This document shows positions 1 to 64,000 of a DNA stretch of 64,000 nucleotides, in pieces. The DNA comes from Rhizobium sophorae. GTDB taxonomy: Bacteria > Pseudomonadota > Alphaproteobacteria > Rhizobiales > Rhizobiaceae. The notes under the pieces were generated by a model that saw nothing but the letters and a program-made list of their open reading frames with translations, was not told the origin of the DNA and ran no database searches. Within the stretch, counting starts at the first letter, position 1, and every line of letters starts with the position of its first letter. A program made the position numbers and the translations under genes. Location of the stretch: the NCBI RefSeq assembly GCF_013087515.1, contig NZ_JABFCN010000003.1, positions 248,001-312,000 of the forward strand. The letters run 5' to 3'.

Positions 1-1
1 C

Positions 2-1027
2 GCCCTTCTGCCCGGAGACGGGATCGGCCGCGACGTGACGGCAGCAGCCTGGGCCGTGCTCGAAAAGGCAGCTCGCCTGAACGGATTTTCTCTTGACGCA
101 ACCAGCTATCCCTGGTCCTGCGACTACTATCTGGAGAACGGCAGCATGATGCCCGCCGATGGCATCGAAACGCTCAGACCCTTCGACGCCATCTTGCTCG
201 GCGCCGTCGGTTGGCCTCGCAAAGTACCGGATTCGGTGTCGCTGCACGGACTTCTGCTGCCGATCCGCAAGGCTTTCGTGCAATATGCCAATATCCGCCC
301 GCACCGGCTGCTGCCGGGTGTGCAGGGGCCGCTGAGGGCTGACCGCTTCGATATCCTCTGCATTCGCGAAAATACCGAGGGCGAATATTCCGGCGCCGGT
401 GGCCGCGTCCACCAGGGCACCGACAATGAGGTGGCGGTCGAGACCTCGATTTTCACCCGCACGGGGGTCGAGCGCATCCTGCGTTTCGGCTTCGAGCAGG
501 CGCGGGCACGACGCGGCAAGCTTGCTTCGGTGACGAAGTCCAACGCCCAGAAATATTCGATGGTCTTCTGGGACGAAATCACCCAGAGGCTTTCAGCGGA
601 ATATCCCGATGTCGAAGTGACCAGCTATCATATCGACGCCATGGCTGCCCGCATGGTCATGGCGCCGGATAGTCTCGACGTCGTGGTCGCCTCCAACCTG
701 TTCGGCGACATCTTGACCGACCTCGGCGCCGCCATCCAGGGCGGGCTCGGCTTTGCAGCCTCCGCCAATATCAATCCCGATCGCTCGGCGCCATCGATGT
801 TCGAACCGGTCCACGGCTCCGCGCCCGATATCGCTCATCTCGGCATCGCCAATCCGATCGCCGCCATCTGGTCGGGCGCGATGATGCTGGAGCATCTCGG
901 AGAAACGGCTGCCGCTGCAAGGGTGATGGCATCAATCGAGGCGACGACGGCACGCGGCATCGGCGCAATTCCCGGCAAGGACAAGACCGACGCGATCCTC
1001 GCATCGGTGCTTTCGGCACTTGGCTGA
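2..1027 (+). CDS. Tartrate/D-malate dehydrogenase-family oxidoreductase (5' partial)
   Basis: This is an NAD-dependent beta-hydroxyacid oxidative decarboxylase of the isopropylmalate/isocitrate dehydrogenase superfamily, closest in pattern to tartrate/D-malate dehydrogenases (TDH/DmlA). The reading frame is open to the left edge and begins inside the family's N-terminal LLPGDGIG motif, so only the first few residues are missing and the GTG at 35 is not the true start. Visible motifs are RENTEGEYSG (about 110 residues in), the Lys motif VTKSNAQKYS, and the metal-binding Asp segment SNLFGDILTDLGA followed by the nucleotide-site FEPVHGSAPDI. The stop lies 15 bases before the preferred start of an aldehyde dehydrogenase, so both probably share a transcript serving hydroxy-dicarboxylate catabolism. 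The exact substrate (tartrate, D-malate or an isopropylmalate analogue) cannot be fixed from sequence. Confidence 0.88.
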   Translation, partial: ALLPGDGIGRDVTAAAWAVLEKAARLNGFSLDATSYPWSCDYYLENGSMMPADGIETLRPFDAILLGAVGWPRKVPDSVSLHGLLLPIRKAFVQYANIRPHRLLPGVQGPLRADRFDILCIRENTEGEYSGAGGRVHQGTDNEVAVETSIFTRTGVERILRFGFEQARARRGKLASVTKSNAQKYSMVFWDEITQRLSAEYPDVEVTSYHIDAMAARMVMAPDSLDVVVASNLFGDILTDLGAAIQGGLGFAASANINPDRSAPSMFEPVHGSAPDIAHLGIANPIAAIWSGAMMLEHLGETAAAARVMASIEATTARGIGAIPGKDKTDAILASVLSALG

Positions 1028-1042
1028 TCAATGGAGAACAGA

Positions 1043-2500
1043 ATGAACGGATTAAGGGATAGCAGTCTGTTTCGTGAGCAGGGATTGATCGACGGAGAAT
1101 GGCGCGGGGCTGAAACGGGGCGCACGATCGAGGTGATCGACCCCGCAGCGCAGCATGTGCTGGGTACGGTGCCCGACATGGACGAAGCCGATACGAGGGC
1201 GGCAATCGCGGCGGCGGAGAAGGCCTTTGCTCCATGGCGCGCAAAGACCAATGCCGAGCGCGGCGCATTGCTGGAAGCCTGGCATGATCTGATGCTCGAC
1301 AATATCGAGGATCTGGCGCTGATCCTCACCCGTGAGCAGGGCAAGCCGCTGACGGAAGCGCGCGGCGAAATCCGCTACGGCGCCTCGTTCATCAAATGGT
1401 TCTCCGAGGAGGCGCGCCGCATCGGCGGGACGACCGTTCCCTCGCCGACGACGGACCGGCGGATCGTCGTTCTGAAGGAGCCTGTCGGGGTATCGGCGAT
1501 CATCACGCCGTGGAATTTTCCGAATGCGATGATCACCCGCAAGGTCGGGCCGGCGCTCGCCGCAGGCTGCACCGTTGTCGTCAAGCCGTCGGACCTGACC
1601 CCCTTTTCGGCGCTGGCGCTCGGCGTATTGGCGGAGCGCGCCGGCATTCCGAAGGGGGTGATCAATATCGTCACCGGCATGCCGGCCGGCATCGGTGACG
1701 AACTGATGGCGAACCAGACCGTCCGCAAGATCTCTTTCACCGGCTCGACCCGCGTCGGCTCGCTGCTGATGCGCGGCGCGGCCGACAGCATCAAGCGGCT
1801 CAGCCTCGAACTCGGCGGTAACGCGCCCTTCATCGTCTTCGACGACGCCGATCTCGATCTGGCCGTGGAAGGCGCAATCGCCTCGAAATTCCGCAACGGC
1901 GGGCAGACCTGCGTTTGCGCCAACCGCCTTCTCGTCCAGTCCGGCGTTTACGAGGCCTTTGCCGCCAAACTTTCCGCACGCGTATCGGCCATGAAGGTCG
2001 GGGCCGGCACGGATACCGGCACGGATATCGGGCCAATGATCAACAAGGCGGCGATCGAGAAGATCAAGCGTCATGTCGACGATGCGGTGGAAAAGGGAGC
2101 CAGGATCCTCGCCACCGCGGGTTCCGTGCCTGAAGGCGATCAATATGCGGTGCCGATGGTGCTCGGCGGTGCGACGACCGAGATGCAGCTTGCCAGCGAA
2201 GAGACCTTCGGGCCTGTTGCCCCGCTTTTCCGTTTCGACACCGAGGAAGAGGCGATCCGCATCGCCAATGCCACGCCCTTCGGCCTTGCCGCCTATTTCT
2301 ACACCGAGAGCCTGAAACGCTCCTGGCGTGTCGCCGAAGCGCTCGAATTCGGGATGCTCGGCCTGAACACAGGGGCGATCTCGACGGAGGTCGCTCCCTT
2401 CGGCGGCATCAAACAATCCGGTCTTGGCCGCGAGGGCGCGCAATGCGGCATCGAGGAATATCTCGAAATGAAGAGCTTCCACATCGGCGGGCTCGCCTGA
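1043..2500 (+). CDS. NAD(P)-dependent succinate-semialdehyde dehydrogenase-family aldehyde dehydrogenase
   Basis: A full-length cytosolic aldehyde dehydrogenase that should oxidise an aldehyde, probably succinate semialdehyde or a relative, to the acid. The sequence has the cofactor-region motif PWNFPNAM, the general-base Glu in LELGGNAPFIVFDDADLD, and the catalytic Cys in NGGQTCVCANR near residue 290, followed by the EETFGPV motif and the C-terminal PFGGIKQSGLGREG. The frame also offers an ATG at 1031, but GGAG at 1033-1036 is correctly spaced for the ATG at 1043, which gives the usual family N-terminus. It directly follows the dicarboxylate-type dehydrogenase and is the last gene of that operon, ending just ahead of a strong hairpin. 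The general assignment is secure. The GabD-like substrate is inferred from overall motif similarity. Confidence 0.9.
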   Translation: MNGLRDSSLFREQGLIDGEWRGAETGRTIEVIDPAAQHVLGTVPDMDEADTRAAIAAAEKAFAPWRAKTNAERGALLEAWHDLMLDNIEDLALILTREQGKPLTEARGEIRYGASFIKWFSEEARRIGGTTVPSPTTDRRIVVLKEPVGVSAIITPWNFPNAMITRKVGPALAAGCTVVVKPSDLTPFSALALGVLAERAGIPKGVINIVTGMPAGIGDELMANQTVRKISFTGSTRVGSLLMRGAADSIKRLSLELGGNAPFIVFDDADLDLAVEGAIASKFRNGGQTCVCANRLLVQSGVYEAFAAKLSARVSAMKVGAGTDTGTDIGPMINKAAIEKIKRHVDDAVEKGARILATAGSVPEGDQYAVPMVLGGATTEMQLASEETFGPVAPLFRFDTEEEAIRIANATPFGLAAYFYTESLKRSWRVAEALEFGMLGLNTGAISTEVAPFGGIKQSGLGREGAQCGIEEYLEMKSFHIGGLA

Positions 2501-2517
2501 CTACAGGAAAATAAAAG

Positions 2518-2543
2518 AGCGCCGGGAACATCATCCCGGCGCT
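2518..2543. terminator. Strong hairpin after the aldehyde dehydrogenase gene
   Basis: A perfect 10-bp inverted repeat (AGCGCCGGGA / TCCCGGCGCT) with a 6-base loop starts 18 bases after the stop codon. It lacks a T-run on the plus strand but has an A-rich left flank, so its intrinsic-terminator form points to the minus strand. It may act as a 3'-end stabiliser or bidirectional terminator. The 355 bases between it and the preferred start of the next gene hold no convincing gene and presumably the promoter of the regulator. Confidence 0.6.
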
Positions 2544-2898
2544 GGATGATCGGAGCGATGGTCGATGCTCCTGCTGGAGCAACTCCGACACATCGTTTTG
2601 AGTACTCCGCAGCCTTTGGCGAATCCTCGCAAAATTACGGTGCCAAAACAACATTTCTTTGACGCTGCTTTGACGGCAGGATGCTACGGCCGGTTTGCGA
2701 AGTTACGCAAAGGGATTTCAACCGGTTATGCTTCAGTTCGATCATCGTCATAGCATAGATTTACATTTCGCAATCCCGGTTTCCCTTCCCGGTTGCTTGC
2801 CAGGAGCCGAAGTTGTGGCAGACTGGCCCCTGGATGCTAGGTTTTCCGGCCGCCAAACGAGCGTATCGGAGGCAGCGGGGGCGGGGCCGGTGGATCGC

Positions 2899-4683
2899 AT
2901 GAACAAGGAGCACTATCCGTTTCGGATGTTCCTGCTCGGGCCTTTTGCCCTTGTGGACGCCGGGGGGCGGTCGGTTGCTCCGAAATCCAAGAAGGCACAG
3001 GCTCTTCTGGCAATGCTTGCATTGTCCACCCGGGGCTCGCGCTCGAGAATCTGGCTTAGGGACAAATTATGGAGCGATCGCTCCGACGACCAGGCGGCAG
3101 CCAGTCTGCGCCAGGCGCTGTTGGACATTCATAAGAGTCTGGGGCCGGCACGTGATCTCCTGATTGCGGATAAGAATACCGTTTGGTTGGATACGGACCG
3201 ACTCGTGCTCGATACCGACCTGGTGATTCGGACTGAGCGGTCTCCGGATCAAGTCACCGACGAATTGCTCGAAGGTATCGACATCCGCGATCCCGAATTC
3301 GAGGACTGGTTGGCGCTGGAACGGCAAAACTGGTATCGCCGCCTCGATGAAGGACAAGTCCACGACGTATTCGAGCCGCGACAGCAGCCGAGCCGCGATG
3401 TCGCCAAACATTCCGCCCTGCTGCCGTTAACAGGCGCCCCGGATACGTCGAGCACAGGCAAATCCGTGGACATCGCCAGCAGCGGCCCATATGGGCGGCG
3501 GGGTGGCGGTGGCTGGCAATGGATGATGGCTCTTCTGTCCCCCATCGTGGTGGGTGCCGGAGAGGGCGGACAAATTGCTGCGACACGGTTCCAGAACCTC
3601 ATTGCAAAAGCCATTATCGATGGGCTGGGATTTGGCGTCACTGACCTCTCCTTCACCTTGCCGGATATTGAAGGGAACGAACAGCAGATCAGCCTTCCCA
3701 TATGCCTGCAGCTTCGCCTGACGTTTGATGGTGACATGGTGCTGATCGAACTGGTGATGAAGCACCTGATCAACAACCGTATTCATTGGCTGGGCAGTCA
3801 GGCAATCAACCGCACGCAGTTCGAGCGGGGCGAGTTCGGCATCGCCGCTGCGTTGATCAGCCAGGCCGTCGATCAGCTGGCCTATTTCCAGGAGATCCAG
3901 GCAACCGACAGCCGATTGTCGCAAGACGGTCTCCTGATCGACGCCGTCAATGCGATATTTCGGCTGTCGCGCGATGACCTCGATAACGCGGAGCGGCGCC
4001 TGGAAGAACAGATCCAGTATCAGCCGCGATCATCGACTTTTGCCTGGCTGTCGTTCATTCGGACTTTCCAGGTCGGCCAACGTTTCAACGCGCTTGACGC
4101 GCATCTGATCGAGGAAGCCCAGGCCTATGCACGCAAGGCGCTGGAACTCGATCCGCAGAATTCCGTGTCGCTCGCGCTCGTCGGCCACGTCCATTCGTTC
4201 CTGTTTGGCGAATACGACTATGCGGCCAACCTGTTCGAAAAATCGATCCGCCTGAATCCGGCCCTGCCTCTCGGTTGGGACCTCTACGCGATGCTGCACT
4301 GCTATGCAGGCCAGCCCGATAAGGCGGTGGCGATGGCGCGTTGGGTGCAAGAGCTCGGCGTCTATAGCCCGCATAAATATTACTTCGATACGACCAAATG
4401 CATTGCGGCAGCGCTTGCAGGCGATCATGCCGCAGCCATAGCTGCAGGCGAAGAAGCCCTGCGGACACGGCCGAACTTCAACAGCTTGCTGCGCTATCTT
4501 GCCTCCAGTCATGCCCATTCCAACGATCTCGGCGGCGCGCGGCATTATCTGGAGCGTCTTGAGGCAGTCGAGGGCGACTTTTCCATCACCGCCTTCCGCG
4601 GCAGCGGCTATCCGCTGCTCGACACAGGCGGCGGCCAGATCTTGATCGACGGCCTGCTCAAGGCCGGCGCCAAGCTGCGCTGA
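2899..4683 (+). CDS. SARP-type transcriptional regulator with C-terminal TPR repeats
   Basis: A DNA-binding activator-like protein. The N-terminal ~100 residues match the OmpR-like winged helix of SARP/DnrI regulators (FRMFLLGPFALVD, then KSKKAQALLAMLAL, LRDKLWSDR, ASLRQALLDI). A middle linker contains a Gly-rich stretch and a short hydrophobic run (WQWMMALLSPIVVGAG) that is weak as a membrane segment. The C-terminal ~250 residues read as TPR helices (YARKALELDPQN, FEKSIRLNPALPLGWD). The frame extends to a TTG at 2695, but ATG 2899 (or GTG 2890) puts the start just before the domain, so the start is uncertain. It lies upstream of, and in the same direction as, the PAP2/subtilase/HExxH/ThiF genes with only 41 bases to the next one, so it is the obvious candidate regulator of that cluster. 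No ligand can be predicted. Confidence 0.78.
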   Translation: MNKEHYPFRMFLLGPFALVDAGGRSVAPKSKKAQALLAMLALSTRGSRSRIWLRDKLWSDRSDDQAAASLRQALLDIHKSLGPARDLLIADKNTVWLDTDRLVLDTDLVIRTERSPDQVTDELLEGIDIRDPEFEDWLALERQNWYRRLDEGQVHDVFEPRQQPSRDVAKHSALLPLTGAPDTSSTGKSVDIASSGPYGRRGGGGWQWMMALLSPIVVGAGEGGQIAATRFQNLIAKAIIDGLGFGVTDLSFTLPDIEGNEQQISLPICLQLRLTFDGDMVLIELVMKHLINNRIHWLGSQAINRTQFERGEFGIAAALISQAVDQLAYFQEIQATDSRLSQDGLLIDAVNAIFRLSRDDLDNAERRLEEQIQYQPRSSTFAWLSFIRTFQVGQRFNALDAHLIEEAQAYARKALELDPQNSVSLALVGHVHSFLFGEYDYAANLFEKSIRLNPALPLGWDLYAMLHCYAGQPDKAVAMARWVQELGVYSPHKYYFDTTKCIAAALAGDHAAAIAAGEEALRTRPNFNSLLRYLASSHAHSNDLGGARHYLERLEAVEGDFSITAFRGSGYPLLDTGGGQILIDGLLKAGAKLR

Positions 4684-4724
4684 ACCCCGGACAATTCTTC
4701 ACATCATCGCGCAAGGAGGCTGCA

Positions 4725-5759
4725 ATGGAAGCGGACACTGCCAACGAATCGCAATCAAAATTAGTTCTTTTTCTAAACAGTTATAAATTCAGGATTGAGC
4801 CGGATACGGTCCTTCCATGCGAGCCGAGGGACGACGCCGGTGCTGATCCTCTCGCCGGCGCGTCGCCGGCTGCACCTGATGCAGCCTCCGAACCTGCGCC
4901 TTTCCCCGGTACGGGAGAAGATGCATCGCCTCTGGCCGGGCCTATGAAGGCGACGATGGCCGTAGCCTCGGTCCTCAACAAGAGCGTGGCGAACAAGTCG
5001 GTGCTCAACAAGGCGTCGCTGAACAAAAACAAAAATAAGAACAAAAATAAAAATAAAAATAAGAACAAGTCGACGATGGACGGCGCCAGCCTCGGCGTGT
5101 CGCAGCTTATCCCCTCCTTCGAGCTGCGCAGGCTGCACCAGCAGCCGTCACGCAACGCCTATACCGCGGCGCGGCGCTTCACCTGGGAAATGCTGGATAT
5201 ACTTCCGCCGCCCGGCCCGGATTATACCCGCCTTGAAACGACGGTGCTGCTCTCTATGCAACGCCGCGACCGCGAACGCGTGCGGCGCCTGCCCGACATC
5301 CAAATCGAGTCGACGATCTCCGTGGGGGAATTCACCCGCGCATTGCATATCGAGGATCTCGGCGGTTTCGAGCAGACGGAAGGCCTTTTCCAGGCGATCC
5401 TGACGGCCTGCGAATATGTCGGACTGATCTACAAGAGCCAGTTCAACCGGCTGCGGCCAAACCAGTTTGAGCCCATGCTGCGGCCGTTGCTGGCCGTGCC
5501 GGTCCATGAGTCCTATCCCAGCAACCATTCGTTCCAGTGCTTTTCGATCGCCTTCGCGTTCTCAACGATCCTGCCGGAACATCCAGCCACCGACGAGCTT
5601 GCCCGCATCGCCCAGAACGTCGCCGAAAATCGCGAATGGGCCGGCCTGCACTATCCGAGCGACACGCAGGCAGGGCGAGATCTCGCCCGACGCTTCGCTC
5701 CCTACCTCCACGACGCGTTCGGTCCTTTGTTCCAGGCCGTACACGACGAATGGGTCTGA
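4725..5759 (+). CDS. PAP2/vanadium-haloperoxidase-fold protein with Asn-Lys repeat linker
   Basis: 344 residues starting at an ATG with an excellent AAGGAGG ribosome site. The C-terminal half carries the three PAP2-superfamily phosphate/vanadate-binding motifs: K-x6-RP (KSQFNRLRP, residues ~237-245), PSNH (~265-268, normally PSGH) and R-x5-H-x3-D (REWAGLHYPSD, ~303-313). Proteins with these are acid phosphatases or vanadium haloperoxidases, and the sequence does not say which. No signal peptide or membrane helices are evident, which fits the soluble haloperoxidase-like branch better than lipid phosphatases. The N-terminal third is Ala/Pro-rich and runs into three degenerate five-residue repeats (LNKSV, ANKSV, LNKAS) and eight tandem Asn-Lys pairs, which probably form a linker. 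The subtilase gene starts 33 bases downstream, so the two are likely cotranscribed. Confidence 0.75.
   Translation: MEADTANESQSKLVLFLNSYKFRIEPDTVLPCEPRDDAGADPLAGASPAAPDAASEPAPFPGTGEDASPLAGPMKATMAVASVLNKSVANKSVLNKASLNKNKNKNKNKNKNKNKSTMDGASLGVSQLIPSFELRRLHQQPSRNAYTAARRFTWEMLDILPPPGPDYTRLETTVLLSMQRRDRERVRRLPDIQIESTISVGEFTRALHIEDLGGFEQTEGLFQAILTACEYVGLIYKSQFNRLRPNQFEPMLRPLLAVPVHESYPSNHSFQCFSIAFAFSTILPEHPATDELARIAQNVAENREWAGLHYPSDTQAGRDLARRFAPYLHDAFGPLFQAVHDEWV
4974..5069 (+). repeat. Coding tandem repeats: 15-bp units followed by a hexanucleotide NK tract
   Basis: Inside the PAP2-family gene, three imperfect 15-base units (encoding LNKSV, ANKSV, LNKAS; 4974-5018) are followed after one Leu codon by eight hexanucleotide units of the form AAY-AAR (5022-5069) encoding (Asn-Lys)8. 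The tract is A-rich in an otherwise GC-rich gene. The unit lengths are multiples of three, so expansion or contraction would change the linker length without breaking the frame. Confidence 0.9.
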
Positions 5760-5792
5760 ATTCTCCAGCTGCTGCTCATTAGGGTTACAACC

Positions 5793-7487
5793 ATGACGGA
5801 TCAAAGACAAATGCCTGAGCCTGCGCCGATCAACTACTACTATCTCTGGCACCTGACTGCTCTTGGCGTCGTCGACGCGGAATACGGATCGGCTCCGCCG
5901 GCGCCTCCAGCGCCCGATGCGAGCGCCGCACGCGCGCTCCCCGATCCCCTCATCACCGGCACGGTCTGGGATGCTATCGTATCCGCCGGCCCGCTGCGAC
6001 CCGCCCGGGTCGCGCTGATCGATGTCGGCGTATCTCCGGATCATCCCAACCTGGCAACCCGGCTTGACCGGGAGGCGTCAATCGATTTGACGACCCATCG
6101 CTACGGCGCGCGCGTGCTCGAAATTCTCGATACGACCACGTCCTTTGACCGCGAGGAAAGACATGCCTTCTTTGCCGGGCTCGACATCGCTCCGCTCGGC
6201 AATATGGGCCTTTCGAACGACGACCGAGACTATCTCGGTGATCTGGTTGCCGAATACGCCGCGTCGGAGGGTGTTCTCCGGCGGCTCTACAATCCGGAAT
6301 CGCTGTTTGCGTCGCATGGTACCTGCTGCGCAGGGCTGATCGTCGGCGAACCCGCCGTTGTTGCGGAAGAAGGCACGTCAAGCCTTCCGCCGGAAGGGGC
6401 CTTCTACGGGAATGGCGACGAGCTGCGTACGAGCGGCAATCGCAATGTCATCCCCTATTTCGGCGTTGATCCTTTCTCAAGGCTCATCTCGATCAGAACC
6501 TCCTTCGAAGACGATGTCAGGCAGTTCATTGCGGCCTTCCTTTATGCCTATCTTCAGAAGGCAGACGTGATCGTCTTGCCGCGTGGTCTGCCTGACCCGA
6601 AACGCAGCATCGTTGATCCGAAAAACGAGCTGAAGGCCGACCTGGAATTATGGAAAAACCAGGATGCCGCCAATCTGTTCACGCGCATTGCCCTTGCTGA
6701 TCAAGGTGAGCCTGAACTGGAGCCGAAGGCTGCGCAGAAAGGCTCCAATCCGGATCGCCCGTGGCATGTCCTCAAACAACTCATCCTCGCCATCAGCCGG
6801 CACATCCCGATTGTCTGCGCCGCAGGAAACAGTGGCGAGAGCCAGCTGATCTATCCAGCAAGTCTAGCCGCCGACAACAACGGCATTATTGCGGTTGGAG
6901 CCGTTACCGTCGAAGGTTTCCGTTCGGGCTACAGCAATTACGGCGAAGGATTGACGGTTGTCTCTCCCTCTGACGACGCGGAGGTCTTCAACAGGCATCA
7001 GTTGCGCCTCGACCGGCTTTCTCCATTTGCCGCGCAGCACGACTACAGCGTTTTTCGAACGCGGGAATACTGCTATTCGCACTTCTCGCTACTGACGACG
7101 GACCTATCGGGGACTTTCGGCTATGATCATGGCTCCGATCCGTGGTCGGCCATCGTGCCGTTCGGAACCAATCCCGGCATCGGGGGCGGATACTACACCA
7201 CCTTCGGGGGCACATCAGGCGCGGCGGCGCAGGTGGGCGGGCTATGTGCCTTGATACAGCGGGCCTACAAAAGCCGCCACAACCTGGGTGACCGCCTCTC
7301 GGGGCCTCAAGTAAAGTCAATTCTGAAGACCGCATCCCGCCTGGACGCCATTGTCGCGCCCGGAACGAGGAAATTGACGGCGGATTGCATGAACGCCGAA
7401 AGCGAGGACGCCGTCGAGATGGCCTATTTCTTTGGATCGGGCCTGCCGAATGCGCGGGCGGCAGTACAGGCGGCTCTGGCCATCTGA
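5793..7487 (+). CDS. Subtilisin-like serine protease (peptidase family S8)
   Basis: 564 residues with a complete S8 catalytic set: Asp near residue 76 (ALIDVGVSPDHP), His near 175 (SHGTCCAGLI), oxyanion Asn near 346 (CAAGNSG) and Ser near 475 (GGTSGAAAQVGG, where the usual GTSxAAP has Ala-Gln in place of Pro). There is no signal peptide; the N-terminus is a Pro/Ala-rich stretch of ~45 residues, so the enzyme is probably cytosolic or exported by another route. It follows the PAP2 gene by 33 bases with an AGGG ribosome site, and a strong intrinsic terminator follows it. Position next to peptide-modification-like genes suggests cleavage of a cluster-encoded peptide or protein, but that is inference. 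S8 proteases are also maturation proteases in several peptide natural-product systems. Confidence 0.9.
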   Translation: MTDQRQMPEPAPINYYYLWHLTALGVVDAEYGSAPPAPPAPDASAARALPDPLITGTVWDAIVSAGPLRPARVALIDVGVSPDHPNLATRLDREASIDLTTHRYGARVLEILDTTTSFDREERHAFFAGLDIAPLGNMGLSNDDRDYLGDLVAEYAASEGVLRRLYNPESLFASHGTCCAGLIVGEPAVVAEEGTSSLPPEGAFYGNGDELRTSGNRNVIPYFGVDPFSRLISIRTSFEDDVRQFIAAFLYAYLQKADVIVLPRGLPDPKRSIVDPKNELKADLELWKNQDAANLFTRIALADQGEPELEPKAAQKGSNPDRPWHVLKQLILAISRHIPIVCAAGNSGESQLIYPASLAADNNGIIAVGAVTVEGFRSGYSNYGEGLTVVSPSDDAEVFNRHQLRLDRLSPFAAQHDYSVFRTREYCYSHFSLLTTDLSGTFGYDHGSDPWSAIVPFGTNPGIGGGYYTTFGGTSGAAAQVGGLCALIQRAYKSRHNLGDRLSGPQVKSILKTASRLDAIVAPGTRKLTADCMNAESEDAVEMAYFFGSGLPNARAAVQAALAI

Positions 7488-7515
7488 ATCCCGGGGATGC
7501 TTTTCCCCAGATTCC

Positions 7516-7542
7516 AAGCCTCCTCCATCGAGGGGGCTTTTT
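7516..7542 (+). terminator. Intrinsic terminator after the S8 protease gene
   Basis: A 10-bp stem (AAGCCTCCTC pairing with GAGGGGGCTT, one G-T pair) with a CATC loop, followed by TTTC and further T-rich sequence. It lies 28 bases after the protease stop and splits the cluster into an upstream (PAP2, S8) and a downstream (HExxH, ThiF, small ORFs) unit. The rest of 7543-7729 has no gene and should hold the promoter of the downstream unit. Confidence 0.8.
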
Positions 7543-7729
7543 CTTTGTTTACGCCCTTTTTACGGATTTTTAACGCGGTACTGGCGGGCGAATGACGCCC
7601 TTGGGCAATAGTGCCTCTCAACGAACGGCGCATACCGTTCCGATGCCGACGAAGCCGACCCGAACCGGGGGCATCTTCGCCCGACATGCAACCTAGATCC
7701 ATCAGAAGACAAACCCACGGAGGCTGTCG

Positions 7730-9163
7730 ATGTCCGCGTCTCGCATTCAACAATTGGCAGATGAGGCGTGCCACCTGCTTAAGGGCAATCCCCTGATGGC
7801 TAGCACCGCCTCCCTGCAGCGCGTCGCAACTCGCAACCTTTTAAAGCGACGCTTCCAATATGGGTCTACGCTCGCAGCGGCTTCGAAGCTCACCGATTGT
7901 TCGGCCGGGGTAGAGGCGCTGTCACGATATTTCCCCGACCTTGCAAATGGCGGATACACTCGCCTGCTGGAACTTCCCCCAGCGGTTGCCGGACCGGTTA
8001 CCGCCGACCCTTACCGTTCATCCGTGCTTGCAGCCTGGATGAATGGGCTCGCGCGGAGCCTGGAATGGCAGGCGGGAGGCCCCGATGTGCAGATCGTCAG
8101 CGGCTGTTTGCAGTCGGATCTCATCGCATCGGATCTTGAGCTCGAACGTCAGCCGGCGCGCCGACTCTCTTGCGGCATCGGCCTCGTCTGCATCGAAAGC
8201 CTGGCACGGAGCCGTGTCATGCAAGCCCTCCTCCGCCAATGCATGCCGAACTACCGCGGCTCCGACTATCCCATCGCTGACGACGCTGAATTGGATCGCA
8301 TCGCCGATCATCTGGAGAGCGCCTTCGCGCTAATCGCGGGATTGGACATGTACGGCTATCAGCGCCTGATCGCCGGCCTGCACACGCTTTACATTGGCGT
8401 GCGACGCGAATCGCCGTGTTCGTTCTCGAGTTCGAACGAATTGCCGGGCAGCGCGATGATCGTGCTTTCCAGAGAAAGATTGCGCGATGGCGATCATGCC
8501 GCGACCGCGGCCCAACTGCTTCACCAAGCGGGGCACGTCCTGCTCGGGCTTTATACGACCTCGGCGGCGGCATCCCTGCCTGGCGAGTTCCAATATGTTT
8601 CCCCATACAAGGAGGATCTACAAACGTTCGAGAGCATCCTGCACGTGGTGTACACCGTTCCCTGGGAGTGCGCCTTCGGCATGGCATGCCTATCCAACGA
8701 GACGAATCCTGAGCGTCGCGCCTGGAAGACGGCATTCATAATTACCTATGCCGCGCGGCAGGTTCCGCTCATCGATATCGCTCGGAAAGGAATCGAACGT
8801 CTCGGCGGCGATGTCCTCCTCGACCTCTCAGACATCGCCGCCATTCCTTCCTGGAGTAGCCGGATCTTGTTCCTCGTGGGCCAGTTGCTTGCCGAAGAGC
8901 CCATTGCGCACCGTCAAGCGCACTTTGCCGAGCGCCAGCGAGTTCTCGATCGCCAAGCCTGGGATATCGGACAGATGCTGCTGCGCGGCAAAGAGCCGGT
9001 CGATCCTCGGATGGGCCGGCGAGAGATCGATGACAGCGGCGACAATGTCAGCCTCTGGTACGACGGCAAATTCCACGTCATCCCGAAGGCCTCCGACCAT
9101 CCGATGGGCAAGGACTACGGTCGCTACCGCGGATATGCGCCCAGCGAGATGGAGGCGATGTGA
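7730..9163 (+). CDS. Putative HExxH-type peptide-modification protein (aKG-HExxH-like)
   Basis: 477 residues with no signal peptide. The layout around residues 245-330 (an apolar PGSAMIVLSRERL strand, then AAQLLHQAGHVLLGLY, then PYKEDLQTFESILHVVY and VPWECAF) resembles the HEXXH-motif proteins found in RiPP clusters, some of which are iron/2-oxoglutarate peptide beta-hydroxylases. The metal motif is HQAGH at ~265-269, so the two His are kept but Glu is replaced by Gln. That argues against a zinc protease and leaves metal binding possible. The start is ATG 7730 with ACGGAGG 7 bases upstream. The stop overlaps the start of the ThiF-like gene (TGATG), so translation is coupled. The family call is from pattern memory and is moderate. 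Confidence 0.55.
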   Translation: MSASRIQQLADEACHLLKGNPLMASTASLQRVATRNLLKRRFQYGSTLAAASKLTDCSAGVEALSRYFPDLANGGYTRLLELPPAVAGPVTADPYRSSVLAAWMNGLARSLEWQAGGPDVQIVSGCLQSDLIASDLELERQPARRLSCGIGLVCIESLARSRVMQALLRQCMPNYRGSDYPIADDAELDRIADHLESAFALIAGLDMYGYQRLIAGLHTLYIGVRRESPCSFSSSNELPGSAMIVLSRERLRDGDHAATAAQLLHQAGHVLLGLYTTSAAASLPGEFQYVSPYKEDLQTFESILHVVYTVPWECAFGMACLSNETNPERRAWKTAFIITYAARQVPLIDIARKGIERLGGDVLLDLSDIAAIPSWSSRILFLVGQLLAEEPIAHRQAHFAERQRVLDRQAWDIGQMLLRGKEPVDPRMGRREIDDSGDNVSLWYDGKFHVIPKASDHPMGKDYGRYRGYAPSEMEAM

Positions 9164-10107
9164 TGGTCAATGATCGGTCCAAACGATTGTCAGCGACCGC
9201 CACCGCGTCCGTCGACTTCCCGAGCCTCGTCACCCACAGCCTCGGGCGGGGCGGCCGGGGGGCTCTGTTCACCGGCAATAGTGCCGATTCTGTCGAAGAA
9301 CAGAGCCCCCATGCTACTAGGTCTGCATTCGTCGTCTCGTTGAAGGCTTCCGATATGCCGGCCGAGGACGAATATGACTCCACCGCAATCGATCACCACG
9401 ACGCCATCCTGACGCCTCTTTGCCATCAGCAACGCGACCTCGCACGGTTTGGCGATATCGACTTCGTCATCGTCGGATGCGGCGACTTGGGTTCACAGAT
9501 CGCCATCCAGCTTGCGGCCCTCGGCGCGCGCCGTTTCCTTCTTGTAGATGCGGATCGTATCGACGAGAAGGATTTGAACCGTCTCCCTTGGGCGGGCGAG
9601 GCTGATCTCGGGTGGCTGAAGACGGACAGGCTGGCGAGCCGTCTGGCCGCGGGTTTCTCGGCCAATGTCTTCGTACTGCCCGAATTTGCGGAAGGCGCCT
9701 CGGCGCTGCGGTTAATCGCAGACTATGCCAATAACCCGTTCTTCATTTTCGCCGGCGACGATTCTGGTCCAGCACAAGATCTCCTGTCGACCTGCCGAGC
9801 ATCGAAAGCCGGCCTGCCGCCGCATCTGCATGTGGGCCGCTCTGCAAACTATTGCATGGCAGGTCCTTTGGTCTTGGTGCATGAGGACGCATGTTCCGTC
9901 TGCCATTGCGCCGCCCAAGTCGCAACCGACGGCAGCTTTCGCAGCCCGCCGGCCACCGTCGACAACCCATTGGTCGCCGGCCTTGCCGTGTCGCTGATCG
10001 CCCAAAACTGCCTTTCGATGCACTCGGTCGCCCGGGGACGCCAATGGATATTGGACCTTAAAGGCGATCAGGCCGAGCTGCGCTCTCTTAAAACACCCCG
10101 AATGTAA
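9163..10107 (+). CDS. ThiF/E1-like adenylyltransferase
   Basis: A member of the ThiF/MoeB/E1 superfamily, which adenylates a C-terminal carboxylate of a small protein or peptide. The Rossmann nucleotide loop VGCGDLGS is near residues 104-111, followed by LLVDADRIDEKDLNRLPWA (acidic and Asn-Arg positions of the fold), the Lys segment LGWLKTDRLASRL, and the Asp in FIFAGDDSG. A CSVCHC cluster at ~243-248 is compatible with the Cys-pair zinc site of E1 enzymes. About 100 residues of Ser/Asp-rich sequence precede the fold. ATG 9163 overlaps the upstream stop and has GGAGG 7 bases upstream. GTG 9160 is also in frame. Coupling with the HExxH-like gene and the tiny ORFs just downstream suggests a role in modifying a cluster-encoded peptide. 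The substrate is unknown. Confidence 0.8.
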   Translation: MVNDRSKRLSATATASVDFPSLVTHSLGRGGRGALFTGNSADSVEEQSPHATRSAFVVSLKASDMPAEDEYDSTAIDHHDAILTPLCHQQRDLARFGDIDFVIVGCGDLGSQIAIQLAALGARRFLLVDADRIDEKDLNRLPWAGEADLGWLKTDRLASRLAAGFSANVFVLPEFAEGASALRLIADYANNPFFIFAGDDSGPAQDLLSTCRASKAGLPPHLHVGRSANYCMAGPLVLVHEDACSVCHCAAQVATDGSFRSPPATVDNPLVAGLAVSLIAQNCLSMHSVARGRQWILDLKGDQAELRSLKTPRM

Positions 10108-10110
10108 GGT

Positions 10111-10338
10111 ATGTCCATGATCGCGCTATTTTCCTCGGAATATTGTTGCTCCGTTGGCGCAACTGCCGGAAAGAACGATGAGCTGACGATAACCGAAGCT
10201 CTTCGTGATCCACTGATCGCCATCGTGATGCGCGCCGATGGCGTGACCTCCGAAGAATTCAAGCGGCTCCTTGAGGCGGCAGCCCGCGAGCTAAAAGCCA
10301 ATCTAGCGAACTCCTCCTTCCCACCAGCGGGAGGATAG
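10111..10338 (+). CDS. Small unknown protein after the ThiF-like gene
   Basis: 75 residues (73 if translation starts at ATG 10117, which has AAGG at better spacing). I do not recognise a named family. The N-terminus has a Cys-Cys pair (SSEYCCSVG), a central segment reads LRDPLIAIVMRADGVT, and an amphipathic helix EEFKRLLEAAARELKANLA leads to a short Ser/Pro/Gly-rich tail. It begins 3 bases after the ThiF stop, so it belongs to the same transcript. Its size, position and helix-then-tail layout would fit either a modification substrate (leader plus core) or a small partner that recruits the substrate. Nothing in the sequence decides between these. Confidence 0.6.
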   Translation: MSMIALFSSEYCCSVGATAGKNDELTITEALRDPLIAIVMRADGVTSEEFKRLLEAAARELKANLANSSFPPAGG

Positions 10339-10342
10339 GCAC

Positions 10343-10447
10343 GTGATTGTCGAAACGACACGGGAGATGGTTGACGAGCATGTGTGGCCAATCCCGGTCC
10401 AAACCATGACTCGGCACTGGCCGTCCCGCGGAGTTCAGGGGCAATGA
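10343..10447 (+). CDS. Tiny 34-residue ORF coupled to the DUF982 gene
   Basis: A GTG at 10343 lies 4 bases after the previous stop and 7 bases after a strong GGAGGA ribosome site (10330-10335). It opens a 34-codon frame whose TGA (10445-10447) overlaps the ATG of the next gene as ATGA. The peptide is Trp-, Pro- and Arg-rich in its second half (VWPIPVQT, RHWPSRG). It could be a genuine small peptide (possible modification substrate), a leader peptide for coupled translation, or the relic of a DUF982 N-terminus, since DUF982 proteins often begin with a W-x2-PV segment. Expression is unproven. Confidence 0.4.
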   Translation: MIVETTREMVDEHVWPIPVQTMTRHWPSRGVQGQ

Positions 10448-10749
10448 GATTCGATATGGTGAGAAAGTTCCCAACGATAATTCTCGTCTTTGCCGAAGGG
10501 AAAGATCGCAAGGTGATCCGTACCGCTCACGAGGCTGCCCAACTGTTGCTGAAGGAATGGCCCACCGACGATGGTGAGGAATTCCTCACAGCAGTGAGAA
10601 TCTGTTTGGAGGTCCTTACCGGAGAGAGCGAACCCGAGCAATTGCAAGAGGCAATCGTCCGCGCGGCATATGAAGCGGGTATTGCAGTGATCACGACTGA
10701 TAACCGCCTTGGGATTCTCAGGATCTATCCAGTCAGCGAGGCCAGATAG
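10444..10749 (+). CDS. DUF982 family protein
   Basis: 101 residues matching the pattern of DUF982, a small cytosolic family expanded in rhizobia and of unknown function: an N-terminal strand (FPTIILVFAEG), the TAHEAAQLLLKEWP helix with its conserved Trp-Pro, then a helix with RICLEVLTGE and a terminal AAYEAGIAV segment. The frame opens at 10384, but ATG 10444 gives a compact domain and overlaps the stop of the tiny upstream ORF. An AGGGG lies 3 bases upstream, closer than ideal, so translation may rely on coupling. It is the last gene of the ThiF transcript before an 80-base gap and convergent genes. Whether it works with the modification genes is not known. Confidence 0.75.
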   Translation: MRFDMVRKFPTIILVFAEGKDRKVIRTAHEAAQLLLKEWPTDDGEEFLTAVRICLEVLTGESEPEQLQEAIVRAAYEAGIAVITTDNRLGILRIYPVSEAR

Positions 10750-10826
10750 TTAACCGCCGCGCAGGCGCTCATCGCAATCCTGCCCCCATCGAGCCGTTTC
10801 GGCTGCAATCGGACTGATCCGGTCCG

Positions 10827-12101
10827 TTACTGGAAGCGATCGAGGGTCTTGTAATAGAGCCCGACGAGCGGCAGGAACCACGGCTTTCCGAAATGGCCGG
10901 GAACGGCCGGCCATTCGAGCCCCTTCATCGGGTTACGATCGGCCGTGCCAAGGATGGCGTCGGCCATGATCATGCCGAGATGGGTGGAGAGTTGGGCACC
11001 GTGGCCGGAATAGCCCATGGCATACCAGACACCATCGACATAGCCGGCGCGCGGATAGCGGTCCTTCGTCATGTCGACGAGCCCGCCCCAGCAATAGTCG
11101 ATCTCGACGCCGGCAAGCTGAGGGAAGATCTCAGCCAGGCTGGCGCGCAGAATGTCGCCGCTCCTTGCGTCCGATCGCTGATCCGATGTGGCGGAAAAGC
11201 GGGCGCGACCGCCGAAGATCAACCGCCTGTCGGGCGACAGCCGGAAATAATTGCCGATGTTCATCGACGTCACACAGGTGCGGTTGCCCGGCATCGTAGC
11301 GGCGATTTCGGCGTCGGTCAGCGGACGGGTTGCAATCAGGAAGCTGCCGACGGAAACGATCCGGCGGCGGAAATAACTGAAGAGCGACGGCGTATAGGCA
11401 CCTGTCGCGACCAGGACGTGGTCTGCGGTGACGGTGCCGCGTGCCGTCTCAAGGCTGTGGCGGCCGTTGCCCTGCCGGTGCGCGGTTACTGCCGCCTTTT
11501 CGAAGATGACGGCGCCATGACGGGCGGCTGCAGTGGCGAGCCCGGCGACATAGCGGCCCATATGCATCATTGCGCTCTTCTTGGACAACATAGCGCCATG
11601 GAAAGGCGAGCCGACCTCGCTTTTCAGCTCATTCGCAGTAAGAAGTGCGGTGTCCGGATCGACTTCTCGGTGGACAGCCTCAAAATTGCGGGCAATGGCA
11701 TCGAAATGCTGCGGCTTGGAGGCAAGCTTCAGCTTGCCAGCACGGCGGAAATTGCAGTCGATTCCCTCTTCGGCGATAATCGCCTCGATCGTGTCGATGG
11801 AATCGTCGAACGCCTTGTAGAGGGCGACGGCCCCCTCCACGCCGAGCGCGGACTTGGCGGACAGGAAACTGTGGGCGAGCCCATTGTTAAGGTGGCCGCC
11901 ATTGCGCCCTGACGCTCCCCAGCCGACCCGTTCGGCCTCCAGCACGACGACCTTGACGCCGGCCTTTGCAAGCTGGCGCGCTGCGGCAAGCCCGGTGAAG
12001 CCGGCGCCGATGACGGCGACGTCATAATGTCCCTCGACGGGGCCTTGAGCGCCGCCGGCAAAGGCTGGTGCCGTGTCGTGCCAGTAGGATTCGAACTGCA
12101 T
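10827..12101 (-). CDS. FAD-dependent amine/amino-acid oxidoreductase (DAO family)
   Basis: A flavoprotein of the D-amino-acid oxidase fold, similar in layout to gamma-glutamylputrescine oxidases (PuuB-like). The dinucleotide motif is DVAVIGAGFTGLAAARQLAKAG, followed by the second family motif WGASGRNGG about 35 residues on. The C-terminal substrate/FAD region reads YAMGYSGHGAQLSTHLG. The frame extends to 12191, but Met 31 (start ~12101) begins the normal family N-terminus (MQFESYWHDTAP); the extension overlaps the upstream HAD gene. It is 13 bases downstream of that gene and cotranscribed with it. Expected chemistry is oxidative deamination of a primary or secondary amine in the cytosol. The exact substrate is unknown, though the block at 18-29 kb holds related functions. 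Confidence 0.85.
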   Translation of the reverse strand: MQFESYWHDTAPAFAGGAQGPVEGHYDVAVIGAGFTGLAAARQLAKAGVKVVVLEAERVGWGASGRNGGHLNNGLAHSFLSAKSALGVEGAVALYKAFDDSIDTIEAIIAEEGIDCNFRRAGKLKLASKPQHFDAIARNFEAVHREVDPDTALLTANELKSEVGSPFHGAMLSKKSAMMHMGRYVAGLATAAARHGAVIFEKAAVTAHRQGNGRHSLETARGTVTADHVLVATGAYTPSLFSYFRRRIVSVGSFLIATRPLTDAEIAATMPGNRTCVTSMNIGNYFRLSPDRRLIFGGRARFSATSDQRSDARSGDILRASLAEIFPQLAGVEIDYCWGGLVDMTKDRYPRAGYVDGVWYAMGYSGHGAQLSTHLGMIMADAILGTADRNPMKGLEWPAVPGHFGKPWFLPLVGLYYKTLDRFQ

Positions 12102-12114
12102 CCGCGTGTCTCCG

Positions 12115-12783
12115 TCAGAGCCCGACGATGCCAGGCAGACCCGAGATGTCAGGAATTTCGACATAACCGTAATAGGGGTTGGCCGGCTCATGACCGCGAT
12201 TGACCCAGACCTTGTTCTTGATGCCGAGATCGTGGGCCGACATCAGGTCGTAGCGGAACGAGGACGAGCAATGCAGCACGTCTTCCGGCCCGCAGCCCAG
12301 CATATCGAGCATATATTCAAAGCCCTTGAAGCGTGGCTTGTAGGACTGCGCCTGCTCGGCGGTATAGACCGCATGGAAGGGCGCGCCCAGTTTTTCGACG
12401 TTCGACATGATCTGCGAATTCATGGCGTTGGAGAGGATCACCAAAGGGATTTCCTTGGCGACCTTGGCGAGACCGGCCGGGACATCTGAATGCGGCCCCC
12501 AGGTCGGAACCCGCTCATAGATCATTCGGGCGGCTTCGTCGCGAAATGTCACGCCGTTGCGCTTGCATGTCCGCTCGAGCGAATTGTGCACCACCTCGGC
12601 ATAGGGTTTCCAGTCACCCAGTATCTCGTCTAGCCGATAGGCTGCGAAATTCTTGATGAACTCCGCCATACGCGGCTCGTCGAGTTCTTCGCCGTAGAGG
12701 TCACGCGCCGCTTCCGCCATCTGAAAATTGGTCAGCGTGCCGTAGCAGTCGAAGGTGATGTATTTCGGACGGAACGTCGTCAT
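12115..12783 (-). CDS. HAD-superfamily hydrolase, (S)-2-haloacid dehalogenase type II-like
   Basis: 222 residues of the haloacid dehalogenase superfamily, resembling type II (S)-2-haloacid dehalogenases. The nucleophile Asp is in ITFDCYGTL near the N-terminus, motif II is VILSNAMN, motif III Lys is in SYKPRFKGF, and the acidic/turn segment is CSSSFRYDLMSAHDLGIK. It is the first gene of a two-gene minus-strand operon with the FAD oxidoreductase. A second gene of the same subfamily lies at 20522-21235 beside an aminotransferase, which suggests these hydrolases act on an amine-derived intermediate rather than on halogenated xenobiotics. That role is inferred. 12784-12946 upstream holds no gene and presumably the promoter. 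Confidence 0.85.
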   Translation of the reverse strand: MTTFRPKYITFDCYGTLTNFQMAEAARDLYGEELDEPRMAEFIKNFAAYRLDEILGDWKPYAEVVHNSLERTCKRNGVTFRDEAARMIYERVPTWGPHSDVPAGLAKVAKEIPLVILSNAMNSQIMSNVEKLGAPFHAVYTAEQAQSYKPRFKGFEYMLDMLGCGPEDVLHCSSSFRYDLMSAHDLGIKNKVWVNRGHEPANPYYGYVEIPDISGLPGIVGL

Positions 12784-12946
12784 TTGCGTATCCTTGAACG
12801 ATCGGAGCTGTCACGATCATAGGCATCGCTTCACCCACAGCTCGGCTGAATTGCTGGCATCGGAAGCAGAATCTATCGTATCGAATGCGGGGTTTGGCAG
12901 AAGGTTGCGCGCTTGCCCGCGGTCAACGGCCGGCGGAGTGACGCCT

Positions 12947-13621
12947 TCAATCGCCGTCGTGATCGTGATCGTGATGCGACGGAAGGTCGAGGCCGAAGGC
13001 GTTGACGAGATCAGCCACCTGCGCCGGGCTGAGGAAACGGGGATTGAGGTTGCGCAACAGCAGATAGAGCTTCGCCGTTTCCTCCAGTTCCTCGGTCGCA
13101 AAGACCGCCGCCTCCAGGCTGTCGCCGGCGACAACAGGTCCGTGATTGGCCAGAAGCACAGACGAATACCTGCCCGCCAGCCCGCGGATGGCGTCGGCCA
13201 CCGCCGGATCGCCGGGACGATAATAGGGCACCAGCGCGGTTTCGCCGGCGCGCATCAGATAATATGGCGTCATCGGCGGCAGGGCGGCGCGCGGATCAAT
13301 CTCCGGCAGCATGGTCAGTGCCACCGCGTGGGTGGAGTGAAGATGGACGATGGCACGGGCGCTACCGCGCGTATCATAAAGAGCGGTGTGCAGCGGGATC
13401 TCCTTGGTCGGCTTGTCGCCGGACAGGAGCTGGCCTTCGGCATCGAGCCTGGAGATCCGTGCCGGGTCGAGAAAGCCGAGCGAGGCGTTGGTCGGCGTGA
13501 CCAGCCAGCCGCCATCCTCCAGCCGCAACGATATGTTGCCCGACGAACCAGGCGTCAGCCCGCGCTCGAACAGCGAGCGGCCGTATCGGCAGATTTCCTC
13601 ACGCAGGCGCGCGTCGGACAT
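12947..13621 (-). CDS. otnC: 3-oxo-tetronate 4-phosphate decarboxylase (class II aldolase fold)
   Basis: 224 residues of the class II aldolase/adducin family. In the four-carbon acid sugar pathway described for threonate and erythronate, this protein decarboxylates 3-oxo-tetronate 4-phosphate to dihydroxyacetone phosphate. Visible features are the phosphate-binding SSGNISLR segment, the zinc-binding HLHSTHA pair, and the ANHGPVV segment with the third His. The assignment to OtnC rests on the neighbours: LacI regulator upstream on the same strand, and ltnD, otnI and otnK divergently transcribed. The C-terminus ends in an unusual His-Asp-rich tail (SHHDHDHDGD) that is not part of the catalytic fold and could bind metal. 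It follows the lacI-type gene by 16 bases. Confidence 0.88.
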   Translation of the reverse strand: MSDARLREEICRYGRSLFERGLTPGSSGNISLRLEDGGWLVTPTNASLGFLDPARISRLDAEGQLLSGDKPTKEIPLHTALYDTRGSARAIVHLHSTHAVALTMLPEIDPRAALPPMTPYYLMRAGETALVPYYRPGDPAVADAIRGLAGRYSSVLLANHGPVVAGDSLEAAVFATEELEETAKLYLLLRNLNPRFLSPAQVADLVNAFGLDLPSHHDHDHDGD

Positions 13622-13637
13622 GACAGTTCCTCCAATA

Positions 13638-14657
13638 TTACGCGGTTGCCCCTTCGATCAGTTCAAAGCCGAGATCGACTGCCTGCGGCGGCGCGTTGCC
13701 GACGACAAGCTGGGCGGCTATCTGCCCCGTCGCCACGCGCGGCGTTCGGATGGTCGACAAGGGTTGCGGTGTTGCCCGGCCGATATCGAGGCCGTTATAG
13801 CCGAAAATGGCGAGCTTCGAGGGGATCGCGATCCTTTCGGCCAGACAATGAAAATAGCCGCCCAGCGCCATGTCGTCGTTGGAAAAATAAACCGCATCGA
13901 GATCGGTCGTCCGGGCAAGCAGCCGCTCCAGCCCCAGCCTGCCGTTTTCCACGGACGAAGCGCCGGCGAGAATTTCGCGGGCGATGAGGGGGGCGTCATG
14001 CGCATCGAGCGTTTCGCAAAAGCTGGAAAACCGCTTGCCGGCACGGGTATCGCGGTTCAGGTCGTGACCGACATAGCCGATCCGGCGATACCCCCGCTTC
14101 AGCAGGAAGGCAGCGCTCTCCCGTCCGGCCGCACGGTTCGAGAAGCCGACCGCGATATCGAGAGCATCGCCGTCCAGATCGAGCAGTTCGACGACCCGGC
14201 ACCCGCTGGCGCGCAGCATCTTCACCGTACCCTCGGTATGCTCGCATCCCGCCAGCATGACCGCCGCCGGCCGCCAGGCGAGCATCGCCGCGGCAAGCGC
14301 TTCCTCCTTGCTCGGATCATAGTCGGTCACGGAAAAGACCGCCTGGTACCGGTTTTCCTCCAGAACAGCACTGGCGCCGCGCAGCACATCGGGAAAGACG
14401 ATGTTGGACAAAGAGGGAATGACGAAGGCAACGAGACGCGAACCGGTGGAGGCGAGCGTTCCCGCAATCCGGTTCGGCACATAGCCCAGCCGCTCGACGG
14501 CAGCCATCACCCGCTCGCGCGTCTTGCCGGAAAACGAACCGTGGTTGCGCAGCACGCGCGACACCGTGCTCTCGCCGACACCGGCCGCTTGCGCCACCTC
14601 CGCAAGGGTCACCGTTGCCTGATGTTTGAATTCCATAGTCAATGTTGAACCCGGCAT
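13638..14657 (-). CDS. LacI-family repressor of the tetronate pathway
   Basis: A LacI/GalR-type regulator. The N-terminal helix-turn-helix and hinge read VTLAEVAQAAGVGESTVSRVL and then YVPNRIAGTLA, followed by a periplasmic-binding-protein-like sensor domain that should bind a pathway intermediate. ATG 14657 gives 339 residues; ATG 14636 gives a more usual N-terminus of 332 and neither has a clear ribosome site. It is divergent from ltnD and forms an operon with otnC. Three palindromes in the 240-bp intergenic region fit LacI-family operators with a central CpG, so autoregulation and control of both arms is likely. The effector (threonate, erythronate or a keto form) is not deducible from the sequence. 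Confidence 0.9.
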   Translation of the reverse strand: MPGSTLTMEFKHQATVTLAEVAQAAGVGESTVSRVLRNHGSFSGKTRERVMAAVERLGYVPNRIAGTLASTGSRLVAFVIPSLSNIVFPDVLRGASAVLEENRYQAVFSVTDYDPSKEEALAAAMLAWRPAAVMLAGCEHTEGTVKMLRASGCRVVELLDLDGDALDIAVGFSNRAAGRESAAFLLKRGYRRIGYVGHDLNRDTRAGKRFSSFCETLDAHDAPLIAREILAGASSVENGRLGLERLLARTTDLDAVYFSNDDMALGGYFHCLAERIAIPSKLAIFGYNGLDIGRATPQPLSTIRTPRVATGQIAAQLVVGNAPPQAVDLGFELIEGATA

Positions 14658-14744
14658 CTGGAAGCTTCAGGCGCGCGAAGAGTCCTTGGAACGCCGCCGC
14701 TGCCTCATCATGTTTCACCAGTTTCGGCGAGAAGCAAGGTATTT

Positions 14745-14812
14745 TTGGCAGCGCTGCCAATTTTCGGTTGGCGGCGCCGCTAAAACAGAGTAGGAAAATG
14801 GCAGCGCTGCCA
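14745..14812. promoter_or_regulatory. Three LacI-type operator palindromes
   Basis: Two perfect palindromes share the same core: TTGGCAGCGCTGCCAA at 14745-14760 and TGGCAGCGCTGCCA at 14799-14812. A third, degenerate copy (TTGGCGGCGCCGCTAA, 14768-14783) sits between them. Centres are 23 and 30 bp apart. They lie between the divergent lacI-otnC and ltnD-otnI-otnK units, where a LacI-family repressor would block both promoters. Confidence 0.85.
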
Positions 14813-14896
14813 AACAAGGTGGCAGCCACCACGACCCTCTTCGGATGACGTCCGCAGGGGTATGGATATTTTCTCACCAGACCGGAGAAACGCCCT

Positions 14897-15841
14897 ATGA
14901 CATCGCTTGCTGAAAATCCGGGCCGTGCCGTCATCGCGGCCGTCATTGGTCTTGGCTCCATGGGTTTGGGAATGGCGCAGTCGATGAAGCGCGCAGGTCT
15001 CGATGTCGTTGGGTATGACATCATGCCGGCGGCAGTGGACCGCTTCGTCGCCGAGGGCGGACGTGGCGCGACGACCCCTGCCGCTGCGGCAAAGGATGCC
15101 GACATCGTCGTCTCCGTGGTCGTCAACGGCGCGCAGACCGAGGCCGTGCTGTTCGGGCCTCAAGGCGTCGCAAATGCGATGAAGCCCGGTGCCGTCTTCA
15201 TCTCGTCGGCCACCATGGATCCCGCCGTCGCGCGCGATCTGGCCGGGCGGGTGGAGGCTCTCGGCCTGCATTACCTCGACGCGCCGATTTCGGGCGGCGC
15301 GGCCAAGGCGGCGCGTGGCGAACTGACGGTCATGGCCTCCGGCTCCAGACAGGCCTTCGACACGGCACGCCCGGGTCTCGACGCCATGGCCGCAAAAGTC
15401 TACGAGCTTGGCGACGCGGCCGGAAAAGGTGCGGCCTTCAAAATGATCAACCAGCTTCTCGCCGGCGTGCACATCGCGGCCGCCTGTGAGGCCATAACGT
15501 TCGCCGCCAAGCAGGGCCTCGACCTCGACAAGGTCTATGAGGTGATCACGGCTTCGGCCGGCAATTCGTGGATGTTCGAAAACCGTGTGCCGCATGTATT
15601 GGCCGGAGACTATACTCCGCTCAGCAGCATCGAGATTTTCGTCAAGGATCTCGGCATCGTCCAAGACATGGCCCGCTCCGAGCGTTACCCGGTGCCGCTC
15701 GCGGCAGCAGCCTTGCAGATGTATCTGGCCGCCTCCGGGGCGGGCATGGGCCGTGACGACGATTCCTCGCTGGCGCGGCTCTATGCCAAGCTTTCCGGCG
15801 CTGAATTGCCCAGTTCCACCAAAGAGCCGCAGAGCCTGTAA
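14897..15841 (+). CDS. ltnD: L-threonate/tetronate 2-dehydrogenase
   Basis: 314 residues of the 3-hydroxyisobutyrate dehydrogenase family. It should oxidise L-threonate (or the erythronate isomer) at C2 with NAD to 2-oxo-tetronate in the cytosol. The N-terminal Rossmann motif is VIGLGSMGLGMAQSMKRAG, the substrate-binding motif DAPISGGAAKAARGELT is near residue 130, and the catalytic Lys lies in GAAFKMINQLLAG. ATG 14897 has GGAGAA nine bases upstream. It opens the divergent operon ltnD-otnI-otnK (14 and 3 bases between genes), directly downstream of the LacI operators. The specific pathway name rests on this complete gene set, which is characteristic of tetronate catabolism. Threonate versus erythronate preference is open. 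Confidence 0.87.
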   Translation: MTSLAENPGRAVIAAVIGLGSMGLGMAQSMKRAGLDVVGYDIMPAAVDRFVAEGGRGATTPAAAAKDADIVVSVVVNGAQTEAVLFGPQGVANAMKPGAVFISSATMDPAVARDLAGRVEALGLHYLDAPISGGAAKAARGELTVMASGSRQAFDTARPGLDAMAAKVYELGDAAGKGAAFKMINQLLAGVHIAAACEAITFAAKQGLDLDKVYEVITASAGNSWMFENRVPHVLAGDYTPLSSIEIFVKDLGIVQDMARSERYPVPLAAAALQMYLAASGAGMGRDDDSSLARLYAKLSGAELPSSTKEPQSL

Positions 15842-15855
15842 AAGGAACGCTAGAC

Positions 15856-16632
15856 ATGCCGGTTTTCGCCGCCAACCTGACGATGATGTTCAACGAATGG
15901 GCGTTCCTCGACCGCTTCGACGCCGCAGCCGATGCCGGCTTTGCCACCGTCGAATATCTCTTTCCCTATGAAGCCGCGCCGGAGGCAATCGCCGAACGGC
16001 TTGCCCGCAACAATCTGCAGCAGGCCCTGTTCAACCTGCCGCCGGGCGACTGGGCAGCAGGCGAGCGTGGCATCGCTGCCCTCCCTGGACGGTTCGATGC
16101 GCTGAAAGCGGATGTCGAGCGGGCACTGGACTATGCTGAAGCAACCGGCGTCAAACGGTTGCACTTGATGGCAGGCATCGCCGACCCTCGAGACGAAGAC
16201 GCCTCCTCCACTTATCGGCGCTCCGTCACCTATGCCGCCGCGCGGCTTGCGGAAAAGGGCATCGATCTGCTGCTCGAGCCGATCAACGGGCGAAACATGC
16301 CAGGGTATTTCCTCAACGACTTCGGCGCCGCCGAGCGGCTGATCGCCGAATGCGGTCTGCCGAACCTGAAGCTGCAGTTCGACATCTACCACCGTCAGAT
16401 CATCCATGGCGACGTCACTATGGCGTTACGACGTCTGCTGCCGATTACCGGCCATATCCAGATCGCCAGTGTGCCGTCCCGCAACGAGCCGGATGGGGAG
16501 GAGCTGAACTATCCCTATCTGTTCGGTGAAATCGATCGCCTTGGTTACGACGGTTTCGTCGGCTGCGAATACGTCCCGCAAGGCCACACACTGGACGGTC
16601 TTGGCTGGTTCAAACCTTTTGCACGGAGCTAG
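15856..16632 (+). CDS. otnI: 2-oxo-tetronate isomerase (hydroxypyruvate isomerase family)
   Basis: 258 residues with a xylose-isomerase-like TIM barrel. It should isomerise 2-oxo-tetronate to 3-oxo-tetronate, the second step of the pathway. Family features include the N-terminal FAANLTMMFNEWAFLDRFDAA, the catalytic/metal Glu in LLLEPINGRNMPGYFL near residue 143, the Asp/His segment QFDIYHRQIIHGD and the terminal Glu in VGCEYVPQG. It has an AAAGGA ribosome site and sits between the dehydrogenase and the kinase, only 3 bases before the latter. Hydroxypyruvate isomerase is the homologous alternative, but the kinase and decarboxylase neighbours support the tetronate role. Confidence 0.87.
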   Translation: MPVFAANLTMMFNEWAFLDRFDAAADAGFATVEYLFPYEAAPEAIAERLARNNLQQALFNLPPGDWAAGERGIAALPGRFDALKADVERALDYAEATGVKRLHLMAGIADPRDEDASSTYRRSVTYAAARLAEKGIDLLLEPINGRNMPGYFLNDFGAAERLIAECGLPNLKLQFDIYHRQIIHGDVTMALRRLLPITGHIQIASVPSRNEPDGEELNYPYLFGEIDRLGYDGFVGCEYVPQGHTLDGLGWFKPFARS

Positions 16633-16635
16633 ACG

Positions 16636-17916
16636 ATGGCTATTTTGCTCGGATCAATCGCTGACGACTATACGGGCGCCTCGGACCTCGCCAACACCTT
16701 GACGAAGAACGGCCTGCGCACGGTGCAGACGGTCGGCATCCCTGATCCGTCGCTCGCCCTACCGGATGTCGACGCCGTGGTCGTTTCCCTGAAGATCCGC
16801 TCCGTCCCGGCCTCGGACGCCGTGACGGCGGCGGCGAGCGCCGAGCGATGGCTGCGCCAGCGGGGGGCCGGCCATGTGCTTTACAAGATCTGCTCGACCT
16901 TCGATTCCACCGATGCCGGCAATATCGGTCCGGTCACCGAGGCATTGAGCGATGCAGCGGGCGGCGGCATCGTACTGGTGACACCAGCCTTTCCGGAAAC
17001 GGGACGCACCGTCTATCTTGGCCATCTCTTCGTCGGCGGACAGCCGCTGAACGAAAGCCCGCTCAAAGACCACCCCCTCAATCCAATGCATGACGCCAAT
17101 CTCGTGCGGGTTCTCACCCGACAATCGCGCTACGCTGTCGGGCTGATCGATCTCACGACCATCACGGCCGGACCCGGCGCCATCAAGGCGAGGCTCGATT
17201 CCCTGCGCACCGCAGGCTGCACTGCTGTTATCGCCGATGCCATTTTCGAACGGGATCTTGAAACGCTCGGCGAGGTCGCGTTGGAAACGCCGGTGTCCAC
17301 CGGTGCGTCCGGCCTCGGCCTCGGCCTTGCCCGCGCGCTCGTCCGCTCCGGTCGGATTTCCTCCGGCAGCGCGCCGACGGCGGACGCCATTCGCCCCGTC
17401 GGCGGGCTTTCCGCGATCGTTGCCGGCAGTTGCTCCAAGGCGACGCTCCACCAGCTCGAGGTCGCCGAACGGTCGATGCCCGTCCTGCGGCTCGACCCGG
17501 AGCGGCTGCTTGCCGGTCCCGATGAGATCGCCGCGGCGATTTCCTGGGCCGGAGACCGCATCTCCGTCGGCCCCGTCGTCATCGCTGCGAGTGCGGCGCC
17601 CGAAACCGTGTCCCGGCTGCAATCACTATACGGACGAGAGGCTTCCGGCCATGCGATCGAAACCGCGACGTCGATCATCACCACCGAACTGGTGGAGAGA
17701 GGCGTGCGGCGCCTGGTGGTCGCAGGCGGCGAAACCTCAGGCGCGGCCGTCGACCGGCTCGCCATTCCGGCATTTCTAATCGGCCCGGAGATTGCGCCCG
17801 GCGTACCGGTGCTGCGCACGGTCGGCAATGCGCAGGGCGACATGCTTCTGGCGTTGAAATCAGGAAACTTCGGAGGCGAAGATTTCTTTACGGCAGCGCT
17901 GGCGATGATGCACTGA
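16636..17916 (+). CDS. otnK: 3-oxo-tetronate kinase (former DUF1537)
   Basis: 426 residues of the four-carbon acid sugar kinase family. It phosphorylates 3-oxo-tetronate at O4 with ATP, giving the substrate of the decarboxylase encoded on the other arm. The N-terminal sugar-acid-binding domain opens with GSIADDYTGASDLANTL and contains KICSTFDSTDAGNIGP. The C-terminal nucleotide-binding domain has the Gly-rich VVAGGETSGAAVDRL near residue 360 and the GVPVLRT segment. It is the last gene of the ltnD-otnI-otnK operon. The 156 bases downstream before the next gene contain no other ORF of note but do contain paired inverted repeats. Confidence 0.9.
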   Translation: MAILLGSIADDYTGASDLANTLTKNGLRTVQTVGIPDPSLALPDVDAVVVSLKIRSVPASDAVTAAASAERWLRQRGAGHVLYKICSTFDSTDAGNIGPVTEALSDAAGGGIVLVTPAFPETGRTVYLGHLFVGGQPLNESPLKDHPLNPMHDANLVRVLTRQSRYAVGLIDLTTITAGPGAIKARLDSLRTAGCTAVIADAIFERDLETLGEVALETPVSTGASGLGLGLARALVRSGRISSGSAPTADAIRPVGGLSAIVAGSCSKATLHQLEVAERSMPVLRLDPERLLAGPDEIAAAISWAGDRISVGPVVIAASAAPETVSRLQSLYGREASGHAIETATSIITTELVERGVRRLVVAGGETSGAAVDRLAIPAFLIGPEIAPGVPVLRTVGNAQGDMLLALKSGNFGGEDFFTAALAMMH

Positions 17917-18018
17917 CAGGATCTGGATCGGATCGACATAGATCGGTTCTAGCATAAGATGCGGCGACCCATGACAGCAAAGCCATAAGATACTGCTTGA
18001 ACCATGGCCTTCAGACGA

Positions 18019-18052
18019 TCTGCCCGCCGGCGCTCCGGCAGACTGGCGGGCA
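18019..18052 (+). promoter_or_regulatory. Overlapping alternative hairpins ahead of the GNAT gene
   Basis: Two inverted repeats share bases: TGCCCGCC (18021-18028) with GGCGGGCA (18045-18052), and TCTGCC (18019-18024) with GGCAGA (18037-18042). They cannot form together. They end 20 bases before the start codon of the GNAT gene, so they could be a terminator for otnK or a leader structure. No T-run follows. Confidence 0.4.
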
Positions 18053-18072
18053 CGATATGAAGGACGCCCCCA

Positions 18073-18909
18073 ATGCAAGCAAGTCAGATCGAAATCGTCC
18101 CGTTCGGGCCTGACCATCTGGAAGCCGCCGTCGCGCTCTCACGACAGGCGGGCTGGCCGCATCGGACGGAAGACTGGCAGTTGGCGCTCGCCTTGAGCGA
18201 AGGGATGGTTGCGGTCGAGGACGGCAAGGTCGTCGGCACCGTACTCGTCACGCCGTATAAGGAAGATTGTGCGACCATCAACATGGTCATCGTCGACGAG
18301 ACGATGCGCGGCAGGGGCCTCGGCCGTAAGCTAATGGACGCCGCACTGCTGACCGCCGGAGACCGGCCGCTGAGGCTGGTGGCGACGACGGCAGGTCTGC
18401 CGCTCTACCAGAAGCTTGGCTTCCACGAGACGGGAACCGTGCTGCAGCACCAGGGCCTCGCCGAAGAAATTGCCGCGCCGGCGGAAACGGAAGCCGCCAC
18501 CGGTGCCGACCTCCCTGCTATCGCAGCCCTCGACCGACTTGCCTTCGGCGCCGATCGCGAAGGGCTGCTCTCTTATTTCACCGGGATCGGCGCATTCGCC
18601 GTCATTCGCCGCGACGGCCACGTTTCCGGGTTCGCTTGCCTGCGTCCCTTCGGCCGCGGCGAAGTGATTGGACCCGTGGTGGCCGCCGACCTCGGCGAGG
18701 CCCGGAAACTCATCGAACATTTCATCGCCAGACGGCCCGGACGGTTCCTCAGGGTCGATACCACTGCCGAGACCGGGCTTTCCCCGTGGCTCGCCGACCA
18801 GGGGCTCGCCCATGTCGGCGGCGGAATCACGATGAAAAAGCCCTTCGTCCATCACGCCGGGGACCCGGCCGTTACCACCTTTGCCCTCGCCAGCCAGGCA
18901 CTCGGCTGA
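18073..18909 (+). CDS. GNAT-family N-acetyltransferase, two-domain
   Basis: 278 residues. The first ~135 residues form a GNAT acetyl-CoA-binding domain: the strand INMVIVDETMRGRGLGRKLMDAAL carries the R/Q-x2-G-x-G/A pyrophosphate loop (RGRGLG, ~78-83), followed by LYQKLGFHETG. The second half resembles the C-terminal domain of YitH-like acetyltransferases and ends with a TMKKPF segment. It would acetylate a small amine or amino acid in the cytosol. It stands 13 bases upstream of the aminotransferase, and both precede the HAD and oligopeptide-type importer genes, so it probably belongs to the same amine/amino-acid catabolic unit. Substrate unknown. Confidence 0.85.
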   Translation: MQASQIEIVPFGPDHLEAAVALSRQAGWPHRTEDWQLALALSEGMVAVEDGKVVGTVLVTPYKEDCATINMVIVDETMRGRGLGRKLMDAALLTAGDRPLRLVATTAGLPLYQKLGFHETGTVLQHQGLAEEIAAPAETEAATGADLPAIAALDRLAFGADREGLLSYFTGIGAFAVIRRDGHVSGFACLRPFGRGEVIGPVVAADLGEARKLIEHFIARRPGRFLRVDTTAETGLSPWLADQGLAHVGGGITMKKPFVHHAGDPAVTTFALASQALG

Positions 18910-18922
18910 TCCGGAGATCTCC

Positions 18923-20299
18923 ATGTACAGCAATTCCCTCATTGAACTCGATCGCGCCCACCTCATCCATCCAGTCGCCTCCTATCGCGGCCATGAAAAG
19001 CTTGGTGTGCGCGTGCTGGCCTCGGCCAAGGGCGCGACGGTCACCGACGCCTCCGGCAAGCAACTGATCGACGGCTTCGCCGGTCTCTGGTGCGTCAATG
19101 CCGGTTACGGCCACGAGAGCATCGTCGAGGCAGCGGCCCGGCAGATGCGCGAGCTTCCCTATGCGACAGCCTATTTCGGCCTAGGCTCCGAGCCCGCGAT
19201 CCGGCTTGCAAGCGAACTCGCCGACCGCGCACCGGGCGATCTCAACCACGTCTATTTCACGCTCGGCGGCTCGGATGCGGTGGACAGCACAGTCCGCTTC
19301 ATACGCTACTATTGGAATGCCCGTGGGCAGCCTCAGCGCGATCAGTTCATCTCGGTGGAACAGGGCTATCATGGCTCCTCGACGGTTGGAGCGGGTTTGA
19401 CCGCGCTGCCTGCCTTCCATGCAGGCTTCGGTCTTCCCTTCGATTGGCAGCATAAGATTCCGTCTCACTACGCCTATCGCAACCCGGTTGGCGACAATCC
19501 GCAGGCGATCATCGACGCCTCGCTTGCGGCGCTGAAAAGCAAGGTCGAGGCGATCGGGCCGGAGCGCGTCGCCGCCTTCTACGTCGAGCCGATCCAGGGC
19601 TCGGGCGGCGTTCTGGTGCCGCCGAAAGGCTGGTTGAAAGCCATGCGCGAATTCTGCCGCGCGCACGACATCCTTTTCGTCGCGGACGAGGTGATCACCG
19701 GCTTTGGCCGCACCGGCCCGCTTTTTGCCTGCACCGAGGATGAGGTCGTGCCCGACTTCATGACGACCGCCAAGGGCCTCACCTCCGGCTACGTCCCCAT
19801 GGGCGCCGTCTTGATGGCCGATCACGTCTATGAAACGATTGCCGAGGGCGCGGGTGCTGCTGCCGTCGGCCATGGCTATACCTATTCGGCCCATCCGGTC
19901 AGCGCCGCGGTCGGTCTCGAAGTCCTGAAGCTTTATGAAAACGGCCTTCTCGAAAACGGCGTCAGGGCCGGTGCACGGCTGATGCAGGGCCTGGAGTCGC
20001 TGAGGGATCACCCGCTCGTGGGCGATGTCCGTGGCCGCGGCATGCTCGCCGCCGTGGAACTGGTGGTCGACAAGGTGAACAAGACGCCTTTGCCAACGTC
20101 CGCCGAACCCGCCCGCCGCATCTTCGATCGCGCCTGGGAGAACGGCCTCGTCATCCGCGCCTTCGGCAATGGTGCAATTGGCTATGCTCCGCCGCTTTGC
20201 TGCACAGAAACGGAGATTGACGCGATCGTCGAGCGCACCCGCATCACGCTGGACGAGACGCTGGAGGACCCGGATGTGCGTCGGGCGCTGCAGTCCTGA
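18923..20299 (+). CDS. Class III PLP-dependent aminotransferase (omega-aminotransferase)
   Basis: 458 residues from ATG 18923, which has a GGAG site; the frame opens at 18881 but that would overlap the GNAT gene. Features are DGFAGLWCVNAGYGHESI near residue 50, the Asp of VADEVITGFGRTG that contacts the PLP pyridine nitrogen, the Schiff-base Lys in MTTAKGLTSGYVPMGA, and the Thr/His region GHGYTYSAHPV. Proteins of this pattern are usually annotated as aspartate-aminotransferase-family or omega-amino acid:pyruvate aminotransferases and act on putrescine, GABA or beta-alanine-like amines. Neighbouring FAD amine oxidoreductases and a Dpp-type importer fit amine catabolism. The exact amine is not determined. 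Confidence 0.9.
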   Translation: MYSNSLIELDRAHLIHPVASYRGHEKLGVRVLASAKGATVTDASGKQLIDGFAGLWCVNAGYGHESIVEAAARQMRELPYATAYFGLGSEPAIRLASELADRAPGDLNHVYFTLGGSDAVDSTVRFIRYYWNARGQPQRDQFISVEQGYHGSSTVGAGLTALPAFHAGFGLPFDWQHKIPSHYAYRNPVGDNPQAIIDASLAALKSKVEAIGPERVAAFYVEPIQGSGGVLVPPKGWLKAMREFCRAHDILFVADEVITGFGRTGPLFACTEDEVVPDFMTTAKGLTSGYVPMGAVLMADHVYETIAEGAGAAAVGHGYTYSAHPVSAAVGLEVLKLYENGLLENGVRAGARLMQGLESLRDHPLVGDVRGRGMLAAVELVVDKVNKTPLPTSAEPARRIFDRAWENGLVIRAFGNGAIGYAPPLCCTETEIDAIVERTRITLDETLEDPDVRRALQS

Positions 20300-20521
20300 G
20301 AATATCGCGAAACGGCCAGATTCGGTATTTTGTGCCGCGTCGTGATGCCTATTCGGCGAATCCGGCGCAGTGCAGGTGACAAACTGAAGTCAACGAAAAG
20401 GCCTGGATCCCGGCAATGCGGGCCTTCCATACAAGAGCGGGACAATGATCCCGCCAGCGGAACAGAATTTTCTTCTTCGAGAAGCCGAGCTCCCATCGGA
20501 GCCGAACACTGGGGAATTCAC

Positions 20522-21235
20522 GTGAGCAAGAGCCTTTCGGAATTCAAATACATGACCTTCGATGTCGTCGGCACGCTCATCGACTTCGAAGGCGGTCTCA
20601 AGACCTGCCTCGCCGAGATCGCGGCCGAGGCAGGGACTGAAATCGACGGCGAGCAGGCGCTTGGCCTCTACCGCGCAGCCCGCTACTCCAAGGATGCCGA
20701 CCTCTTTCCCGACGATCTCGTGCGCGTTTATCTCGCGATCGCGCCGAAGCTCGGCCTGCCCACTGACCAAGAATATGGCCAACGGTTGCGGGATTCGGCC
20801 AAGAGCTGGAAGGGTTTTGCAGACAGCGCCGCAGCGCTGGCCAGTCTTGCGAAGAATTACCGCCTCGTGGCGATGACCAATGCCCGCCGTTGGGCATTCG
20901 ATTTCTTCGAGAAGGAACTCGGCAATCCCTTTTATGCAGCCTTCACCGCGGATGATACGGGGACCGAGAAACCCGATCCCGCATTCTTCGAGACGGTATT
21001 CGACTACGTCGCCGCCGCAGGACATTCGAAGGACAACGTCCTGCATGTCGCCCAGAGCCAGTACCACGATATCGGGATTTCCAGGAAACTCGGGCTGACC
21101 AATTGCTGGATTGAGCGGCGCCATGCCGAGAAGGGTTACGGCGGCACGATCGAACCGGCCGAGTTCACCAAACCCGACTACCATTTCACCTCCATGGCAG
21201 GCCTTGCCGATGCCGTGGCCGCCGCGCGCGCCTGA
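20522..21235 (+). CDS. HAD-superfamily hydrolase, 2-haloacid dehalogenase-like
   Basis: 237 residues from GTG 20522 with GGGGAA upstream. The frame is open from 20330, but the added residues are not family-like. Nucleophile motif FDVVGTLIDFEGG, motif II VAMTNARRWAF, motif III Lys in GTEKPDPAFF and the AQSQYHDIGISRKLGL segment identify the HAD type II dehalogenase-like group. It is a distant homologue of the protein at 12115-12783. It lies between the aminotransferase and the substrate-binding protein gene and probably acts in the same amine or amino-acid catabolic pathway, perhaps as a phosphatase or dehalogenase. The 222-base region before it has no other gene and may carry a promoter. Confidence 0.85.
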   Translation: MSKSLSEFKYMTFDVVGTLIDFEGGLKTCLAEIAAEAGTEIDGEQALGLYRAARYSKDADLFPDDLVRVYLAIAPKLGLPTDQEYGQRLRDSAKSWKGFADSAAALASLAKNYRLVAMTNARRWAFDFFEKELGNPFYAAFTADDTGTEKPDPAFFETVFDYVAAAGHSKDNVLHVAQSQYHDIGISRKLGLTNCWIERRHAEKGYGGTIEPAEFTKPDYHFTSMAGLADAVAAARA

Positions 21236-21249
21236 CTTTGAAAGCAGAT

Positions 21250-21275
21250 CGGGCCTGCCCGCAACGGGCAGCCCG
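21250..21275 (+). promoter_or_regulatory. Intercistronic hairpin before the substrate-binding protein gene
   Basis: An 11-bp stem with one bulged C (CGGGC-C-TGCCCG against CGGGCAGCCCG, CAA loop) between the HAD gene and the importer genes. No T-run follows, so it may be a partial terminator or an mRNA-processing or stabilising structure rather than a full terminator. Confidence 0.5.
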
Positions 21276-21298
21276 CCACAGAAGAAAAGGGGAATGAG

Positions 21299-22909
21299 AT
21301 GAACGACAAAATCACCAATTGGACTAGGTCCGACGATGCCAGGATCGAAACCGCCATCCGTCGTGGCGCCACCCGTCGTGAGTTGCTGCATATGATGCTT
21401 GCAGGCGGCGTGGCCCTGTCTGCCGGCGGGCTCGTGCTTGGCCGCGCCGGCAAGGCGCTCGCCGCCACGCCCGTTTCCGGCGGCGCGCTCAAAGCGGCCG
21501 GCTGGTCGTCCTCCACGGCCGATACGCTCGACCCCGCCAAGGCGTCGCTCTCCACCGACTATGTCCGGTGCTGCTCCTTCTATAACCGCCTCACCTTCCT
21601 CGACAAATCAGGCACGCCGCAGATGGAGCTTGCCGAAGCGATCGAGTCCAAGGATGCGAAGACCTGGACGGTCAAGCTGAAGAACGGCGTTACCTTCCAT
21701 GACGGCAAGCCGCTGACCGCCGATGACGTGGTTTTCTCGCTGAAGCGCCATCTCGACCCATCCGTCGGCTCGAAGGTCGCCAAGATCGCCGCGCAGATGA
21801 CCGGCTTCAAGGCGGTCGACAAACAGACCGTCGAGATCACGCTCGCCAGCCCGAATGCCGACCTGCCGACCATCCTGTCGATGCATCATTTCATGATCGT
21901 CGCCGACGGCACGACCGATTTCACCAAGGCCAACGGCACCGGCGCTTTCGTCAAGGAAGTCTTCGAGCCGGGCGTTCGATCGGTCGGGATCAAGAACAAG
22001 AACTATTGGAAATCCGGCCCGAACGTCGATTCCTTCGAATATTTCGCGATCAGCGACGACAATGCCCGTGTAAATGCACTGCTTGCGGGCGACATCCACC
22101 TCGCAGCCACGATTAATCCGCGCTCTATGCGCCTCGTCGAGGCCCAGGGCGACGGCTTCACCTTGTCGAAGACGACGTCCGGCAACTATACCAATCTCAA
22201 CATGCGACTGGATATGGAGCCCGGCAACAAGCGCGATTTCATCGAGGGCATGAAGTATCTCGTCAACCGCGAACAGATCGTCAAATCGGCGCTGCGCGGT
22301 CTCGGTGAAGTCGGCAACGATCAACCCGTTTCGCCGGCGAACTTCTATCATGACGCAGAGCTGAAAGCGCGAGCCTTTGATCCTGAGAAGGCGAAGTTCC
22401 ACTTCGAAAAGGCCGGCGTGCTTGGCCAATCCATCCCGATCATCGCTTCCGACGCGGCGAGCTCGTCGATCGACATGGCCATGATCATCCAGGCGGCCGG
22501 CGCAGAAATCGGCATGAAGCTCGATGTCCAGCGAGTGCCATCTGATGGCTATTGGGACAATTACTGGCTCAAGGCGCCGATCCACTTCGGCAATATCAAC
22601 CCGCGGCCGACCCCTGATATCCTCTTCTCCCTGCTCTACACCTCGGACGCTCCGTGGAACGAAAGCCACTACAAGTCGGAGAAGTTCGACAAGATGCTGA
22701 TCGAGGCGCGCGGCTCTCTCGATCAAGACAAGCGCAAGGCGATCTATAACGAGATGCAGGGCATGGTCGCCCAGGAAGCCGGCACTATCATTCCGGCCTA
22801 TATCTCGAACGTCGATGCGACGACCGCCAAGCTCAAGGGCCTGGAAGCCAACCCGCTCGGCGGCCAGATGGGATACGCTTTTGCGGAGTATGTCTGGCTT
22901 GAAGCCTGA
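21299..22909 (+). CDS. Dipeptide/oligopeptide-type ABC substrate-binding protein (SBP family 5)
   Basis: 536 residues. The N-terminus has a twin-arginine-like signal (ATRRELLHMMLAGGVAL, then an apolar stretch and AAT), so the protein is exported folded to the periplasm. The family-5 core follows: DTLDPAKASLSTDYV, then the signature segment DGKPLTADDVVFSLKRHLDP near residue 140, and a late YNEMQGMVAQEAG. It captures a peptide-like or amine-like solute for the permeases encoded immediately downstream. The surrounding aminotransferase and amine oxidoreductase genes hint at an amino-compound. A perfect hairpin separates this gene from the permeases and probably raises its transcript level. The ligand is not predictable from the sequence. 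Confidence 0.9.
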   Translation: MNDKITNWTRSDDARIETAIRRGATRRELLHMMLAGGVALSAGGLVLGRAGKALAATPVSGGALKAAGWSSSTADTLDPAKASLSTDYVRCCSFYNRLTFLDKSGTPQMELAEAIESKDAKTWTVKLKNGVTFHDGKPLTADDVVFSLKRHLDPSVGSKVAKIAAQMTGFKAVDKQTVEITLASPNADLPTILSMHHFMIVADGTTDFTKANGTGAFVKEVFEPGVRSVGIKNKNYWKSGPNVDSFEYFAISDDNARVNALLAGDIHLAATINPRSMRLVEAQGDGFTLSKTTSGNYTNLNMRLDMEPGNKRDFIEGMKYLVNREQIVKSALRGLGEVGNDQPVSPANFYHDAELKARAFDPEKAKFHFEKAGVLGQSIPIIASDAASSSIDMAMIIQAAGAEIGMKLDVQRVPSDGYWDNYWLKAPIHFGNINPRPTPDILFSLLYTSDAPWNESHYKSEKFDKMLIEARGSLDQDKRKAIYNEMQGMVAQEAGTIIPAYISNVDATTAKLKGLEANPLGGQMGYAFAEYVWLEA

Positions 22910-22920
22910 TTAGGCAGGAG

Positions 22921-22945
22921 ACTGGGGCTGCAGCCGCGCCCCAGT
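22921..22945 (+). promoter_or_regulatory. Intercistronic hairpin after the substrate-binding protein gene
   Basis: A perfect 8-bp stem (ACTGGGGC / GCCCCAGT) with a 9-base loop starts 12 bases after the stop. No T-run follows. Such hairpins between binding-protein and permease genes commonly protect the upstream mRNA and give unequal expression within one operon. Confidence 0.6.
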
Positions 22946-22996
22946 TCCTCCATCTGCATTGATGGAACTTAACTCGAACGCAAAGGGAAGACGCCC

Positions 22997-23947
22997 GTGA
23001 ACCGCCAGGTCTTATCCCTTGTACTGAGCAGATTGTTCGTCGCCGTGATCACCCTGGTGATCGTCTCGTTTGCCGTCTTCTTTGCGACAACGCTGTTGCC
23101 TGGAGATACGGCGACGATCCTGCTCGGCCAAGCCGCCACGCCGGAAGCCGTCGAAGGCCTGCGCAAGGCCATGCATCTCGACGAACCGGCGCTCTTTCGT
23201 TTCCTGCGCTGGTTAGTCGGGCTGCTCCAAGGCGACCTCGGCACGTCCTATGCCAACGAAATGCCGATCGCCGCTCTCATCGCCGGCCGCTTCGTCAACA
23301 CGCTGAAACTTGCCGGCGTCACCGCGCTTTTCTCCGTACCGATCGCGCTGACGCTCGGGATCACTGCGGCAATGCTGCGCGGCACGCTTTACGACCGGAT
23401 CGTCACCGTGATCACCATCGGCGTCATCTCCGTGCCGGAGTTCATGGTCGCGACCTCCGCGGCGCTCATCTTCGCCGTCTATCTGAAATGGCTGCCGGCG
23501 CTGTCCTTCGCCAATGAAGTCCACAGTCTGGCCGACCTGTTGCGTGTCTATGCCATGCCGGTGATCACCCTCACCTTCGTCGTCTCGGCCCAGATGATCC
23601 GCATGACGCGCGCGGCTGTCATCGAGACGCTCAACACACCTTATGTTGAAATGGCATTGCTCAAGGGCGCCTCCCGGCCGCGCATCGTCTTTCGCCATGC
23701 GCTGCCCAATGCGCTGGGTCCGATCGTCAATGCCGTCGCGCTTTCCCTGTCCTATCTTCTCGGAGGCGTCATCATCGTCGAGACCATTTTCAACTATCCC
23801 GGTATCGCCAAGCTGATGCTGGATGCCGTCGCCACCCGCGATCTGCCGCTAATCCAGAGCTGCGCGATGATCTTCTGCCTGGGCTACCTGCTGCTGATCA
23901 CCATCGCGGATATCATCGCCATCCTTTCCAATCCGAGGCTCCGATGA
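22997..23947 (+). CDS. ABC importer permease, DppB/OppB type
   Basis: 316 residues with about six membrane helices. The first is LVLSRLFVAVITLVIVSFAV, and the family's short periplasmic segment with LPGDTATILLGQ follows. The cytosolic coupling loop reads PYVEMALLKGASRPRIVFRHALPNALGP, the EAA motif that contacts the ATPase. It forms the channel with the adjacent DppC-like permease; the two genes overlap by 4 bases (ATGA). It is part of the five-protein-domain importer encoded from 21299 to 26462. Confidence 0.93.
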   Translation: MNRQVLSLVLSRLFVAVITLVIVSFAVFFATTLLPGDTATILLGQAATPEAVEGLRKAMHLDEPALFRFLRWLVGLLQGDLGTSYANEMPIAALIAGRFVNTLKLAGVTALFSVPIALTLGITAAMLRGTLYDRIVTVITIGVISVPEFMVATSAALIFAVYLKWLPALSFANEVHSLADLLRVYAMPVITLTFVVSAQMIRMTRAAVIETLNTPYVEMALLKGASRPRIVFRHALPNALGPIVNAVALSLSYLLGGVIIVETIFNYPGIAKLMLDAVATRDLPLIQSCAMIFCLGYLLLITIADIIAILSNPRLR

Positions 23948-24810
23948 CCATGACCAGTTCCGAAACCACCTCCGGCCGGCTGTCCGGAACCCGGTTTGGC
24001 TATCGCTTCAACATCGTCGGCGCGATCGGCTTCACGGTCATCTTCTTATGGGCGCTCGTCGCGATCTTCGCCCCATGGATTATTCCCTACCCCGTCGGCG
24101 AGATTATCGATCTCGACTATTTCGGCCCGATGAGCCGGGAGCTCTGGCTCGGCTCCGATTATCTCGGCCGCGACATGCTCTCGCGGATTCTGATGGGGGC
24201 GCGCTACACGGTCGGTATCTCGCTGGCGGCGGTAACGATCGCATGCTTCAGCGGCGTCGTGCTCGGCATGATCGCAGCGGTGGCCGGCGGCTGGCTGGAC
24301 ACGATCCTCAGCCGCTTCCTCGACGCCCTCAACTCCATCCCGAGCAAACTGTTCGGCCTGGTGGTCGTCGCTGCCGTCGGCTCCTCGGTCCCGGTGCTGA
24401 TCATGACGCTGTCGGTGATCTACATCCCCGGCGCTTACCGTTTCGCCCGGGCGCTCGCCGTCAACATCAATGCGATGGATTTCATCACGGTCGCGCGCAT
24501 CCGCGGGGAAAGCACTCTCTATCTTATTCGCTCGGAAATCCTGCCCAACATCGTCGGACCGGTGCTTGCCGATCTCGGCATCCGCTTCGTCTTCATCGTT
24601 CTGCTGCTCTCCGGGCTTTCCTTCCTCGGCCTTGGCGTCCAGCCGCCCTATGCCGATTGGGGTGCGCTCGTGCGTGAGAACATCGGCGGCCTGCCATTCG
24701 GTGCGCCGGCGGTAATGTTTCCCTCGTTTGCCATCGCCAGCCTCACGATCAGCGTCAACCTGCTGATCGACAACCTGCCGCAGAAAATCCGCGACCGGAG
24801 TGTGTCATGA
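23944..24810 (+). CDS. ABC importer permease, DppC/OppC type
   Basis: 288 residues. The N-terminal helix (IVGAIGFTVIFLWALVAIFAPWI) is followed by the family segment WLGSDYLGRDMLSRILMGAR, several further helices, and the EAA coupling loop INAMDFITVARIRGESTLYLI. The C-terminal LSFLGLGVQPPYADWG motif is typical for DppC. It overlaps both neighbours by 4 bases, indicating translational coupling with the DppB-like permease and the ATPase. It is the second half of the membrane channel. Confidence 0.93.
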   Translation: MTMTSSETTSGRLSGTRFGYRFNIVGAIGFTVIFLWALVAIFAPWIIPYPVGEIIDLDYFGPMSRELWLGSDYLGRDMLSRILMGARYTVGISLAAVTIACFSGVVLGMIAAVAGGWLDTILSRFLDALNSIPSKLFGLVVVAAVGSSVPVLIMTLSVIYIPGAYRFARALAVNINAMDFITVARIRGESTLYLIRSEILPNIVGPVLADLGIRFVFIVLLLSGLSFLGLGVQPPYADWGALVRENIGGLPFGAPAVMFPSFAIASLTISVNLLIDNLPQKIRDRSVS

Positions 24811-26462
24811 GCAATCTCATCGAAATCCGTGACCTGAAGGTCGAGGCCACCACCGATTCCGGCCGTCGTGTCGAAATCATCAAGGGTGTCAGCCTCGATG
24901 TTGCCGAGGGCGAGATCGTCGCGCTGATCGGCGAGAGCGGCTCGGGCAAGACTACCATCGCCCTGACCCTGATGGGCCACACCCGTGCGGGCTGTCGTAT
25001 CTCCGGCGGCAGCGTTTTGGTCGGCGGTAAGGACATGGTCACGCTCAGCGAAAAGCAGCGCGCCAAGGTGCGCGGCACCGAAGTCGCCTATGTCCCGCAA
25101 TCGGCCGCCGCCGCCTTCAACCCGGCCACATCGATCATGGATCAGGTGATCGAAGTCACTCGTATCCATCACCTGATGTCGCCGGACGATGCGCGTGCTC
25201 GGGCAGTCGAGCTCTTCCGGGCGCTGTCGCTGCCGAACCCCGAGACGATCGGCAGCCGTTATCCGCACCAGGTTTCCGGCGGCCAGCTGCAGCGTCTGGC
25301 GGCCGCCATGGCGCTGATCGGCGACCCGACCCTCGTCATCTTCGACGAGCCGACGACGGCGCTCGACGTCACGACCCAGATCGAAGTGCTGCGTGCTTTC
25401 AAGTCGGTCATGAAGAAGGGCGGCATAGCAGGTGTTTATGTCTCGCACGACCTTGCCGTCGTCGCCCAGATCGCCGACCGTATCGTTGTCTTGAAAGGCG
25501 GAGAGACCCAGGAAACGGGCACCACCGAAGATATCCTCAACAACGCCAAGCACCCCTATACCAGGGAGCTGCTTGCAGCCTTCGAGCCGAAACTGCGCGC
25601 AGCAGCAGCCCCCGTCGAGAAAGCGGCGGCTCCGCTTCTGAAGATAGAAGATCTCGTCGCTGGCTATGGACAGCGCCAGGCTGACGGGCTGCCGCTCGTT
25701 CGCGCGGTCGAGCACGTGAGCCTGAAGGTGGAAAAAGGCCGCAATCTCGGCATCATCGGCGAATCCGGTTGCGGCAAGTCGACACTCGCCCGTACCATCG
25801 CCGGCATCCTGCCGGCCGCGATCGGCAAGATCACCTTCGACGGCACCGAACTGCATCGCAACGCGCGCAAGCGTTCACGTGATGAGTTGCGCGAGATGCA
25901 GATCGTCTTCCAATATGCCGATACCGCACTCAATCCCGCAAAATCGGTCGAGGACATACTCGACAGACCTTTGGTCTTTTACCACGCTATGGATAGAAAA
26001 GCGCGGAACGCCCGAATCGATCAACTGCTCGATATGGTACGCCTGCCCCGCAACCTGCGCCATCGCCGGCCGGGCGAACTCTCGGGCGGCCAGAAGCAGC
26101 GTGTCAACTTCGCCAGGGCGCTCGCTGCCGATCCGAAGCTGATCCTCTGCGACGAGATTACCTCGGCGCTCGACACCGTGGTTGCCGCCGCCGTCATCGA
26201 CCTGCTCAAGGAATTGCAGCGGGAACTCGGCCTCTCCTACATCTTCATCAGCCACGACCTCTCAGTGGTGGAGGCGATCTGCGACGAGATCGTCGTGATG
26301 TATGGAGGCAGGAAGGTCGAGGAAATCACCTCCTCAACAGTGAGGGCGCCGCAACACCCCTATTCGCAACTGCTCTTCTCATCGGTGCCGACACTCGATC
26401 CGGCCTGGCTCGACGGGCTCCAGCAGGATCCGGAACTGGTGCGGGCTTATTGCCGGCACTGA
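24807..26462 (+). CDS. Fused double ATPase of the Dpp/Opp-type importer
   Basis: 551 residues containing two complete ABC ATPase domains in one chain, equivalent to a DppD-DppF fusion. Domain 1: Walker A GESGSGKTT (~46-54), signature VSGGQLQRLA, Walker B LVIFDEPTTALD. Domain 2: Walker A GESGCGKST (~318-326), signature LSGGQKQRVN, Walker B LILCDEITSALD. Both carry the following H-loop His (SHDLAVV, SHDLSVV). It powers uptake by the two permeases encoded just upstream and is the last gene of the operon. No obvious terminator hairpin with a T-run was found immediately after it. Confidence 0.93.
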   Translation: MSNLIEIRDLKVEATTDSGRRVEIIKGVSLDVAEGEIVALIGESGSGKTTIALTLMGHTRAGCRISGGSVLVGGKDMVTLSEKQRAKVRGTEVAYVPQSAAAAFNPATSIMDQVIEVTRIHHLMSPDDARARAVELFRALSLPNPETIGSRYPHQVSGGQLQRLAAAMALIGDPTLVIFDEPTTALDVTTQIEVLRAFKSVMKKGGIAGVYVSHDLAVVAQIADRIVVLKGGETQETGTTEDILNNAKHPYTRELLAAFEPKLRAAAAPVEKAAAPLLKIEDLVAGYGQRQADGLPLVRAVEHVSLKVEKGRNLGIIGESGCGKSTLARTIAGILPAAIGKITFDGTELHRNARKRSRDELREMQIVFQYADTALNPAKSVEDILDRPLVFYHAMDRKARNARIDQLLDMVRLPRNLRHRRPGELSGGQKQRVNFARALAADPKLILCDEITSALDTVVAAAVIDLLKELQRELGLSYIFISHDLSVVEAICDEIVVMYGGRKVEEITSSTVRAPQHPYSQLLFSSVPTLDPAWLDGLQQDPELVRAYCRH

Positions 26463-26843
26463 GCGCCGATTCAAGGCGTTGCCGCGCTGCCCTCCTCGGA
26501 GCCAAAAGCGAGATACTTGCCGGACTCAGCGCGCACCCGGTCAGGTCATGTTGAAAAGGCTAGGCTTCACGGCAAGAGATCTGCAAGTGGCGGCGAACAT
26601 GGCTTTGGAAAGACGGCCCGAAATTCTGTCGCAAGTCCTTCCAAACAGTATGAGACTCCTAATTATGGGGAGAACAACCTGCGACAGAGATAATCGGCCT
26701 CTCAATTGGGTCGAGGAGATGCAGTTGGGTAAGGTCGATTTGCCCCCCGGACAGAGTGCGTTGGGACATTCGGCCACAGGGGCGGATGAAAGAACATCCA
26801 GCCGTGATATCAGGAGCGGCCCCGGTGCGGTCCTTCTCGCCAA
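26463..26843. other. Non-coding gap (no convincing gene)
   Basis: About 380 bases between the fused ATPase gene and the convergent Lrp-type gene. ORFs of 122 codons (plus) and 100 codons (minus) overlap each other here, but neither has a recognisable domain, conserved-looking composition or good ribosome site, so neither is called. It may be the remnant of an older gene. Confidence 0.5.
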
Positions 26844-27320
26844 CTAATGCGGAAACAAGGTGGTGAGCGGCATGTGGGCTTTGATGATCGGCGATTTCAG
26901 CACGACGAAGCTGAAATATTTGTCGATACCGACGTCCATGTCGGTGAGGCGCTCCATGATCGTCTGGTATTCGTCGATGCCGGCGGTGACGAATTTCAGC
27001 AGATAATCGTAGCCGCCCGAAACCAGATGGCATTCGATCACCTGGTCGACTTTTTCGATCGCCGCCAGGAAGCGGGCGAAATCGATCTGCCGATGGTTCT
27101 TCAGGGTGATCTCGGTGAATACAGTCAGCGTCTGCCCCAGTTTGCTGACGTTGATTTGGGCCGAATAACCTTCGATATAGCCCTCCGACTGCAGCTTCTT
27201 CACCCGCATCAAGCAGGGGCTCGGCGACAGATTGACCAGTTCGGCGAGTTCCACATTCGTGACGCGGCCATTCTTCTGCAGTTCGTAAAGGATTTTTACG
27301 TCGATCCGGTCGAGTTTCAT
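26844..27320 (-). CDS. Lrp/AsnC-family transcriptional regulator
   Basis: 158 residues from ATG 27320; the frame is open to 27563 but the extension crosses the divergent promoter region. The N-terminal helix-turn-helix reads DRIDVKILYELQKNGRVTNVELA followed by LSPSPCLMRVKKL, and the C-terminal RAM effector domain includes VTAGIDEYQTIMERL. These proteins sense amino acids and form octamers on DNA. It is divergent from the DAO-family oxidoreductase gene at 27554, and a near-consensus Lrp box lies between them, so it probably controls that gene, itself, and perhaps the importer operon. Confidence 0.92.
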   Translation of the reverse strand: MKLDRIDVKILYELQKNGRVTNVELAELVNLSPSPCLMRVKKLQSEGYIEGYSAQINVSKLGQTLTVFTEITLKNHRQIDFARFLAAIEKVDQVIECHLVSGGYDYLLKFVTAGIDEYQTIMERLTDMDVGIDKYFSFVVLKSPIIKAHMPLTTLFPH

Positions 27321-27357
27321 CTCACACGCCCTCACTTGCTGGAGATCGCCAATGACG

Positions 27358-27372
27358 CAGCAGATTATGCTG
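27358..27372. promoter_or_regulatory. Lrp-type operator
   Basis: CAGCAGATTATGCTG matches the classic Lrp consensus YAGHAWATTWTDCTR at 14 of 15 positions and lies within a perfect 6-5-6 inverted repeat (27357-27373). It is 38 bases upstream of the lrp-type start codon and about 180 bases upstream of the divergent oxidoreductase. Confidence 0.7.
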
Positions 27373-27553
27373 CTTGTTCCCGACACCAACCTTAGCACAT
27401 GGCGTCGGCCTGTCGATCGCGTTGCGAGACAGGCCGAAGCACAAACGGCTGCTGGCATCCTCCCAACACGGAATCTTCTGCTGCCACCAACCGATCTCCG
27501 GCAAAGCCGTGGCGTCAGATTCGCTACACTACGGTTAAAACGGAGACTCTCCC

Positions 27554-28879
27554 ATGCCCGCACCGCTCAATCGCGTCGACACGACGCCGGAACTGCCTTC
27601 CACCGCTGATGTCGTGGTCATCGGCGGCGGCATCGTCGGCGTCTTCACGGCCTATTATCTCACTCGGCGCGGATTGAAGGTGGCCCTCGTCGAGAAGGGA
27701 CTGATCGGCGCCGAACAATCGAGCCGTAACTGGGGCTGGTGCCGCCAGCAGAACCGCGACGCCCGCGAATTGCCGATGTCGACGAAGAGCCTCCATCTGT
27801 GGGAGCGCTTCGCCACTGAGACCGGTGAGGACACCGGCTTCCGCCGTTGCGGCCTCTTCTACCTCAGCAATAGCGACCAGGAACTGTCCGGTTGGGCCCG
27901 TTGGCGCGATTTCGCCCGCTCGGTCGGCGTCACGACGCATATGCTGAGCAGCGCAGAGGCAACCGAACGCGGGCATGCCACCGGCACCTCATGGAAAGGC
28001 GGGGTGTTTTCGCCGACCGATGGCACCGCCGATCCGGCGAGCGCTGCGCCGGCCGTGGCGCGCGCGATCCTGAAGCTCGGCGGCACGGTGCATCAGTCTT
28101 GTGCTGCCCGCGGCCTCGACATCGAAGGCGGCAGGCTCTCGGGCGTCGTCACCGAGCATGGCACGATCCGCACGAAAATCGCGATCCTGGCCGGTGGCGC
28201 CTGGGCCTCCTCCTTTTGCCGCCAGCTCGGTATTCGATTTCCGCAAGCCTCGATACGCTCCTCGATCCTCTCCGTATCTCCAGGGGCAAGCAGCCTGCCG
28301 GATGCGCTGCATACATCAGCCGTTTCGGTGACGCGACGCCGCGATGGCGGCCACACGCTGGCGATCAGTGGCCGCGCCCGCGTCGACCCGACACCGCAGC
28401 AGTTCCGCTTCGCGCGGCAGTTCCTGCCGATGTTCGCCCGGCGCTGGCGCAGTCTTGCACCCGGCGGGTTGGAAGGGTTTCGCTCCGGTCACGAGTCTCT
28501 GGCACGCTGGCGGCTCGACAGGCCGACGCCGATGGAGCGCATGCGCATCCTCGACCCGGCGGTCGACGAGGCCACCATTGCCCTCACCCATGCGCGGGCG
28601 CTCGAGCTTCTGCCCGACTTGAAGAAGACCGCCATCAGCGCGACCTGGGCAGGCTATATCGACAGCACGCCCGATGGCGTGCCGGGGATCGGCGAGATCG
28701 CCACCTTGCCCGGTTTCATCCTTGCTGCCGGCTTCAGCGGTCACGGCTTCGGCATCGGGCCGGGCGCCGGTCATCTGATCGCCGATATCGTCACGGGCGA
28801 TGAGCCGATCGTTGATCCCAGGCCCTACCATCCCGACCGCTTCGGGGGATCCGCCTGGGGCAAAGTCGCCGATTTTTAG
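27554..28879 (+). CDS. FAD-dependent D-amino-acid dehydrogenase-like oxidoreductase (DAO family)
   Basis: 441 residues. The FAD-binding motif VVVIGGGIVGVFTAYYLTRRG starts near residue 22, followed by the second motif EQSSRNWGWCRQQNRD, and the C-terminal FAD/substrate region reads LAAGFSGHGFGIGPGAGHLIAD. It should oxidise an amino acid or amine and pass electrons to oxygen or the quinone pool. It is divergent from the Lrp-type regulator with an Lrp box between, so regulation by an amino acid is likely. It is similar in family, not in close sequence, to the oxidoreductase at 10827-12101. 28880-28990 downstream holds no gene. Confidence 0.87.
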   Translation: MPAPLNRVDTTPELPSTADVVVIGGGIVGVFTAYYLTRRGLKVALVEKGLIGAEQSSRNWGWCRQQNRDARELPMSTKSLHLWERFATETGEDTGFRRCGLFYLSNSDQELSGWARWRDFARSVGVTTHMLSSAEATERGHATGTSWKGGVFSPTDGTADPASAAPAVARAILKLGGTVHQSCAARGLDIEGGRLSGVVTEHGTIRTKIAILAGGAWASSFCRQLGIRFPQASIRSSILSVSPGASSLPDALHTSAVSVTRRRDGGHTLAISGRARVDPTPQQFRFARQFLPMFARRWRSLAPGGLEGFRSGHESLARWRLDRPTPMERMRILDPAVDEATIALTHARALELLPDLKKTAISATWAGYIDSTPDGVPGIGEIATLPGFILAAGFSGHGFGIGPGAGHLIADIVTGDEPIVDPRPYHPDRFGGSAWGKVADF

Positions 28880-28990
28880 GGCACGGTCGGCTTTGCGCGA
28901 CGTTCGACGACGCCGATCGGCACGACTTGGTACCGGCCACAGGAGCTGATGCATCACGTTTTGATTGCCACGATCACGACAAACCGGCGA

Positions 28991-29842
28991 TCAGAGGAAG
29001 AGTGATCGCTTCGGTTCCTCACCGGCATCATTGACAATCAAGGCGTGCAATGCCGCCGCCACAGGTGTGCCGAGGACGGCGAGATCGCGTACTGTGCTCA
29101 TGTGATTGCCCTCTGCGACCTGCGATGCCCGCACGTCAAGCCCTTGGGCGGCAAGAATGTCCCTGAAAGCATTCGCCTGGATTTTGAATGGACCGGTTTC
29201 CCGTTCGCCGATCATGATAGCCACACGCGTTGCAGGATCGTGCTCGTGACGCATGGGCGTAAACCGTCGCACCTCCTCGTCGCTCAATGCAATTTCGTCG
29301 CGCAGGAAAGACCTCTGCAGGGGGGCGAGATCGTATAGCCCGCCAAGCAGGAAAGCAGCGACTACGTCCGAAGGCGCTGGCGAGCGATGGAAGAGAAAGG
29401 TTGCAAGATGTGCACCGGCGGAGTGGCCGCTGACGGAGAACCGCTTTGACGTGGCGCCAAAACGATCGGCATGCGCCAGCAGGAATGCCTTGGCTTTCAG
29501 GACCTGACCAACCAGGACGTCCATTCTCGCCGTGGGCATCAAGGAGTAATCGACGATAGCTGCGACCGCGCCGGCGCCGGTAATGGTCTCGGCGACGCAG
29601 GAATAGTCCTCCTTGGAAAACATCCGCCAATAGCCGCCATGGATGAACATGTGGATCGGCAAGTCCGAGCCGGCGCTATCTGGCATGAAGATGTCGAGCG
29701 TCTCGCCAGGTCCAGCCCCGTAGGCGATGTTGGCCTCCATGGCGACAGTGCGCCGCGTTGCAAGGCTGCGAGCTCGGATATCGCCAACGATCGCGTCGAA
29801 ATCTGCGACATGGTCACGAATGCGGAACGGATCGGCGACCAC
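28991..29842 (-). CDS. Alpha/beta hydrolase, arylformamidase/esterase-like
   Basis: 283 residues of the alpha/beta hydrolase fold. The oxyanion-hole motif HGGYWRMF (~86-93) and nucleophile elbow SGHSAGAHLA (~155-164) place it with the hormone-sensitive-lipase/kynurenine-formamidase-like group. An Asp in the late strand and the His in VAEGNHMSTVRDL near the C-terminus complete the triad. It hydrolyses an ester or formamide in the cytosol. It is the last gene of the four-gene minus-strand operon, 11 bases after the aldehyde dehydrogenase, so it may act on an ester or lactone intermediate of that pathway. The substrate is unknown. Confidence 0.8.
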   Translation of the reverse strand: MVADPFRIRDHVADFDAIVGDIRARSLATRRTVAMEANIAYGAGPGETLDIFMPDSAGSDLPIHMFIHGGYWRMFSKEDYSCVAETITGAGAVAAIVDYSLMPTARMDVLVGQVLKAKAFLLAHADRFGATSKRFSVSGHSAGAHLATFLFHRSPAPSDVVAAFLLGGLYDLAPLQRSFLRDEIALSDEEVRRFTPMRHEHDPATRVAIMIGERETGPFKIQANAFRDILAAQGLDVRASQVAEGNHMSTVRDLAVLGTPVAAALHALIVNDAGEEPKRSLFL

Positions 29843-29853
29843 AGGTCCCTCCC

Positions 29854-31341
29854 TCAGAAACTTGTCGCAATGTACTTGGCTTCCATGAACTCCGCGATAC
29901 CGTGATGCTGCCCTCCTTCACGTCCAAGGCCGCTTTGTTTCACACCGCCAAAGGGGGCAGCGGGATCGGAGACCAGTCCACGATTTAGCGCAATCATGCC
30001 CGCCTCGACCTTGGAGGCGACCCGCATGCCGCGGCCAATGTCGCGGGTATAGATGTAGGCGGCGAGGCCATATTCCGTATCGTTGGCAGCAGCGATGACC
30101 TCGGCCTCGGTCTCGAAACCATAGAGCGGCGCGACGGGACCGAAAATCTCCTCACAGCCCATGTCGGAGTCCGGGGAAACATCGACAAGCACCGTCGGCG
30201 GATAAAAAAATCCGCGCCCTGCCAATGTTCGTCCGCCGCAGAGGGCGCGCGCGCCGCGCGAAATGGCGTCCGCGACCAGGCGCTCGATCTTCTCCACCGC
30301 CTTGCGCGTGATCATCGGACCGCATTCCGTATCCAGGCCCACGCCCGGGCCAACCCTAAGGGCGGCCATGCGTCGGGTGAATTTTTCCGCGAAGGCATCA
30401 TGGATACCGGACTGGACGTAAATGCGGTTTGCAGCCGTGCAGGCCTCACCCGCATTGCGCATTTTCGCGACCATCAGACCTTCGATCGCCGCGTCAATGT
30501 CCGCATCGTCGAAAACGATGAATGGCGCGTTGCCGCCGAGTTCCATGGAACAGGAGATGACATTTTTCGCCGCTTCGGCCAGTAGCGTGCGGCCGACGCC
30601 GGTCGAACCTGTGAAGGAAAGTTTTCGCACGCGCGGGTCGCCCAGCATCGCGGCGATGACGGGGCCCGGCGTCGATGTTGTCATCACGTTCACGACGCCC
30701 GGCGGCACGCCAGCCTCCTCGTAGAGAGCCGCAAGCGCGTAGGCCGTCAGCGGCGTCTCGCTCGCCGGCTTCAGGATGATGGTGCAGCCTGCGGCAAGGG
30801 CAGGCGCGATCTTGCGGGTCGCCATCGCGGCCGGGAAATTCCACGGTGTGATGAGAACGCAGATGCCGATAGGCTGGTAATCGACGACGATGCGGTTTCC
30901 ACCGGCCGGGGCAAGGCCGAACTCTCCGGAGATGCGCACCGCCTCCTCGGCGTTCCAACGAAAGAACTCAGCCGCATAGGCGACCTCGCCGCGCGCGTCG
31001 CGCAACGCCTTCCCGTTCTCGAGCGAAATGACCCTGGCAAGCGTTTCGGAGCGCTCCACCATAAGTTCGAAGCAACGGCGCAGAATCTCGGAACGCTTTC
31101 TCGGCGGCATCTCGCGCCAGCCTTCCGCCGCACTTGCGGCAGCTTCCACGGCCGCCGCGGCATCCGCGACCGTGGCATCGGGCACAGAGGCAATGACCGC
31201 CTCGGTCGAGGGGTCGATCACCTCGATCCGGCCCTCGCCCGCCGCAGGCCGCCAGGCGCCGCCAATATAGAGGCCGCGGGAGAACGAATTGAGCCCGAAG
31301 GGATCATGGTCTGGATGCGACGAATGCTGGTTGACGTTCAT
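29854..31341 (-). CDS. NAD(P)-dependent aldehyde dehydrogenase (SSADH-like)
   Basis: 495 residues of the aldehyde dehydrogenase superfamily. PWNFPAAMATRK, the general-base Glu in SMELGGNAPFIVFDDADID, the nucleophile Cys in NAGEACTAANR (~300) and the C-terminal PFGGVKQSGLGREGG are all intact. It resembles succinate-semialdehyde dehydrogenases and is a paralogue of the enzyme at 1043-2500. It follows the iron-dependent alcohol dehydrogenase by 14 bases, which suggests the two oxidise an alcohol to aldehyde and then to acid in sequence. The specific aldehyde is not deducible. Confidence 0.9.
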   Translation of the reverse strand: MNVNQHSSHPDHDPFGLNSFSRGLYIGGAWRPAAGEGRIEVIDPSTEAVIASVPDATVADAAAAVEAAASAAEGWREMPPRKRSEILRRCFELMVERSETLARVISLENGKALRDARGEVAYAAEFFRWNAEEAVRISGEFGLAPAGGNRIVVDYQPIGICVLITPWNFPAAMATRKIAPALAAGCTIILKPASETPLTAYALAALYEEAGVPPGVVNVMTTSTPGPVIAAMLGDPRVRKLSFTGSTGVGRTLLAEAAKNVISCSMELGGNAPFIVFDDADIDAAIEGLMVAKMRNAGEACTAANRIYVQSGIHDAFAEKFTRRMAALRVGPGVGLDTECGPMITRKAVEKIERLVADAISRGARALCGGRTLAGRGFFYPPTVLVDVSPDSDMGCEEIFGPVAPLYGFETEAEVIAAANDTEYGLAAYIYTRDIGRGMRVASKVEAGMIALNRGLVSDPAAPFGGVKQSGLGREGGQHHGIAEFMEAKYIATSF

Positions 31342-31355
31342 GATGGTATCCCAAG

Positions 31356-32585
31356 TCAGAGGGCGGAAGCGGCCAGATCGCCGTCATAGGCGGCGCGCAC
31401 CAGGCCACGCATGGCGGCGGTATCGAAGGAGCGGGGATTATTCTTGATCAGCCGGCCGATGCCGAGCGCCTGCTCGGCTGCCCAGTCGATCCGGTCTTCC
31501 GGCAGGCCGAGCTCGGCAAGCGTCGGCGAGATGCCGATCGCGGCGAAGAGCCGGCAGACCTCGCCGATCGCGGCATCGGCAATCGTTTCATCGTCCTCCA
31601 CTCCGGTGGCATCAAGGCCGAGCGCCCTACCGACAATGGCGATGTCCGCGCTCGCGACGCGGCGATTATATGTCATCACATAGGGCAGCATGGTCGCAAC
31701 CCCGAGGCCGTGCGGCGTATGGGTCAAGGCACCGACCGGATATTGCACGGCATGGGCCGCAGCGGTGCCCGCCGTTCCGAAGGCGCAGCCGGCTGCGAGC
31801 GCGCCCATCATCACATCGGCGCGCGCATCGATGTCGGCACCGTCGACGAATGCCTTTTCCAGGCTCCGGCTGAGGAGCCGGATGGCATGCAGCGCGAACT
31901 GGTCAGAGAGATCGCTCTTGCCGATGAAGACATGCTGCTGTGCGAGTTCAGGATCGCCGGGGCGGCGCATGGCCGTGAAGGCTTCGATGGCATGTGTCAA
32001 CGCATCCGCACCGGCAATCGCTGTGAGCCCAGGCGGGCAGGATAAGGTCAGTTCCGGGTCGCAGATCGCCGCTGCGGCGATGAGATATGGGCTGGAAATG
32101 CCAACCTTCAGGATACGATCGGGATCGGAAACAACCGCAACCGGCGTCACCTCGGACCCGGTCCCTGCCGTCGTCGGCACGGCGATGACCGGCAGGACGG
32201 GCGCCGGCACCTTGAACTCACCGTAATAATCGGCGAGCGCGCCTCCGTGAGCGAGCAGGAGCGAAGCGCATTTGGCCATGTCGAGACAGCTGCCTCCACC
32301 GATGCCGATCACCATATCGGGCTCAAAACCGCGCGAGGCTTCAACGCAAACCGCGACCGTATCTTGCGGCACGTCCGGCAGCGTGCGGTCATGCACCAGG
32401 ACGACGATGCCGGCTGTTTCAAGCGCGGCGATCATTTCCGCAAAGACCGGCGTTGCGGCAAAACGCGCATCCGTGCAGACGAGTGCGCGCCGGCCGGTTC
32501 TGCTGGCGACGCTCGCCAGCGCATGGCGCTGGCCGACGCCGAACAGGATTTCCCGCGGCAGCCTCAAGGCGGCAAACAGGCTCAT
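31356..32585 (-). CDS. Iron-containing alcohol dehydrogenase
   Basis: 409 residues from ATG 32585, whose start overlaps the stop of the upstream gene as ATGA; the longer frame to 32843 would overlap that gene and is rejected. The NAD motif IGIGGGSCLDMAK lies near residue 90, VPTTAGTGSEVT is the family signature, and the metal ligands are the Asp and His of GADALTHAIEAF plus two His in AVQYPVGALTHTPHGLG. Group III alcohol dehydrogenases oxidise primary alcohols, hydroxyacids or related compounds. It lies between an Ldh-family dehydrogenase and an aldehyde dehydrogenase. Confidence 0.9.
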   Translation of the reverse strand: MSLFAALRLPREILFGVGQRHALASVASRTGRRALVCTDARFAATPVFAEMIAALETAGIVVLVHDRTLPDVPQDTVAVCVEASRGFEPDMVIGIGGGSCLDMAKCASLLLAHGGALADYYGEFKVPAPVLPVIAVPTTAGTGSEVTPVAVVSDPDRILKVGISSPYLIAAAAICDPELTLSCPPGLTAIAGADALTHAIEAFTAMRRPGDPELAQQHVFIGKSDLSDQFALHAIRLLSRSLEKAFVDGADIDARADVMMGALAAGCAFGTAGTAAAHAVQYPVGALTHTPHGLGVATMLPYVMTYNRRVASADIAIVGRALGLDATGVEDDETIADAAIGEVCRLFAAIGISPTLAELGLPEDRIDWAAEQALGIGRLIKNNPRSFDTAAMRGLVRAAYDGDLAASAL

Positions 32586-33616
32586 GATCTTTGTCCCTCG
32601 AAGGCCAGAATGCGCGGGCGCGAAAGCGCGTTGAGGTCTTCCCAGAGGCGCTGGTCGATCTCGAACCCGTTGCGGCTTGCCGCCGCTCGTCGCCCGCGGG
32701 CACGATCGCCCGGGACGAGAACCGGTTCGCCGGCGCTGGCGGGTGGTGAAGCGCGCACGGCATCGAGATAGGTCGACAGCCGCTCCGGCAGTCCCGGCGC
32801 CAGACTGGGTTCGATCAAGATGAAGACGTCGCCCTTGTTGCACGGCGACTGGCTGTCGAGCGTACCGCGCGCATCCGGCGCGAGCGCCGAGCCGGCAAGA
32901 GCTGCCACCAGCAGCTCAAAAGCAATGCCGAGGCCGTAGCCCTTCGCGTCGCCAAAGGGCGCAATCGCGCCGGCCTTCGCACGCCCGGGATCGGTCGTCG
33001 GGTTACCGGCCGCATCGCGCGCCCATCCCTCGGGAATGGGCCTGCCGGTCGCCGCGTGGTGGTGGATCCTGCCCATCGGCACGAGGCTGGTGGCAAGATC
33101 GAGCACGAGCGGTTCCTCGGCGGTCGGCACGGCGATGGCGATGGGGTTGGTGCCGAGCATGGCCTGGGTACCGCCGAAGGGATGGACCAGCGCCTCGCTC
33201 GAGGAGAGCGCGATGCCGACGAAACCCATTGCGGCGATGGCCTCCACATAATGCGCGAGCATGCCGAGATGGTTGGCATTGCGCACGGCGACTAGGCCGA
33301 TGCCAAGATCCGGAATGTGAGGCGCCAGCCGCTCGATCGCGGCCATGGCAACGACGGGGCCAAATCCCGACGAACCCTCCACCTCCAGCACCGCATCCGC
33401 GCGCCAGCGCTGCGTGCCCTTCGTCTGCGGGTCAATGACCCCGCGCTCGATCCGTTCTACCAGCCGCGGAAGCCGGTACAGGCCATGCGAGGGGTGCCCC
33501 TTCATCTCTGCCGTTACCAGGACGCGAGCCTGCAGGGCCGCATGGTCAGGCGGTGCGCCATGCTCTTCCAGCAGCCGGGTGGCAAGCACAAGCGCCGCCG
33601 TTTCGGATATGCGCAT
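32582..33616 (-). CDS. Ldh-family (malate/L-lactate-type) NAD(P) dehydrogenase
   Basis: 344 residues of the type-2 malate/L-lactate/L-sulfolactate dehydrogenase family, which has its own fold rather than a classic Rossmann domain. The catalytic His is in KGHPSHGLYRLPRL near the N-terminus, followed by NANHLGMLAHYVEAI and the PFGGTQAMLGTNPIA cofactor region. The C-terminal GDAKGYGLGIAFELL is also characteristic. It reduces a 2-keto acid or oxidises a 2-hydroxy acid in the cytosol. It is the first gene of a four-gene operon divergent from a GntR regulator, and its stop overlaps the next start. The substrate could be a sugar-derived or ring-cleavage hydroxy acid. Confidence 0.9.
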   Translation of the reverse strand: MRISETAALVLATRLLEEHGAPPDHAALQARVLVTAEMKGHPSHGLYRLPRLVERIERGVIDPQTKGTQRWRADAVLEVEGSSGFGPVVAMAAIERLAPHIPDLGIGLVAVRNANHLGMLAHYVEAIAAMGFVGIALSSSEALVHPFGGTQAMLGTNPIAIAVPTAEEPLVLDLATSLVPMGRIHHHAATGRPIPEGWARDAAGNPTTDPGRAKAGAIAPFGDAKGYGLGIAFELLVAALAGSALAPDARGTLDSQSPCNKGDVFILIEPSLAPGLPERLSTYLDAVRASPPASAGEPVLVPGDRARGRRAAASRNGFEIDQRLWEDLNALSRPRILAFEGQRS

Positions 33617-33637
33617 GATTTCTCCTCCCTATATAAA

Positions 33638-33649
33638 ATCGTATAGGAT
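33638..33649. promoter_or_regulatory. Candidate GntR operator between divergent operons
   Basis: ATCGTATAGGAT is a 12-base near-palindrome (one mismatched pair) in the 96-base gap between the Ldh-family gene and the gntR-type gene, in an AT-rich stretch (33630-33660) that also repeats ATAGGAT. Its composition fits FCD-type GntR operators centred on TATA. Confidence 0.5.
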
Positions 33650-33712
33650 ATAGGATTGTCTTGGCCGCAGCATCGTGCTAGCGATTGAACCTGTCAAGAG
33701 GCAAGGCAGCAG

Positions 33713-34411
33713 ATGATTTCGACGAGACCGAAGGAACCCTCAACGGGCACAACCCAGATACCGCGCGCCAACAGCCTGGCGGGCGACGTCTACGAGGCAA
33801 TCTTCAACCAGCTCATGTCATTGAAGATCGCCCCGGGGGCTCGGATTACCGTCGACAACCTGGTCAGGGAATTCAACGTCTCACACACCCCTATCCGCGA
33901 AGCCCTCGGCCGGCTTGAAGGCGAAGGCCTCGTCGTCAAGCAGCATCTCGTCGGCTATCGTGCCGCGCCGCAAATCACACGCCACCGCTTCGACGAGCTC
34001 TATGAACTGCGCCTACTGCTGGAACCTGCCGGCGCTGCGAAGGCCGCCGAGGCGATGAACGACGAAAAGCTGGCCATCCTGACGGAGGCCGCCGGCGTGA
34101 TGACACGCAGCGACAACAGGGACGAACGAGCGAACTATTCGGCCTTCGCCCGCAAGGACGCTATTTTCCACGACCGCATCATGGAATTTGCCGGCAACGA
34201 GTTGATCCGCGAGATGCTGACATTCCAGCACACGCATTTCCATATCTTCCGCCTGATGTTCCATCGCCGCGTCACCGAGGAGGCGCTCGCCGAGCATCAG
34301 ACGCTGCTCGATGCCTTCGCGGCGCGCGACCCCGGCGCAGCTGCGAAGGCAATGCGCATCCATATCGAACATTCGCGCGACCGGCTGTTGCCGGCCTTCG
34401 ACGAAATCTGA
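33713..34411 (+). CDS. GntR-family regulator, FadR/FCD subfamily
   Basis: 232 residues. The N-terminal winged helix reads GDVYEAIFNQLMSLKIAPGARI then VDNLVREFNVSHTPIREALGRLEGEGLV, the GntR signature. The C-terminal all-helical FCD effector domain contains the metal-ligand pattern FHDRIMEFAGNELI and later histidines (HIEHSRDRL). It is divergent from the Ldh/alcohol/aldehyde dehydrogenase operon and 56 bases upstream of the DJ-1/PfpI gene, so it probably regulates both in response to a small carboxylate. Autoregulation through the shared intergenic site is likely. Confidence 0.9.
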   Translation: MISTRPKEPSTGTTQIPRANSLAGDVYEAIFNQLMSLKIAPGARITVDNLVREFNVSHTPIREALGRLEGEGLVVKQHLVGYRAAPQITRHRFDELYELRLLLEPAGAAKAAEAMNDEKLAILTEAAGVMTRSDNRDERANYSAFARKDAIFHDRIMEFAGNELIREMLTFQHTHFHIFRLMFHRRVTEEALAEHQTLLDAFAARDPGAAAKAMRIHIEHSRDRLLPAFDEI

Positions 34412-34467
34412 GCAACCGCGCCGGGCAAGGACGAGCCTGCCCGGCCTGACAACGAGGAGGAGAACCC

Positions 34468-35061
34468 ATGCCAGGCAAGAAAATCCTGATGCTCACCGGC
34501 GATTTCACCGAGGAGTACGAAATCTTCGTCTTTCAGCAGGCGATGGAGGCGGTCGGTCACACGGTGCATGTCGTGTGCCCTGACAAGAAGGCCGGCGACA
34601 TCCTCAGGACGTCGCTGCACGATTTCGAGGGCGACCAGACCTACACCGAAAAACTCGGGCACAACGTCACCATCAACAAGACGTTTTCCGAGGCCGAGGA
34701 CCAGCTCGACCAGTATCATGCCGTCTACTGCGCCGGCGGGCGGGGACCGGAATATATCCGCACCGACAAGCGGGTGCAGGCGATGGTGCGTCATTTCCAC
34801 GAACAGAAGAAGCCGATCTTCACCATCTGTCACGGCGTCCAGATTCTGATCGCGGTCGACGGTGTCGTTCGTGGCAAGAAGGTGGGTGCACTTGGGGCAT
34901 GCGAACCGGAGGTCACCCTGGCGGGCGGAACCTATATCGACCTGTCGCCAACCGAAGCCTATGTCGATGGCACGATGGTTTCGGCCAAGGGCTGGACGGC
35001 GCTCGCTGCCTTTATCCGCGAATGCCTGAAGGTACTGGGAACAGAGATCCACCACAGCTGA
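34468..35061 (+). CDS. DJ-1/PfpI family protein
   Basis: 197 residues of the DJ-1/PfpI/glutamine-amidotransferase-like fold. The nucleophile elbow is FTICHGVQILIAV with the reactive Cys near residue 127, and the conserved acidic partner is in the N-terminal LTGDFTEEYE segment. Members act as glyoxalases, deglycases, hydratases or peptidases on small reactive carbonyls. A GAGGAG site precedes ATG 34468. It follows the GntR gene and is closed by a strong terminator, so the two form a short transcript. Detoxifying a reactive aldehyde from the neighbouring dehydrogenase pathway is a reasonable but unproven role. Confidence 0.87.
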   Translation: MPGKKILMLTGDFTEEYEIFVFQQAMEAVGHTVHVVCPDKKAGDILRTSLHDFEGDQTYTEKLGHNVTINKTFSEAEDQLDQYHAVYCAGGRGPEYIRTDKRVQAMVRHFHEQKKPIFTICHGVQILIAVDGVVRGKKVGALGACEPEVTLAGGTYIDLSPTEAYVDGTMVSAKGWTALAAFIRECLKVLGTEIHHS

Positions 35062-35081
35062 GACGACGGCACCAAGCAACG

Positions 35082-35118
35082 AAAGGCCCGGCAGGTGATT
35101 TCTGCCGGGGACCTTTTT
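35082..35118 (+). terminator. Intrinsic terminator after the DJ-1/PfpI gene
   Basis: AAAGG and CCGGCAG pair with CTGCCGG and CCTTT around a 7-base loop, with a small internal loop, and the stem ends in a T-run (TTTTT, 35114-35118). It lies between convergent genes and can serve both directions. Confidence 0.8.
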
Positions 35119-35133
35119 GCAATGGGCCTGCAA

Positions 35134-36324
35134 TCACGCTCCGCCGCGGTTCCAGCCGCGGCCACGGTCGCCGAACATTTCATAGCCGCCATCGGTGATT
35201 GCGAGCGTATCCTCCAGCTTGATGAATCCGCGCTTCGGGTGAAGCATCGTCGTCTCGACCGAGATCACACTCCCGGCTTCCAGCGGTTTGTCGGCATCGA
35301 TGCCATCATAGGTGACGGGGTGGTTCGTCATGAGGAATGGCGCTTCGTGGGCGATGATGCCCATGCCATGGCAGAAAAAGTCGGTGAAGGCCGCCGACGG
35401 CGAGGCCTTGAGCTCGGCCTCCGCTGCCACGATCATCTCCCTGCCCGCAGCCCCTGCCCTGACCTTGGCGAAGGCCGCTTGCTGGATGCATTCGACTTCG
35501 GCCAGAAGGTCCTCCAGCTCCGCATCCGGCTCGCCGAGCACACCCATGCGGCAGAGGTCACCGATATATCCGTGATAGTTGCCGCCGGAATCGATCGACA
35601 GGATCTCGCCCTCGGCCCAGGCCTGCGGCGAGCCCGCGCGATTGTGGCTGGAGCCGAGCGTCAGCAGGCAATATTCGAAGTGCAGGCCGCGGTTCGTTTC
35701 CTCCCGGCGCAACTGCTCGATGATCTCCATCTTTGTAGAGCCGGCGCGTGCCGCCGCGATCGTCGCCAGCATCGAGTCGGTAATCAGTTCGGAGGCGCGT
35801 CTCAGCCTTGCCAGTTCATCCGGCGTCTTGACCGCCCTTAGCCGCTCCAACACATGCGTGGCATCGACAAATCGAGCGCCATCCAGCCGAGAGGCAAGAA
35901 GGTCGCGGGCGTCGGATGGCATGAAGGCTGGCTCGATGCCGATGCGCCCACCGGCCTTGCCGATTTTCTTCAGGTGCTCGGCGGCGAGCCCGGCGGCGTC
36001 CTGCGTGCCCCAGCTCGCCGTATGCACGGCGGGCGTCCAGAATGGATTGTTCTGGTGCTCCGCGCCCTCCATGCGGTTGCCCACATAGGCGGAGTGATCG
36101 GGCGCGCCTTTCTCATAAATCACCATCGGCAGGTACCGGCTATGCCCGATCGCATCCATGGCGGCGAAGAAGATGAACTTATAGCCGCCCATGAGATATT
36201 GCGTGTTATGTTTGGAAGTGGCGACGATGACGTCGATACCGGCTTCCTCCATGAGACGGTCGAGCTTGGCCGTATCGAACGGCGTCACGGCGGCCTGCCT
36301 TGTTTGCCCTGCATTGTCGTTCAT
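35134..36324 (-). CDS. M24-family metallopeptidase (Xaa-Pro peptidase/creatinase fold)
   Basis: 396 residues from ATG 36324 with a GGAGGAAAG ribosome site; the longer frame to 36540 overlaps the cupin gene and is rejected. The C-terminal pita-bread domain shows the five metal ligands: two Asp in LSIDSGGNYHGYIGDLCRMG, His in FCHGMGIIAHEAPF, Glu in VISVETTML and Glu in IKLEDTLAI. The N-terminal domain resembles creatinase-like domains. Activity could be aminopeptidase P/prolidase-like or hydrolysis of a non-peptide amide. It is the last gene of an operon with the UPF0261, TIM-barrel and cupin genes, which suggests a catabolic C-N or C-C hydrolase rather than general peptide turnover. Confidence 0.85.
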   Translation of the reverse strand: MNDNAGQTRQAAVTPFDTAKLDRLMEEAGIDVIVATSKHNTQYLMGGYKFIFFAAMDAIGHSRYLPMVIYEKGAPDHSAYVGNRMEGAEHQNNPFWTPAVHTASWGTQDAAGLAAEHLKKIGKAGGRIGIEPAFMPSDARDLLASRLDGARFVDATHVLERLRAVKTPDELARLRRASELITDSMLATIAAARAGSTKMEIIEQLRREETNRGLHFEYCLLTLGSSHNRAGSPQAWAEGEILSIDSGGNYHGYIGDLCRMGVLGEPDAELEDLLAEVECIQQAAFAKVRAGAAGREMIVAAEAELKASPSAAFTDFFCHGMGIIAHEAPFLMTNHPVTYDGIDADKPLEAGSVISVETTMLHPKRGFIKLEDTLAITDGGYEMFGDRGRGWNRGGA

Positions 36325-36355
36325 TGTCTTTCCTCCCAGAAATGGATGCGCCGCC

Positions 36356-36769
36356 TCAGAAGCCCGGCGGCAGCAGGCGGAAGTCCGGCAAATTGCGTAG
36401 CGCAAGCTCCGGCCCGGCCGGTGAGTACACCACGAAAAGGAGCATCTTCCCGCCACCAGTGTTCTTCGTCGAATGAAAGCGACTTTCCGGAATATAGATC
36501 GTGCAGCCGCTGGCGACCTTCTGCGTGATCGGATTACCATTCTCGTCCTCGACCATCTGCTCGCCCTCGCCGGAAATCACAAAAATGATTTCCTCCGCGC
36601 CAGGGTGATTGTGGCGGGAATGGCCCTCGCCGCTTGGCAGCTCGACGACGCCGCCGGAAAAGCGGCTGGCGCCGTTGACCTCGGGCGCCACAGTCAGCGA
36701 CAGCTTGCCCCAGTCGAAGCCGAAGGCGCTCACCTCCTCAGGATAGATGAAGTACTTGTCCTTTACCAT
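36356..36769 (-). CDS. Cupin-domain protein
   Basis: 137 residues from ATG 36769 with an AGGAGGG-type site. A single cupin barrel: motif 1 is GEGHSRHNHPGAEEIIFVISGEG with the His-His-Glu metal set, and motif 2 includes PESRFHSTKNTGGGKM. Small cupins are metal-dependent isomerases, dioxygenases or sugar-acid binding proteins. It is 23 bases after the TIM-barrel gene and 31 before the M24 peptidase gene, so it belongs to the same operon and probably acts on an intermediate of that pathway. Specific activity is unknown. Confidence 0.85.
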   Translation of the reverse strand: MVKDKYFIYPEEVSAFGFDWGKLSLTVAPEVNGASRFSGGVVELPSGEGHSRHNHPGAEEIIFVISGEGEQMVEDENGNPITQKVASGCTIYIPESRFHSTKNTGGGKMLLFVVYSPAGPELALRNLPDFRLLPPGF

Positions 36770-36792
36770 GAAACCCTCCTCCACACCCTTCC

Positions 36793-37635
36793 TCAGACGA
36801 CCGCGCCGATGGCGAGCGCCTTGAAATCTTCCGTCTGCTTTCGGATTGCCGCCTCTGCCGGCAGGCGCTCCATCGAGCTTGCGCCATAAAAGCCGTGGCA
36901 GCCAGGGCAACGCTCGAGAATGTAACGCGCATCCTCCGGCAGGGAGATCGGGCCGCCGTGGCAGAGCACGATGACGTCGTCGCGCACGGAACGTGCCGCC
37001 TTGGCGATCGCGGCGATCTCGTCGACGCAGGCATCGAGGGACTTGCCGGATGTGGCGCCGATCGTGCCGCCTGTCGTCACCCCCATATGCGCCACGACGA
37101 TGTCGGCGCCAGCGGTCGTCATGGCGATAGCCTCGCTCTCGTTGAAGACATAGGGCGTCGTCAGCAGGTCGAGCCCGTGGGCGGTGGCGATCATCTCGAC
37201 CTCCAGATTGTAGCTCATGCCCGTTTCCTCGAAACTCTGCCGCATCCGGCCGTCGAAGAGGCCTATTGTGGGGAAGTTCTGTACGCCTGAAAAGCCCATT
37301 GCCTTGAGGTCGGCGAGGAAGCGCGGCATCAGCACGAAAGGGTCCGTGCCGTTGACGCCGGCAAGCACCGGCGTCTTTTTCACGACCGGCAACACTTCAA
37401 GCGCCATGTCCTTGACGATTTCGTTGGCATTGCCATAGGCGAGCAGTCCGGCCGCCGAACCGCGGCCCGCCATGCGGTATCGCCCGGAATTGTAGATAAT
37501 GATGAGGTCGATACCGCCTGCCTCCTCGGCCTTGGCGGAGATGCCTGTGCCGGCACCGCCGCCGACGATCGGCACGCCGGCTGCGATCATGCCGTGAAAT
37601 TTTTCGAGGATGGTGCTGCGCGGTATGACTGGCAT
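36793..37635 (-). CDS. TIM-barrel protein, phosphoenolpyruvate-hydrolase-like family (UPF0261 partner)
   Basis: 280 residues matching the TIM-barrel family annotated as phosphoenolpyruvate hydrolase-like or Tm-1 C-terminal domain. Characteristic segments are [21 protein letters not shown] near the N-terminus, [15 protein letters not shown], and [12 protein letters not shown] near residue 185. In some organisms this barrel is fused to the UPF0261/Tm-1 ATP-binding domain; here the two are separate adjacent genes 11 bases apart. The biochemical role of the pair is not established. The operon context suggests metabolism of a small organic acid. Confidence 0.85.
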
Positions 37636-37646
37636 CGATTTGTCTC

Positions 37647-38843
37647 TCAGGGGTTGGCGATATCACGATAGGCCGCGACGGCGGCCTCGGCGAAATCTGG
37701 ATCGTTGATATGGAGCGGCAGGCGAATAATACGTCGCGACGCCGTCGGCTTCACCGTCGTCTCCAGCGCGGCGAAAAGCGCGGCGTCGGCTTGCGGGTCG
37801 AAGAACGGACCGCCTTCGATGTCGAGGGCCGAAACGCCCTTTTCGGGAATGAGGAAGCGTACGGGGCCGTGGCACAGATTGAGCTTGTCGCCGATCCAGC
37901 GGCCGATCTGCGCGCATTCGGCCGAGGTCGTGCGCATCAGGGTGACGTTCGGGTTGTGCCGGTAAAACAGCCGGCCGGCATAACGCTCCGGAACGGTCTC
38001 CGGCGCCCAGAAGTTCACCATGTCGAGCGCACCGACCGAGCCGACATAGGGCAGGCCTTTGCGAGCAATGGCGCCGAAACGGTCCGAGGTGGCGGGCAAG
38101 ACGCCGCCGAACAGCAGGTCGCAGACCTCGGTCGTCGTGATGTCGAGCACGCCTGAGACCAGCTCGCTGTCGACAAGCTTCTCCATCGCCCGCCCGCCCG
38201 TGCCTGTCGCGTGGAAGACCAGGCAGTCATAGTCCGATCGGAGGCGCTCGACCATGGCGGATACGGCAGGTGTCGTAACGCCGAACATGGTAAGCCCGAG
38301 GGCCGGTTTGGATGCAGTCACCTCAGCGGGCCGGCGGGCCATGGCGGTGATCGCCTGGGCGGCGTTGTGAAGAATGACACGACTCAGCCGGTTCAGGCCC
38401 GCCATGTCCGTGACCGAGGGCATCATCACGATGTCTGAAACATCGACAAAGGGAGCCACATCGCCGGATGCGAGCGTCGAGACCATGATCTTTGGCAGAC
38501 CGAGCGGCAATTGGCGCATGCCTGCGGTAATGATCGAAGTGCCCCCGCCTCCACCGATACCGATGACGCCGGCGATGTCTTGGCGCTCCACCAGGAAGCG
38601 CGCGAAGGCAATGCCCATCGCCTCGACCGCCGTTCCGCGGTCGCCGCTGGCAAGAACGACCCCAGCCCCGTCCGGATGGCACGCCGCCACCGCGTCTGCC
38701 CTCACATCGACGGAGGTTTGAGGCTCGCGGATGCCGACGTCGACGCGGATAACAGCCCCACCCGCCGCTTCGATGCAAGCGGCCAGATAAGCAAGCTCCT
38801 CGCCCTTCGTGTCGGCCGTGCCGACCACGTAGATCTGCTTCAT
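37647..38843 (-). CDS. UPF0261/Tm-1-like ATP-binding protein
   Basis: 398 residues from ATG 38843; the longer frame to 38936 runs into the divergent TetR gene promoter. Family landmarks are [19 protein letters not shown] at the start, [13 protein letters not shown], the Gly-rich nucleotide loop [16 protein letters not shown] near residue 95, and [16 protein letters not shown]. The plant homologue Tm-1 inhibits tobamovirus replication, but bacterial members are conserved in catabolic operons with the TIM-barrel partner, as here. It is the first gene of the four-gene operon that is divergent from a TetR regulator. Confidence 0.87.
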
Positions 38844-38918
38844 TTCCCCTCCGAGACCGGTTGGGTTTCCTCCCAGCATATCCCACGTCCGGGCAAAGCG
38901 ATGGGCCCTTGCAAATTT

Positions 38919-38955
38919 GTGAGACGCGCGTATCATAAAGATATGGATGTCTCAC
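38919..38955. promoter_or_regulatory. Long inverted repeat at the TetR gene start (candidate operator)
   Basis: GTGAGAC (38919-38925) and GTCTCAC (38949-38955) are perfect inverted arms separated by 23 bases, so the arm centres are 30 bp or about three helical turns apart. The repeat straddles the ATG of the TetR gene at 38943 and lies 76 bases from the divergent UPF0261 start. Confidence 0.5.
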
Positions 38956-39581
38956 GTCAACAGAACGAAACAGCCAGGACCGAGCGAGGCCCGCGTGCCC
39001 GAACGCGAAAACTGATGCTTGAAACGGCAACGCGGCTCATGCAGTCCGGCATCACTCCCTCGGTAAGTGAAGTCGCCGAGGCTGCCGAAGTCTCGCGCGC
39101 GACGGCCTACCGCTACTTTCCGAGCCAGGCCGCGCTCGTGCATGCCGTGGTGGATGAGGCTCTGGGGCCGATACTCAGTTGGTCGTCGGACAGTCCGGAT
39201 GCACGCACCCGCGTTGCCGACCTCTTGGCGACCGCAATGCCGCGCATCGACGAGTTCGAAGCCACCTTCAAGGCGGCGCTGAAACTTTCGCTGGACCAGT
39301 GGGCGCAGCGTCAGGCCGGCACGCTCGGCAACGAGCCGCTATTCACGCGCGGCCACCGGGTCGACTTGCTCAAGTGCGTGACGGCTCCCCTGCAGGGCAC
39401 CGTGCCGCCCGAATCCCGGGAACGCCTTGCGCAGGCGCTTTCGCTTGTCTTCGGCGTCGAGGTGCTGATCGTATTGAAGGATATCTGGGGCCTGACCTCC
39501 GAAAGCGCGCAGTCTGTTGCCGAGTGGGCCGCCAAGGCGCTTGTTGACACGGCGTTACGGCAGGCGGAGAGCAAAGCATGA
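38943..39581 (+). CDS. TetR-family transcriptional regulator
   Basis: 212 residues from ATG 38943; the longer frame overlaps the divergent gene. The N-terminal helix-turn-helix reads TRKLMLETATRLMQSGITPSVSEVAEAA followed by VSRATAYRYFPSQAAL, the TetR signature. The C-terminal ligand-binding domain is divergent, as usual. It is divergent from the UPF0261/TIM-barrel/cupin/M24 operon and probably represses it until a pathway compound binds. The inverted repeat at its start codon suggests autoregulation. Confidence 0.92.
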   Translation: MDVSRQQNETARTERGPRARTRKLMLETATRLMQSGITPSVSEVAEAAEVSRATAYRYFPSQAALVHAVVDEALGPILSWSSDSPDARTRVADLLATAMPRIDEFEATFKAALKLSLDQWAQRQAGTLGNEPLFTRGHRVDLLKCVTAPLQGTVPPESRERLAQALSLVFGVEVLIVLKDIWGLTSESAQSVAEWAAKALVDTALRQAESKA

Positions 39582-39935
39582 CGTGGGGAACCTTCAAATT
39601 AATCCAACAATTGGTTGGACCAGATGAAGCAAATGTGGTCGGGATTGGCGAGCAAGACGTGACTTCGCCTGACAAGACTGCGTGAGCGGAGTCGCAATTG
39701 CGGGAAGAGATCTAGAAATCTGGAAGACGAACCTTTGCTAAATGCTCTCCGAGGCTCACTCTTGACGATAATGGGGTTTGGTACTACCAGATTAGGGAAT
39801 AACATTCAGGCTTGAGATCTGAAACGCGCCAGGGTCGGGGAGGACCCCAGCACGAAAATCACCCAGGAGGATCGGGAAGCCGGATCGGGAGGCCCGCGAT
39901 GACGCGGGAAGCGTGCATAAATGGGAGGAAACGTT
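39582..39935 (+). promoter_or_regulatory. Promoter region of the CUT1 importer with two FadR-type operators
   Basis: This 354-base gap has no gene. It contains two copies of TTGGT-N3-ACCAGAT, at 39611-39625 and 39778-39792, matching the FadR-subfamily consensus TGGT-N3-ACCA. A TTGACG -35-like element at 39762-39767 lies just upstream of the second site, so a repressor bound there would block the promoter. An identical motif occurs at 49807-49821 in the same regulon. Confidence 0.75.
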
Positions 39936-41246
39936 ATGCGCAAAACTATGACCGGTCTGTTGGCCGGTGTCGGATTGATGTGGGCCTGCGGAACGTCCGC
40001 GCAGGCCCAGGAACTGACGATCTTCTGGGCCGAGTGGGACCCGGCAAACTACCTTCAGGAACTCGCCAACGAATACGAGGCTGAAACCGGCGTCAAAGTC
40101 ACGGTCGAGACCACACCATGGGCCGACTTCCAGACCAAGGCCTTCACCGAGTTCAACGCCAAGGGGTCAGCCTATGACATGGTCGTCGGCGACAGCCAGT
40201 GGATCGGGGCAGCGTCAGAAGCCGGACATTACGTGGATCTGACCGAATTCTTCACCAAGCACAATCTGACCCAGGTGATGGCCCCGGCAACAGTGAAATA
40301 CTACGCCGAGTATCCGGCGAACTCGAAAAAGTACTGGTCAGTTCCGGCCGAAGGCGACGCCGTCGGCTGGTCCTACCGCAAGGACTGGTTCGAAGATCCC
40401 AAGGAGATGGAGGCGTTCAAGGCCAAATACGGTTACGACCTTGCCCCGCCCAAGACATGGGCCGAGATGCGCGACATCGCCGAATTCTTCCACCGTCCGG
40501 ACCAGAAGCGATACGGAATCGCCATCTACACCGACAACTCTTATGACGGTCTCGTCATGGGTGTCGAGAACGCGATCTTCTCCTTTGGCGGTGAACTCGG
40601 CGACTACCAGAGTTACAAGGTCGACGGCATCATCAATTCTGAGAAGAACGTCAAGGCGCTCGAATTGTATCGCGAGCTCTACGGCTTTACGCCTCCGGGC
40701 TGGGCCAAGTCCTTCTTCGTCGAGAACAACCAGGCGATCACCGAGAACCTGGCGGCGATGAGCATGAACTACTTCGCCTTCTTCCCGGCCCTGGTGAACG
40801 AGGCGTCCAACCCGAACGCCAAGGTTACCGGCTTCTTTGCCAATCCGGCGGGGCCGAACGGCGAGCAATTCGCAGCGCTCGGCGGCCAAGGCATATCGGT
40901 CATCTCCTACTCAAAAAACCAGGAAGAGGCGATGAAATTCCTCGAATGGTTCATCAAGGATGAGACCCAGAAGCGCTGGGCCGAACTCGGCGGCTACACG
41001 GCAAGCGCCAAGGTGCTTGAATCGCCGGAATTTCAGAACGCGACACCCTATAACAAGGCCTTCTACGAGACGATGTTCAAGGTGAAGGACTTCTGGGCAA
41101 CGCCTGAATATGCCGAACTGCTGATCCAGATGAACCAGCGCATCTACCCCTTCGTCACCGCCGGGCAAGGCACGGCGAAGGAAGCGCTCGACTCTCTGGC
41201 AGCGGACTGGAACGCGACGTTCAAGAAATACGGACGCAATAAATAG
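39936..41246 (+). CDS. Sugar-type ABC substrate-binding protein (CUT1)
   Basis: 436 residues from ATG 39936 with GGAGG correctly placed. A Sec signal peptide (KTMTGLLAGVGLMWACGTSAQA) is followed by a mature family-1 binding protein starting near QELTIFWAEWDPANYLQELA. Later segments NAKGSAYDMVVGDSQW and GWSYRKDWFEDPKEM are typical of this fold. It delivers a sugar or sugar acid to the two permeases encoded downstream. The linked dehydratase, 2-hydroxyacid dehydrogenase and epimerases suggest a sugar-acid or uncommon sugar. It is followed by a hairpin that probably raises its relative expression. Confidence 0.93.
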   Translation: MRKTMTGLLAGVGLMWACGTSAQAQELTIFWAEWDPANYLQELANEYEAETGVKVTVETTPWADFQTKAFTEFNAKGSAYDMVVGDSQWIGAASEAGHYVDLTEFFTKHNLTQVMAPATVKYYAEYPANSKKYWSVPAEGDAVGWSYRKDWFEDPKEMEAFKAKYGYDLAPPKTWAEMRDIAEFFHRPDQKRYGIAIYTDNSYDGLVMGVENAIFSFGGELGDYQSYKVDGIINSEKNVKALELYRELYGFTPPGWAKSFFVENNQAITENLAAMSMNYFAFFPALVNEASNPNAKVTGFFANPAGPNGEQFAALGGQGISVISYSKNQEEAMKFLEWFIKDETQKRWAELGGYTASAKVLESPEFQNATPYNKAFYETMFKVKDFWATPEYAELLIQMNQRIYPFVTAGQGTAKEALDSLAADWNATFKKYGRNK

Positions 41247-41260
41247 CAAACGTGATCAGC

Positions 41261-41282
41261 GGAGGGGCTCCGTCGCCCCTCC
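41261..41282 (+). promoter_or_regulatory. Intercistronic hairpin after the CUT1 binding-protein gene
   Basis: A perfect 8-bp stem (GGAGGGGC / GCCCCTCC) with a TCCGTC loop starts 15 bases after the stop. It occupies the same position as the hairpin after the other binding-protein gene at 22921, with no T-run, which fits an mRNA-stabilising role. Confidence 0.6.
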
Positions 41283-41402
41283 CTTGCATTCTGCATCTCG
41301 CGCCCAAAGGCGCGGTTCGAGAGGGCGCGGCGCCCGGAATTCACTTCGCGCATCGTGATGCCTTTTCCGGCATCCGGCGCCGACTCTCGGAGGAGGAGAG
41401 GA

Positions 41403-42308
41403 TTGGCAACCGCAGTCATGACATCGCTGGACACGAAATCACGTGCCGCATCCCGCGGCATGAGTGACATCCGCATTCGCAATCTCTTCATTATCCCGAC
41501 GATCCTGTTTCTGATCATCTTCAACATCTTTCCGCTGATCTATTCGCTCGGCTATTCCTTCACGGATTTTCGCGCCTCGACGAACGCGCCGGCGAACTTT
41601 GTCGGCCTGCAGAACTACCGCGAATTGCTGAACGATCCTTTCATCTGGTCGAATTTCGCCATCACCGCGAAATATGTGATCGTCTCCGTGACGGGTCAGG
41701 TGATCGTCGGCTTCGGCACCGCGATGCTGCTCAACCGCGATATCCCGCTGAAGGGTCTTCTGACGACGCTGCTGCTGCTGCCGATGATGCTGTCGATGGC
41801 CGTGGTCGGCCTCTTCTGGAAGCTGCTCTACGACCCGTCCTTCGGCATCATCAACTACGCGCTCGGCCTCGGCTCCTTCGAGTGGCTGTCGAATCCGGAC
41901 ATGGCGCTCTATGCGGTCGCAATCACGGACATCTGGATGTGGTCGCCCTTCGTGATGCTGCTGTCGCTTGCCGGCCTTTCGGCCGTGCCAAAACATCTCT
42001 ACGAGGCAGCGGCGATCGACCGCGCGGGACCGTTCTATACCTTCTTCCGCATCACGCTGCCGCTGGTGGCGCCGATCCTGATGATCGCAATCATCTTCCG
42101 TACGATGGAAGCCTTCAAGACCTTCGACCTCGCCTACATCCTGACCAGCCAACCGACGACCGAGGTGATCTCCATCCGGCTCTACAAGATGGCCTTCCAG
42201 GAATGGCAGACAGGACGCTCCTGCGCACTCGCCTACATCGTGCTCATCATGGTTCTTGCGATCACCAACATCTACGTCAAGTACCTCAACAAAGTGAAGG
42301 AGCGCTGA
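41403..42308 (+). CDS. CUT1 sugar ABC permease (MalF-like)
   Basis: About 302 residues with six membrane helices (IIPTILFLIIFNIFPLIYSL first). The EAA coupling loop is in YEAAAIDRAGPFYTFFRITLPLVAP. The frame opens at ATG 41355, but a strong GGAGGAGAGG site sits directly before TTG 41403, and ATG 41418 is also possible, so the start is uncertain. The gene ends 1 base before the next permease gene. It pairs with that permease to form the channel for the sugar captured by the upstream binding protein. Confidence 0.9.
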   Translation: MATAVMTSLDTKSRAASRGMSDIRIRNLFIIPTILFLIIFNIFPLIYSLGYSFTDFRASTNAPANFVGLQNYRELLNDPFIWSNFAITAKYVIVSVTGQVIVGFGTAMLLNRDIPLKGLLTTLLLLPMMLSMAVVGLFWKLLYDPSFGIINYALGLGSFEWLSNPDMALYAVAITDIWMWSPFVMLLSLAGLSAVPKHLYEAAAIDRAGPFYTFFRITLPLVAPILMIAIIFRTMEAFKTFDLAYILTSQPTTEVISIRLYKMAFQEWQTGRSCALAYIVLIMVLAITNIYVKYLNKVKER

Positions 42309-42309
42309 G

Positions 42310-43269
42310 ATGGCTGCCGTCCAAACCCGCTCCGAACGCGCGCTGAACCGGGTGGCGATTGCCGCCGTATTGGTCATCACGCTGATCTTCCTGGCGCCGA
42401 TCTACTGGATCACCTCGACGGCCTTCAAGCCGCGCAACCTCGCTACCACCATTCCGCCGACGGTGCTCTTCGAGCCGGAACTCTCGCCCTTCGTGAAGCT
42501 CTTCACCAAGCGCTCGCAATTGCGCGGGGCACCTACCCCTGAAGAATATGCCGCCGCCCCCTGGTGGGAGCGGATGGTGTTCGACGGCGGCGAGAAGATC
42601 GTTCGCTCCGGCCGCGGCGAGGTGCAGCCCTCCGGCTATCCGAACCGCTTCATGAACTCGCTGATCGTCGCCATCACGTCCACGGTGCTGGCCGTGGGCA
42701 TGGGGACATTCACGGCCTACGGCTTCTCGCGCTTTAAAGTGAAGGGGGAGGCAGACCTTCTCTTCTTCATCCTGTCGACGCGCATGCTGCCGCCCGTCGT
42801 CGTGGCGATCCCCATGTTCCTCATGTACCGCGTCGTCGGCCTCAACGACACGCATTGGGGCCTCATCATCCTCTACACTGCCTTCAACCTTTCCTTCTCC
42901 GTTTGGCTGATGAAGGGCTTCATCGACGAGATCCCGAAGGAATACGAGGAGGCCGCACTCGTCGACGGCTACACCCGGATGGAGGCCTTTTTCAAGATCG
43001 TCATCCCGGAAGCGGCCACCGGCATTGCCGCAACCGCAGTCTTCTGCTTCATCACGGCCTGGAACGAATACGCATTTGCGCTGATCATGACGAACCGGCG
43101 CGCGCAAACGGCTCCACCCTTCATTCCGAGCCAGGTCGGCTCAGGCCTGCCGGATTGGACGGTGATTGCTGCCGGCACATTCCTGTTCCTGCTACCGGTC
43201 GCCATCTTCACCTTCCTGCTCAGGAACCATCTCCTGCGCGGCATGAGCTTCGGAGCGATCCGCAAATGA
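42310..43269 (+). CDS. CUT1 sugar ABC permease (MalG-like)
   Basis: 319 residues. The N-terminal helix (VAIAAVLVITLIFLAPIYWI) is followed by a long periplasmic loop of ~75 residues rich in charged and Pro residues (unusually long for MalG-like proteins), then further helices with the EAA loop in PKEYEEAALVDGYTRMEAFF. It overlaps the following small membrane protein gene by 4 bases (ATGA). Together with the upstream permease it forms the importer channel. Confidence 0.92.
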   Translation: MAAVQTRSERALNRVAIAAVLVITLIFLAPIYWITSTAFKPRNLATTIPPTVLFEPELSPFVKLFTKRSQLRGAPTPEEYAAAPWWERMVFDGGEKIVRSGRGEVQPSGYPNRFMNSLIVAITSTVLAVGMGTFTAYGFSRFKVKGEADLLFFILSTRMLPPVVVAIPMFLMYRVVGLNDTHWGLIILYTAFNLSFSVWLMKGFIDEIPKEYEEAALVDGYTRMEAFFKIVIPEAATGIAATAVFCFITAWNEYAFALIMTNRRAQTAPPFIPSQVGSGLPDWTVIAAGTFLFLLPVAIFTFLLRNHLLRGMSFGAIRK

Positions 43270-43469
43270 CCTTTCGCGCCTTCAACCAGAAATATCTCGA
43301 ACCCGGTTCGCAGTATCTCATGATCTTGGGCATCGTCGCGCTCTGCCAGCCGTGGAACCTCTTTCTGCACCGCTACGGCATGACGATGACGCTCGTCGGA
43401 CTGATCGCCTTCATGGTGGCGACCAAAATCCCGCGGGACGCGCAACCAGACGAAAGCAGCCCTTCATGA
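43266..43469 (+). CDS. Small membrane protein embedded in the importer operon
   Basis: 67 residues, start ATG 43266 overlapping the permease stop (ATGA) and stop overlapping the start of the first ATPase gene (ATGA). This double coupling strongly supports a real gene even though it is small. Two hydrophobic segments (SQYLMILGIVALCQPWNLFL and TMTLVGLIAFMVAT) suggest two short membrane helices with a basic/acidic tail. I do not recognise a named family. Its fixed position between permease and ATPase suggests an accessory role in importer assembly or regulation. Confidence 0.75.
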   Translation: MTFRAFNQKYLEPGSQYLMILGIVALCQPWNLFLHRYGMTMTLVGLIAFMVATKIPRDAQPDESSPS

Positions 43470-44575
43470 CGCAAATCGAACTTCGCGGGATTCAGAAATA
43501 TTTCGGTGCCGTCCAGGTCATCAAAGACCTTAATCTCGCCATCGCCGACAATGAATTCATCGTGCTGCTTGGACAATCGGGCTGCGGAAAGACGACGACA
43601 TTGCGCGCCATCGCGGGGCTGGAGACGATCGATGAAGGCGACATTCTGATCGACGGGCAGCCGGTGCAGCATATCAAGGCATCCGACAGGGATATCGCCA
43701 TGGTATTCCAATCCTTCTCGCTCTATCCGCACATGACGGTCTACGAGAACATCGCCTTCCCGCTCCGCGCGACCCGGATGAGCCGTGCCGATGTCGATGC
43801 GTCGGTCCGCGAGATCGCCGGTGTGCTGCGTATCACTGGTCTGCTGACCCGCAAGCCTTCGGCGCTGTCAGGCGGCGACATGCAGCGGGTCGCGATCGGC
43901 CGCGCGCTGGTGCGACGGCCAAAGGCCATGCTGATGGACGAGCCGATCGGTGCGCTCGACGCGAAGCTGCGCGAAGAGATGCGGGCGGAAATCAAGCGTT
44001 TGCATATCAAGCAGGGTTCAACCACCATCTACGTGACGCACGACCAGGTGGAGGCCATGTCGCTCGCCGACCGCATCGTTATCATGCACGAGGGTATCCT
44101 CCAGCAGGTCGGCACGCCGGAAGAGGTTTACGCGCAACCCGCCAACACGTTCGTCGCCCAGTTCGTCGGAAGCCCGGTCATGAACATGGCGCCGGCGATC
44201 ATCAGCGCGACGGGCAGCCATACCAGCGTGCAGGTCGGCGACGAGACGACGGGCTTCGAGTTCCCCGCCGTGCTGGCCGACCGCCTCTCCGACGCAAGGG
44301 CCGAGAACGGCAAGCTGACACTCGGGGTCCGGCCTGAGGGCGTTCTTGTTTCACGGGAGGCCCGCGAGGGCTTCATGCCGGTCGAGGCACATATCATCGA
44401 GCCTCTCGGCTCGCACGACATCGTGGACCTGAAGGTCGGTCACCAGATGATCAGGGCACGCACCAAGAGCGGTTTCGTGCCTGGTCCCGGCGAAGCCGTC
44501 TGGGCACGTATCGACCCCGCCCAGGCACATTTCTTCAACACCGCGACCGGCTCGTCGCTGGGGATCAGACTCTGA
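43466..44575 (+). CDS. CUT1 importer ATPase A (MalK/UgpC type)
   Basis: 369 residues from ATG 43466; the longer frame to 43352 overlaps the small membrane protein gene. Walker A GQSGCGKTT (~37-45), signature LSGGDMQRVAIGRALV, Walker B MLMDEPIGALD and the H-loop THDQVEAM are intact. A C-terminal TOBE regulatory domain follows (LGVRPEGVLVSREAREG). It energises the two permeases. A second ATPase gene follows with a 1-base overlap. Confidence 0.95.
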   Translation: MTQIELRGIQKYFGAVQVIKDLNLAIADNEFIVLLGQSGCGKTTTLRAIAGLETIDEGDILIDGQPVQHIKASDRDIAMVFQSFSLYPHMTVYENIAFPLRATRMSRADVDASVREIAGVLRITGLLTRKPSALSGGDMQRVAIGRALVRRPKAMLMDEPIGALDAKLREEMRAEIKRLHIKQGSTTIYVTHDQVEAMSLADRIVIMHEGILQQVGTPEEVYAQPANTFVAQFVGSPVMNMAPAIISATGSHTSVQVGDETTGFEFPAVLADRLSDARAENGKLTLGVRPEGVLVSREAREGFMPVEAHIIEPLGSHDIVDLKVGHQMIRARTKSGFVPGPGEAVWARIDPAQAHFFNTATGSSLGIRL

Positions 44576-45654
44576 TGGCGCATATCGAACTCAAGGGCAT
44601 CACCAAGACCTTCGGCAACCACACGGCGCTGAAAAACTTAAACATCGACATTGCTGACGGCGAGTTCTTCGTGCTGCTCGGGCAGACCGGCGCCGGCAAG
44701 ACGACGACGTTGCGCCTGATCGCCGGTCTCGAGAAGCCGACCGCAGGCCAAATCTTCATCGACGGGCAGGACGTCGCCGACTGGGGTGCCGCCGAGCGCG
44801 ACGTGGCCCTGGTGCTCCAGCAATATTCGCTCTACCCGCGCTATACGGTGCGGGAGAACCTGGAATTTCCATTGAAGTCCCGTATCCGTCGCGTTGAACC
44901 TGGGGAAATCAAGGAGCGCGTCGACCGCGTTGCGAAGACACTGCGCATCGAGCATCTGCTCGACCGCAAGACGGACCGGCTGTCGGGAGGCGAGATGCAG
45001 CGCGTATCGATCGGCCGGGCCATCGTGCGCAAACCGCGGGTCTTCTTGATGGACGAACCGCTTTCGGCGCTCGACGCGAAGCTTCGCGAAGCACTTCGCA
45101 CCGAGCTGAAAAACCTGCAGATGAACCTCGGCGCGACCTTCCTCTTCGTCACTCACGACCAGATAGAGGCCATGTCGATGGGCGACAAGATCGGCGTCCT
45201 GAACAATGGTCAACTGGTGCAGACGGGTACGCCGCAGGAGATCTACCAAAACCCGGTCAACACCTTCGTCGCGCGCGCGGTCGGTTCGCCGCCGATGAAC
45301 CTGATTGCCGGCACGCTCGCCGGCGGTGAGGCAGTGGCCAGCGAGGGCTACCGGCTCCCCCTCGGCAACGGACACGGCATCGCGACAGACGGTCGCCCGC
45401 TCACCTTCGGCATCCGTCCCGAGGACATTTTTCTCGACAGCGGCGCCCCCGGCGAAGCACGGGTCCACGACGTGGAAAACCATGGTGTCGAAAAGATCGT
45501 GACGCTACGCACCGGCGAGAAGTTCATCCACGCGACCGTGCCGACACAGACGGCGCTTCGGATCGAGGATGAGGTTCGCTTTTCGTGGAATCCGGAAAAG
45601 GTCGTGCTGTTTGACGCCGGAAGCGGTGTAAGCCTGCGGCACGCGGGTTCCTGA
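44575..45654 (+). CDS. CUT1 importer ATPase B (MalK/UgpC type)
   Basis: 359 residues whose ATG overlaps the last base of the previous stop. Walker A is GQTGAGKTT (~37-45), signature LSGGEMQRVSIGRAIV, Walker B FLMDEPLSALD and H-loop THDQIEAM, with a C-terminal TOBE domain. Having two non-identical ATPases for one importer implies a heterodimeric motor. The C-terminal parts of the two ATPases differ in length and sequence, so their regulatory inputs may differ. This is the last gene of the plus-strand importer operon. Confidence 0.95.
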   Translation: MAHIELKGITKTFGNHTALKNLNIDIADGEFFVLLGQTGAGKTTTLRLIAGLEKPTAGQIFIDGQDVADWGAAERDVALVLQQYSLYPRYTVRENLEFPLKSRIRRVEPGEIKERVDRVAKTLRIEHLLDRKTDRLSGGEMQRVSIGRAIVRKPRVFLMDEPLSALDAKLREALRTELKNLQMNLGATFLFVTHDQIEAMSMGDKIGVLNNGQLVQTGTPQEIYQNPVNTFVARAVGSPPMNLIAGTLAGGEAVASEGYRLPLGNGHGIATDGRPLTFGIRPEDIFLDSGAPGEARVHDVENHGVEKIVTLRTGEKFIHATVPTQTALRIEDEVRFSWNPEKVVLFDAGSGVSLRHAGS

Positions 45655-45728
45655 TTGGTCCAAACAATGGAACCGGTCTCGGCGGCACGGCAGGGGCGGC
45701 CAGCGTTTCGAGTTGTCGCGACGGGGCG

Positions 45729-46703
45729 TTATGCGGGAAAGCGCCGGCGGTAGTGCTCTACCACTTCGGGATTGCGCAAGTTGACGGGCAATTCGCCCTT
45801 GATGACGCGCAGGACTTCGCTCGCCGCGCCTGTTCCCATGCGCATCATGCTCTCTTCCGTCAGACCAGCCAGATGCGGCGTGACGATGACGTTGTCAAAG
45901 CCGAAATAGGGATGGTCGAGCGGCAGCGGCTGCGTTGCGAAGACGTCGAGCGCGGCTCCGCCGATGCTGCCATCGCGCAGCGCCTCGATCAATGCCGCGT
46001 CATCGATCACCGGGCCGCGCGAGACGTTGACCAAAATGGCCGCGGGCTTCATGCGCCCGATGCGACCGGCATTGAGCAAGCCGGTCGTCTCCGGAGTCAG
46101 CGGGCAGCAGAGCACCACGATGTCGGCCGTCGCAACAAGCTCATCGATCGCCATGAAACGCACGCCGTCCGGCACGCTTTCCGGCGACCGGCTCGTGGCC
46201 ACCACCTCCAGGCCGAAACCGAACTTCGCGATCTTGAAGATCGCCTTGCCGACATTACCCATACCGACGATCCCTATGGTGCGGCCGGCGAGGTCGACGG
46301 CCGTATCCGACTGGGCGCGGCCCGCCACCCAGCCGCTCTGACGCAGTTCGCGGTCCATAAGGCGGAAGCGCCGAAGCAGGGCCAGTGTCACGAGGAAGAC
46401 GTGCTCGGCGACAGTCGACGCATTGGCGCCCGGGACGTTGGCGACAAGCACGCCGGCGCGGGTCGCCGCATCCATCGGCACCATGTCGAGCCCTGCGCCA
46501 TGGCGGATCGCCGCGCGAAGCGCCGGCGCATCCTCGAAGAAGGCCGGAGGGATCGGCGCGCGTATGACGACGATGCCCGCGCCACGGCCTTCTCGCAGCA
46601 ACGTTTCAGGATCGGGCGCGGAAGCGACACGCAGATCACCCGCAGCCTCAAGCATGGCCTTGGCCGCGGGATGCAAGGGATGTGTGGAAAAGATGAAGCT
46701 CAT
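45729..46703 (-). CDS. D-isomer-specific 2-hydroxyacid dehydrogenase
   Basis: 324 residues. The NAD-binding Rossmann region reads AGRTIGIVGMGNVGKAIFKIA near residue 145, followed by the family signature CCPLTPETTGLLNAGRIGRMK and VNVSRGPVIDD with the catalytic Arg. The catalytic His is in VIVTPHLAGLTEESM. It reduces a 2-keto acid or oxidises a D-2-hydroxy acid (glyoxylate, hydroxypyruvate or a sugar-derived keto acid). It is the last gene of the minus-strand operon that starts with the epimerase at 49536 and is convergent with the importer operon, with 74 bases between. It fits as a late step of a sugar-acid pathway. Confidence 0.9.
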   Translation of the reverse strand: MSFIFSTHPLHPAAKAMLEAAGDLRVASAPDPETLLREGRGAGIVVIRAPIPPAFFEDAPALRAAIRHGAGLDMVPMDAATRAGVLVANVPGANASTVAEHVFLVTLALLRRFRLMDRELRQSGWVAGRAQSDTAVDLAGRTIGIVGMGNVGKAIFKIAKFGFGLEVVATSRSPESVPDGVRFMAIDELVATADIVVLCCPLTPETTGLLNAGRIGRMKPAAILVNVSRGPVIDDAALIEALRDGSIGGAALDVFATQPLPLDHPYFGFDNVIVTPHLAGLTEESMMRMGTGAASEVLRVIKGELPVNLRNPEVVEHYRRRFPA

Positions 46704-46724
46704 CGGCCCTCCCGCCGGTTGCGC

Positions 46725-47417
46725 CTATCCGGCTGCCGTCGCTGGACCGCCGATGAGACCCTTCCAATAGCTTTCCGCACCTTGAAGATGCGCGCTCATC
46801 AGCGCCTGGGCGAGATTGCCGTCTCGGGCAAGCAGCGCCTCGTAGATGCGGATATGTTCCTCATGCGAGCGCCGGCTGCGGGCGGCGTCTGCAAAATAGA
46901 TCGGCAGACGGTGCTCGCCCATGACGTAGTAGACGCTGCACACGCGATGGAAGACGCTATTCTTGGTGGCGCGGACGATCTCCAAATGAAAATCCCGGTC
47001 CTCGCGCGCCAGCCCCTCGCCGGCGGCAAGCTTCGCCTCGGACGCGGCGAGAATATCGCGCAAATGCTGGTAATTCTCCTCCGTCGCCCGATCGCAGGCG
47101 AGCTCCGCGGCCTTGATCTCATGAATCTTGCGAAGCTCCACGGTCTCGTAGATCAGGATGGGATCAAGCGGCACGCCGGCGCGGGCAAAAAGCGCCATTG
47201 CCTCCACGCTCGCCTCCGTGGTCGTCAGATAGATGCCCGACTTGGCCCGGCGCTCGACGATGCGCATTGCCTCCAGAATGGCCAGTGCCTCGCGAACCTG
47301 GCCCCGGCTGACACCAAAATGCTCCGCAAGCTCTCGCTCCGAAGGCGTACGGCCGTTGCCGCTCGAGTTCGAGAAAAGATGGGCCGCGAGATCGGAGAGG
47401 AGCGAATTTTCTTTCAT
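46725..47417 (-). CDS. GntR-family regulator, FadR subfamily
   Basis: 230 residues from ATG 47417 (GTG 47423 overlapping the upstream stop is an alternative). The winged helix reads GRTPSERELAEHFGVSRGQVREALAILEAM, the GntR signature; the helical FCD effector domain follows (FHLEIVRATKNSVFHRVC with metal-ligand residues, then a later His in RSHEEHIRI). It sits inside the catabolic operon it probably controls. Three perfect TTGGT-N3-ACCAGAT sites in this regulon match the FadR-subfamily operator, so this protein is the likely binder. The effector would be a pathway intermediate. Confidence 0.9.
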   Translation of the reverse strand: MKENSLLSDLAAHLFSNSSGNGRTPSERELAEHFGVSRGQVREALAILEAMRIVERRAKSGIYLTTTEASVEAMALFARAGVPLDPILIYETVELRKIHEIKAAELACDRATEENYQHLRDILAASEAKLAAGEGLAREDRDFHLEIVRATKNSVFHRVCSVYYVMGEHRLPIYFADAARSRRSHEEHIRIYEALLARDGNLAQALMSAHLQGAESYWKGLIGGPATAAG

Positions 47418-47419
47418 TG

Positions 47420-48589
47420 TCACTGTCTTTGCGCGTGAGTCTCCAGGACCCGCTGATTGATCGTGAAGCCCAGGCCAGGCCTGTCCGGGATCTCTATCAT
47501 ACCGTCTTTGACCGACACAGTGTCCTCAACAAGATCATGGATCATCGGATTGGCGCCGAGCGAATATTCGATGATGAAGCTTGCCGGGGAAGCCGCGCAC
47601 AAGTGCAGGCCGGAAAAGAAGCAGGGCGCACCGGCCCAGAGATGCGGCGCGAAACGGAGATTGAAGGCGCTGGCGAGCGAACTGATGCGCATCGCCTCCG
47701 TAATGCCGCCGCAGAAGGCAGGGTCCGGTTGGAATATGTCGGCGGCCCGAAGCATGGCAAGATCTCGGAAGGCAAAACGCGTCGCCTCGCTCTCGCCGGC
47801 AGCGATCGGCACGTTCCCGGCCGCGCGCACCTCCGCCATGCCCGGCTTGTCATCGGCAATCACCGGCTCCTCGAACCAGGCGAGGTCGCAATCGGCAACC
47901 ATCTGGATGAAGCGCTTCGCATCGGCAACAGTATACGTCCCGTGCGCATCGACCATCAGGTCGACGTTGGGCCCGACCGCTTTGCGCGCCGCCCGCACGC
48001 GCGATGCCGAGACATGCGGCGCACGATCCATCGCGCCGACGCGCATCTTGACTGACTTGAAACCGCCGGCCGCGATATAGGACCGGAGTTGATCACCGAT
48101 CCGCTCCGCACTCTCCCAACCGCCCGAGGCATAGGCGGGCAACCTGTCGGCCTTGCGGCCACCCAGCAGCTTCCAGACGGGAACGCCGAGCGACTTGCCG
48201 AGAATGTCCCAGAGCGCTATGTCGACCGCGCTGATCGCCGCGACGGAAAGGCCGCGCCGCGCGATCTCGGGCATGGCGTGACCCGAACGCGCCGCCGTCT
48301 CGTGGCGTACGCCGTTGTAAAGCATCTCCCATATGGCGGAGATATCGGCAGGATCGCGGCCGATGAGCTTCGGCCCCACCTCGTGGTTGATCATGTGGAC
48401 CAGCGTGCCGTAGGTGCCTGCACTCCCCGCGGCATTCTTGCCCTCTCCCCAGCCCACGATGCCGTCGTCCGTTTCGATCCGCAGGATCGCGCTATCGAAG
48501 GTCGTCAGTCGGCCGAAGTCGCTGCGGTGCTGACGGCTGGCCTCGATGGGAATTTTAATCCACCAGGCGTCTACGGTCTTGATGCGCAT
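47420..48589 (-). CDS. Mandelate racemase/muconate-lactonizing enzyme-family dehydratase
   Basis: 389 residues of the enolase superfamily. A capping domain is followed by the barrel with metal ligands Asp in DLMVDAHGTY, Glu in AWFEEPV and Glu in IAAGESE, plus the catalytic His in FAPHLWAGAP. The KxK position reads KSVKMRVG, so the second Lys is replaced by Arg, which points away from mandelate racemase towards acid-sugar dehydratase or isomerase activity. It starts ~60 bases after the epimerase stop and precedes the gntR-type gene by 2 bases. Dehydration of an aldonic or uronic acid to a keto-deoxy acid is the likely role. Confidence 0.87.
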   Translation of the reverse strand: MRIKTVDAWWIKIPIEASRQHRSDFGRLTTFDSAILRIETDDGIVGWGEGKNAAGSAGTYGTLVHMINHEVGPKLIGRDPADISAIWEMLYNGVRHETAARSGHAMPEIARRGLSVAAISAVDIALWDILGKSLGVPVWKLLGGRKADRLPAYASGGWESAERIGDQLRSYIAAGGFKSVKMRVGAMDRAPHVSASRVRAARKAVGPNVDLMVDAHGTYTVADAKRFIQMVADCDLAWFEEPVIADDKPGMAEVRAAGNVPIAAGESEATRFAFRDLAMLRAADIFQPDPAFCGGITEAMRISSLASAFNLRFAPHLWAGAPCFFSGLHLCAASPASFIIEYSLGANPMIHDLVEDTVSVKDGMIEIPDRPGLGFTINQRVLETHAQRQ

Positions 48590-48648
48590 GTCTCGGATCC
48601 CTTGCCCCTCACAGCCCGCGAGCCGCAGGGCATATGTCTTTCCGTTCG

Positions 48649-49536
48649 TTACTTGATCAGCGGCAGGATCGTCTCGGCAGTGATCCGCATCTGATCGTCG
48701 TAGAACTTCTCAGTGAGAAGGCTCGAGCCGTGGTCCTGGATGAATTTCAGCTGCTCCGGGGGTATGTCGACAGGGCTTCGCTCGACCATGTCCGGATATT
48801 TGGCGGCGGGCGTCCGGTCGACCGGAGCGACAAATTCGTTGGTGACGGCGCCGTCGTAACCGATCTCCTTCAGCGTGCCGATGATCTTCGGCCAGTCGAG
48901 CTGGCCGAGGCCGGCGGCAAAACGATTGTTATCGGCGACGTGGAAATCGAACAGGCGCTTTCCAGCGAGCCGGATCGCTTCATACATGTCCTCCTCCTCG
49001 ATGTTCAGGTGGAAGGCATCCAGGCACACCCCGCATTCAGGGCTGACGGCATCAGCGAGCGCCAGCGCTTGGGCGGCACGGTTGAAGAAATAGGTCTCGA
49101 AACGGTTGAGCGGCTCGACGGCAATGCGCACACCCCTCTTCTGCGCATGGGCAAAACACTCCTTGGTAGCGTCCACCACCCACCTCCACTCTTCCTCTTC
49201 GGTCCCATCCGGCACCACCTTGCCGACGGTCGCCGGCACCAGGGTGACGATCTCGCCATCCAGTTCGCTGACCATGGTGATGACGCTCTTGACATAGTCC
49301 ACCGACTTGGCGCGCTGGCCTTCATCCCTGGCGGCAAGATTTCGCTCGCCGAGCGTCAGCGTAACGGCGCCCCAGCAGCGGATGCCATGCTCCTTCAGCA
49401 GCGCACGCGTCTCCTTGACGTCGTACTGTGCCGGTTCGCCGGATATCTCGATGCTCTCGTAGCCATATTTCTTGATGCGCTTCAGCGTGACGGCGAGCGG
49501 TTCCGCCCGCATCCAGTTGTGTGTGGAAAGATGCAT
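48649..49536 (-). CDS. Sugar-phosphate isomerase/epimerase family protein (DTE-like)
   Basis: 295 residues from ATG 49536 with an AGGAGG site; the longer frame to 49584 is rejected. A xylose-isomerase-like barrel with the Glu-Asp-His-Glu metal set: Glu in IAVEPLNRFETYFFN, Asp in CLDAFHLNIEEED, His in FDFHVADNNR and Glu in GAVTNEFVAP. These features are typical of D-tagatose/D-psicose 3-epimerase-like enzymes. It is the first gene of the minus-strand catabolic operon and divergent from a second epimerase gene. The sugar is unknown. Confidence 0.87.
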   Translation of the reverse strand: MHLSTHNWMRAEPLAVTLKRIKKYGYESIEISGEPAQYDVKETRALLKEHGIRCWGAVTLTLGERNLAARDEGQRAKSVDYVKSVITMVSELDGEIVTLVPATVGKVVPDGTEEEEWRWVVDATKECFAHAQKRGVRIAVEPLNRFETYFFNRAAQALALADAVSPECGVCLDAFHLNIEEEDMYEAIRLAGKRLFDFHVADNNRFAAGLGQLDWPKIIGTLKEIGYDGAVTNEFVAPVDRTPAAKYPDMVERSPVDIPPEQLKFIQDHGSSLLTEKFYDDQMRITAETILPLIK

Positions 49537-49880
49537 GAGGTTCCTCCTAGGCTGTTGCGGCCACGCTCGACAGCCGCTTGGCATCGAAACGTCACCTTAT
49601 CGCTGGCCAATCCCGTTGCTGCGGCAATCTGGTTTGGCCAATTCTTGTTGTCTGAAAGATCTAACCCAATTCCAGAACCTCTGCAAGACGGCCTTGAAAC
49701 ACCAATACATTCTGCGAATTCGGCTTTTTATTGCTACATTTCACTGCTTATGCGCGGAATCTTGGCTCCAAGCGGCGAGCACCGTAGCTTGACCTGATGC
49801 GCAAATTTGGTATGACCAGATCTGAGGGTTGTTGATGGGCTTAAGCCGCCACGCAGTGGCCGCAAGGCGAAGGGGGAGAG
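49537..49880. promoter_or_regulatory. Divergent promoter region with FadR-type operators
   Basis: A 344-base gene-free gap between the two epimerase genes. It holds a perfect TTGGT-N3-ACCAGAT site at 49807-49821, about 60 bases before the plus-strand gene, and a near match TGGTTTGGCCA at 49630-49640 about 95 bases before the minus-strand gene. Together they could control both directions. Confidence 0.7.
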
Positions 49881-50732
49881 ATGAAGATCGGGATGTGCAT
49901 GTTCCTCTGGACGACAGTCGTCGGCCGCAAACACGAGGCATTGTTGCGCGATATCAAGGCCACAGGGTTTGACGGCGTCGAGATCCCGATCTTTTCGGGC
50001 TCGCCCGACGATTACCGGCGGCTGGGGGCCTTGCTCGACCGGATCGGCCTGGAACGGACCGCTGTTTCGGCAATGGGCGACCCCCACATGAACCTGATCG
50101 CCCCCGACGCGGCAACCCGCAAGCGCGGCATCGACTACGTGAAATGGGCAATCGACTGCAGCGATGCGCTTGGCGCAACGATGCTGAGCGGGCCGCTGCA
50201 TTCGACGCTCGGCAAATTTTCCGGAAGCGGGCCGAGCGCGGCGGAACTCAAGCGCTCAGTTTCCTCGCAACGCGCGATCGGCGATCACGCAGCAAAGCAC
50301 GGCGTCACGATCGGGCTTGAGGCGCTAAACCGCTTCGAATGTTACCTGTTCAACACGATGGACGACCTTGCGGCCCATATCGACGCGATCGGACATCCGA
50401 ATATCCGCGCCATGTACGACACCTTCCACAGCAATATCGAAGAGGCCGATCCCATCGGCGCCTTCACGCGAAACAGTGACCGCATCGTCCATGTCCACAT
50501 TTCAGAGAACGACCGCGGCGTACCAGGCCGTGGCAACATTCCCTGGGCGGAGACGTTCAAGGCACTACGCGCGAGCGGTTACGACAGGTGGCTGACAATC
50601 GAGGCCTTCGGCCGGGCGCTCAAGGAGCTCGCCGCCGCGACAAAGGTCTGGCGCGACTTTTCCGAGACGCCGGAATCGGTCTATCGCGAAGGCTACCGCC
50701 ATATCCGCGATGGATGGCACGCGGCGGCATGA
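49881..50732 (+). CDS. Sugar-phosphate isomerase/epimerase family protein (second copy)
   Basis: 283 residues, GGGGGAG site ahead of ATG 49881. The same barrel and metal set as the divergent gene: Glu in IGLEALNRFECYLFN, Asp in AMYDTFHSNIEEAD, His in VHVHISENDRG and Glu in LTIEAFGRAL. The HGR-like IPW motif (GVPGRGNIPW) is typical of 3-epimerase relatives. It likely acts in the same sugar pathway, perhaps on the epimer or a phosphorylated form. Downstream 50733-50903 holds no gene; the next sequence is the decayed chemoreceptor. Confidence 0.87.
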   Translation: MKIGMCMFLWTTVVGRKHEALLRDIKATGFDGVEIPIFSGSPDDYRRLGALLDRIGLERTAVSAMGDPHMNLIAPDAATRKRGIDYVKWAIDCSDALGATMLSGPLHSTLGKFSGSGPSAAELKRSVSSQRAIGDHAAKHGVTIGLEALNRFECYLFNTMDDLAAHIDAIGHPNIRAMYDTFHSNIEEADPIGAFTRNSDRIVHVHISENDRGVPGRGNIPWAETFKALRASGYDRWLTIEAFGRALKELAAATKVWRDFSETPESVYREGYRHIRDGWHAAA

Positions 50733-50903
50733 CCACAACCGATTTCGCCGCGGTCGATAGGGGAACCGTCGGCCTGAACGCTGCGCTGGCAGGCCACGCC
50801 TTACGCCTGAACAATCACCTTCTGCCTGCTCTCATCGAGCACCAAGGTTCCCTTGCATATCGGAGGGATTTCCGAAGGCGTCCGCTCGCTCAGGAGACAT
50901 CCC

Positions 50904-52550
50904 TCAGGAAACCAGGGACATCGGCGGACGAGCGGCGGGCGATGCCTTGCGGATATCGGCGGTCTGAAAGTGGGAGATTCTTTCGTTCAACACTTCCACC
51001 TGATGCCGGAGCCGATGAATTTCCGCGTTTCTCCTCCACCACGGCGGCATTGTGCTGGGTGATGTGCTCGACGTCGCGAACGGCATATTGACCTCGTCGA
51101 TCCCCTTGTATTGCGTGGTGAAGACGAGATGACTTGCACCAGCCCATTGATCGACGTGAAATGGTCCATGATGGATGAAAGTGCCTGCCCGGTCTCTTCG
51201 ACGAGTTGGACGCCTGTGCCGACCTGCGATGCACTGGTGGAAATCAGACCCTTGATCTCGCGAGCAGCCGTGGCGCAACGCTGCGCAAGCTCATGCACCT
51301 CCTGGGCGACGACGGCAAAACCTCTGCCCGCCTCTCCTTCCCGGGCCGCTTCCAAACCCGCATTGAGCGCGAGGAGATTGGTCTGGAAAGCAATCTCGTC
51401 GATCACGTCGATGATGCTGCTGACTTTTTCGGACGACCGGTTGATGGCGCCCATGGCGTCGATCGCCTTGGCGACAACAGCCCCGAGTGCTCCGCCCGGC
51501 GGCGCGCCTCGGCGACCGAAAGCGACGTCTGACGGGCGTTTTCGGCCGTCGTTCGCACGCTGGCGGTGAGTTCACCCAGCACCCGCGAACTCTCCTCGAG
51601 GGACGCCGCCTGCTGTTCCGTGCGGCGGGCAGATCGTCGGCGGCACCGGAAAGGTTGGTGCTACCCTCGGCGATCTCGTAGGTCGTGTTGCGCACTTCGG
51701 CGAGTGTCAGGCGCAGCCCATCGATGGCGTGGTTGTAGGTTCGGGCGATGGCGACGTAATCTGCGGCGAGATCCTCGCTCATCACGGCTGCAAGGTCGCC
51801 ATCGGCAAGTTTGCTGAGCATATCAGACAGGGCGGTGAGAGCCTCGCTCTGTTCGGCCTCGATACGCGCCTGCTCCGCCGCGCGGCGGGCCTGCTCCAGT
51901 TCGTCTCGCGCCCTGTTTGCTTCGGCAAGCTCTTCCAGCCTGGTCTTCTCAAGCGCATGATCGCAGAAGACGGTGACGGACCGGATCATGTCGCCGATCT
52001 CGTCGCCGCGCTTGCCGTCGCCGATCGGGACATTCAGATCGCCATCGGCCAGTCGCATCATCGTCTGGGTGATCCGCTTCAGCGATCCGCGCAGGATTTC
52101 GATCAGCATGAGACCGCCGATAATCGCAAGCACGGTGCCCGCAATCATCGCCGACCGCGACATCGTCGCCGAGCGCTGGCTGATTTCCTTGCCGCTCTCC
52201 TGCGCCGTGCTGACGAACTGCTCGAGCGTGCGACTTGCCGTCGCCACCAGCTCCGTCGCAGCCTGCTTGTTGGCCTGCCAGCGGTCGGCGATCGATATCA
52301 GAAGCGACGTGTGCTTTTCGATTGCGGCGGGCGACGGCTCGATTTTCTTGGCAAGATCCTGCAACGCGGCGTTCCGCCCGCTCAAGAGTACAAGCCCTGC
52401 AGCGTTTTCGCGCAGCGCCTTGAGATCCGCAAGAACCGCATCCCTTGCCTCGGCATCGACCCGCCTGTTCAATTCGCTCAGGTGCAAGCGCAGATCGTCA
52501 ATGGATTTGAAAGCGGCAGTGACGATCGCTAGGTGAGCGGTGAAGCTCAA
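50904..52550 (-). pseudogene. Frameshifted, 5'-truncated methyl-accepting chemotaxis protein
   Basis: Translating across frames rebuilds a chemoreceptor: a helical sensor remnant, one membrane helix (SAMIAGTVLAIIGGLMLIEIL), a HAMP region (LADGDLNVPIGD), then the signalling hairpin [20 protein letters not shown]. At least five indels break it. A missing base near 51630 (ADDL then RTEQQAAS), another near 51488 (RRAEHSG then [11 protein letters not shown]), one near 51110, one near 51083 (IDEVNM then VRDVEHITQ) and a two-base loss near 51040 (NAAVVEE then NAEIHRL). The start is a weak TTG and the first membrane helix is absent, so the 5' end is cut off at the border with the conjugation genes. 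It cannot make a working receptor as read. Sequencing error is the alternative but would have to be concentrated in this one gene. Confidence 0.8.
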
Positions 52551-52631
52551 ACCCCAACGCTCAGGACGAAAGCCCGGAGTCTCTAAGACGGTGCCTGAGC
52601 CTCCTCGAAATCCCTGGGCCGAGCCAAACCT

Positions 52632-55600
52632 CTACATCCCGAGCCCCAAGGACTTGCCCCGCTTCAGTGAGCGCTTCAACTCCATCTGCTGCGTGAGCTC
52701 CGCACGATGACTGCGCTCGGCAAGGCGAGCAACCTGGCGGATACGCCCGATGTCACCAGCCTGATCCGGCCCCACTCGCTTCAGCTGATCCGCGAGATCT
52801 GAGGGATCGGCGCGACCGAAGCGCGTTTCGATCGCGCTGACGATGTCCTTTGCCTCGGCAAGCGCTCGGCGGCCCTCCGGTGTCCCCGCCAGTTGCTCGA
52901 CGAACTTTCCCTTGTCGGCATGGGCGAGATCGTCGAGCCGGCGCAGCAGCGCCTCGCTCCGGCGGCTCGGCCCCAGAACCTCGACCACGTCCTGCTTTTC
53001 CCGCTTCCAGCGTTCGGAGCCGCATTCGGCAGCGAGGCGACGTTGCCAGGTCTTGGCGGATTGGCGAACATGCGACGCCAGCGCATCGATCCGGCCAAGC
53101 GCGTGTTTGCGTTCGGCGTTGTCTCCGAACAGGCCGGTCTTGCCGGCGAGCGCGCCGAACGTCTCGGGCAAAGTGCTGAGTTGACTGGCGAGCGCGACCG
53201 GATCCGCGTTCTCATCCAGGATGCGGCCGCGCAACACGTCCATGGCCGCCGGCGCGTCTTTGAACACCTGCGGCGCAAGCTGCTTTGCCGCCTCCCAATC
53301 TCGTTCGAATGCCGGCATCGCCTTTGATCGTCCAACCTCTTCCACGCTCATCGCATAGGTTCTCACGGCCGCAACGAGCACGCGGCGTTCATCGCCACTG
53401 GGATCCTGGTGCGCAGGACTGTCATCGGCGATGGTGCGGGCTGCAAGCGGCTGCGGTTTCTCCGCTGGCTTGGGAACCGCCGTGTCCGGGATGGGCTGTA
53501 TCCCTTTGTTGATTCCCTGAGATGCGACATCACTCTCGCCCTGCCCCCGGCGATCCTCCATGCCGCGCCGATTGGCAAAGTCATGCGTATAGTCGAGCGT
53601 CGTCTCCTTCACGCCTGACCGGCTCAGTGTCTCTGTCAGCGAGCGCAGCGTCTTGAACGCATCCAGCCCCGCATAGAGCTGCACCGCCTCGCGATGACGG
53701 GTCATCGCCACATAGGTCAGATGCCGGTCCATCGTCGTCGACGCCAGAACAAAACTCCGGTCGACCGTGGCGCCTTGCGTCTTGTGGATCGTCGTCGCGT
53801 AGCCGTGGTCAAAGGATTGGTAACGATTGACCGGTACGGTCACCTGGCGTTGCCCATCTGGCGTCTGCGCCTTGCCGTCAAGCCGAACCTGTATTGCGTC
53901 CGGCGCGACGGCGATCACCTCGCCCAACATGCCATTCTTGACGCCGAGATCGCGATCATTCTCCAGGAAGACGATGCGGTCGCCACGCGCAAAGGATCGC
54001 TTCCCATGGCTGGTCTGGTAACTCAGTTCCTCACCTTTATCACCAGACGGGTTACTGCCCTTTGCCAGCTCACCGCGATCCTGCAACCGAGCGCGAATGC
54101 CGGCATTGATGGCACGGACGTCGTCGCGTCGATGGGCCATCGCAATGCGCGTGTCGTTGGGATTGGCCGATCGGTCAGCGACGTAATCGGCAATGATCGC
54201 CTTCAGCGTTTCCGCGCGATCCGACTTCAGATGAACGCTTCCCCGTGCCACGTAGGCCGACAGTCCGGCTGCGGTCCGGTGAGAGGCAAAGTCAATCGAG
54301 GCCTGCTTTTGCCAATCGGCTTTTTGCCGGCGGACTTCCGACAGTTGCGCATGACCGACGGCTCCCGCGATCGCCCGAAACGGCGCGCCCGCTCCGATCG
54401 CCTGAAGCTGTTCATGATCACCGACCAGGACGAGCTTGGCGCCGGCCCGTTTGACCTCGTCGACGAAGCGGGCGAGCTGACGGCTGCCGACCATGCCGCC
54501 CTCGTCGATGACGAAGACGTCACGAGCATTGAGCCGACCGCGATCAGCTTGCCAGCTGTATTCCCACGATGCCAATGTGCGGCTTGCGATCCCGGACGAT
54601 TGCTCCAGGCCTTCCGCGGCCTTGCCGGCCAATGCCGCGCCATGAACACGATAGCCCTGCGCTTCCCAGGCGTGCCGCGCAGCCGCCAGCATCGTGCTCT
54701 TGCCGGCACCGGCAAAGCCGATCACCACGGCGATCTGACCGGGACCCGTGACATGCTCGATCGCATGGCGCTGTTCAGCCGACAGCCCCTGCCCCGGTGA
54801 AGGATTTCCCGCCTGGATCGATCTGTCCTGTTCGGCGATCGCTGCATCGACATTGCGCTTGAAGACACCGTGGTTTTGGCGCGCCTTCATCGCCATGACA
54901 TTGCTGGCGATCGCGCCCTCGATCGCCACCATCTCGACCGTCGAATAGCGGGCCTCGCCATCGCGCCCCCGAAGGCCCGTGCTTTCGGGCCTCAACTCGA
55001 CCAGAGCCTTCGACGCCATGACCGCGGCAAAAGCATTCTGGAAGGTCTGCGGATCGTCATTGATGTAGCGATGCAGAGCCCTGGCAATGTCATAGCGGGT
55101 GAAGACGCTCTTCTCGTTGGTAATCAGCTTCAGGATCTCATCCGGGCGCCTCTGGATGGTCTCGGCATTTCGCTCGGCCGATTGCGGTGAGATGCGGGTG
55201 CGCGCGACTGCCCCACCCTGCCGATTGATCTCAGTCGCATGCACACCGACATGTTCGGTCGGCTCGATCGTGATCCCGGCTTCCAGATGAGAGCGGTTGT
55301 CGATACGGATATCGAGGCCTGCCCTCTCAAGGTGCGTGTTGGCCAGATGCTCCCACACCTGGCGCAGTTCCTTCAGCTGCAGTTGCGATGGCGGCAGGTG
55401 ATTGGCGAGAAGCCATCTGTTCTCCCGCTCGAGCAGCGTCTTGTCGCCAAGACCGGCTTCCGTCACCTGGCGAGTCGTCATCATCAGATGCGCGTGGCTG
55501 TTTCTGATGTCGCCGCCCTCGCCTGGCCGATGGATCGCGAAGTCGACGGCAGCGCCATAACGATTGGCCAGATGCAGCGCAAACGCCCGCGTCAGCACCA

Positions 55601-55907
55601 GGCGTTGATCCGGCGTCAGTTCGTGTGGCAGCGCGATTTCGAATTCCCGGGCAATCCGGGCATCGCTGCGTTTCTCGGCACGCTCGGCGGCATTCCACAA
55701 GGCGGATCGCTTCATCGCCCAATAGGCGGAAGAGCGAGCCGGCAAGACGATCTCGGCATGCTCGACACCGTTCCTGTTGCTAAAGTCATGCGTCAGCCCA
55801 TCGCGCTCGTTCGTCAGTCTCACGGCGGCGCGATAGGCGGCGGACGCCACGGCGCTGCGGCCACCGCTGCGGGCGATCGGCTTCATGCTGAGATGATAGA
55901 TCGCCAT
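52632..55907 (-). CDS. traA: TraA conjugative relaxase/helicase (MobQ type)
   Basis: 1091 residues from ATG 55907, the usual size for rhizobial TraA; the longer frame to 56297 crosses oriT and is rejected. N-terminal MobA/MobL relaxase domain: AIYHLSMKPIARSGGRSAV and the AAYRA Tyr motif, then the His motif IRNSHAHLMMTTR near residue 120. A TraI-like helicase follows with Walker A GFAGAGKST (~390), Walker B VIDEGGMVGS and later motifs (TTIHKTQGAT, YVAMTRHRE). It nicks oriT and unwinds the transferred strand. The reading frame is intact, unlike its neighbours. It is divergent from the traC-like gene with oriT between, the arrangement seen on Ti-type plasmids. Confidence 0.93.
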   Translation of the reverse strand: MAIYHLSMKPIARSGGRSAVASAAYRAAVRLTNERDGLTHDFSNRNGVEHAEIVLPARSSAYWAMKRSALWNAAERAEKRSDARIAREFEIALPHELTPDQRLVLTRAFALHLANRYGAAVDFAIHRPGEGGDIRNSHAHLMMTTRQVTEAGLGDKTLLERENRWLLANHLPPSQLQLKELRQVWEHLANTHLERAGLDIRIDNRSHLEAGITIEPTEHVGVHATEINRQGGAVARTRISPQSAERNAETIQRRPDEILKLITNEKSVFTRYDIARALHRYINDDPQTFQNAFAAVMASKALVELRPESTGLRGRDGEARYSTVEMVAIEGAIASNVMAMKARQNHGVFKRNVDAAIAEQDRSIQAGNPSPGQGLSAEQRHAIEHVTGPGQIAVVIGFAGAGKSTMLAAARHAWEAQGYRVHGAALAGKAAEGLEQSSGIASRTLASWEYSWQADRGRLNARDVFVIDEGGMVGSRQLARFVDEVKRAGAKLVLVGDHEQLQAIGAGAPFRAIAGAVGHAQLSEVRRQKADWQKQASIDFASHRTAAGLSAYVARGSVHLKSDRAETLKAIIADYVADRSANPNDTRIAMAHRRDDVRAINAGIRARLQDRGELAKGSNPSGDKGEELSYQTSHGKRSFARGDRIVFLENDRDLGVKNGMLGEVIAVAPDAIQVRLDGKAQTPDGQRQVTVPVNRYQSFDHGYATTIHKTQGATVDRSFVLASTTMDRHLTYVAMTRHREAVQLYAGLDAFKTLRSLTETLSRSGVKETTLDYTHDFANRRGMEDRRGQGESDVASQGINKGIQPIPDTAVPKPAEKPQPLAARTIADDSPAHQDPSGDERRVLVAAVRTYAMSVEEVGRSKAMPAFERDWEAAKQLAPQVFKDAPAAMDVLRGRILDENADPVALASQLSTLPETFGALAGKTGLFGDNAERKHALGRIDALASHVRQSAKTWQRRLAAECGSERWKREKQDVVEVLGPSRRSEALLRRLDDLAHADKGKFVEQLAGTPEGRRALAEAKDIVSAIETRFGRADPSDLADQLKRVGPDQAGDIGRIRQVARLAERSHRAELTQQMELKRSLKRGKSLGLGM

Positions 55908-55945
55908 CGCATGTCCTTCTTGGCCGATCCGCCGGCCCGCGCCTT

Positions 55946-55975
55946 GAGTTGCCCCGCAACTCGTAAGTGCGCCCT
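55946..55975. other. Origin of transfer (oriT) with nick-region consensus
   Basis: In the 277-base gap between traA and the traC-like gene, a perfect 7-bp inverted repeat (GAGTTGC / GCAACTC, 3-base loop, 55946-55962) is followed immediately by GTAAGTGCGCCCT (55963-55975). The latter matches the nick region of RSF1010/Ti-type MobQ origins, where cleavage falls between TAAGTGCG and CCCT, here after base 55971. Repeat-then-nick order and placement beside traA agree with known origins of this class. Confidence 0.85.
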
Positions 55976-56184
55976 TGTGCCTTCGTCGCTTCGCGCCTTC
56001 GGGCACTGGTGGGAGCGCGCGGCAATCTCCCGATGACCTCGTAAGCCGTTCACCCGGTCGCTTCCACGCGCAGATTTGCGAGTAGCCGACATGCACCCAT
56101 CGCTGCAGCATCCGTGCATGCGATTGGGGACAGCCATTGTCCTGATGCCGTTCGGCCGATCGCGCATCGACGAGAAGGGAGACA

Positions 56185-56511
56185 ATGACAGTGGCACGTA
56201 AATCCATCGGCGAACGGCTGGCGCAGCTGGAAGCGCAACGCAAGACATTGCAGATCCGTCTCAGCAAGCAGGAGCGCGCCATCGATACGCGCCGCAAGGT
56301 GTTGATCGGCGCACTTGTGCTGCATCGGCTGGAGAATGATCGCGATGTTCACATCGGCGGCGGACTGGCAACCTGGCTCAGATCGGAACTGCCGAAGTTC
56401 CTCACGCGCGATGGCGATCGGGATCTGTTCGACGATCTGCTGAAGCCGCAGGCAAATGAGCCGTCGCTCGGCAACGTCGGCAATATCGGCAACCGGAGTG
56501 CGGCATCATGA
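56185..56511 (+). CDS. traC: TraC-like conjugal transfer/mobilisation accessory protein
   Basis: 108 residues. The first ~45 residues form a basic coiled-coil-like helix (RLAQLEAQRKTLQIRLSKQERAIDTRRK), followed by a compact helical region with LVLHRLEN and LRSELPKFL. It resembles the small TraC/MobC-like proteins divergent from TraA in Ti-type regions, which help the relaxase bind oriT. It has a GGGAG site before ATG 56185 and its stop overlaps the next ATG. The assignment rests mainly on position and size. Confidence 0.65.
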   Translation: MTVARKSIGERLAQLEAQRKTLQIRLSKQERAIDTRRKVLIGALVLHRLENDRDVHIGGGLATWLRSELPKFLTRDGDRDLFDDLLKPQANEPSLGNVGNIGNRSAAS

Positions 56512-57464
56512 TCCATGCCAACCAGATCAGAATCGCTCTCCGCAACATGATGCGCATGGCGGCCCGCGATCCGCTCTGGGCCATCGTCGCGTTCATCACG
56601 TTTCCGTTGCGATATGCCAGGTCGTTTGTCATGGGTGCATTTGGCTATTTGCTTGTCGTGTTCACCGTCTACTTCGGGATCGACTACCTCAGACGCGTGA
56701 TCCTCGGCGGCCACAGGGGTGACGTCATCTGGCATATCGGAGATTGGGTGGTGATGGCCTTTGCCATCGTGCTGCTCATTCGGCTGTTGTCGGTTCCGCT
56801 GATCACGCATTTTGGATCGGCGGTGGACGACACCCATGGGGTCTGCGCGCTTTGCCGGCCGAAGAGAGATAGTGCCGCTCACCAAGGCCGGCAGCGGCCT
56901 GCTGATCGGCCGTGCGCAAGGTTCGGCTCACTTGCTGCGCTATGACGGACCGGCTCATCTTCTGACCATGGCGCCGACGCGCAGCGGCAAGGGTGTCGGC
57001 ACCATCATCCCGACGAGTTCGCCGCCCTTGGTCATCTGGCGCCGATCGAACGGGCCATGGGATTGATGGCAGGTTACGGTGTGCAACTCTGGCCGATCGT
57101 CCAGGACATCCATCAGCTGCGCGCCACCTATGGCCAGCGTGCCGGCACGTTTCTGTCCAACGCCGGCGTGCTGCAAGTGTTCGGCGTCAATGATCACGAC
57201 AGCGCCCGTCTGGTCTCCGATCTGCTTGGCCAGGAGACCGTGGTGTTCAACACGGCGGCGCGCGCGCTCGACTCGGAAAGGATCGGCCTCTCTTTCGCCG
57301 AGCAGCATGTCGCCCGCCCTCTGCTGACGCCCGACGAAGTCCGCAACCTGCATGCCAAGACCGAGCTGCTGTTCATCGCCGGGCAGCGGCCGATCGTTGC
57401 GACAAAGTTGCGCTATTATTCCGATCCGGAATTCGTCGGATTGTTCACTGCGTCAAAGATCTGA
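56508..57464 (+). pseudogene. Broken VirD4/TraG-type coupling protein with internal deletion
   Basis: The N-terminal part (two membrane helices: FVMGAFGYLLVVFTVYFGI and VVMAFAIVLLIRLLSV) runs in frame from ATG 56508 to about 56840, where one extra G in a GGGG run (56838-56841) shifts the frame. The next frame continues THG-SARFA and LLRYDGPAHLLTMAPTRSGKGVG (Walker A, 56974-57000). At about 57012-57015 the sequence jumps straight from IIPT to DEFAALGHLAPIERAMG, the Walker B region, in a third frame that runs to 57464. About half the usual ~600-650 residues is missing, with a GACG microhomology at the joint. The protein cannot be a working type IV coupling ATPase. Confidence 0.85.
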
Positions 57465-57555
57465 CGAGGCGATATCACCAACGTGAATCGATCGGGCCTC
57501 ATCGATTCACAAATGTCGTTGGACGCGAGCAACTGGTGTTTGCGATTCTGCCCGC

Positions 57556-57801
57556 ATGACAGTTCAGCCCTATCGTCTCTACATCGAACGCATCGATCCA
57601 TCGAAGAACATGGCTCGTTTTTACGCGCTGTCGATCGAGCCGAACCTCTTCGGTGGGACCTCGCTGGTGCGCAGCTGGGGACGGATCGGCAGCCGCGGGC
57701 AGCAGAAGATCCATGTCTTCGATAGCGAGGCAAATGCCGTCGATCTCCTGCTCACGCTTTTGCGCAAAAAGCGGTCGCGAGGCTATCTTCCGTTGCGGTG
57801 A
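57556..57801 (+). CDS. WGR-domain protein
   Basis: 81 residues that are almost entirely a WGR domain: YRLYIERIDPSKNMARFYAL, then SLVRSWGRIGSRGQQKIHVFD with the Trp-Gly-Arg motif, then an EANAVDLLLTLLRKKRSRGY helix. WGR domains bind nucleic acid ends in DNA-repair and PARP proteins. Stand-alone copies are common on rhizobial plasmids, where their role is unclear. The gene is intact within the otherwise decayed transfer region. Confidence 0.88.
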   Translation: MTVQPYRLYIERIDPSKNMARFYALSIEPNLFGGTSLVRSWGRIGSRGQQKIHVFDSEANAVDLLLTLLRKKRSRGYLPLR

Positions 57802-57815
57802 TCGGCATCCGCGTC

Positions 57816-58592
57816 TCACATGCCTGAGTGAAGGAAGAGACAGTTGAGTGAAGGAAGAGACGGCTCACGCCGCTCCTCCTCGTCGAGCTCCGGCTGCAGG
57901 GAATGCAGGTAGTCGACGGCGCGCTGCGCATGTGCTGCGGCCGAGAAGATGGCACGCTTGTCGTCGCCCAGAACCTTGAGCCAGCCATCGAGGTAGCTTG
58001 CGTGGTCGGGGCGTGGTTCGAGCTCTGGGACGATGCCGAGATCGGCGCAGAGAAACGCGCTGCCGAGTTCGGCAATCAGCTCTTCGCGGGCGCGTTCGCT
58101 CCTGTCTTTCGCGTAGCGGCTGAGATCGCGATCCAGCCGTCGCGGTGCGGCGGTCCAGTGCGTCATCTCGTGGCTGAGGACGGCGACATAGGAAGCATCG
58201 TCCCGGAAGGCATCCAGGCATGGCATCTGGATGTAATCACGCTGAGCGGCATAATAGGCAGCCGATCCTCCGTGCCGGATCAGCGCGCCGGTATTGGCAA
58301 GGAAGCGGCCGGCATCGCCGATGCGGCTCATCGGATCCTCACCAGGTGCAGTGTCGTCAAAGCGGCCATTAAGACCGGCGATCTGATCGATGTTGAACAC
58401 CGTGTAGGCCTTGAGGAACGGAACATCCTGTTCGATCTCGGTGCCCGTCTCGGTCGTCTCGGTGCGGATGAACGAACTGGCGAAGACGACGGTCGTGCCG
58501 GTTTCGCCCTTGCGAACGGCGCCGCCGAGTTCGATTGCCTGGCGAAACGTCGCGGGCGCCCGGGGAAGAGGCCAAGGAACTGGCCCGCCCAT
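57816..58592 (-). pseudogene. 5'-truncated ArdC-like antirestriction protein
   Basis: The frame contains the C-terminal ArdC region: TFRQAIELGGAVRKGETG, FLKAYTVFNIDQIAGL, then the zincin motif SHEMTHW (~140) with AREELIAELGSAFLC, ending in LDGWLKVLGDDKRAIF. Full ArdC proteins have about 100 further N-terminal residues forming the single-strand DNA-binding part; here they are replaced by an unrelated Pro-rich start (GGPVPWPLPRAPA). The last ~20 residues after SLQPELDEEER are also atypical. It is probably a relic, though the metalloprotease-like domain is intact. ArdC proteins protect incoming plasmid DNA from host restriction. Confidence 0.7.
57825..57861. repeat. Short direct repeat
   Basis: TGAGTGAAGGAAGAGAC occurs at 57825-57841 and again at 57845-57861, 20 bases apart. 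It spans the 3' end of the truncated ArdC gene and probably reflects a local duplication during decay of the region. Confidence 0.7.
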
Positions 58593-58894
58593 TACCGAAT
58601 GATGCGCTGATCATCTCGTCCCGCGAACCGTACGGATCCACGATTGTTTCGAAGTCCGGAGGGCTGGTGGAACAGGGCAGTCTGCGTTGACGCCTGAACT
58701 CAGAGCTTGGATTATCGGAAACGAAAAAGCCTGCCGCGGGAGGAGGTGCGGCAGGCTTTTCGAAAATTGAACAATTGAGCACGAATTCGATCACCTTTGC
58801 GGAGGGCATTTCGCACGGCTTCAGCATCGATCCAGGTCCAGACAATCGATGGAGCGCTCCCAGATGCCCTTTGTATGTCCGAGCCCGGCTGATC
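58593..58894. other. Gene-free border of the transfer remnant
   Basis: A 302-base stretch between the truncated ArdC gene and the YciI-like gene. It holds a strong hairpin terminator (58725-58760, listed separately) and no convincing ORF. No trace of the missing ArdC N-terminus could be found here, so the truncation looks like a true deletion or replacement. Confidence 0.6.
58725..58760. terminator. Bidirectional intrinsic terminator
   Basis: A perfect 13-bp stem (AAAAGCCTGCCGC / GCGGCAGGCTTTT) with a 10-base loop and A/T runs on both flanks. It closes the minus-strand ribose-type importer operon and also insulates it from the transfer remnant. Confidence 0.9.
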
Positions 58895-59212
58895 TTATTT
58901 CAAGTCAATTCGATGTAAAGTATCCTTTCCGATGGTCACCCGCCATTCGAAGATTTCTACCTGCCGATAAACACCGTGGACGACGAACGGATCCCGCGCA
59001 CTAAATGCAGTAAGTTCCGCCAGATCCTCAACCTCCGCAACGATTAGGGCGCCGATCTGCGGTCCGTCTCCGTTGAAGAGCGGGCCTGATTGGCGGATTT
59101 TCAAGCCCGTGGAACGAAGGTATAGCTTGTGATCCTCGAAGTATCGAGCGCGCACCTCCGCGTGCCCTTCGCTTGAATATGCAATTCGTGCCGCCAGCAT
59201 TTGCCGCTCCAT
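58895..59212 (-). CDS. YciI-like family protein
   Basis: 105 residues of the YciI/YCII-related ferredoxin-like fold: LAARIAYSSEGHAEVRARYFEDHKLYL, LKIRQSGPLFNGDGPQ and the family Asp-Pro-Phe segment ARDPFVVHGVYRQVEIFEWRV. Members are small enzymes or domains acting on ring or lactone compounds, with a conserved His and Asp. It begins 6 bases after the permease stop and is the last gene of the importer operon. Given the maleylacetate-reductase-like gene upstream, it may act on a lactone or muconate-type intermediate, but no activity is proven. Confidence 0.82.
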   Translation of the reverse strand: MERQMLAARIAYSSEGHAEVRARYFEDHKLYLRSTGLKIRQSGPLFNGDGPQIGALIVAEVEDLAELTAFSARDPFVVHGVYRQVEIFEWRVTIGKDTLHRIDLK

Positions 59213-59217
59213 CGGTG

Positions 59218-60159
59218 CTATTTGACGATCTGATCTAGCCGGCCGCGTTTTGTGGTGATCAACACGGCAAGAATGACCACAGCGCCGCGAATGCCGACCT
59301 GAAAGAAGGGATCCACCTGCAGAAGCGTCATCCCGTTTGCCAGGATGACGATCGTCAGGACGCCGAGAACGGTGCGCATTGGACCGCCGACACCGCCGGT
59401 CAGGAGAGTTCCACCAAGGACGACGGCCGCGATCGTATCCAGCAGGAAGGGGTCTCCCATGCCGGGAGATGCGGAAAATGTGCGAATGCCGAGCAATATC
59501 CCCGCAAGGCCGGAGATGACGCCTGCCACCACGAACACGGCAATCTTAAGATGCGTGGTGGATATGCCGGACATGCGGGTCGTCCGCTCGTTGTCGCCGA
59601 TCGCGTACATATATTGCCCGAACCTGGTATAACGAGCCACGAAGGCGCAGACCAGAAGGACCGCGATCGCCCAGAGGCCGATCTTCGGGAAGGATCCGAA
59701 CACGACGCCGCCGGCCATCATGCTGGAGATCGGCGTCGTCCAGGGCAGTGGTCGGCCGCCGGATATGATCAGGCCGATGCTCTGAAAGATGAAGAGCGAA
59801 CCGAGTGTCACCAGAAAGCTCGGCAGTTTCAGCGTAGCATTGAGGAGGCCGTTGAACGCGCCGCAGAGGCCACCGACGATCAATCCCACAAGAATTCCGG
59901 CCTCGCCGATCGCTGGCACCAGCGTGATTGCGCACACCGCCGACAACGTCATGATCGCGCCGACGGAAAGATCGATGGAGCCGATCAGGATGACGAAGGT
60001 CACTCCCATCGAGGCGACCAGCAGGACCGAGGACTGGCGGATGATATTCCACACATTGGCCCAGGTGAGGAAGGCATCCTGCATGAGGGAGAAGAACAGT
60101 ACCAGTATGATGGCGGCAAGCAACGGCGTAAATCGCCCCAGAGTGGCAAGCTTGATCAT
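59218..60159 (-). CDS. Ribose-type ABC importer permease (RbsC-like, CUT2)
   Basis: 313 residues with about eight membrane helices beginning LLAAIILVLFFSLMQDAFL. The conserved coupling motif RYTRFGQYMYAIGDNERTTRMSGI and the GGTLLTGGVGGPMRT segment place it with RbsC-like permeases. It forms the channel homodimer for the solute bound by the upstream binding protein. It follows the ATPase gene by 29 bases. Confidence 0.92.
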   Translation of the reverse strand: MIKLATLGRFTPLLAAIILVLFFSLMQDAFLTWANVWNIIRQSSVLLVASMGVTFVILIGSIDLSVGAIMTLSAVCAITLVPAIGEAGILVGLIVGGLCGAFNGLLNATLKLPSFLVTLGSLFIFQSIGLIISGGRPLPWTTPISSMMAGGVVFGSFPKIGLWAIAVLLVCAFVARYTRFGQYMYAIGDNERTTRMSGISTTHLKIAVFVVAGVISGLAGILLGIRTFSASPGMGDPFLLDTIAAVVLGGTLLTGGVGGPMRTVLGVLTIVILANGMTLLQVDPFFQVGIRGAVVILAVLITTKRGRLDQIVK

Positions 60160-60188
60160 TGTATTTCCTTTGGAATTGACGCCTGACG

Positions 60189-61700
60189 TCAGAACATCAT
60201 CGCGATGACATCGTGTTCCTTTGGCTTGCTATCGGGAGGTGCCGGAACGCTGTTCGACAGAGTACCGCTCGACAGGAAGAACAGCGTGCTCGACAACTCG
60301 ATCAGCTCGACCAGGTCATCCGAAATGAGCAGTACAGCGCATCCGGCTTCCGTCACGTCGCGAAGCAGGCGGTAGATCTCCTCCTTGGCGCCGGCATCAA
60401 CGCCACGTGTGGGATTGTCAACGACCAGCAGCCGTGGCTTTCTCGACAGCCATTTGGCGAGCACCACCTTCTGCTGGGTCCCACCGCTCAGCGCGCCGAC
60501 CAGCGTGGCATCGCCGGGAGCCTTGATCCGCAGCTCCTGCATCCGCTCCGACGCAAAGCGTGACGCCTTCGAGAACGACAGGATGCCCCAGCGCTCGAAC
60601 TTGTCGAGCGACGGCAATATGATGTTGTCGCGGATAGACCTACCCAGCATCACTCCGTCAAGATGGCGGTGCAGCGGCACATAACCAATATCGAGTTCGA
60701 TGCGGGCGGAAGGGGCGAGAGTGGTCACGTCGCGTCCGAGAATCCTGATCGTGCCTCTGCTCGGCTCGACACCCAGGATCGCACGCCCAAGTTCGGTCTT
60801 GCCGGACTGGACCAGACCACCGATGCCGACGATTTCTCCCTCCCGTACCGAAAGCGTGACGTCTCGAAAGTGCTTCGTCGTCAGCTGCGCCAGTTCTAGG
60901 ACCGGCGCCCCGAAATCTCGCCTCTGCCGGTTCGTGGCGTAGAAATCTGTCAGTCGCTCGCGTCCCACCATCAGGCTATGAAGCTCCGCCTCGGTCGGCT
61001 CGGCGACATCGGAATCGACGACCTGTCCGTCCTTCAGGACGAGAACCTGATCGCAAAGATGCAATACCTCGTCCAGGCGATGCGATATGAAGACGATGGA
61101 GGCGCGGAACCGCTCCTTCAGGACGCCGACCGTCCTGTAGAAAAGCTCGAGTTCGGAACCTGAAAGCGATGCCGTCGGCTCGTCGAGCAGCACAAGGGGG
61201 CGATCGATCTTCAGTATCTCGGACTGGGCGACGACACGGGCGATTTCGACCAACTGCCGGGTCCCGAAATTCAGGTCTCCGGTGATTTCCGATGCATCGA
61301 GATCGATGCCGAGTTCGCGCAATATGGTCTGCGCCCGCGTCTGCATTTCCTTGAACTGCACAATGCCGAAGCGACAGAAATGCTCCTCGAGGCCGAAGAA
61401 CAGGTTCTGGAACACCGGGTAGACCAGGATCAGGGCCTGTTCCTGATGGACCCGAAAGATGCCGGCGCGGGTCGCCTCGCCGGGCTGGTCGAAGAAGGCG
61501 TTCCGGCCATGAAGGACAAGTTCCCCTTCGTCGGGCCGCTGAAGGCCGCACAATATATCCAGGAGAGTGCTCTTGCCGGCGCCGTTCTCACCGACGAGCC
61601 CCAGGCTCTCGCCATATTCGATGCGAAACGAAACATCTCGCAGGGCGGTCACGCCGGGATAGCGCTTGGTGATGGAGCGGAGTTCGAGATGCTGCGACAT
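60189..61700 (-). CDS. Ribose-type ABC importer ATPase (RbsA-like)
   Basis: 503 residues with two ATPase domains. Domain 1 has Walker A GENGAGKSTL (~37-46) and Walker B LVLLDEPTASLS, but its signature region reads DLNFGTRQLVEIAR rather than a clean LSGGQ. Domain 2 has the degenerate Walker A GGLVQSGKTELGR common in this family and a clear LSGGTQQKVVLAKWL signature with VVDNPTRGVDAG. This asymmetry, one catalytic and one degenerate site, is usual for RbsA-like proteins. It is 55 bases downstream of the binding-protein gene. Confidence 0.92.
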   Translation of the reverse strand: MSQHLELRSITKRYPGVTALRDVSFRIEYGESLGLVGENGAGKSTLLDILCGLQRPDEGELVLHGRNAFFDQPGEATRAGIFRVHQEQALILVYPVFQNLFFGLEEHFCRFGIVQFKEMQTRAQTILRELGIDLDASEITGDLNFGTRQLVEIARVVAQSEILKIDRPLVLLDEPTASLSGSELELFYRTVGVLKERFRASIVFISHRLDEVLHLCDQVLVLKDGQVVDSDVAEPTEAELHSLMVGRERLTDFYATNRQRRDFGAPVLELAQLTTKHFRDVTLSVREGEIVGIGGLVQSGKTELGRAILGVEPSRGTIRILGRDVTTLAPSARIELDIGYVPLHRHLDGVMLGRSIRDNIILPSLDKFERWGILSFSKASRFASERMQELRIKAPGDATLVGALSGGTQQKVVLAKWLSRKPRLLVVDNPTRGVDAGAKEEIYRLLRDVTEAGCAVLLISDDLVELIELSSTLFFLSSGTLSNSVPAPPDSKPKEHDVIAMMF

Positions 61701-61755
61701 TGATTGATATCCAGTTCGCCGAGAAGGGAGCGCCGGGTCGGCGCTCCCCGGTGCC

Positions 61756-63063
61756 TCAGAATCCGAGGACCGTCTTCTTCGAGCGCGTCATACCGGCAAC
61801 GTCGCTCAGCGGCCCCGGAACGAAGTGATCCCGGTACATCTTGTTGAGCTTGTCCGCATTGCCGGCCTTGAGGGAGGCCTCGACGCTTTCCGGCAAAGCC
61901 CAGCCGCTCGGCTTCAGAGACTGCATGGACTCGATCTGGCCCCAGAAATTGGACGGATCGATCACCTCCATGCCCCACTGGATCTTCCAGTTATCGCCGT
62001 TGAGATGACGCGACATCCCCTTGAAGTCGAAATCGATCCGGCCGCCCTGGTCCATAGCGCTGAGATACTTCTCAGCAGCTTCCGGTGAATCGAGGAAGAT
62101 CGAGTCGAAGTAACGCATCTTCTCAAGCGGATCATAGGCGATCCCTTCAAGCGCGTCGTAGAGCGTCACGACCGAATATCCCGTCATGAACGGGGCGTTG
62201 ATCGAGACCGTGCCGAGAGCGCTCTTGTCTTCCCTGACGCGGTTGAGCATCTCGCGCGTCGCATCGATTCCTGCGGTGACGATGGAGCCGCTCAGGCCTC
62301 GTTCGCGCAGCACATCGAGTACGGCGATGGCAGTATCGTCGTTGTAGGAGACGATCGCCGCGACGTCGGGATGGGCGGTCAGCAGATTTTCGACGACGGG
62401 CCGCGCCGCGACGCGGTTCTCGCCACCCGGCTGCTCGGCGACCAGCTCGATCTTCGGATTGTTCTTCAGCGCCAGCTTGACGCCTGCCGCACGGGAATCG
62501 GCAGAGAAATTGCCCGGCAGTCCGCCGACATAGAGGACCTTGCCCTCGTTGCCGATCTTGTCGAACAGGGCCTGCGCCATCGCCGCCGTTCCGCGAATAT
62601 TATCGGGCTGGCTGTAAAGCAGATAGGAACCGGCATACGCCGGGTCGTCGGCGTCGAGCCAGGCGGCCGTGGAATGCGCATTGGCAAGCTTGATGCCGAC
62701 CTGGCTGGCGGTTGCCGCAAGCGCCTTCATGACCTCGGCATTCTGCGCGAACGTCACAACGGCATTCACCCCAAGCGACGGCGCCTGCTCGATCTGGGAG
62801 ATTTGCTTGTCGACGGAATCCTCGAAGGTCTGCGCGATGTATTTCAGGCCTAGCTGCTCGGTCGCGAGCTTGCAGCCCGCATCCCAGCCTTGCCAGTATT
62901 CATTGGCAAGAGTTGGGAATGTGTTCAATACAGTTATAGAATCGCCGGAAGCCCTTGCAGTTTTTTTCATTACAAACGGCGCTGCAAGCGATGATGCTGC
63001 AGCAATGGCAGAATATTTCAGCACAGATCGGCGGCTTAAGCCGCGAGTGTCGTGGCTAGGCAT
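61756..63063 (-). CDS. Ribose-type periplasmic substrate-binding protein
   Basis: 435 residues with a twin-arginine signal (SRRSVLKYSAIAAASSLAAP) and a mature periplasmic-binding-protein type I fold. Landmarks are LANEYWQGWDAGCKLATEQLG near residue 55, QISQIEQAPSLGVNAVVTFAQN, the IVSYNDDTAIAVLDVLRERG hinge segment and later TAGIDATREMLNRV. It is longer than typical RbsB (~300) by a ~100-residue C-terminal extension. The 247-base upstream gap (63064-63310) has no gene and should hold its promoter. The solute is unknown; the adjacent maleylacetate-reductase-like gene suggests an aromatic-derived or polyol substrate. Confidence 0.9.
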   Translation of the reverse strand: MPSHDTRGLSRRSVLKYSAIAAASSLAAPFVMKKTARASGDSITVLNTFPTLANEYWQGWDAGCKLATEQLGLKYIAQTFEDSVDKQISQIEQAPSLGVNAVVTFAQNAEVMKALAATASQVGIKLANAHSTAAWLDADDPAYAGSYLLYSQPDNIRGTAAMAQALFDKIGNEGKVLYVGGLPGNFSADSRAAGVKLALKNNPKIELVAEQPGGENRVAARPVVENLLTAHPDVAAIVSYNDDTAIAVLDVLRERGLSGSIVTAGIDATREMLNRVREDKSALGTVSINAPFMTGYSVVTLYDALEGIAYDPLEKMRYFDSIFLDSPEAAEKYLSAMDQGGRIDFDFKGMSRHLNGDNWKIQWGMEVIDPSNFWGQIESMQSLKPSGWALPESVEASLKAGNADKLNKMYRDHFVPGPLSDVAGMTRSKKTVLGF

Positions 63064-63310
63064 ATTATCATCCTCCCATGATCGCTCTCCATCCGAGCGA
63101 TTAATGCAGTTTCATCTTAAAAACTTGGCGTAGAATGGAAACGGCATATTTATCCATTTTGGATGTCTGTTCCTCCGTTGCCGTTGTGTTCGTGAGATCT
63201 CTCGCACGACAACGCCATGAGCTTGCGATGCAACCCCGATGAACTGCCGAGCGGAGTAGCTTCGGCTATCGTCGCATTCGAAGCCCAGGAGCATAAGGTT
63301 CCGTCGAGGA

Positions 63311-64000
63311 TCACCGGAATGCTGGCGCCTCGCCGCGATAGGCGCCGGCAAGCAGACTGGTGAGGGCATCCCTTTCCAGCGGCCGCGGGTTCCAGTAAGG
63401 GTTTGCCATTGCTTGTTCGGCGGCTGCTTCGACACCGTCCTCGGGCATGCCGAGGGATTGCAGCGACATGGTCGCACCAAGCCCTGATGCGAGATCGTAG
63501 AGGCCGCCAGCGGCATCTTCCGAGCCGAGCGCCCTGCTTATCCGCTTCATCGCATCCGGCGTCGCCGCGCTGTTATAGGCCACCGCGTGCGGCAGGACGG
63601 CGGTATGCATCGGAGCGTGCGGCAGGTTGAACATGCCACCCAATGTGTGGCAAAGCTTATGATGCAGCGCCATGCCGACGGAACCGAGGCAGACACCACA
63701 CAACCACGCACCGTACAGAGCGTCGGCGCGGGCGCTTCTGTCTTGGGGATCGTTTCGAATGAGCGGCAGAGCGCGCGCAAGGGCGGCGATGCCCGCTTCC
63801 GCCATCATCGAGATGATCGGGTTGGCCTCCCGTGCATAAAGCGCTTCCACGGCATGGGCCACGGCATTGATGCCGCTCGTCACCGACAGCGAAACCGGCA
63901 GCGTCAGGGTCAGGTCGACGTCGTAGATGATCACTTCGGGAAGAATGCGCGGATCCGATTTCGTGACCTTGCGGCCATTCTCGGTCTCACCAAGGATCGG
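63311..64000 (-). CDS. Maleylacetate reductase/iron alcohol dehydrogenase-family protein (partial)
   Basis: The last ~230 residues of a group III iron-dependent dehydrogenase; the frame continues past the right edge of the window. Metal-site segments are TSGINAVAHAVEALYA and HHKLCHTLGGMFNLPHAPMHTAVLPH, with three His, a pattern typical of maleylacetate reductases in chloroaromatic and resorcinol catabolism. The Asp ligand of classic iron alcohol dehydrogenases is replaced by Asn in this branch. It stands upstream of the ribose-type importer on the same strand, so it may be part of the same operon or a separate one ending here. Confidence 0.82.
   Translation of the reverse strand, partial: PILGETENGRKVTKSDPRILPEVIIYDVDLTLTLPVSLSVTSGINAVAHAVEALYAREANPIISMMAEAGIAALARALPLIRNDPQDRSARADALYGAWLCGVCLGSVGMALHHKLCHTLGGMFNLPHAPMHTAVLPHAVAYNSAATPDAMKRISRALGSEDAAGGLYDLASGLGATMSLQSLGMPEDGVEAAAEQAMANPYWNPRPLERDALTSLLAGAYRGEAPAFR

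Follow-up and report, generated by a model that had tools for sequence, protein, structure and literature searches.

Do the seven open reading frames that lie in a row on one strand of Rhizobium sophorae encode a single peptide-modification pathway? The row belongs to the 64,000-nt stretch of DNA that we analysed (the window; assembly GCF_013087515.1, contig NZ_JABFCN010000003.1, positions 248,001 to 312,000, forward strand), and an earlier note on it had proposed that a ThiF protein activates a carboxylate, that a HExxH protein and possibly a PAP2 protein modify, and that an S8 protease cleaves. Quite probably the row is instead two things joined, namely a SARP-PAP2-S8 unit and, behind it, the HExxH and ThiF genes, which likely remain from a larger predicted RiPP cluster. 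The note knew of no named system with this combination, and none turned up in our literature search of open-access titles and abstract openings.

The gene row and the SARP-PAP2-S8 unit

All seven ORFs are present on the plus strand as had been claimed. The first encodes a SARP/TPR-like regulator of 662 aa from a TTG start (2695..4683), and the ATG at 2899 from which it was previously read is in frame but internal to this ORF. Two TPR models pass for this regulator (median dN/dS by group, 0.08 to 0.18), while the SARP part of its assignment is weakly supported, with AfsR (NCBIfam; E 0.0089, far under cut-off) as the sole SARP-named match. The identities of the next two proteins hold: a PAP2/acid-phosphatase-like protein of 344 aa (4725..5759; Pfam PF01569, 32.0 bits versus a cut-off of 27.2) and an S8 peptidase of 564 aa (5793..7487; Peptidase_S8, PF00082, 64.1 bits versus 21.8). 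The best PDB sequence match of the PAP2 protein is acid phosphatase 7f17 (E 1.5e-12), and its alignment shows K..RP, PSNH and R..H..D residues that we take to be the motif of this fold. The D/H/S motifs of the S8 peptidase, presumably the catalytic ones, are invariant among the proteins aligned.

This trio does not depend on its neighbours. At E ≤ 1e-60, the S8 peptidase is found in 10 of 297 family genomes (at class level in 1 of 289, the own genome), and 7 of these 10 Rhizobiaceae genomes carry PAP2-S8 with no HExxH or ThiF match nearby (20-kb stretches); SARP was detected in 6 of the 7, and the downstream ORFs read in 5 of them include no recognisable RiPP gene. SARP-PAP2-S8 is an independent unit that also stands without HExxH and ThiF in other rhizobia, and for its role we would go no further than a phosphatase/haloperoxidase-fold enzyme under regulation that is paired with a dedicated protease. 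The idea that the genes might usually be apart therefore holds in one direction only, because HExxH and ThiF sit behind the trio in all 27 genome-contig loci fetched with HExxH. The order SARP, PAP2, S8, HExxH, ThiF is kept in each of these (HExxH being partial in L036 and L037) and in 4/4 other genomes of a first search, where L009 has extra genes in between; in R. johnstonii 3841, the row is found on pRL12.

The low-complexity N-terminal arm of the PAP2 protein contains an (Asn-Lys)8 run (5022..5069, by alignment). We considered and rejected this run as a substrate of the HExxH protein: each of the 19 PAP2 proteins that were aligned, out of 36 available, has an Asn-Lys-rich run, among them all 7 from loci without HExxH and ThiF, though the run is imperfect in L055.

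The "coupled starts" ascribed to the row do not extend throughout it. The genes for the alpha-KG-HExxH-fold protein (477 aa; 7730..9163) and the MccB/ThiF-like E1 protein (315 aa; 9160..10107) overlap by 4 bp, the only overlapping pair in the row, and 3 bp separate ThiF from the next ORF, P0006, whereas the gap between S8 and HExxH is 242 bp and holds a terminator-like hairpin (7516..7539, plus strand). The hairpin scan overall gave 9 hairpins versus a shuffle mean of 7.3, i.e., no excess, and a hairpin with a T-run resembling this one is visible across 9 aligned sequences. The trio and the HExxH/ThiF remnant are likely separate transcription units.

Both tiny ORFs at the end of the row are generic. 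P0006 (10111..10338; 75 aa) belongs to a family of small Rhizobium proteins, with 39 relatives and with 3 copies in this genome, its own included, and the last ORF (10384..10749) is a DUF982 protein (Pfam, 48.6 bits versus 22.2) with 17 matches in this genome, again counting itself. An anti-phage Type II bacterial E1-E2 system was rejected as well, since the PADLOC E1-E2 matches fall on ThiF only, with no E2, JAB or ubiquitin-like partners; of the six remaining proteins, S8 alone gave a match at E ≤ 0.01 (to a model for subtilases, 0.0017).

Fuller clusters and their likely traces in the window

Two of the 27 loci, in Rhizobium sp. BK602 and Peteryoungia ipomoeae (L011 and L024), show a far fuller form of the predicted RiPP cluster. 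It comprises a radical SAM/SPASM maturase, two NHLP-like precursors, an alpha-KG-HExxH protein, SpeD (AdoMet_dc, PF02675, 61.6 bits in P0083 of a fuller locus), methyltransferases, two small peptides ending in GDLVAN, a ThiF nearest to MccB and a GNAT. The first precursors have the common C-terminus DGNCGCALxGPGGVLTR and score 18.8 bits with NF038399 (E 0.0013) versus a curated cut-off of 40, hence "NHLP-like" only. The other peptides are about 60 aa long, and their GDLVAN terminus is found in 11/11 aligned and in two further copies read. For the methyltransferases, no MccD-like or aminopropyltransferase match was recognised, the PDB matches of the GNAT are generic and not MccE, and no exporter of the MccC type stood out when the ORFs of either locus were read. 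Elsewhere in the family, one genome out of 394 has a maturase match at E ≤ 1e-60, with 35% identity.

When nine fuller-cluster proteins were compared with the window, only HExxH and ThiF matched as genes. The window has no SpeD, methyltransferase or GNAT gene of this cluster (a SpeD protein search gave a lone, chance-like match of 31 residues at 32 kb, E 0.005), and its 64 kb contain no match to the NHLP-like or GDLVAN precursors (the latter at E ≤ 0.01), so that a precursor would have to be of another kind. One search of the own genome, run without a positive control, gave no NHLP-like match either. No precursor ending in Asn adjoins the window ThiF: P0006 ends in PPAGG and is ruled out as a precursor peptide as a multicopy small-protein family member unrelated to the GDLVAN peptides (profile comparison, probability 0.2%).

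Beyond these two genes, the window retains likely traces of the lost ones. In the gap between S8 and HExxH, 29 residues translated from 7556–7642 are 55% identical to the first codons of the maturase frame of L011 (tblastn, E 0.001), and the DNA block 7556..7622 (plus strand) matches L011 7641–7706, with a shorter match in L024 and Neorhizobium; in the control, 5 to 15 of 1,000 stretches drawn at random from that locus score as well as this block, some of them presumably overlapping the true place. Searching the gap for the maturase and precursors by blastn gave short matches only. This block is likely what is left of the front (promoter/leader) of the cassette that was lost.

A scar lies at the start of ThiF. 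The ThiF identity itself is sound (PF00899, 57.1 bits versus 28.1), and its best PDB match is MccB (E 1.9e-12 for the fuller ThiF, 3.2e-12 for the ThiF profile and 1.7e-5 for the window protein). Its first 16 codons (9160..9207) are the likely stub of a lost SpeD gene fused to ThiF: the N-terminus VMVNDRSKRLSATATA resembles SpeD VMGELRSHRLSAVVSA (shuffle p 0.009), and 32 of 46 bases are identical where the best of 3,000 random places reached 22. Among the 24 loci scored (without L036 and L037), 18 beat all 3,000 random places, one or two random places did as well as or better than L021, L026, L029 and L035, and L033 and L034 did not stand out; the shuffle test in L036 gave p 0.05. Judged by its sequence, the window ThiF looks like a deletion chimera. 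Where MccB has its N-terminal peptide clamp/RRE (about 90 residues), the model of the fuller ThiF has low confidence (mean pLDDT 56.3 for the model, below 50 over most of residues 1–88), and the region is absent from three aligned Neorhizobium ThiF.

The Neorhizobium ThiF carries at its start the N-terminal part of the lost methyltransferase (all 4 tested reach the lowest possible shuffle p, 0.0005, versus 0.3 to 0.5 in L037), and most of these loci have a SpeD-like stub upstream of ThiF. Since this scar differs, the reduction likely happened twice; in the tree, BK602 joins the reduced loci of Rhizobium rather than Neorhizobium (ultrafast bootstrap 99), while the placement of Peteryoungia lacks support (43). 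Recombination within the locus weakens any count of losses. The reduced form as the ancestral state was rejected because the SpeD and methyltransferase stubs are present.

The earlier note was right about the RiPP-type nature of the HExxH protein and ThiF. Its activate-modify-cleave logic is unlikely in the window, as the row is not one pathway and most genes of the fuller cluster are missing: the PAP2/S8 unit exists alone, ThiF is chimeric and, as described below, the HExxH motif has lost its Glu. The remnant genes likely no longer make the cluster's peptide here.

A conserved oxygenase homologue and its possible roles

The HExxH protein matches the family that suggested a RiPP hydroxylase (NCBIfam TIGR04267, 54.0 bits versus a cut-off of 40) and has the fold of the ChlB HExxH domain, while a PDB sequence search with its profile gave zero matches. 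Its motif is HQAGH rather than HExxH (residues 265–269, 8522..8536, plus strand; by translation and alignment), with Gln in place of Glu; the three putative ligand His are still there. Lacking the HExxH iron-binding motif, it is called a homologue here and not a proven hydroxylase. Both fuller loci have an intact HEAGH; among the reduced loci, a motif His is lost in 18/26, all three His are kept in 8/26 and all four residues in 4/26, where the intact HEAGH means that the oxygenase may still work.

Despite this motif loss, the HExxH protein is under purifying selection. Its dN/dS is 0.24 (bootstrap 0.17 to 0.35) in 8 loci with a common loss of the second His, 0.20 (0.15 to 0.25) in 8 Neorhizobium loci with a common loss of the first and 0.23 (0.16 to 0.30) in the fuller pair, with an overall range of 0.20 to 0.36. 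The full frame is open in 24 of 26 reduced loci, the exceptions being the shortened L036 and L037. The gene is known from 68 plasmid records, 67 of which cover at least 80% of the query; at order level (E ≤ 1e-15), it has relatives in 2 of 297 genomes, own included. ThiF behaves differently, with a dN/dS of 0.44 to 0.55 in the reduced groups of Rhizobium (0.34 when grouped differently) versus 0.22 in the fuller pair. The reduced loci hold a selected oxygenase homologue that is probably inactive, and given the full frames and a dN/dS close to the value in the fuller pair, "remnant" may be too weak a word for a gene with a living function.

How the fuller cluster would work can be sketched from its parts. 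Its radical SAM and HExxH enzymes would modify the NHLP-like peptides, while the GDLVAN peptides would have their C-terminal Asn adenylated by the MccB-like enzyme and would next receive an aminopropyl group from decarboxylated AdoMet, supplied by SpeD, and the GNAT would give self-immunity; the cluster likely made microcin-C-like as well as radical-SAM/oxygenase-modified peptides. In the window, none of this product would be made, the HExxH protein may be kept as a binding protein or be otherwise repurposed, and ThiF would be drifting. We tentatively propose, as possible rather than probable, the account as a whole: a hybrid RiPP factory in BK602 and Peteryoungia (microcin-C chemistry on GDLVAN, radical-SAM/alpha-KG-HExxH chemistry on NHLP-like peptides), stripped twice in Rhizobium/Neorhizobium, with HExxH kept as a selected pseudo-oxygenase in a new, non-catalytic role.

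Unlikely, in our judgement, is that HExxH and ThiF are kept as a pair that serves for immunity, as a decoy or in leader binding against makers of the full peptides, with HExxH alleles differing by the peptides met. This would fit the conservation of HExxH after loss of motif residues and its divergence peak (84–90% identity between the window and L015/L016 in 7695–8944; in 250-bp windows upstream, 94–99% for L015 and 87–99% for L016), but ThiF drifts in Rhizobium, the fuller clusters are as rare in the searched data as the counts given above (2/27 loci; maturase in a single family genome), and we know of no immunity role of the HExxH fold. More doubtful still is that both genes are plain, slowly decaying pseudogenes in which selection ended too recently to leave a mark, as the shortened frames of L036 and L037 and an HExxH match split in two in 4 plasmid records (H23, H61, H71 and H72, among the 60 listed out of 68) might suggest; the open frames elsewhere and a dN/dS of 0.20 to 0.24 inside groups that already share a motif-His loss argue against it. 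Least probable is a working compact system in which HExxH, ThiF and S8 act on the PAP2 arm or on a substrate from a gene elsewhere: for all the selection on HExxH, its wide plasmid occurrence, its joint presence with ThiF in 25/25 reduced loci fetched and the invariant S8 motifs, the row holds no precursor, the motif is damaged in the window and most reduced loci, ThiF has a raised dN/dS and a SpeD-stub-like N-terminus, and the PAP2 arm occurs without HExxH.

Comparison with known systems

On the preferred reading of trio plus remnant, an apparently new pathway in well-studied rhizobia becomes a readable fossil that points to the fuller clusters. In many Rhizobium genomes, the proteins that TIGR04267 labels "peptide beta-hydroxylase" may now lack that activity, and the iron-binding residues, lost repeatedly while purifying selection persists, would make this a natural case of an oxygenase fold after its oxygenase role.

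ChlB is a radical SAM enzyme fused to an alpha-KG-HExxH domain (PDB 8s5f, as described in citing papers), whereas the rhizobial proteins are separate and the window protein has a motif without Glu and no radical SAM partner. In the pfl/pos clusters of Pseudomonas, the HEXXH enzymes PflC/PosC work on NHLP precursors (excerpts of PMC12636437); the fuller rhizobial loci likewise pair a HExxH-fold protein with NHLP-like precursors and a GNAT but have a radical SAM/SPASM maturase, SpeD, an MccB-like ThiF and GDLVAN peptides in place of an MNIO-nitroreductase. The window differs further in its missing precursor and its HQAGH motif.

The other relative is microcin C (MccA-MccB-MccD/E). All MccA precursors encoded near mccB have a C-terminal Asn, one class being 17 to 56 aa long (excerpts of PMC6495379), and in the fuller loci small peptides with an invariant C-terminal Asn adjoin a ThiF nearest to MccB, together with an AdoMet-handling enzyme and a GNAT. 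Their precursors are about 60 aa long rather than 7, SpeD would decarboxylate AdoMet beforehand where microcin C uses MccD and then MccE, and of this set the window keeps ThiF only. The fuller clusters are likely a new hybrid of microcin-C-like and radical-SAM/oxygenase peptide chemistry. If they are as they seem, they would offer a RiPP cluster whose precursors are of two kinds and a second route to aminopropylated peptide-nucleotides, with SpeD replacing MccD/MccE.

The gene row and the SARP-PAP2-S8 trio

Seven ORFs of the window stand in a row on the + strand (2695-10749). Profile searches match them to a TPR regulator (the first of the row, with a weak SARP match), PAP2, an S8 peptidase, a TIGR04267 (alpha-KG-HExxH) protein with the motif HQAGH, ThiF and DUF982, and yield no family match for the remaining 75-aa small protein. 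The earlier note had proposed that SARP, PAP2, S8, HExxH, ThiF and two tiny ORFs form one coupled peptide-modification cluster. However, the S8 and HExxH genes are parted by a 242-bp gap with a terminator-like hairpin, so the six genes are not a single coupled row; the HExxH and ThiF genes overlap by 4 bp. The row consists of ordinary families in a misleading arrangement, and it is likely that a stripped predicted RiPP cluster stands behind an independent trio (SARP-PAP2-S8). Of the genes of the fuller cluster found in two relatives, only HExxH and ThiF have matches as genes within the 64-kb window.

The trio is independent of HExxH and ThiF. Among 297 genomes of the family, 10 carry S8 (E<=1e-60), and 7 of these have PAP2 adjoining S8 and neither HExxH nor ThiF in the 20 kb read; SARP is present in 6 of the 7, and in the 5 whose downstream ORFs were read only ordinary genes were recognised. 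A class sample of 289 genomes gave S8 once, in the window's own genome. The PAP2 arm bears an Asn-Lys run in all 19 aligned proteins (imperfect in one locus, L055). This run, (Asn-Lys)8 in mixed codons at 5022-5069 of the window, persists in this PAP2 from one genus to another, at identities as low as about 52%. RefSeq gives the PAP2 of R. johnstonii 3841 (NC_008378 681124-681936) 270 aa; judging from the conserved N-terminal arm, its start should lie ~74 codons farther upstream, matching that of the window's gene (4725-5759).

Locus forms and probable deletion scars

HExxH occurs in 5 of 61 relatives (own genome counted) and in 27 loci of named genomes, with matches in 68 plasmid records, and it sits 3' of SARP-PAP2-S8 in all 27 loci. 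A far fuller form is seen at 2 loci, L011 (Rhizobium sp. BK602) and L024 (Peteryoungia ipomoeae), in the order SARP-PAP2-S8-radical SAM/SPASM-NHLP-like x2-HExxH-SpeD-methyltransferase-small peptide x2-ThiF-tandem methyltransferase-GNAT. Sixteen loci share the window's form, both small ORFs included, and 9 have the Neorhizobium-type form SARP-PAP2-S8-HExxH-ThiF, 6 of them with half a methyltransferase and one (L037) in more advanced decay. At four loci (L020, L021, L022 and L023), the ThiF frame continues into the downstream small-protein family, and the fused ORF is 381-428 aa long. Another Rhizobiaceae genus holds a more distant relative (35%) of the radical SAM/SPASM maturase (L057, G266:C63:16505-17557).

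Reduced loci carry probable scars of the missing genes. The window's ThiF begins with VMVNDRSKRLSATATA and the SpeD of the fuller cluster with VMGELRSHRLSAVVSA; the DNA of the two starts agrees in 32 of 46 bases, and none of 3,000 random places reached more than 22. In both fuller loci, SpeD follows HExxH with the overlap that ThiF has in the window, and the SpeD-stub score exceeds that of all random places in 18 of 24 reduced loci scored. In Neorhizobium, a degraded SpeD-like stub precedes ThiF, and ThiF itself opens with ~15 residues of the lost methyltransferase. The S8-HExxH gap of the window keeps DNA of the maturase front (7556-7622) and has neither the remainder of the maturase nor the precursors. 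Judging from coordinates, two stretches of BK602 are missing from the window: one of about 2.2 kb with the maturase and precursors, and one of about 1.6 kb from SpeD to ThiF. The differing scars, and a trio tree that joins BK602 to the reduced Rhizobium loci (support 99), favour two or more independent reductions.

State of the probable remnant proteins

The HExxH protein is intact in its fold as modelled by AlphaFold (pLDDT 89.4), and its best PDB match is the ChlB HExxH. The motif is intact in both fuller loci. Of the 26 reduced loci, 18 have lost a motif His (9/17 Rhizobium-type, window counted, and 9/9 Neorhizobium-type), and 4 retain the complete set of four residues (motif and third His). 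Even so, HExxH has a dN/dS of 0.20-0.36 among the reduced groups and of 0.23 for the fuller pair, compared to 0.07-0.12 for S8. Otherwise close loci of the R. leguminosarum group carry two different motif alleles, HQAGH and HEAGN. When the window is compared with L015 and L016, HExxH also stands out as a local peak of divergence (84-90% identity in 7695-8944, mostly 94-99% upstream), suggesting allele replacement. On the most economical reading, the HExxH protein of the remnant is non-catalytic or repurposed. For ThiF, dN/dS is relaxed in reduced Rhizobium (0.44-0.55) and not relaxed in Neorhizobium (0.18); its NxNR motif still has the Arg in the window, but 12 of the 16 Rhizobium-type loci tabulated (a total that includes the window) have another residue there.

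Predicted chemistry of the fuller cluster

The chemistry that we infer for the fuller cluster as a whole would combine features of two known systems. Its ThiF has MccB as best PDB match, and the small peptides adjoining ThiF end in GDLVAN in 11 of 11 aligned and two more read. The reaction described for MccB adds a nucleotide to an Asn at the C-terminus (PMC12250964), and the precursors described near mccB genes all end in Asn, with one class of 17-56 aa (PMC6495379). Microcin C owes its aminopropyl group to MccD and MccE (PMC12250964), whereas the fuller rhizobial cluster has SpeD, which could supply decarboxylated AdoMet for such a group; no aminopropyl transferase was recognised in the cluster. 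The NHLP score of its precursors is below the cut-off. By analogy to PosC/PflC, which are reported to act on their own NHLP-type peptides (PMC12636437), the HExxH and radical SAM enzymes of the fuller cluster may act on its NHLP-like peptides.
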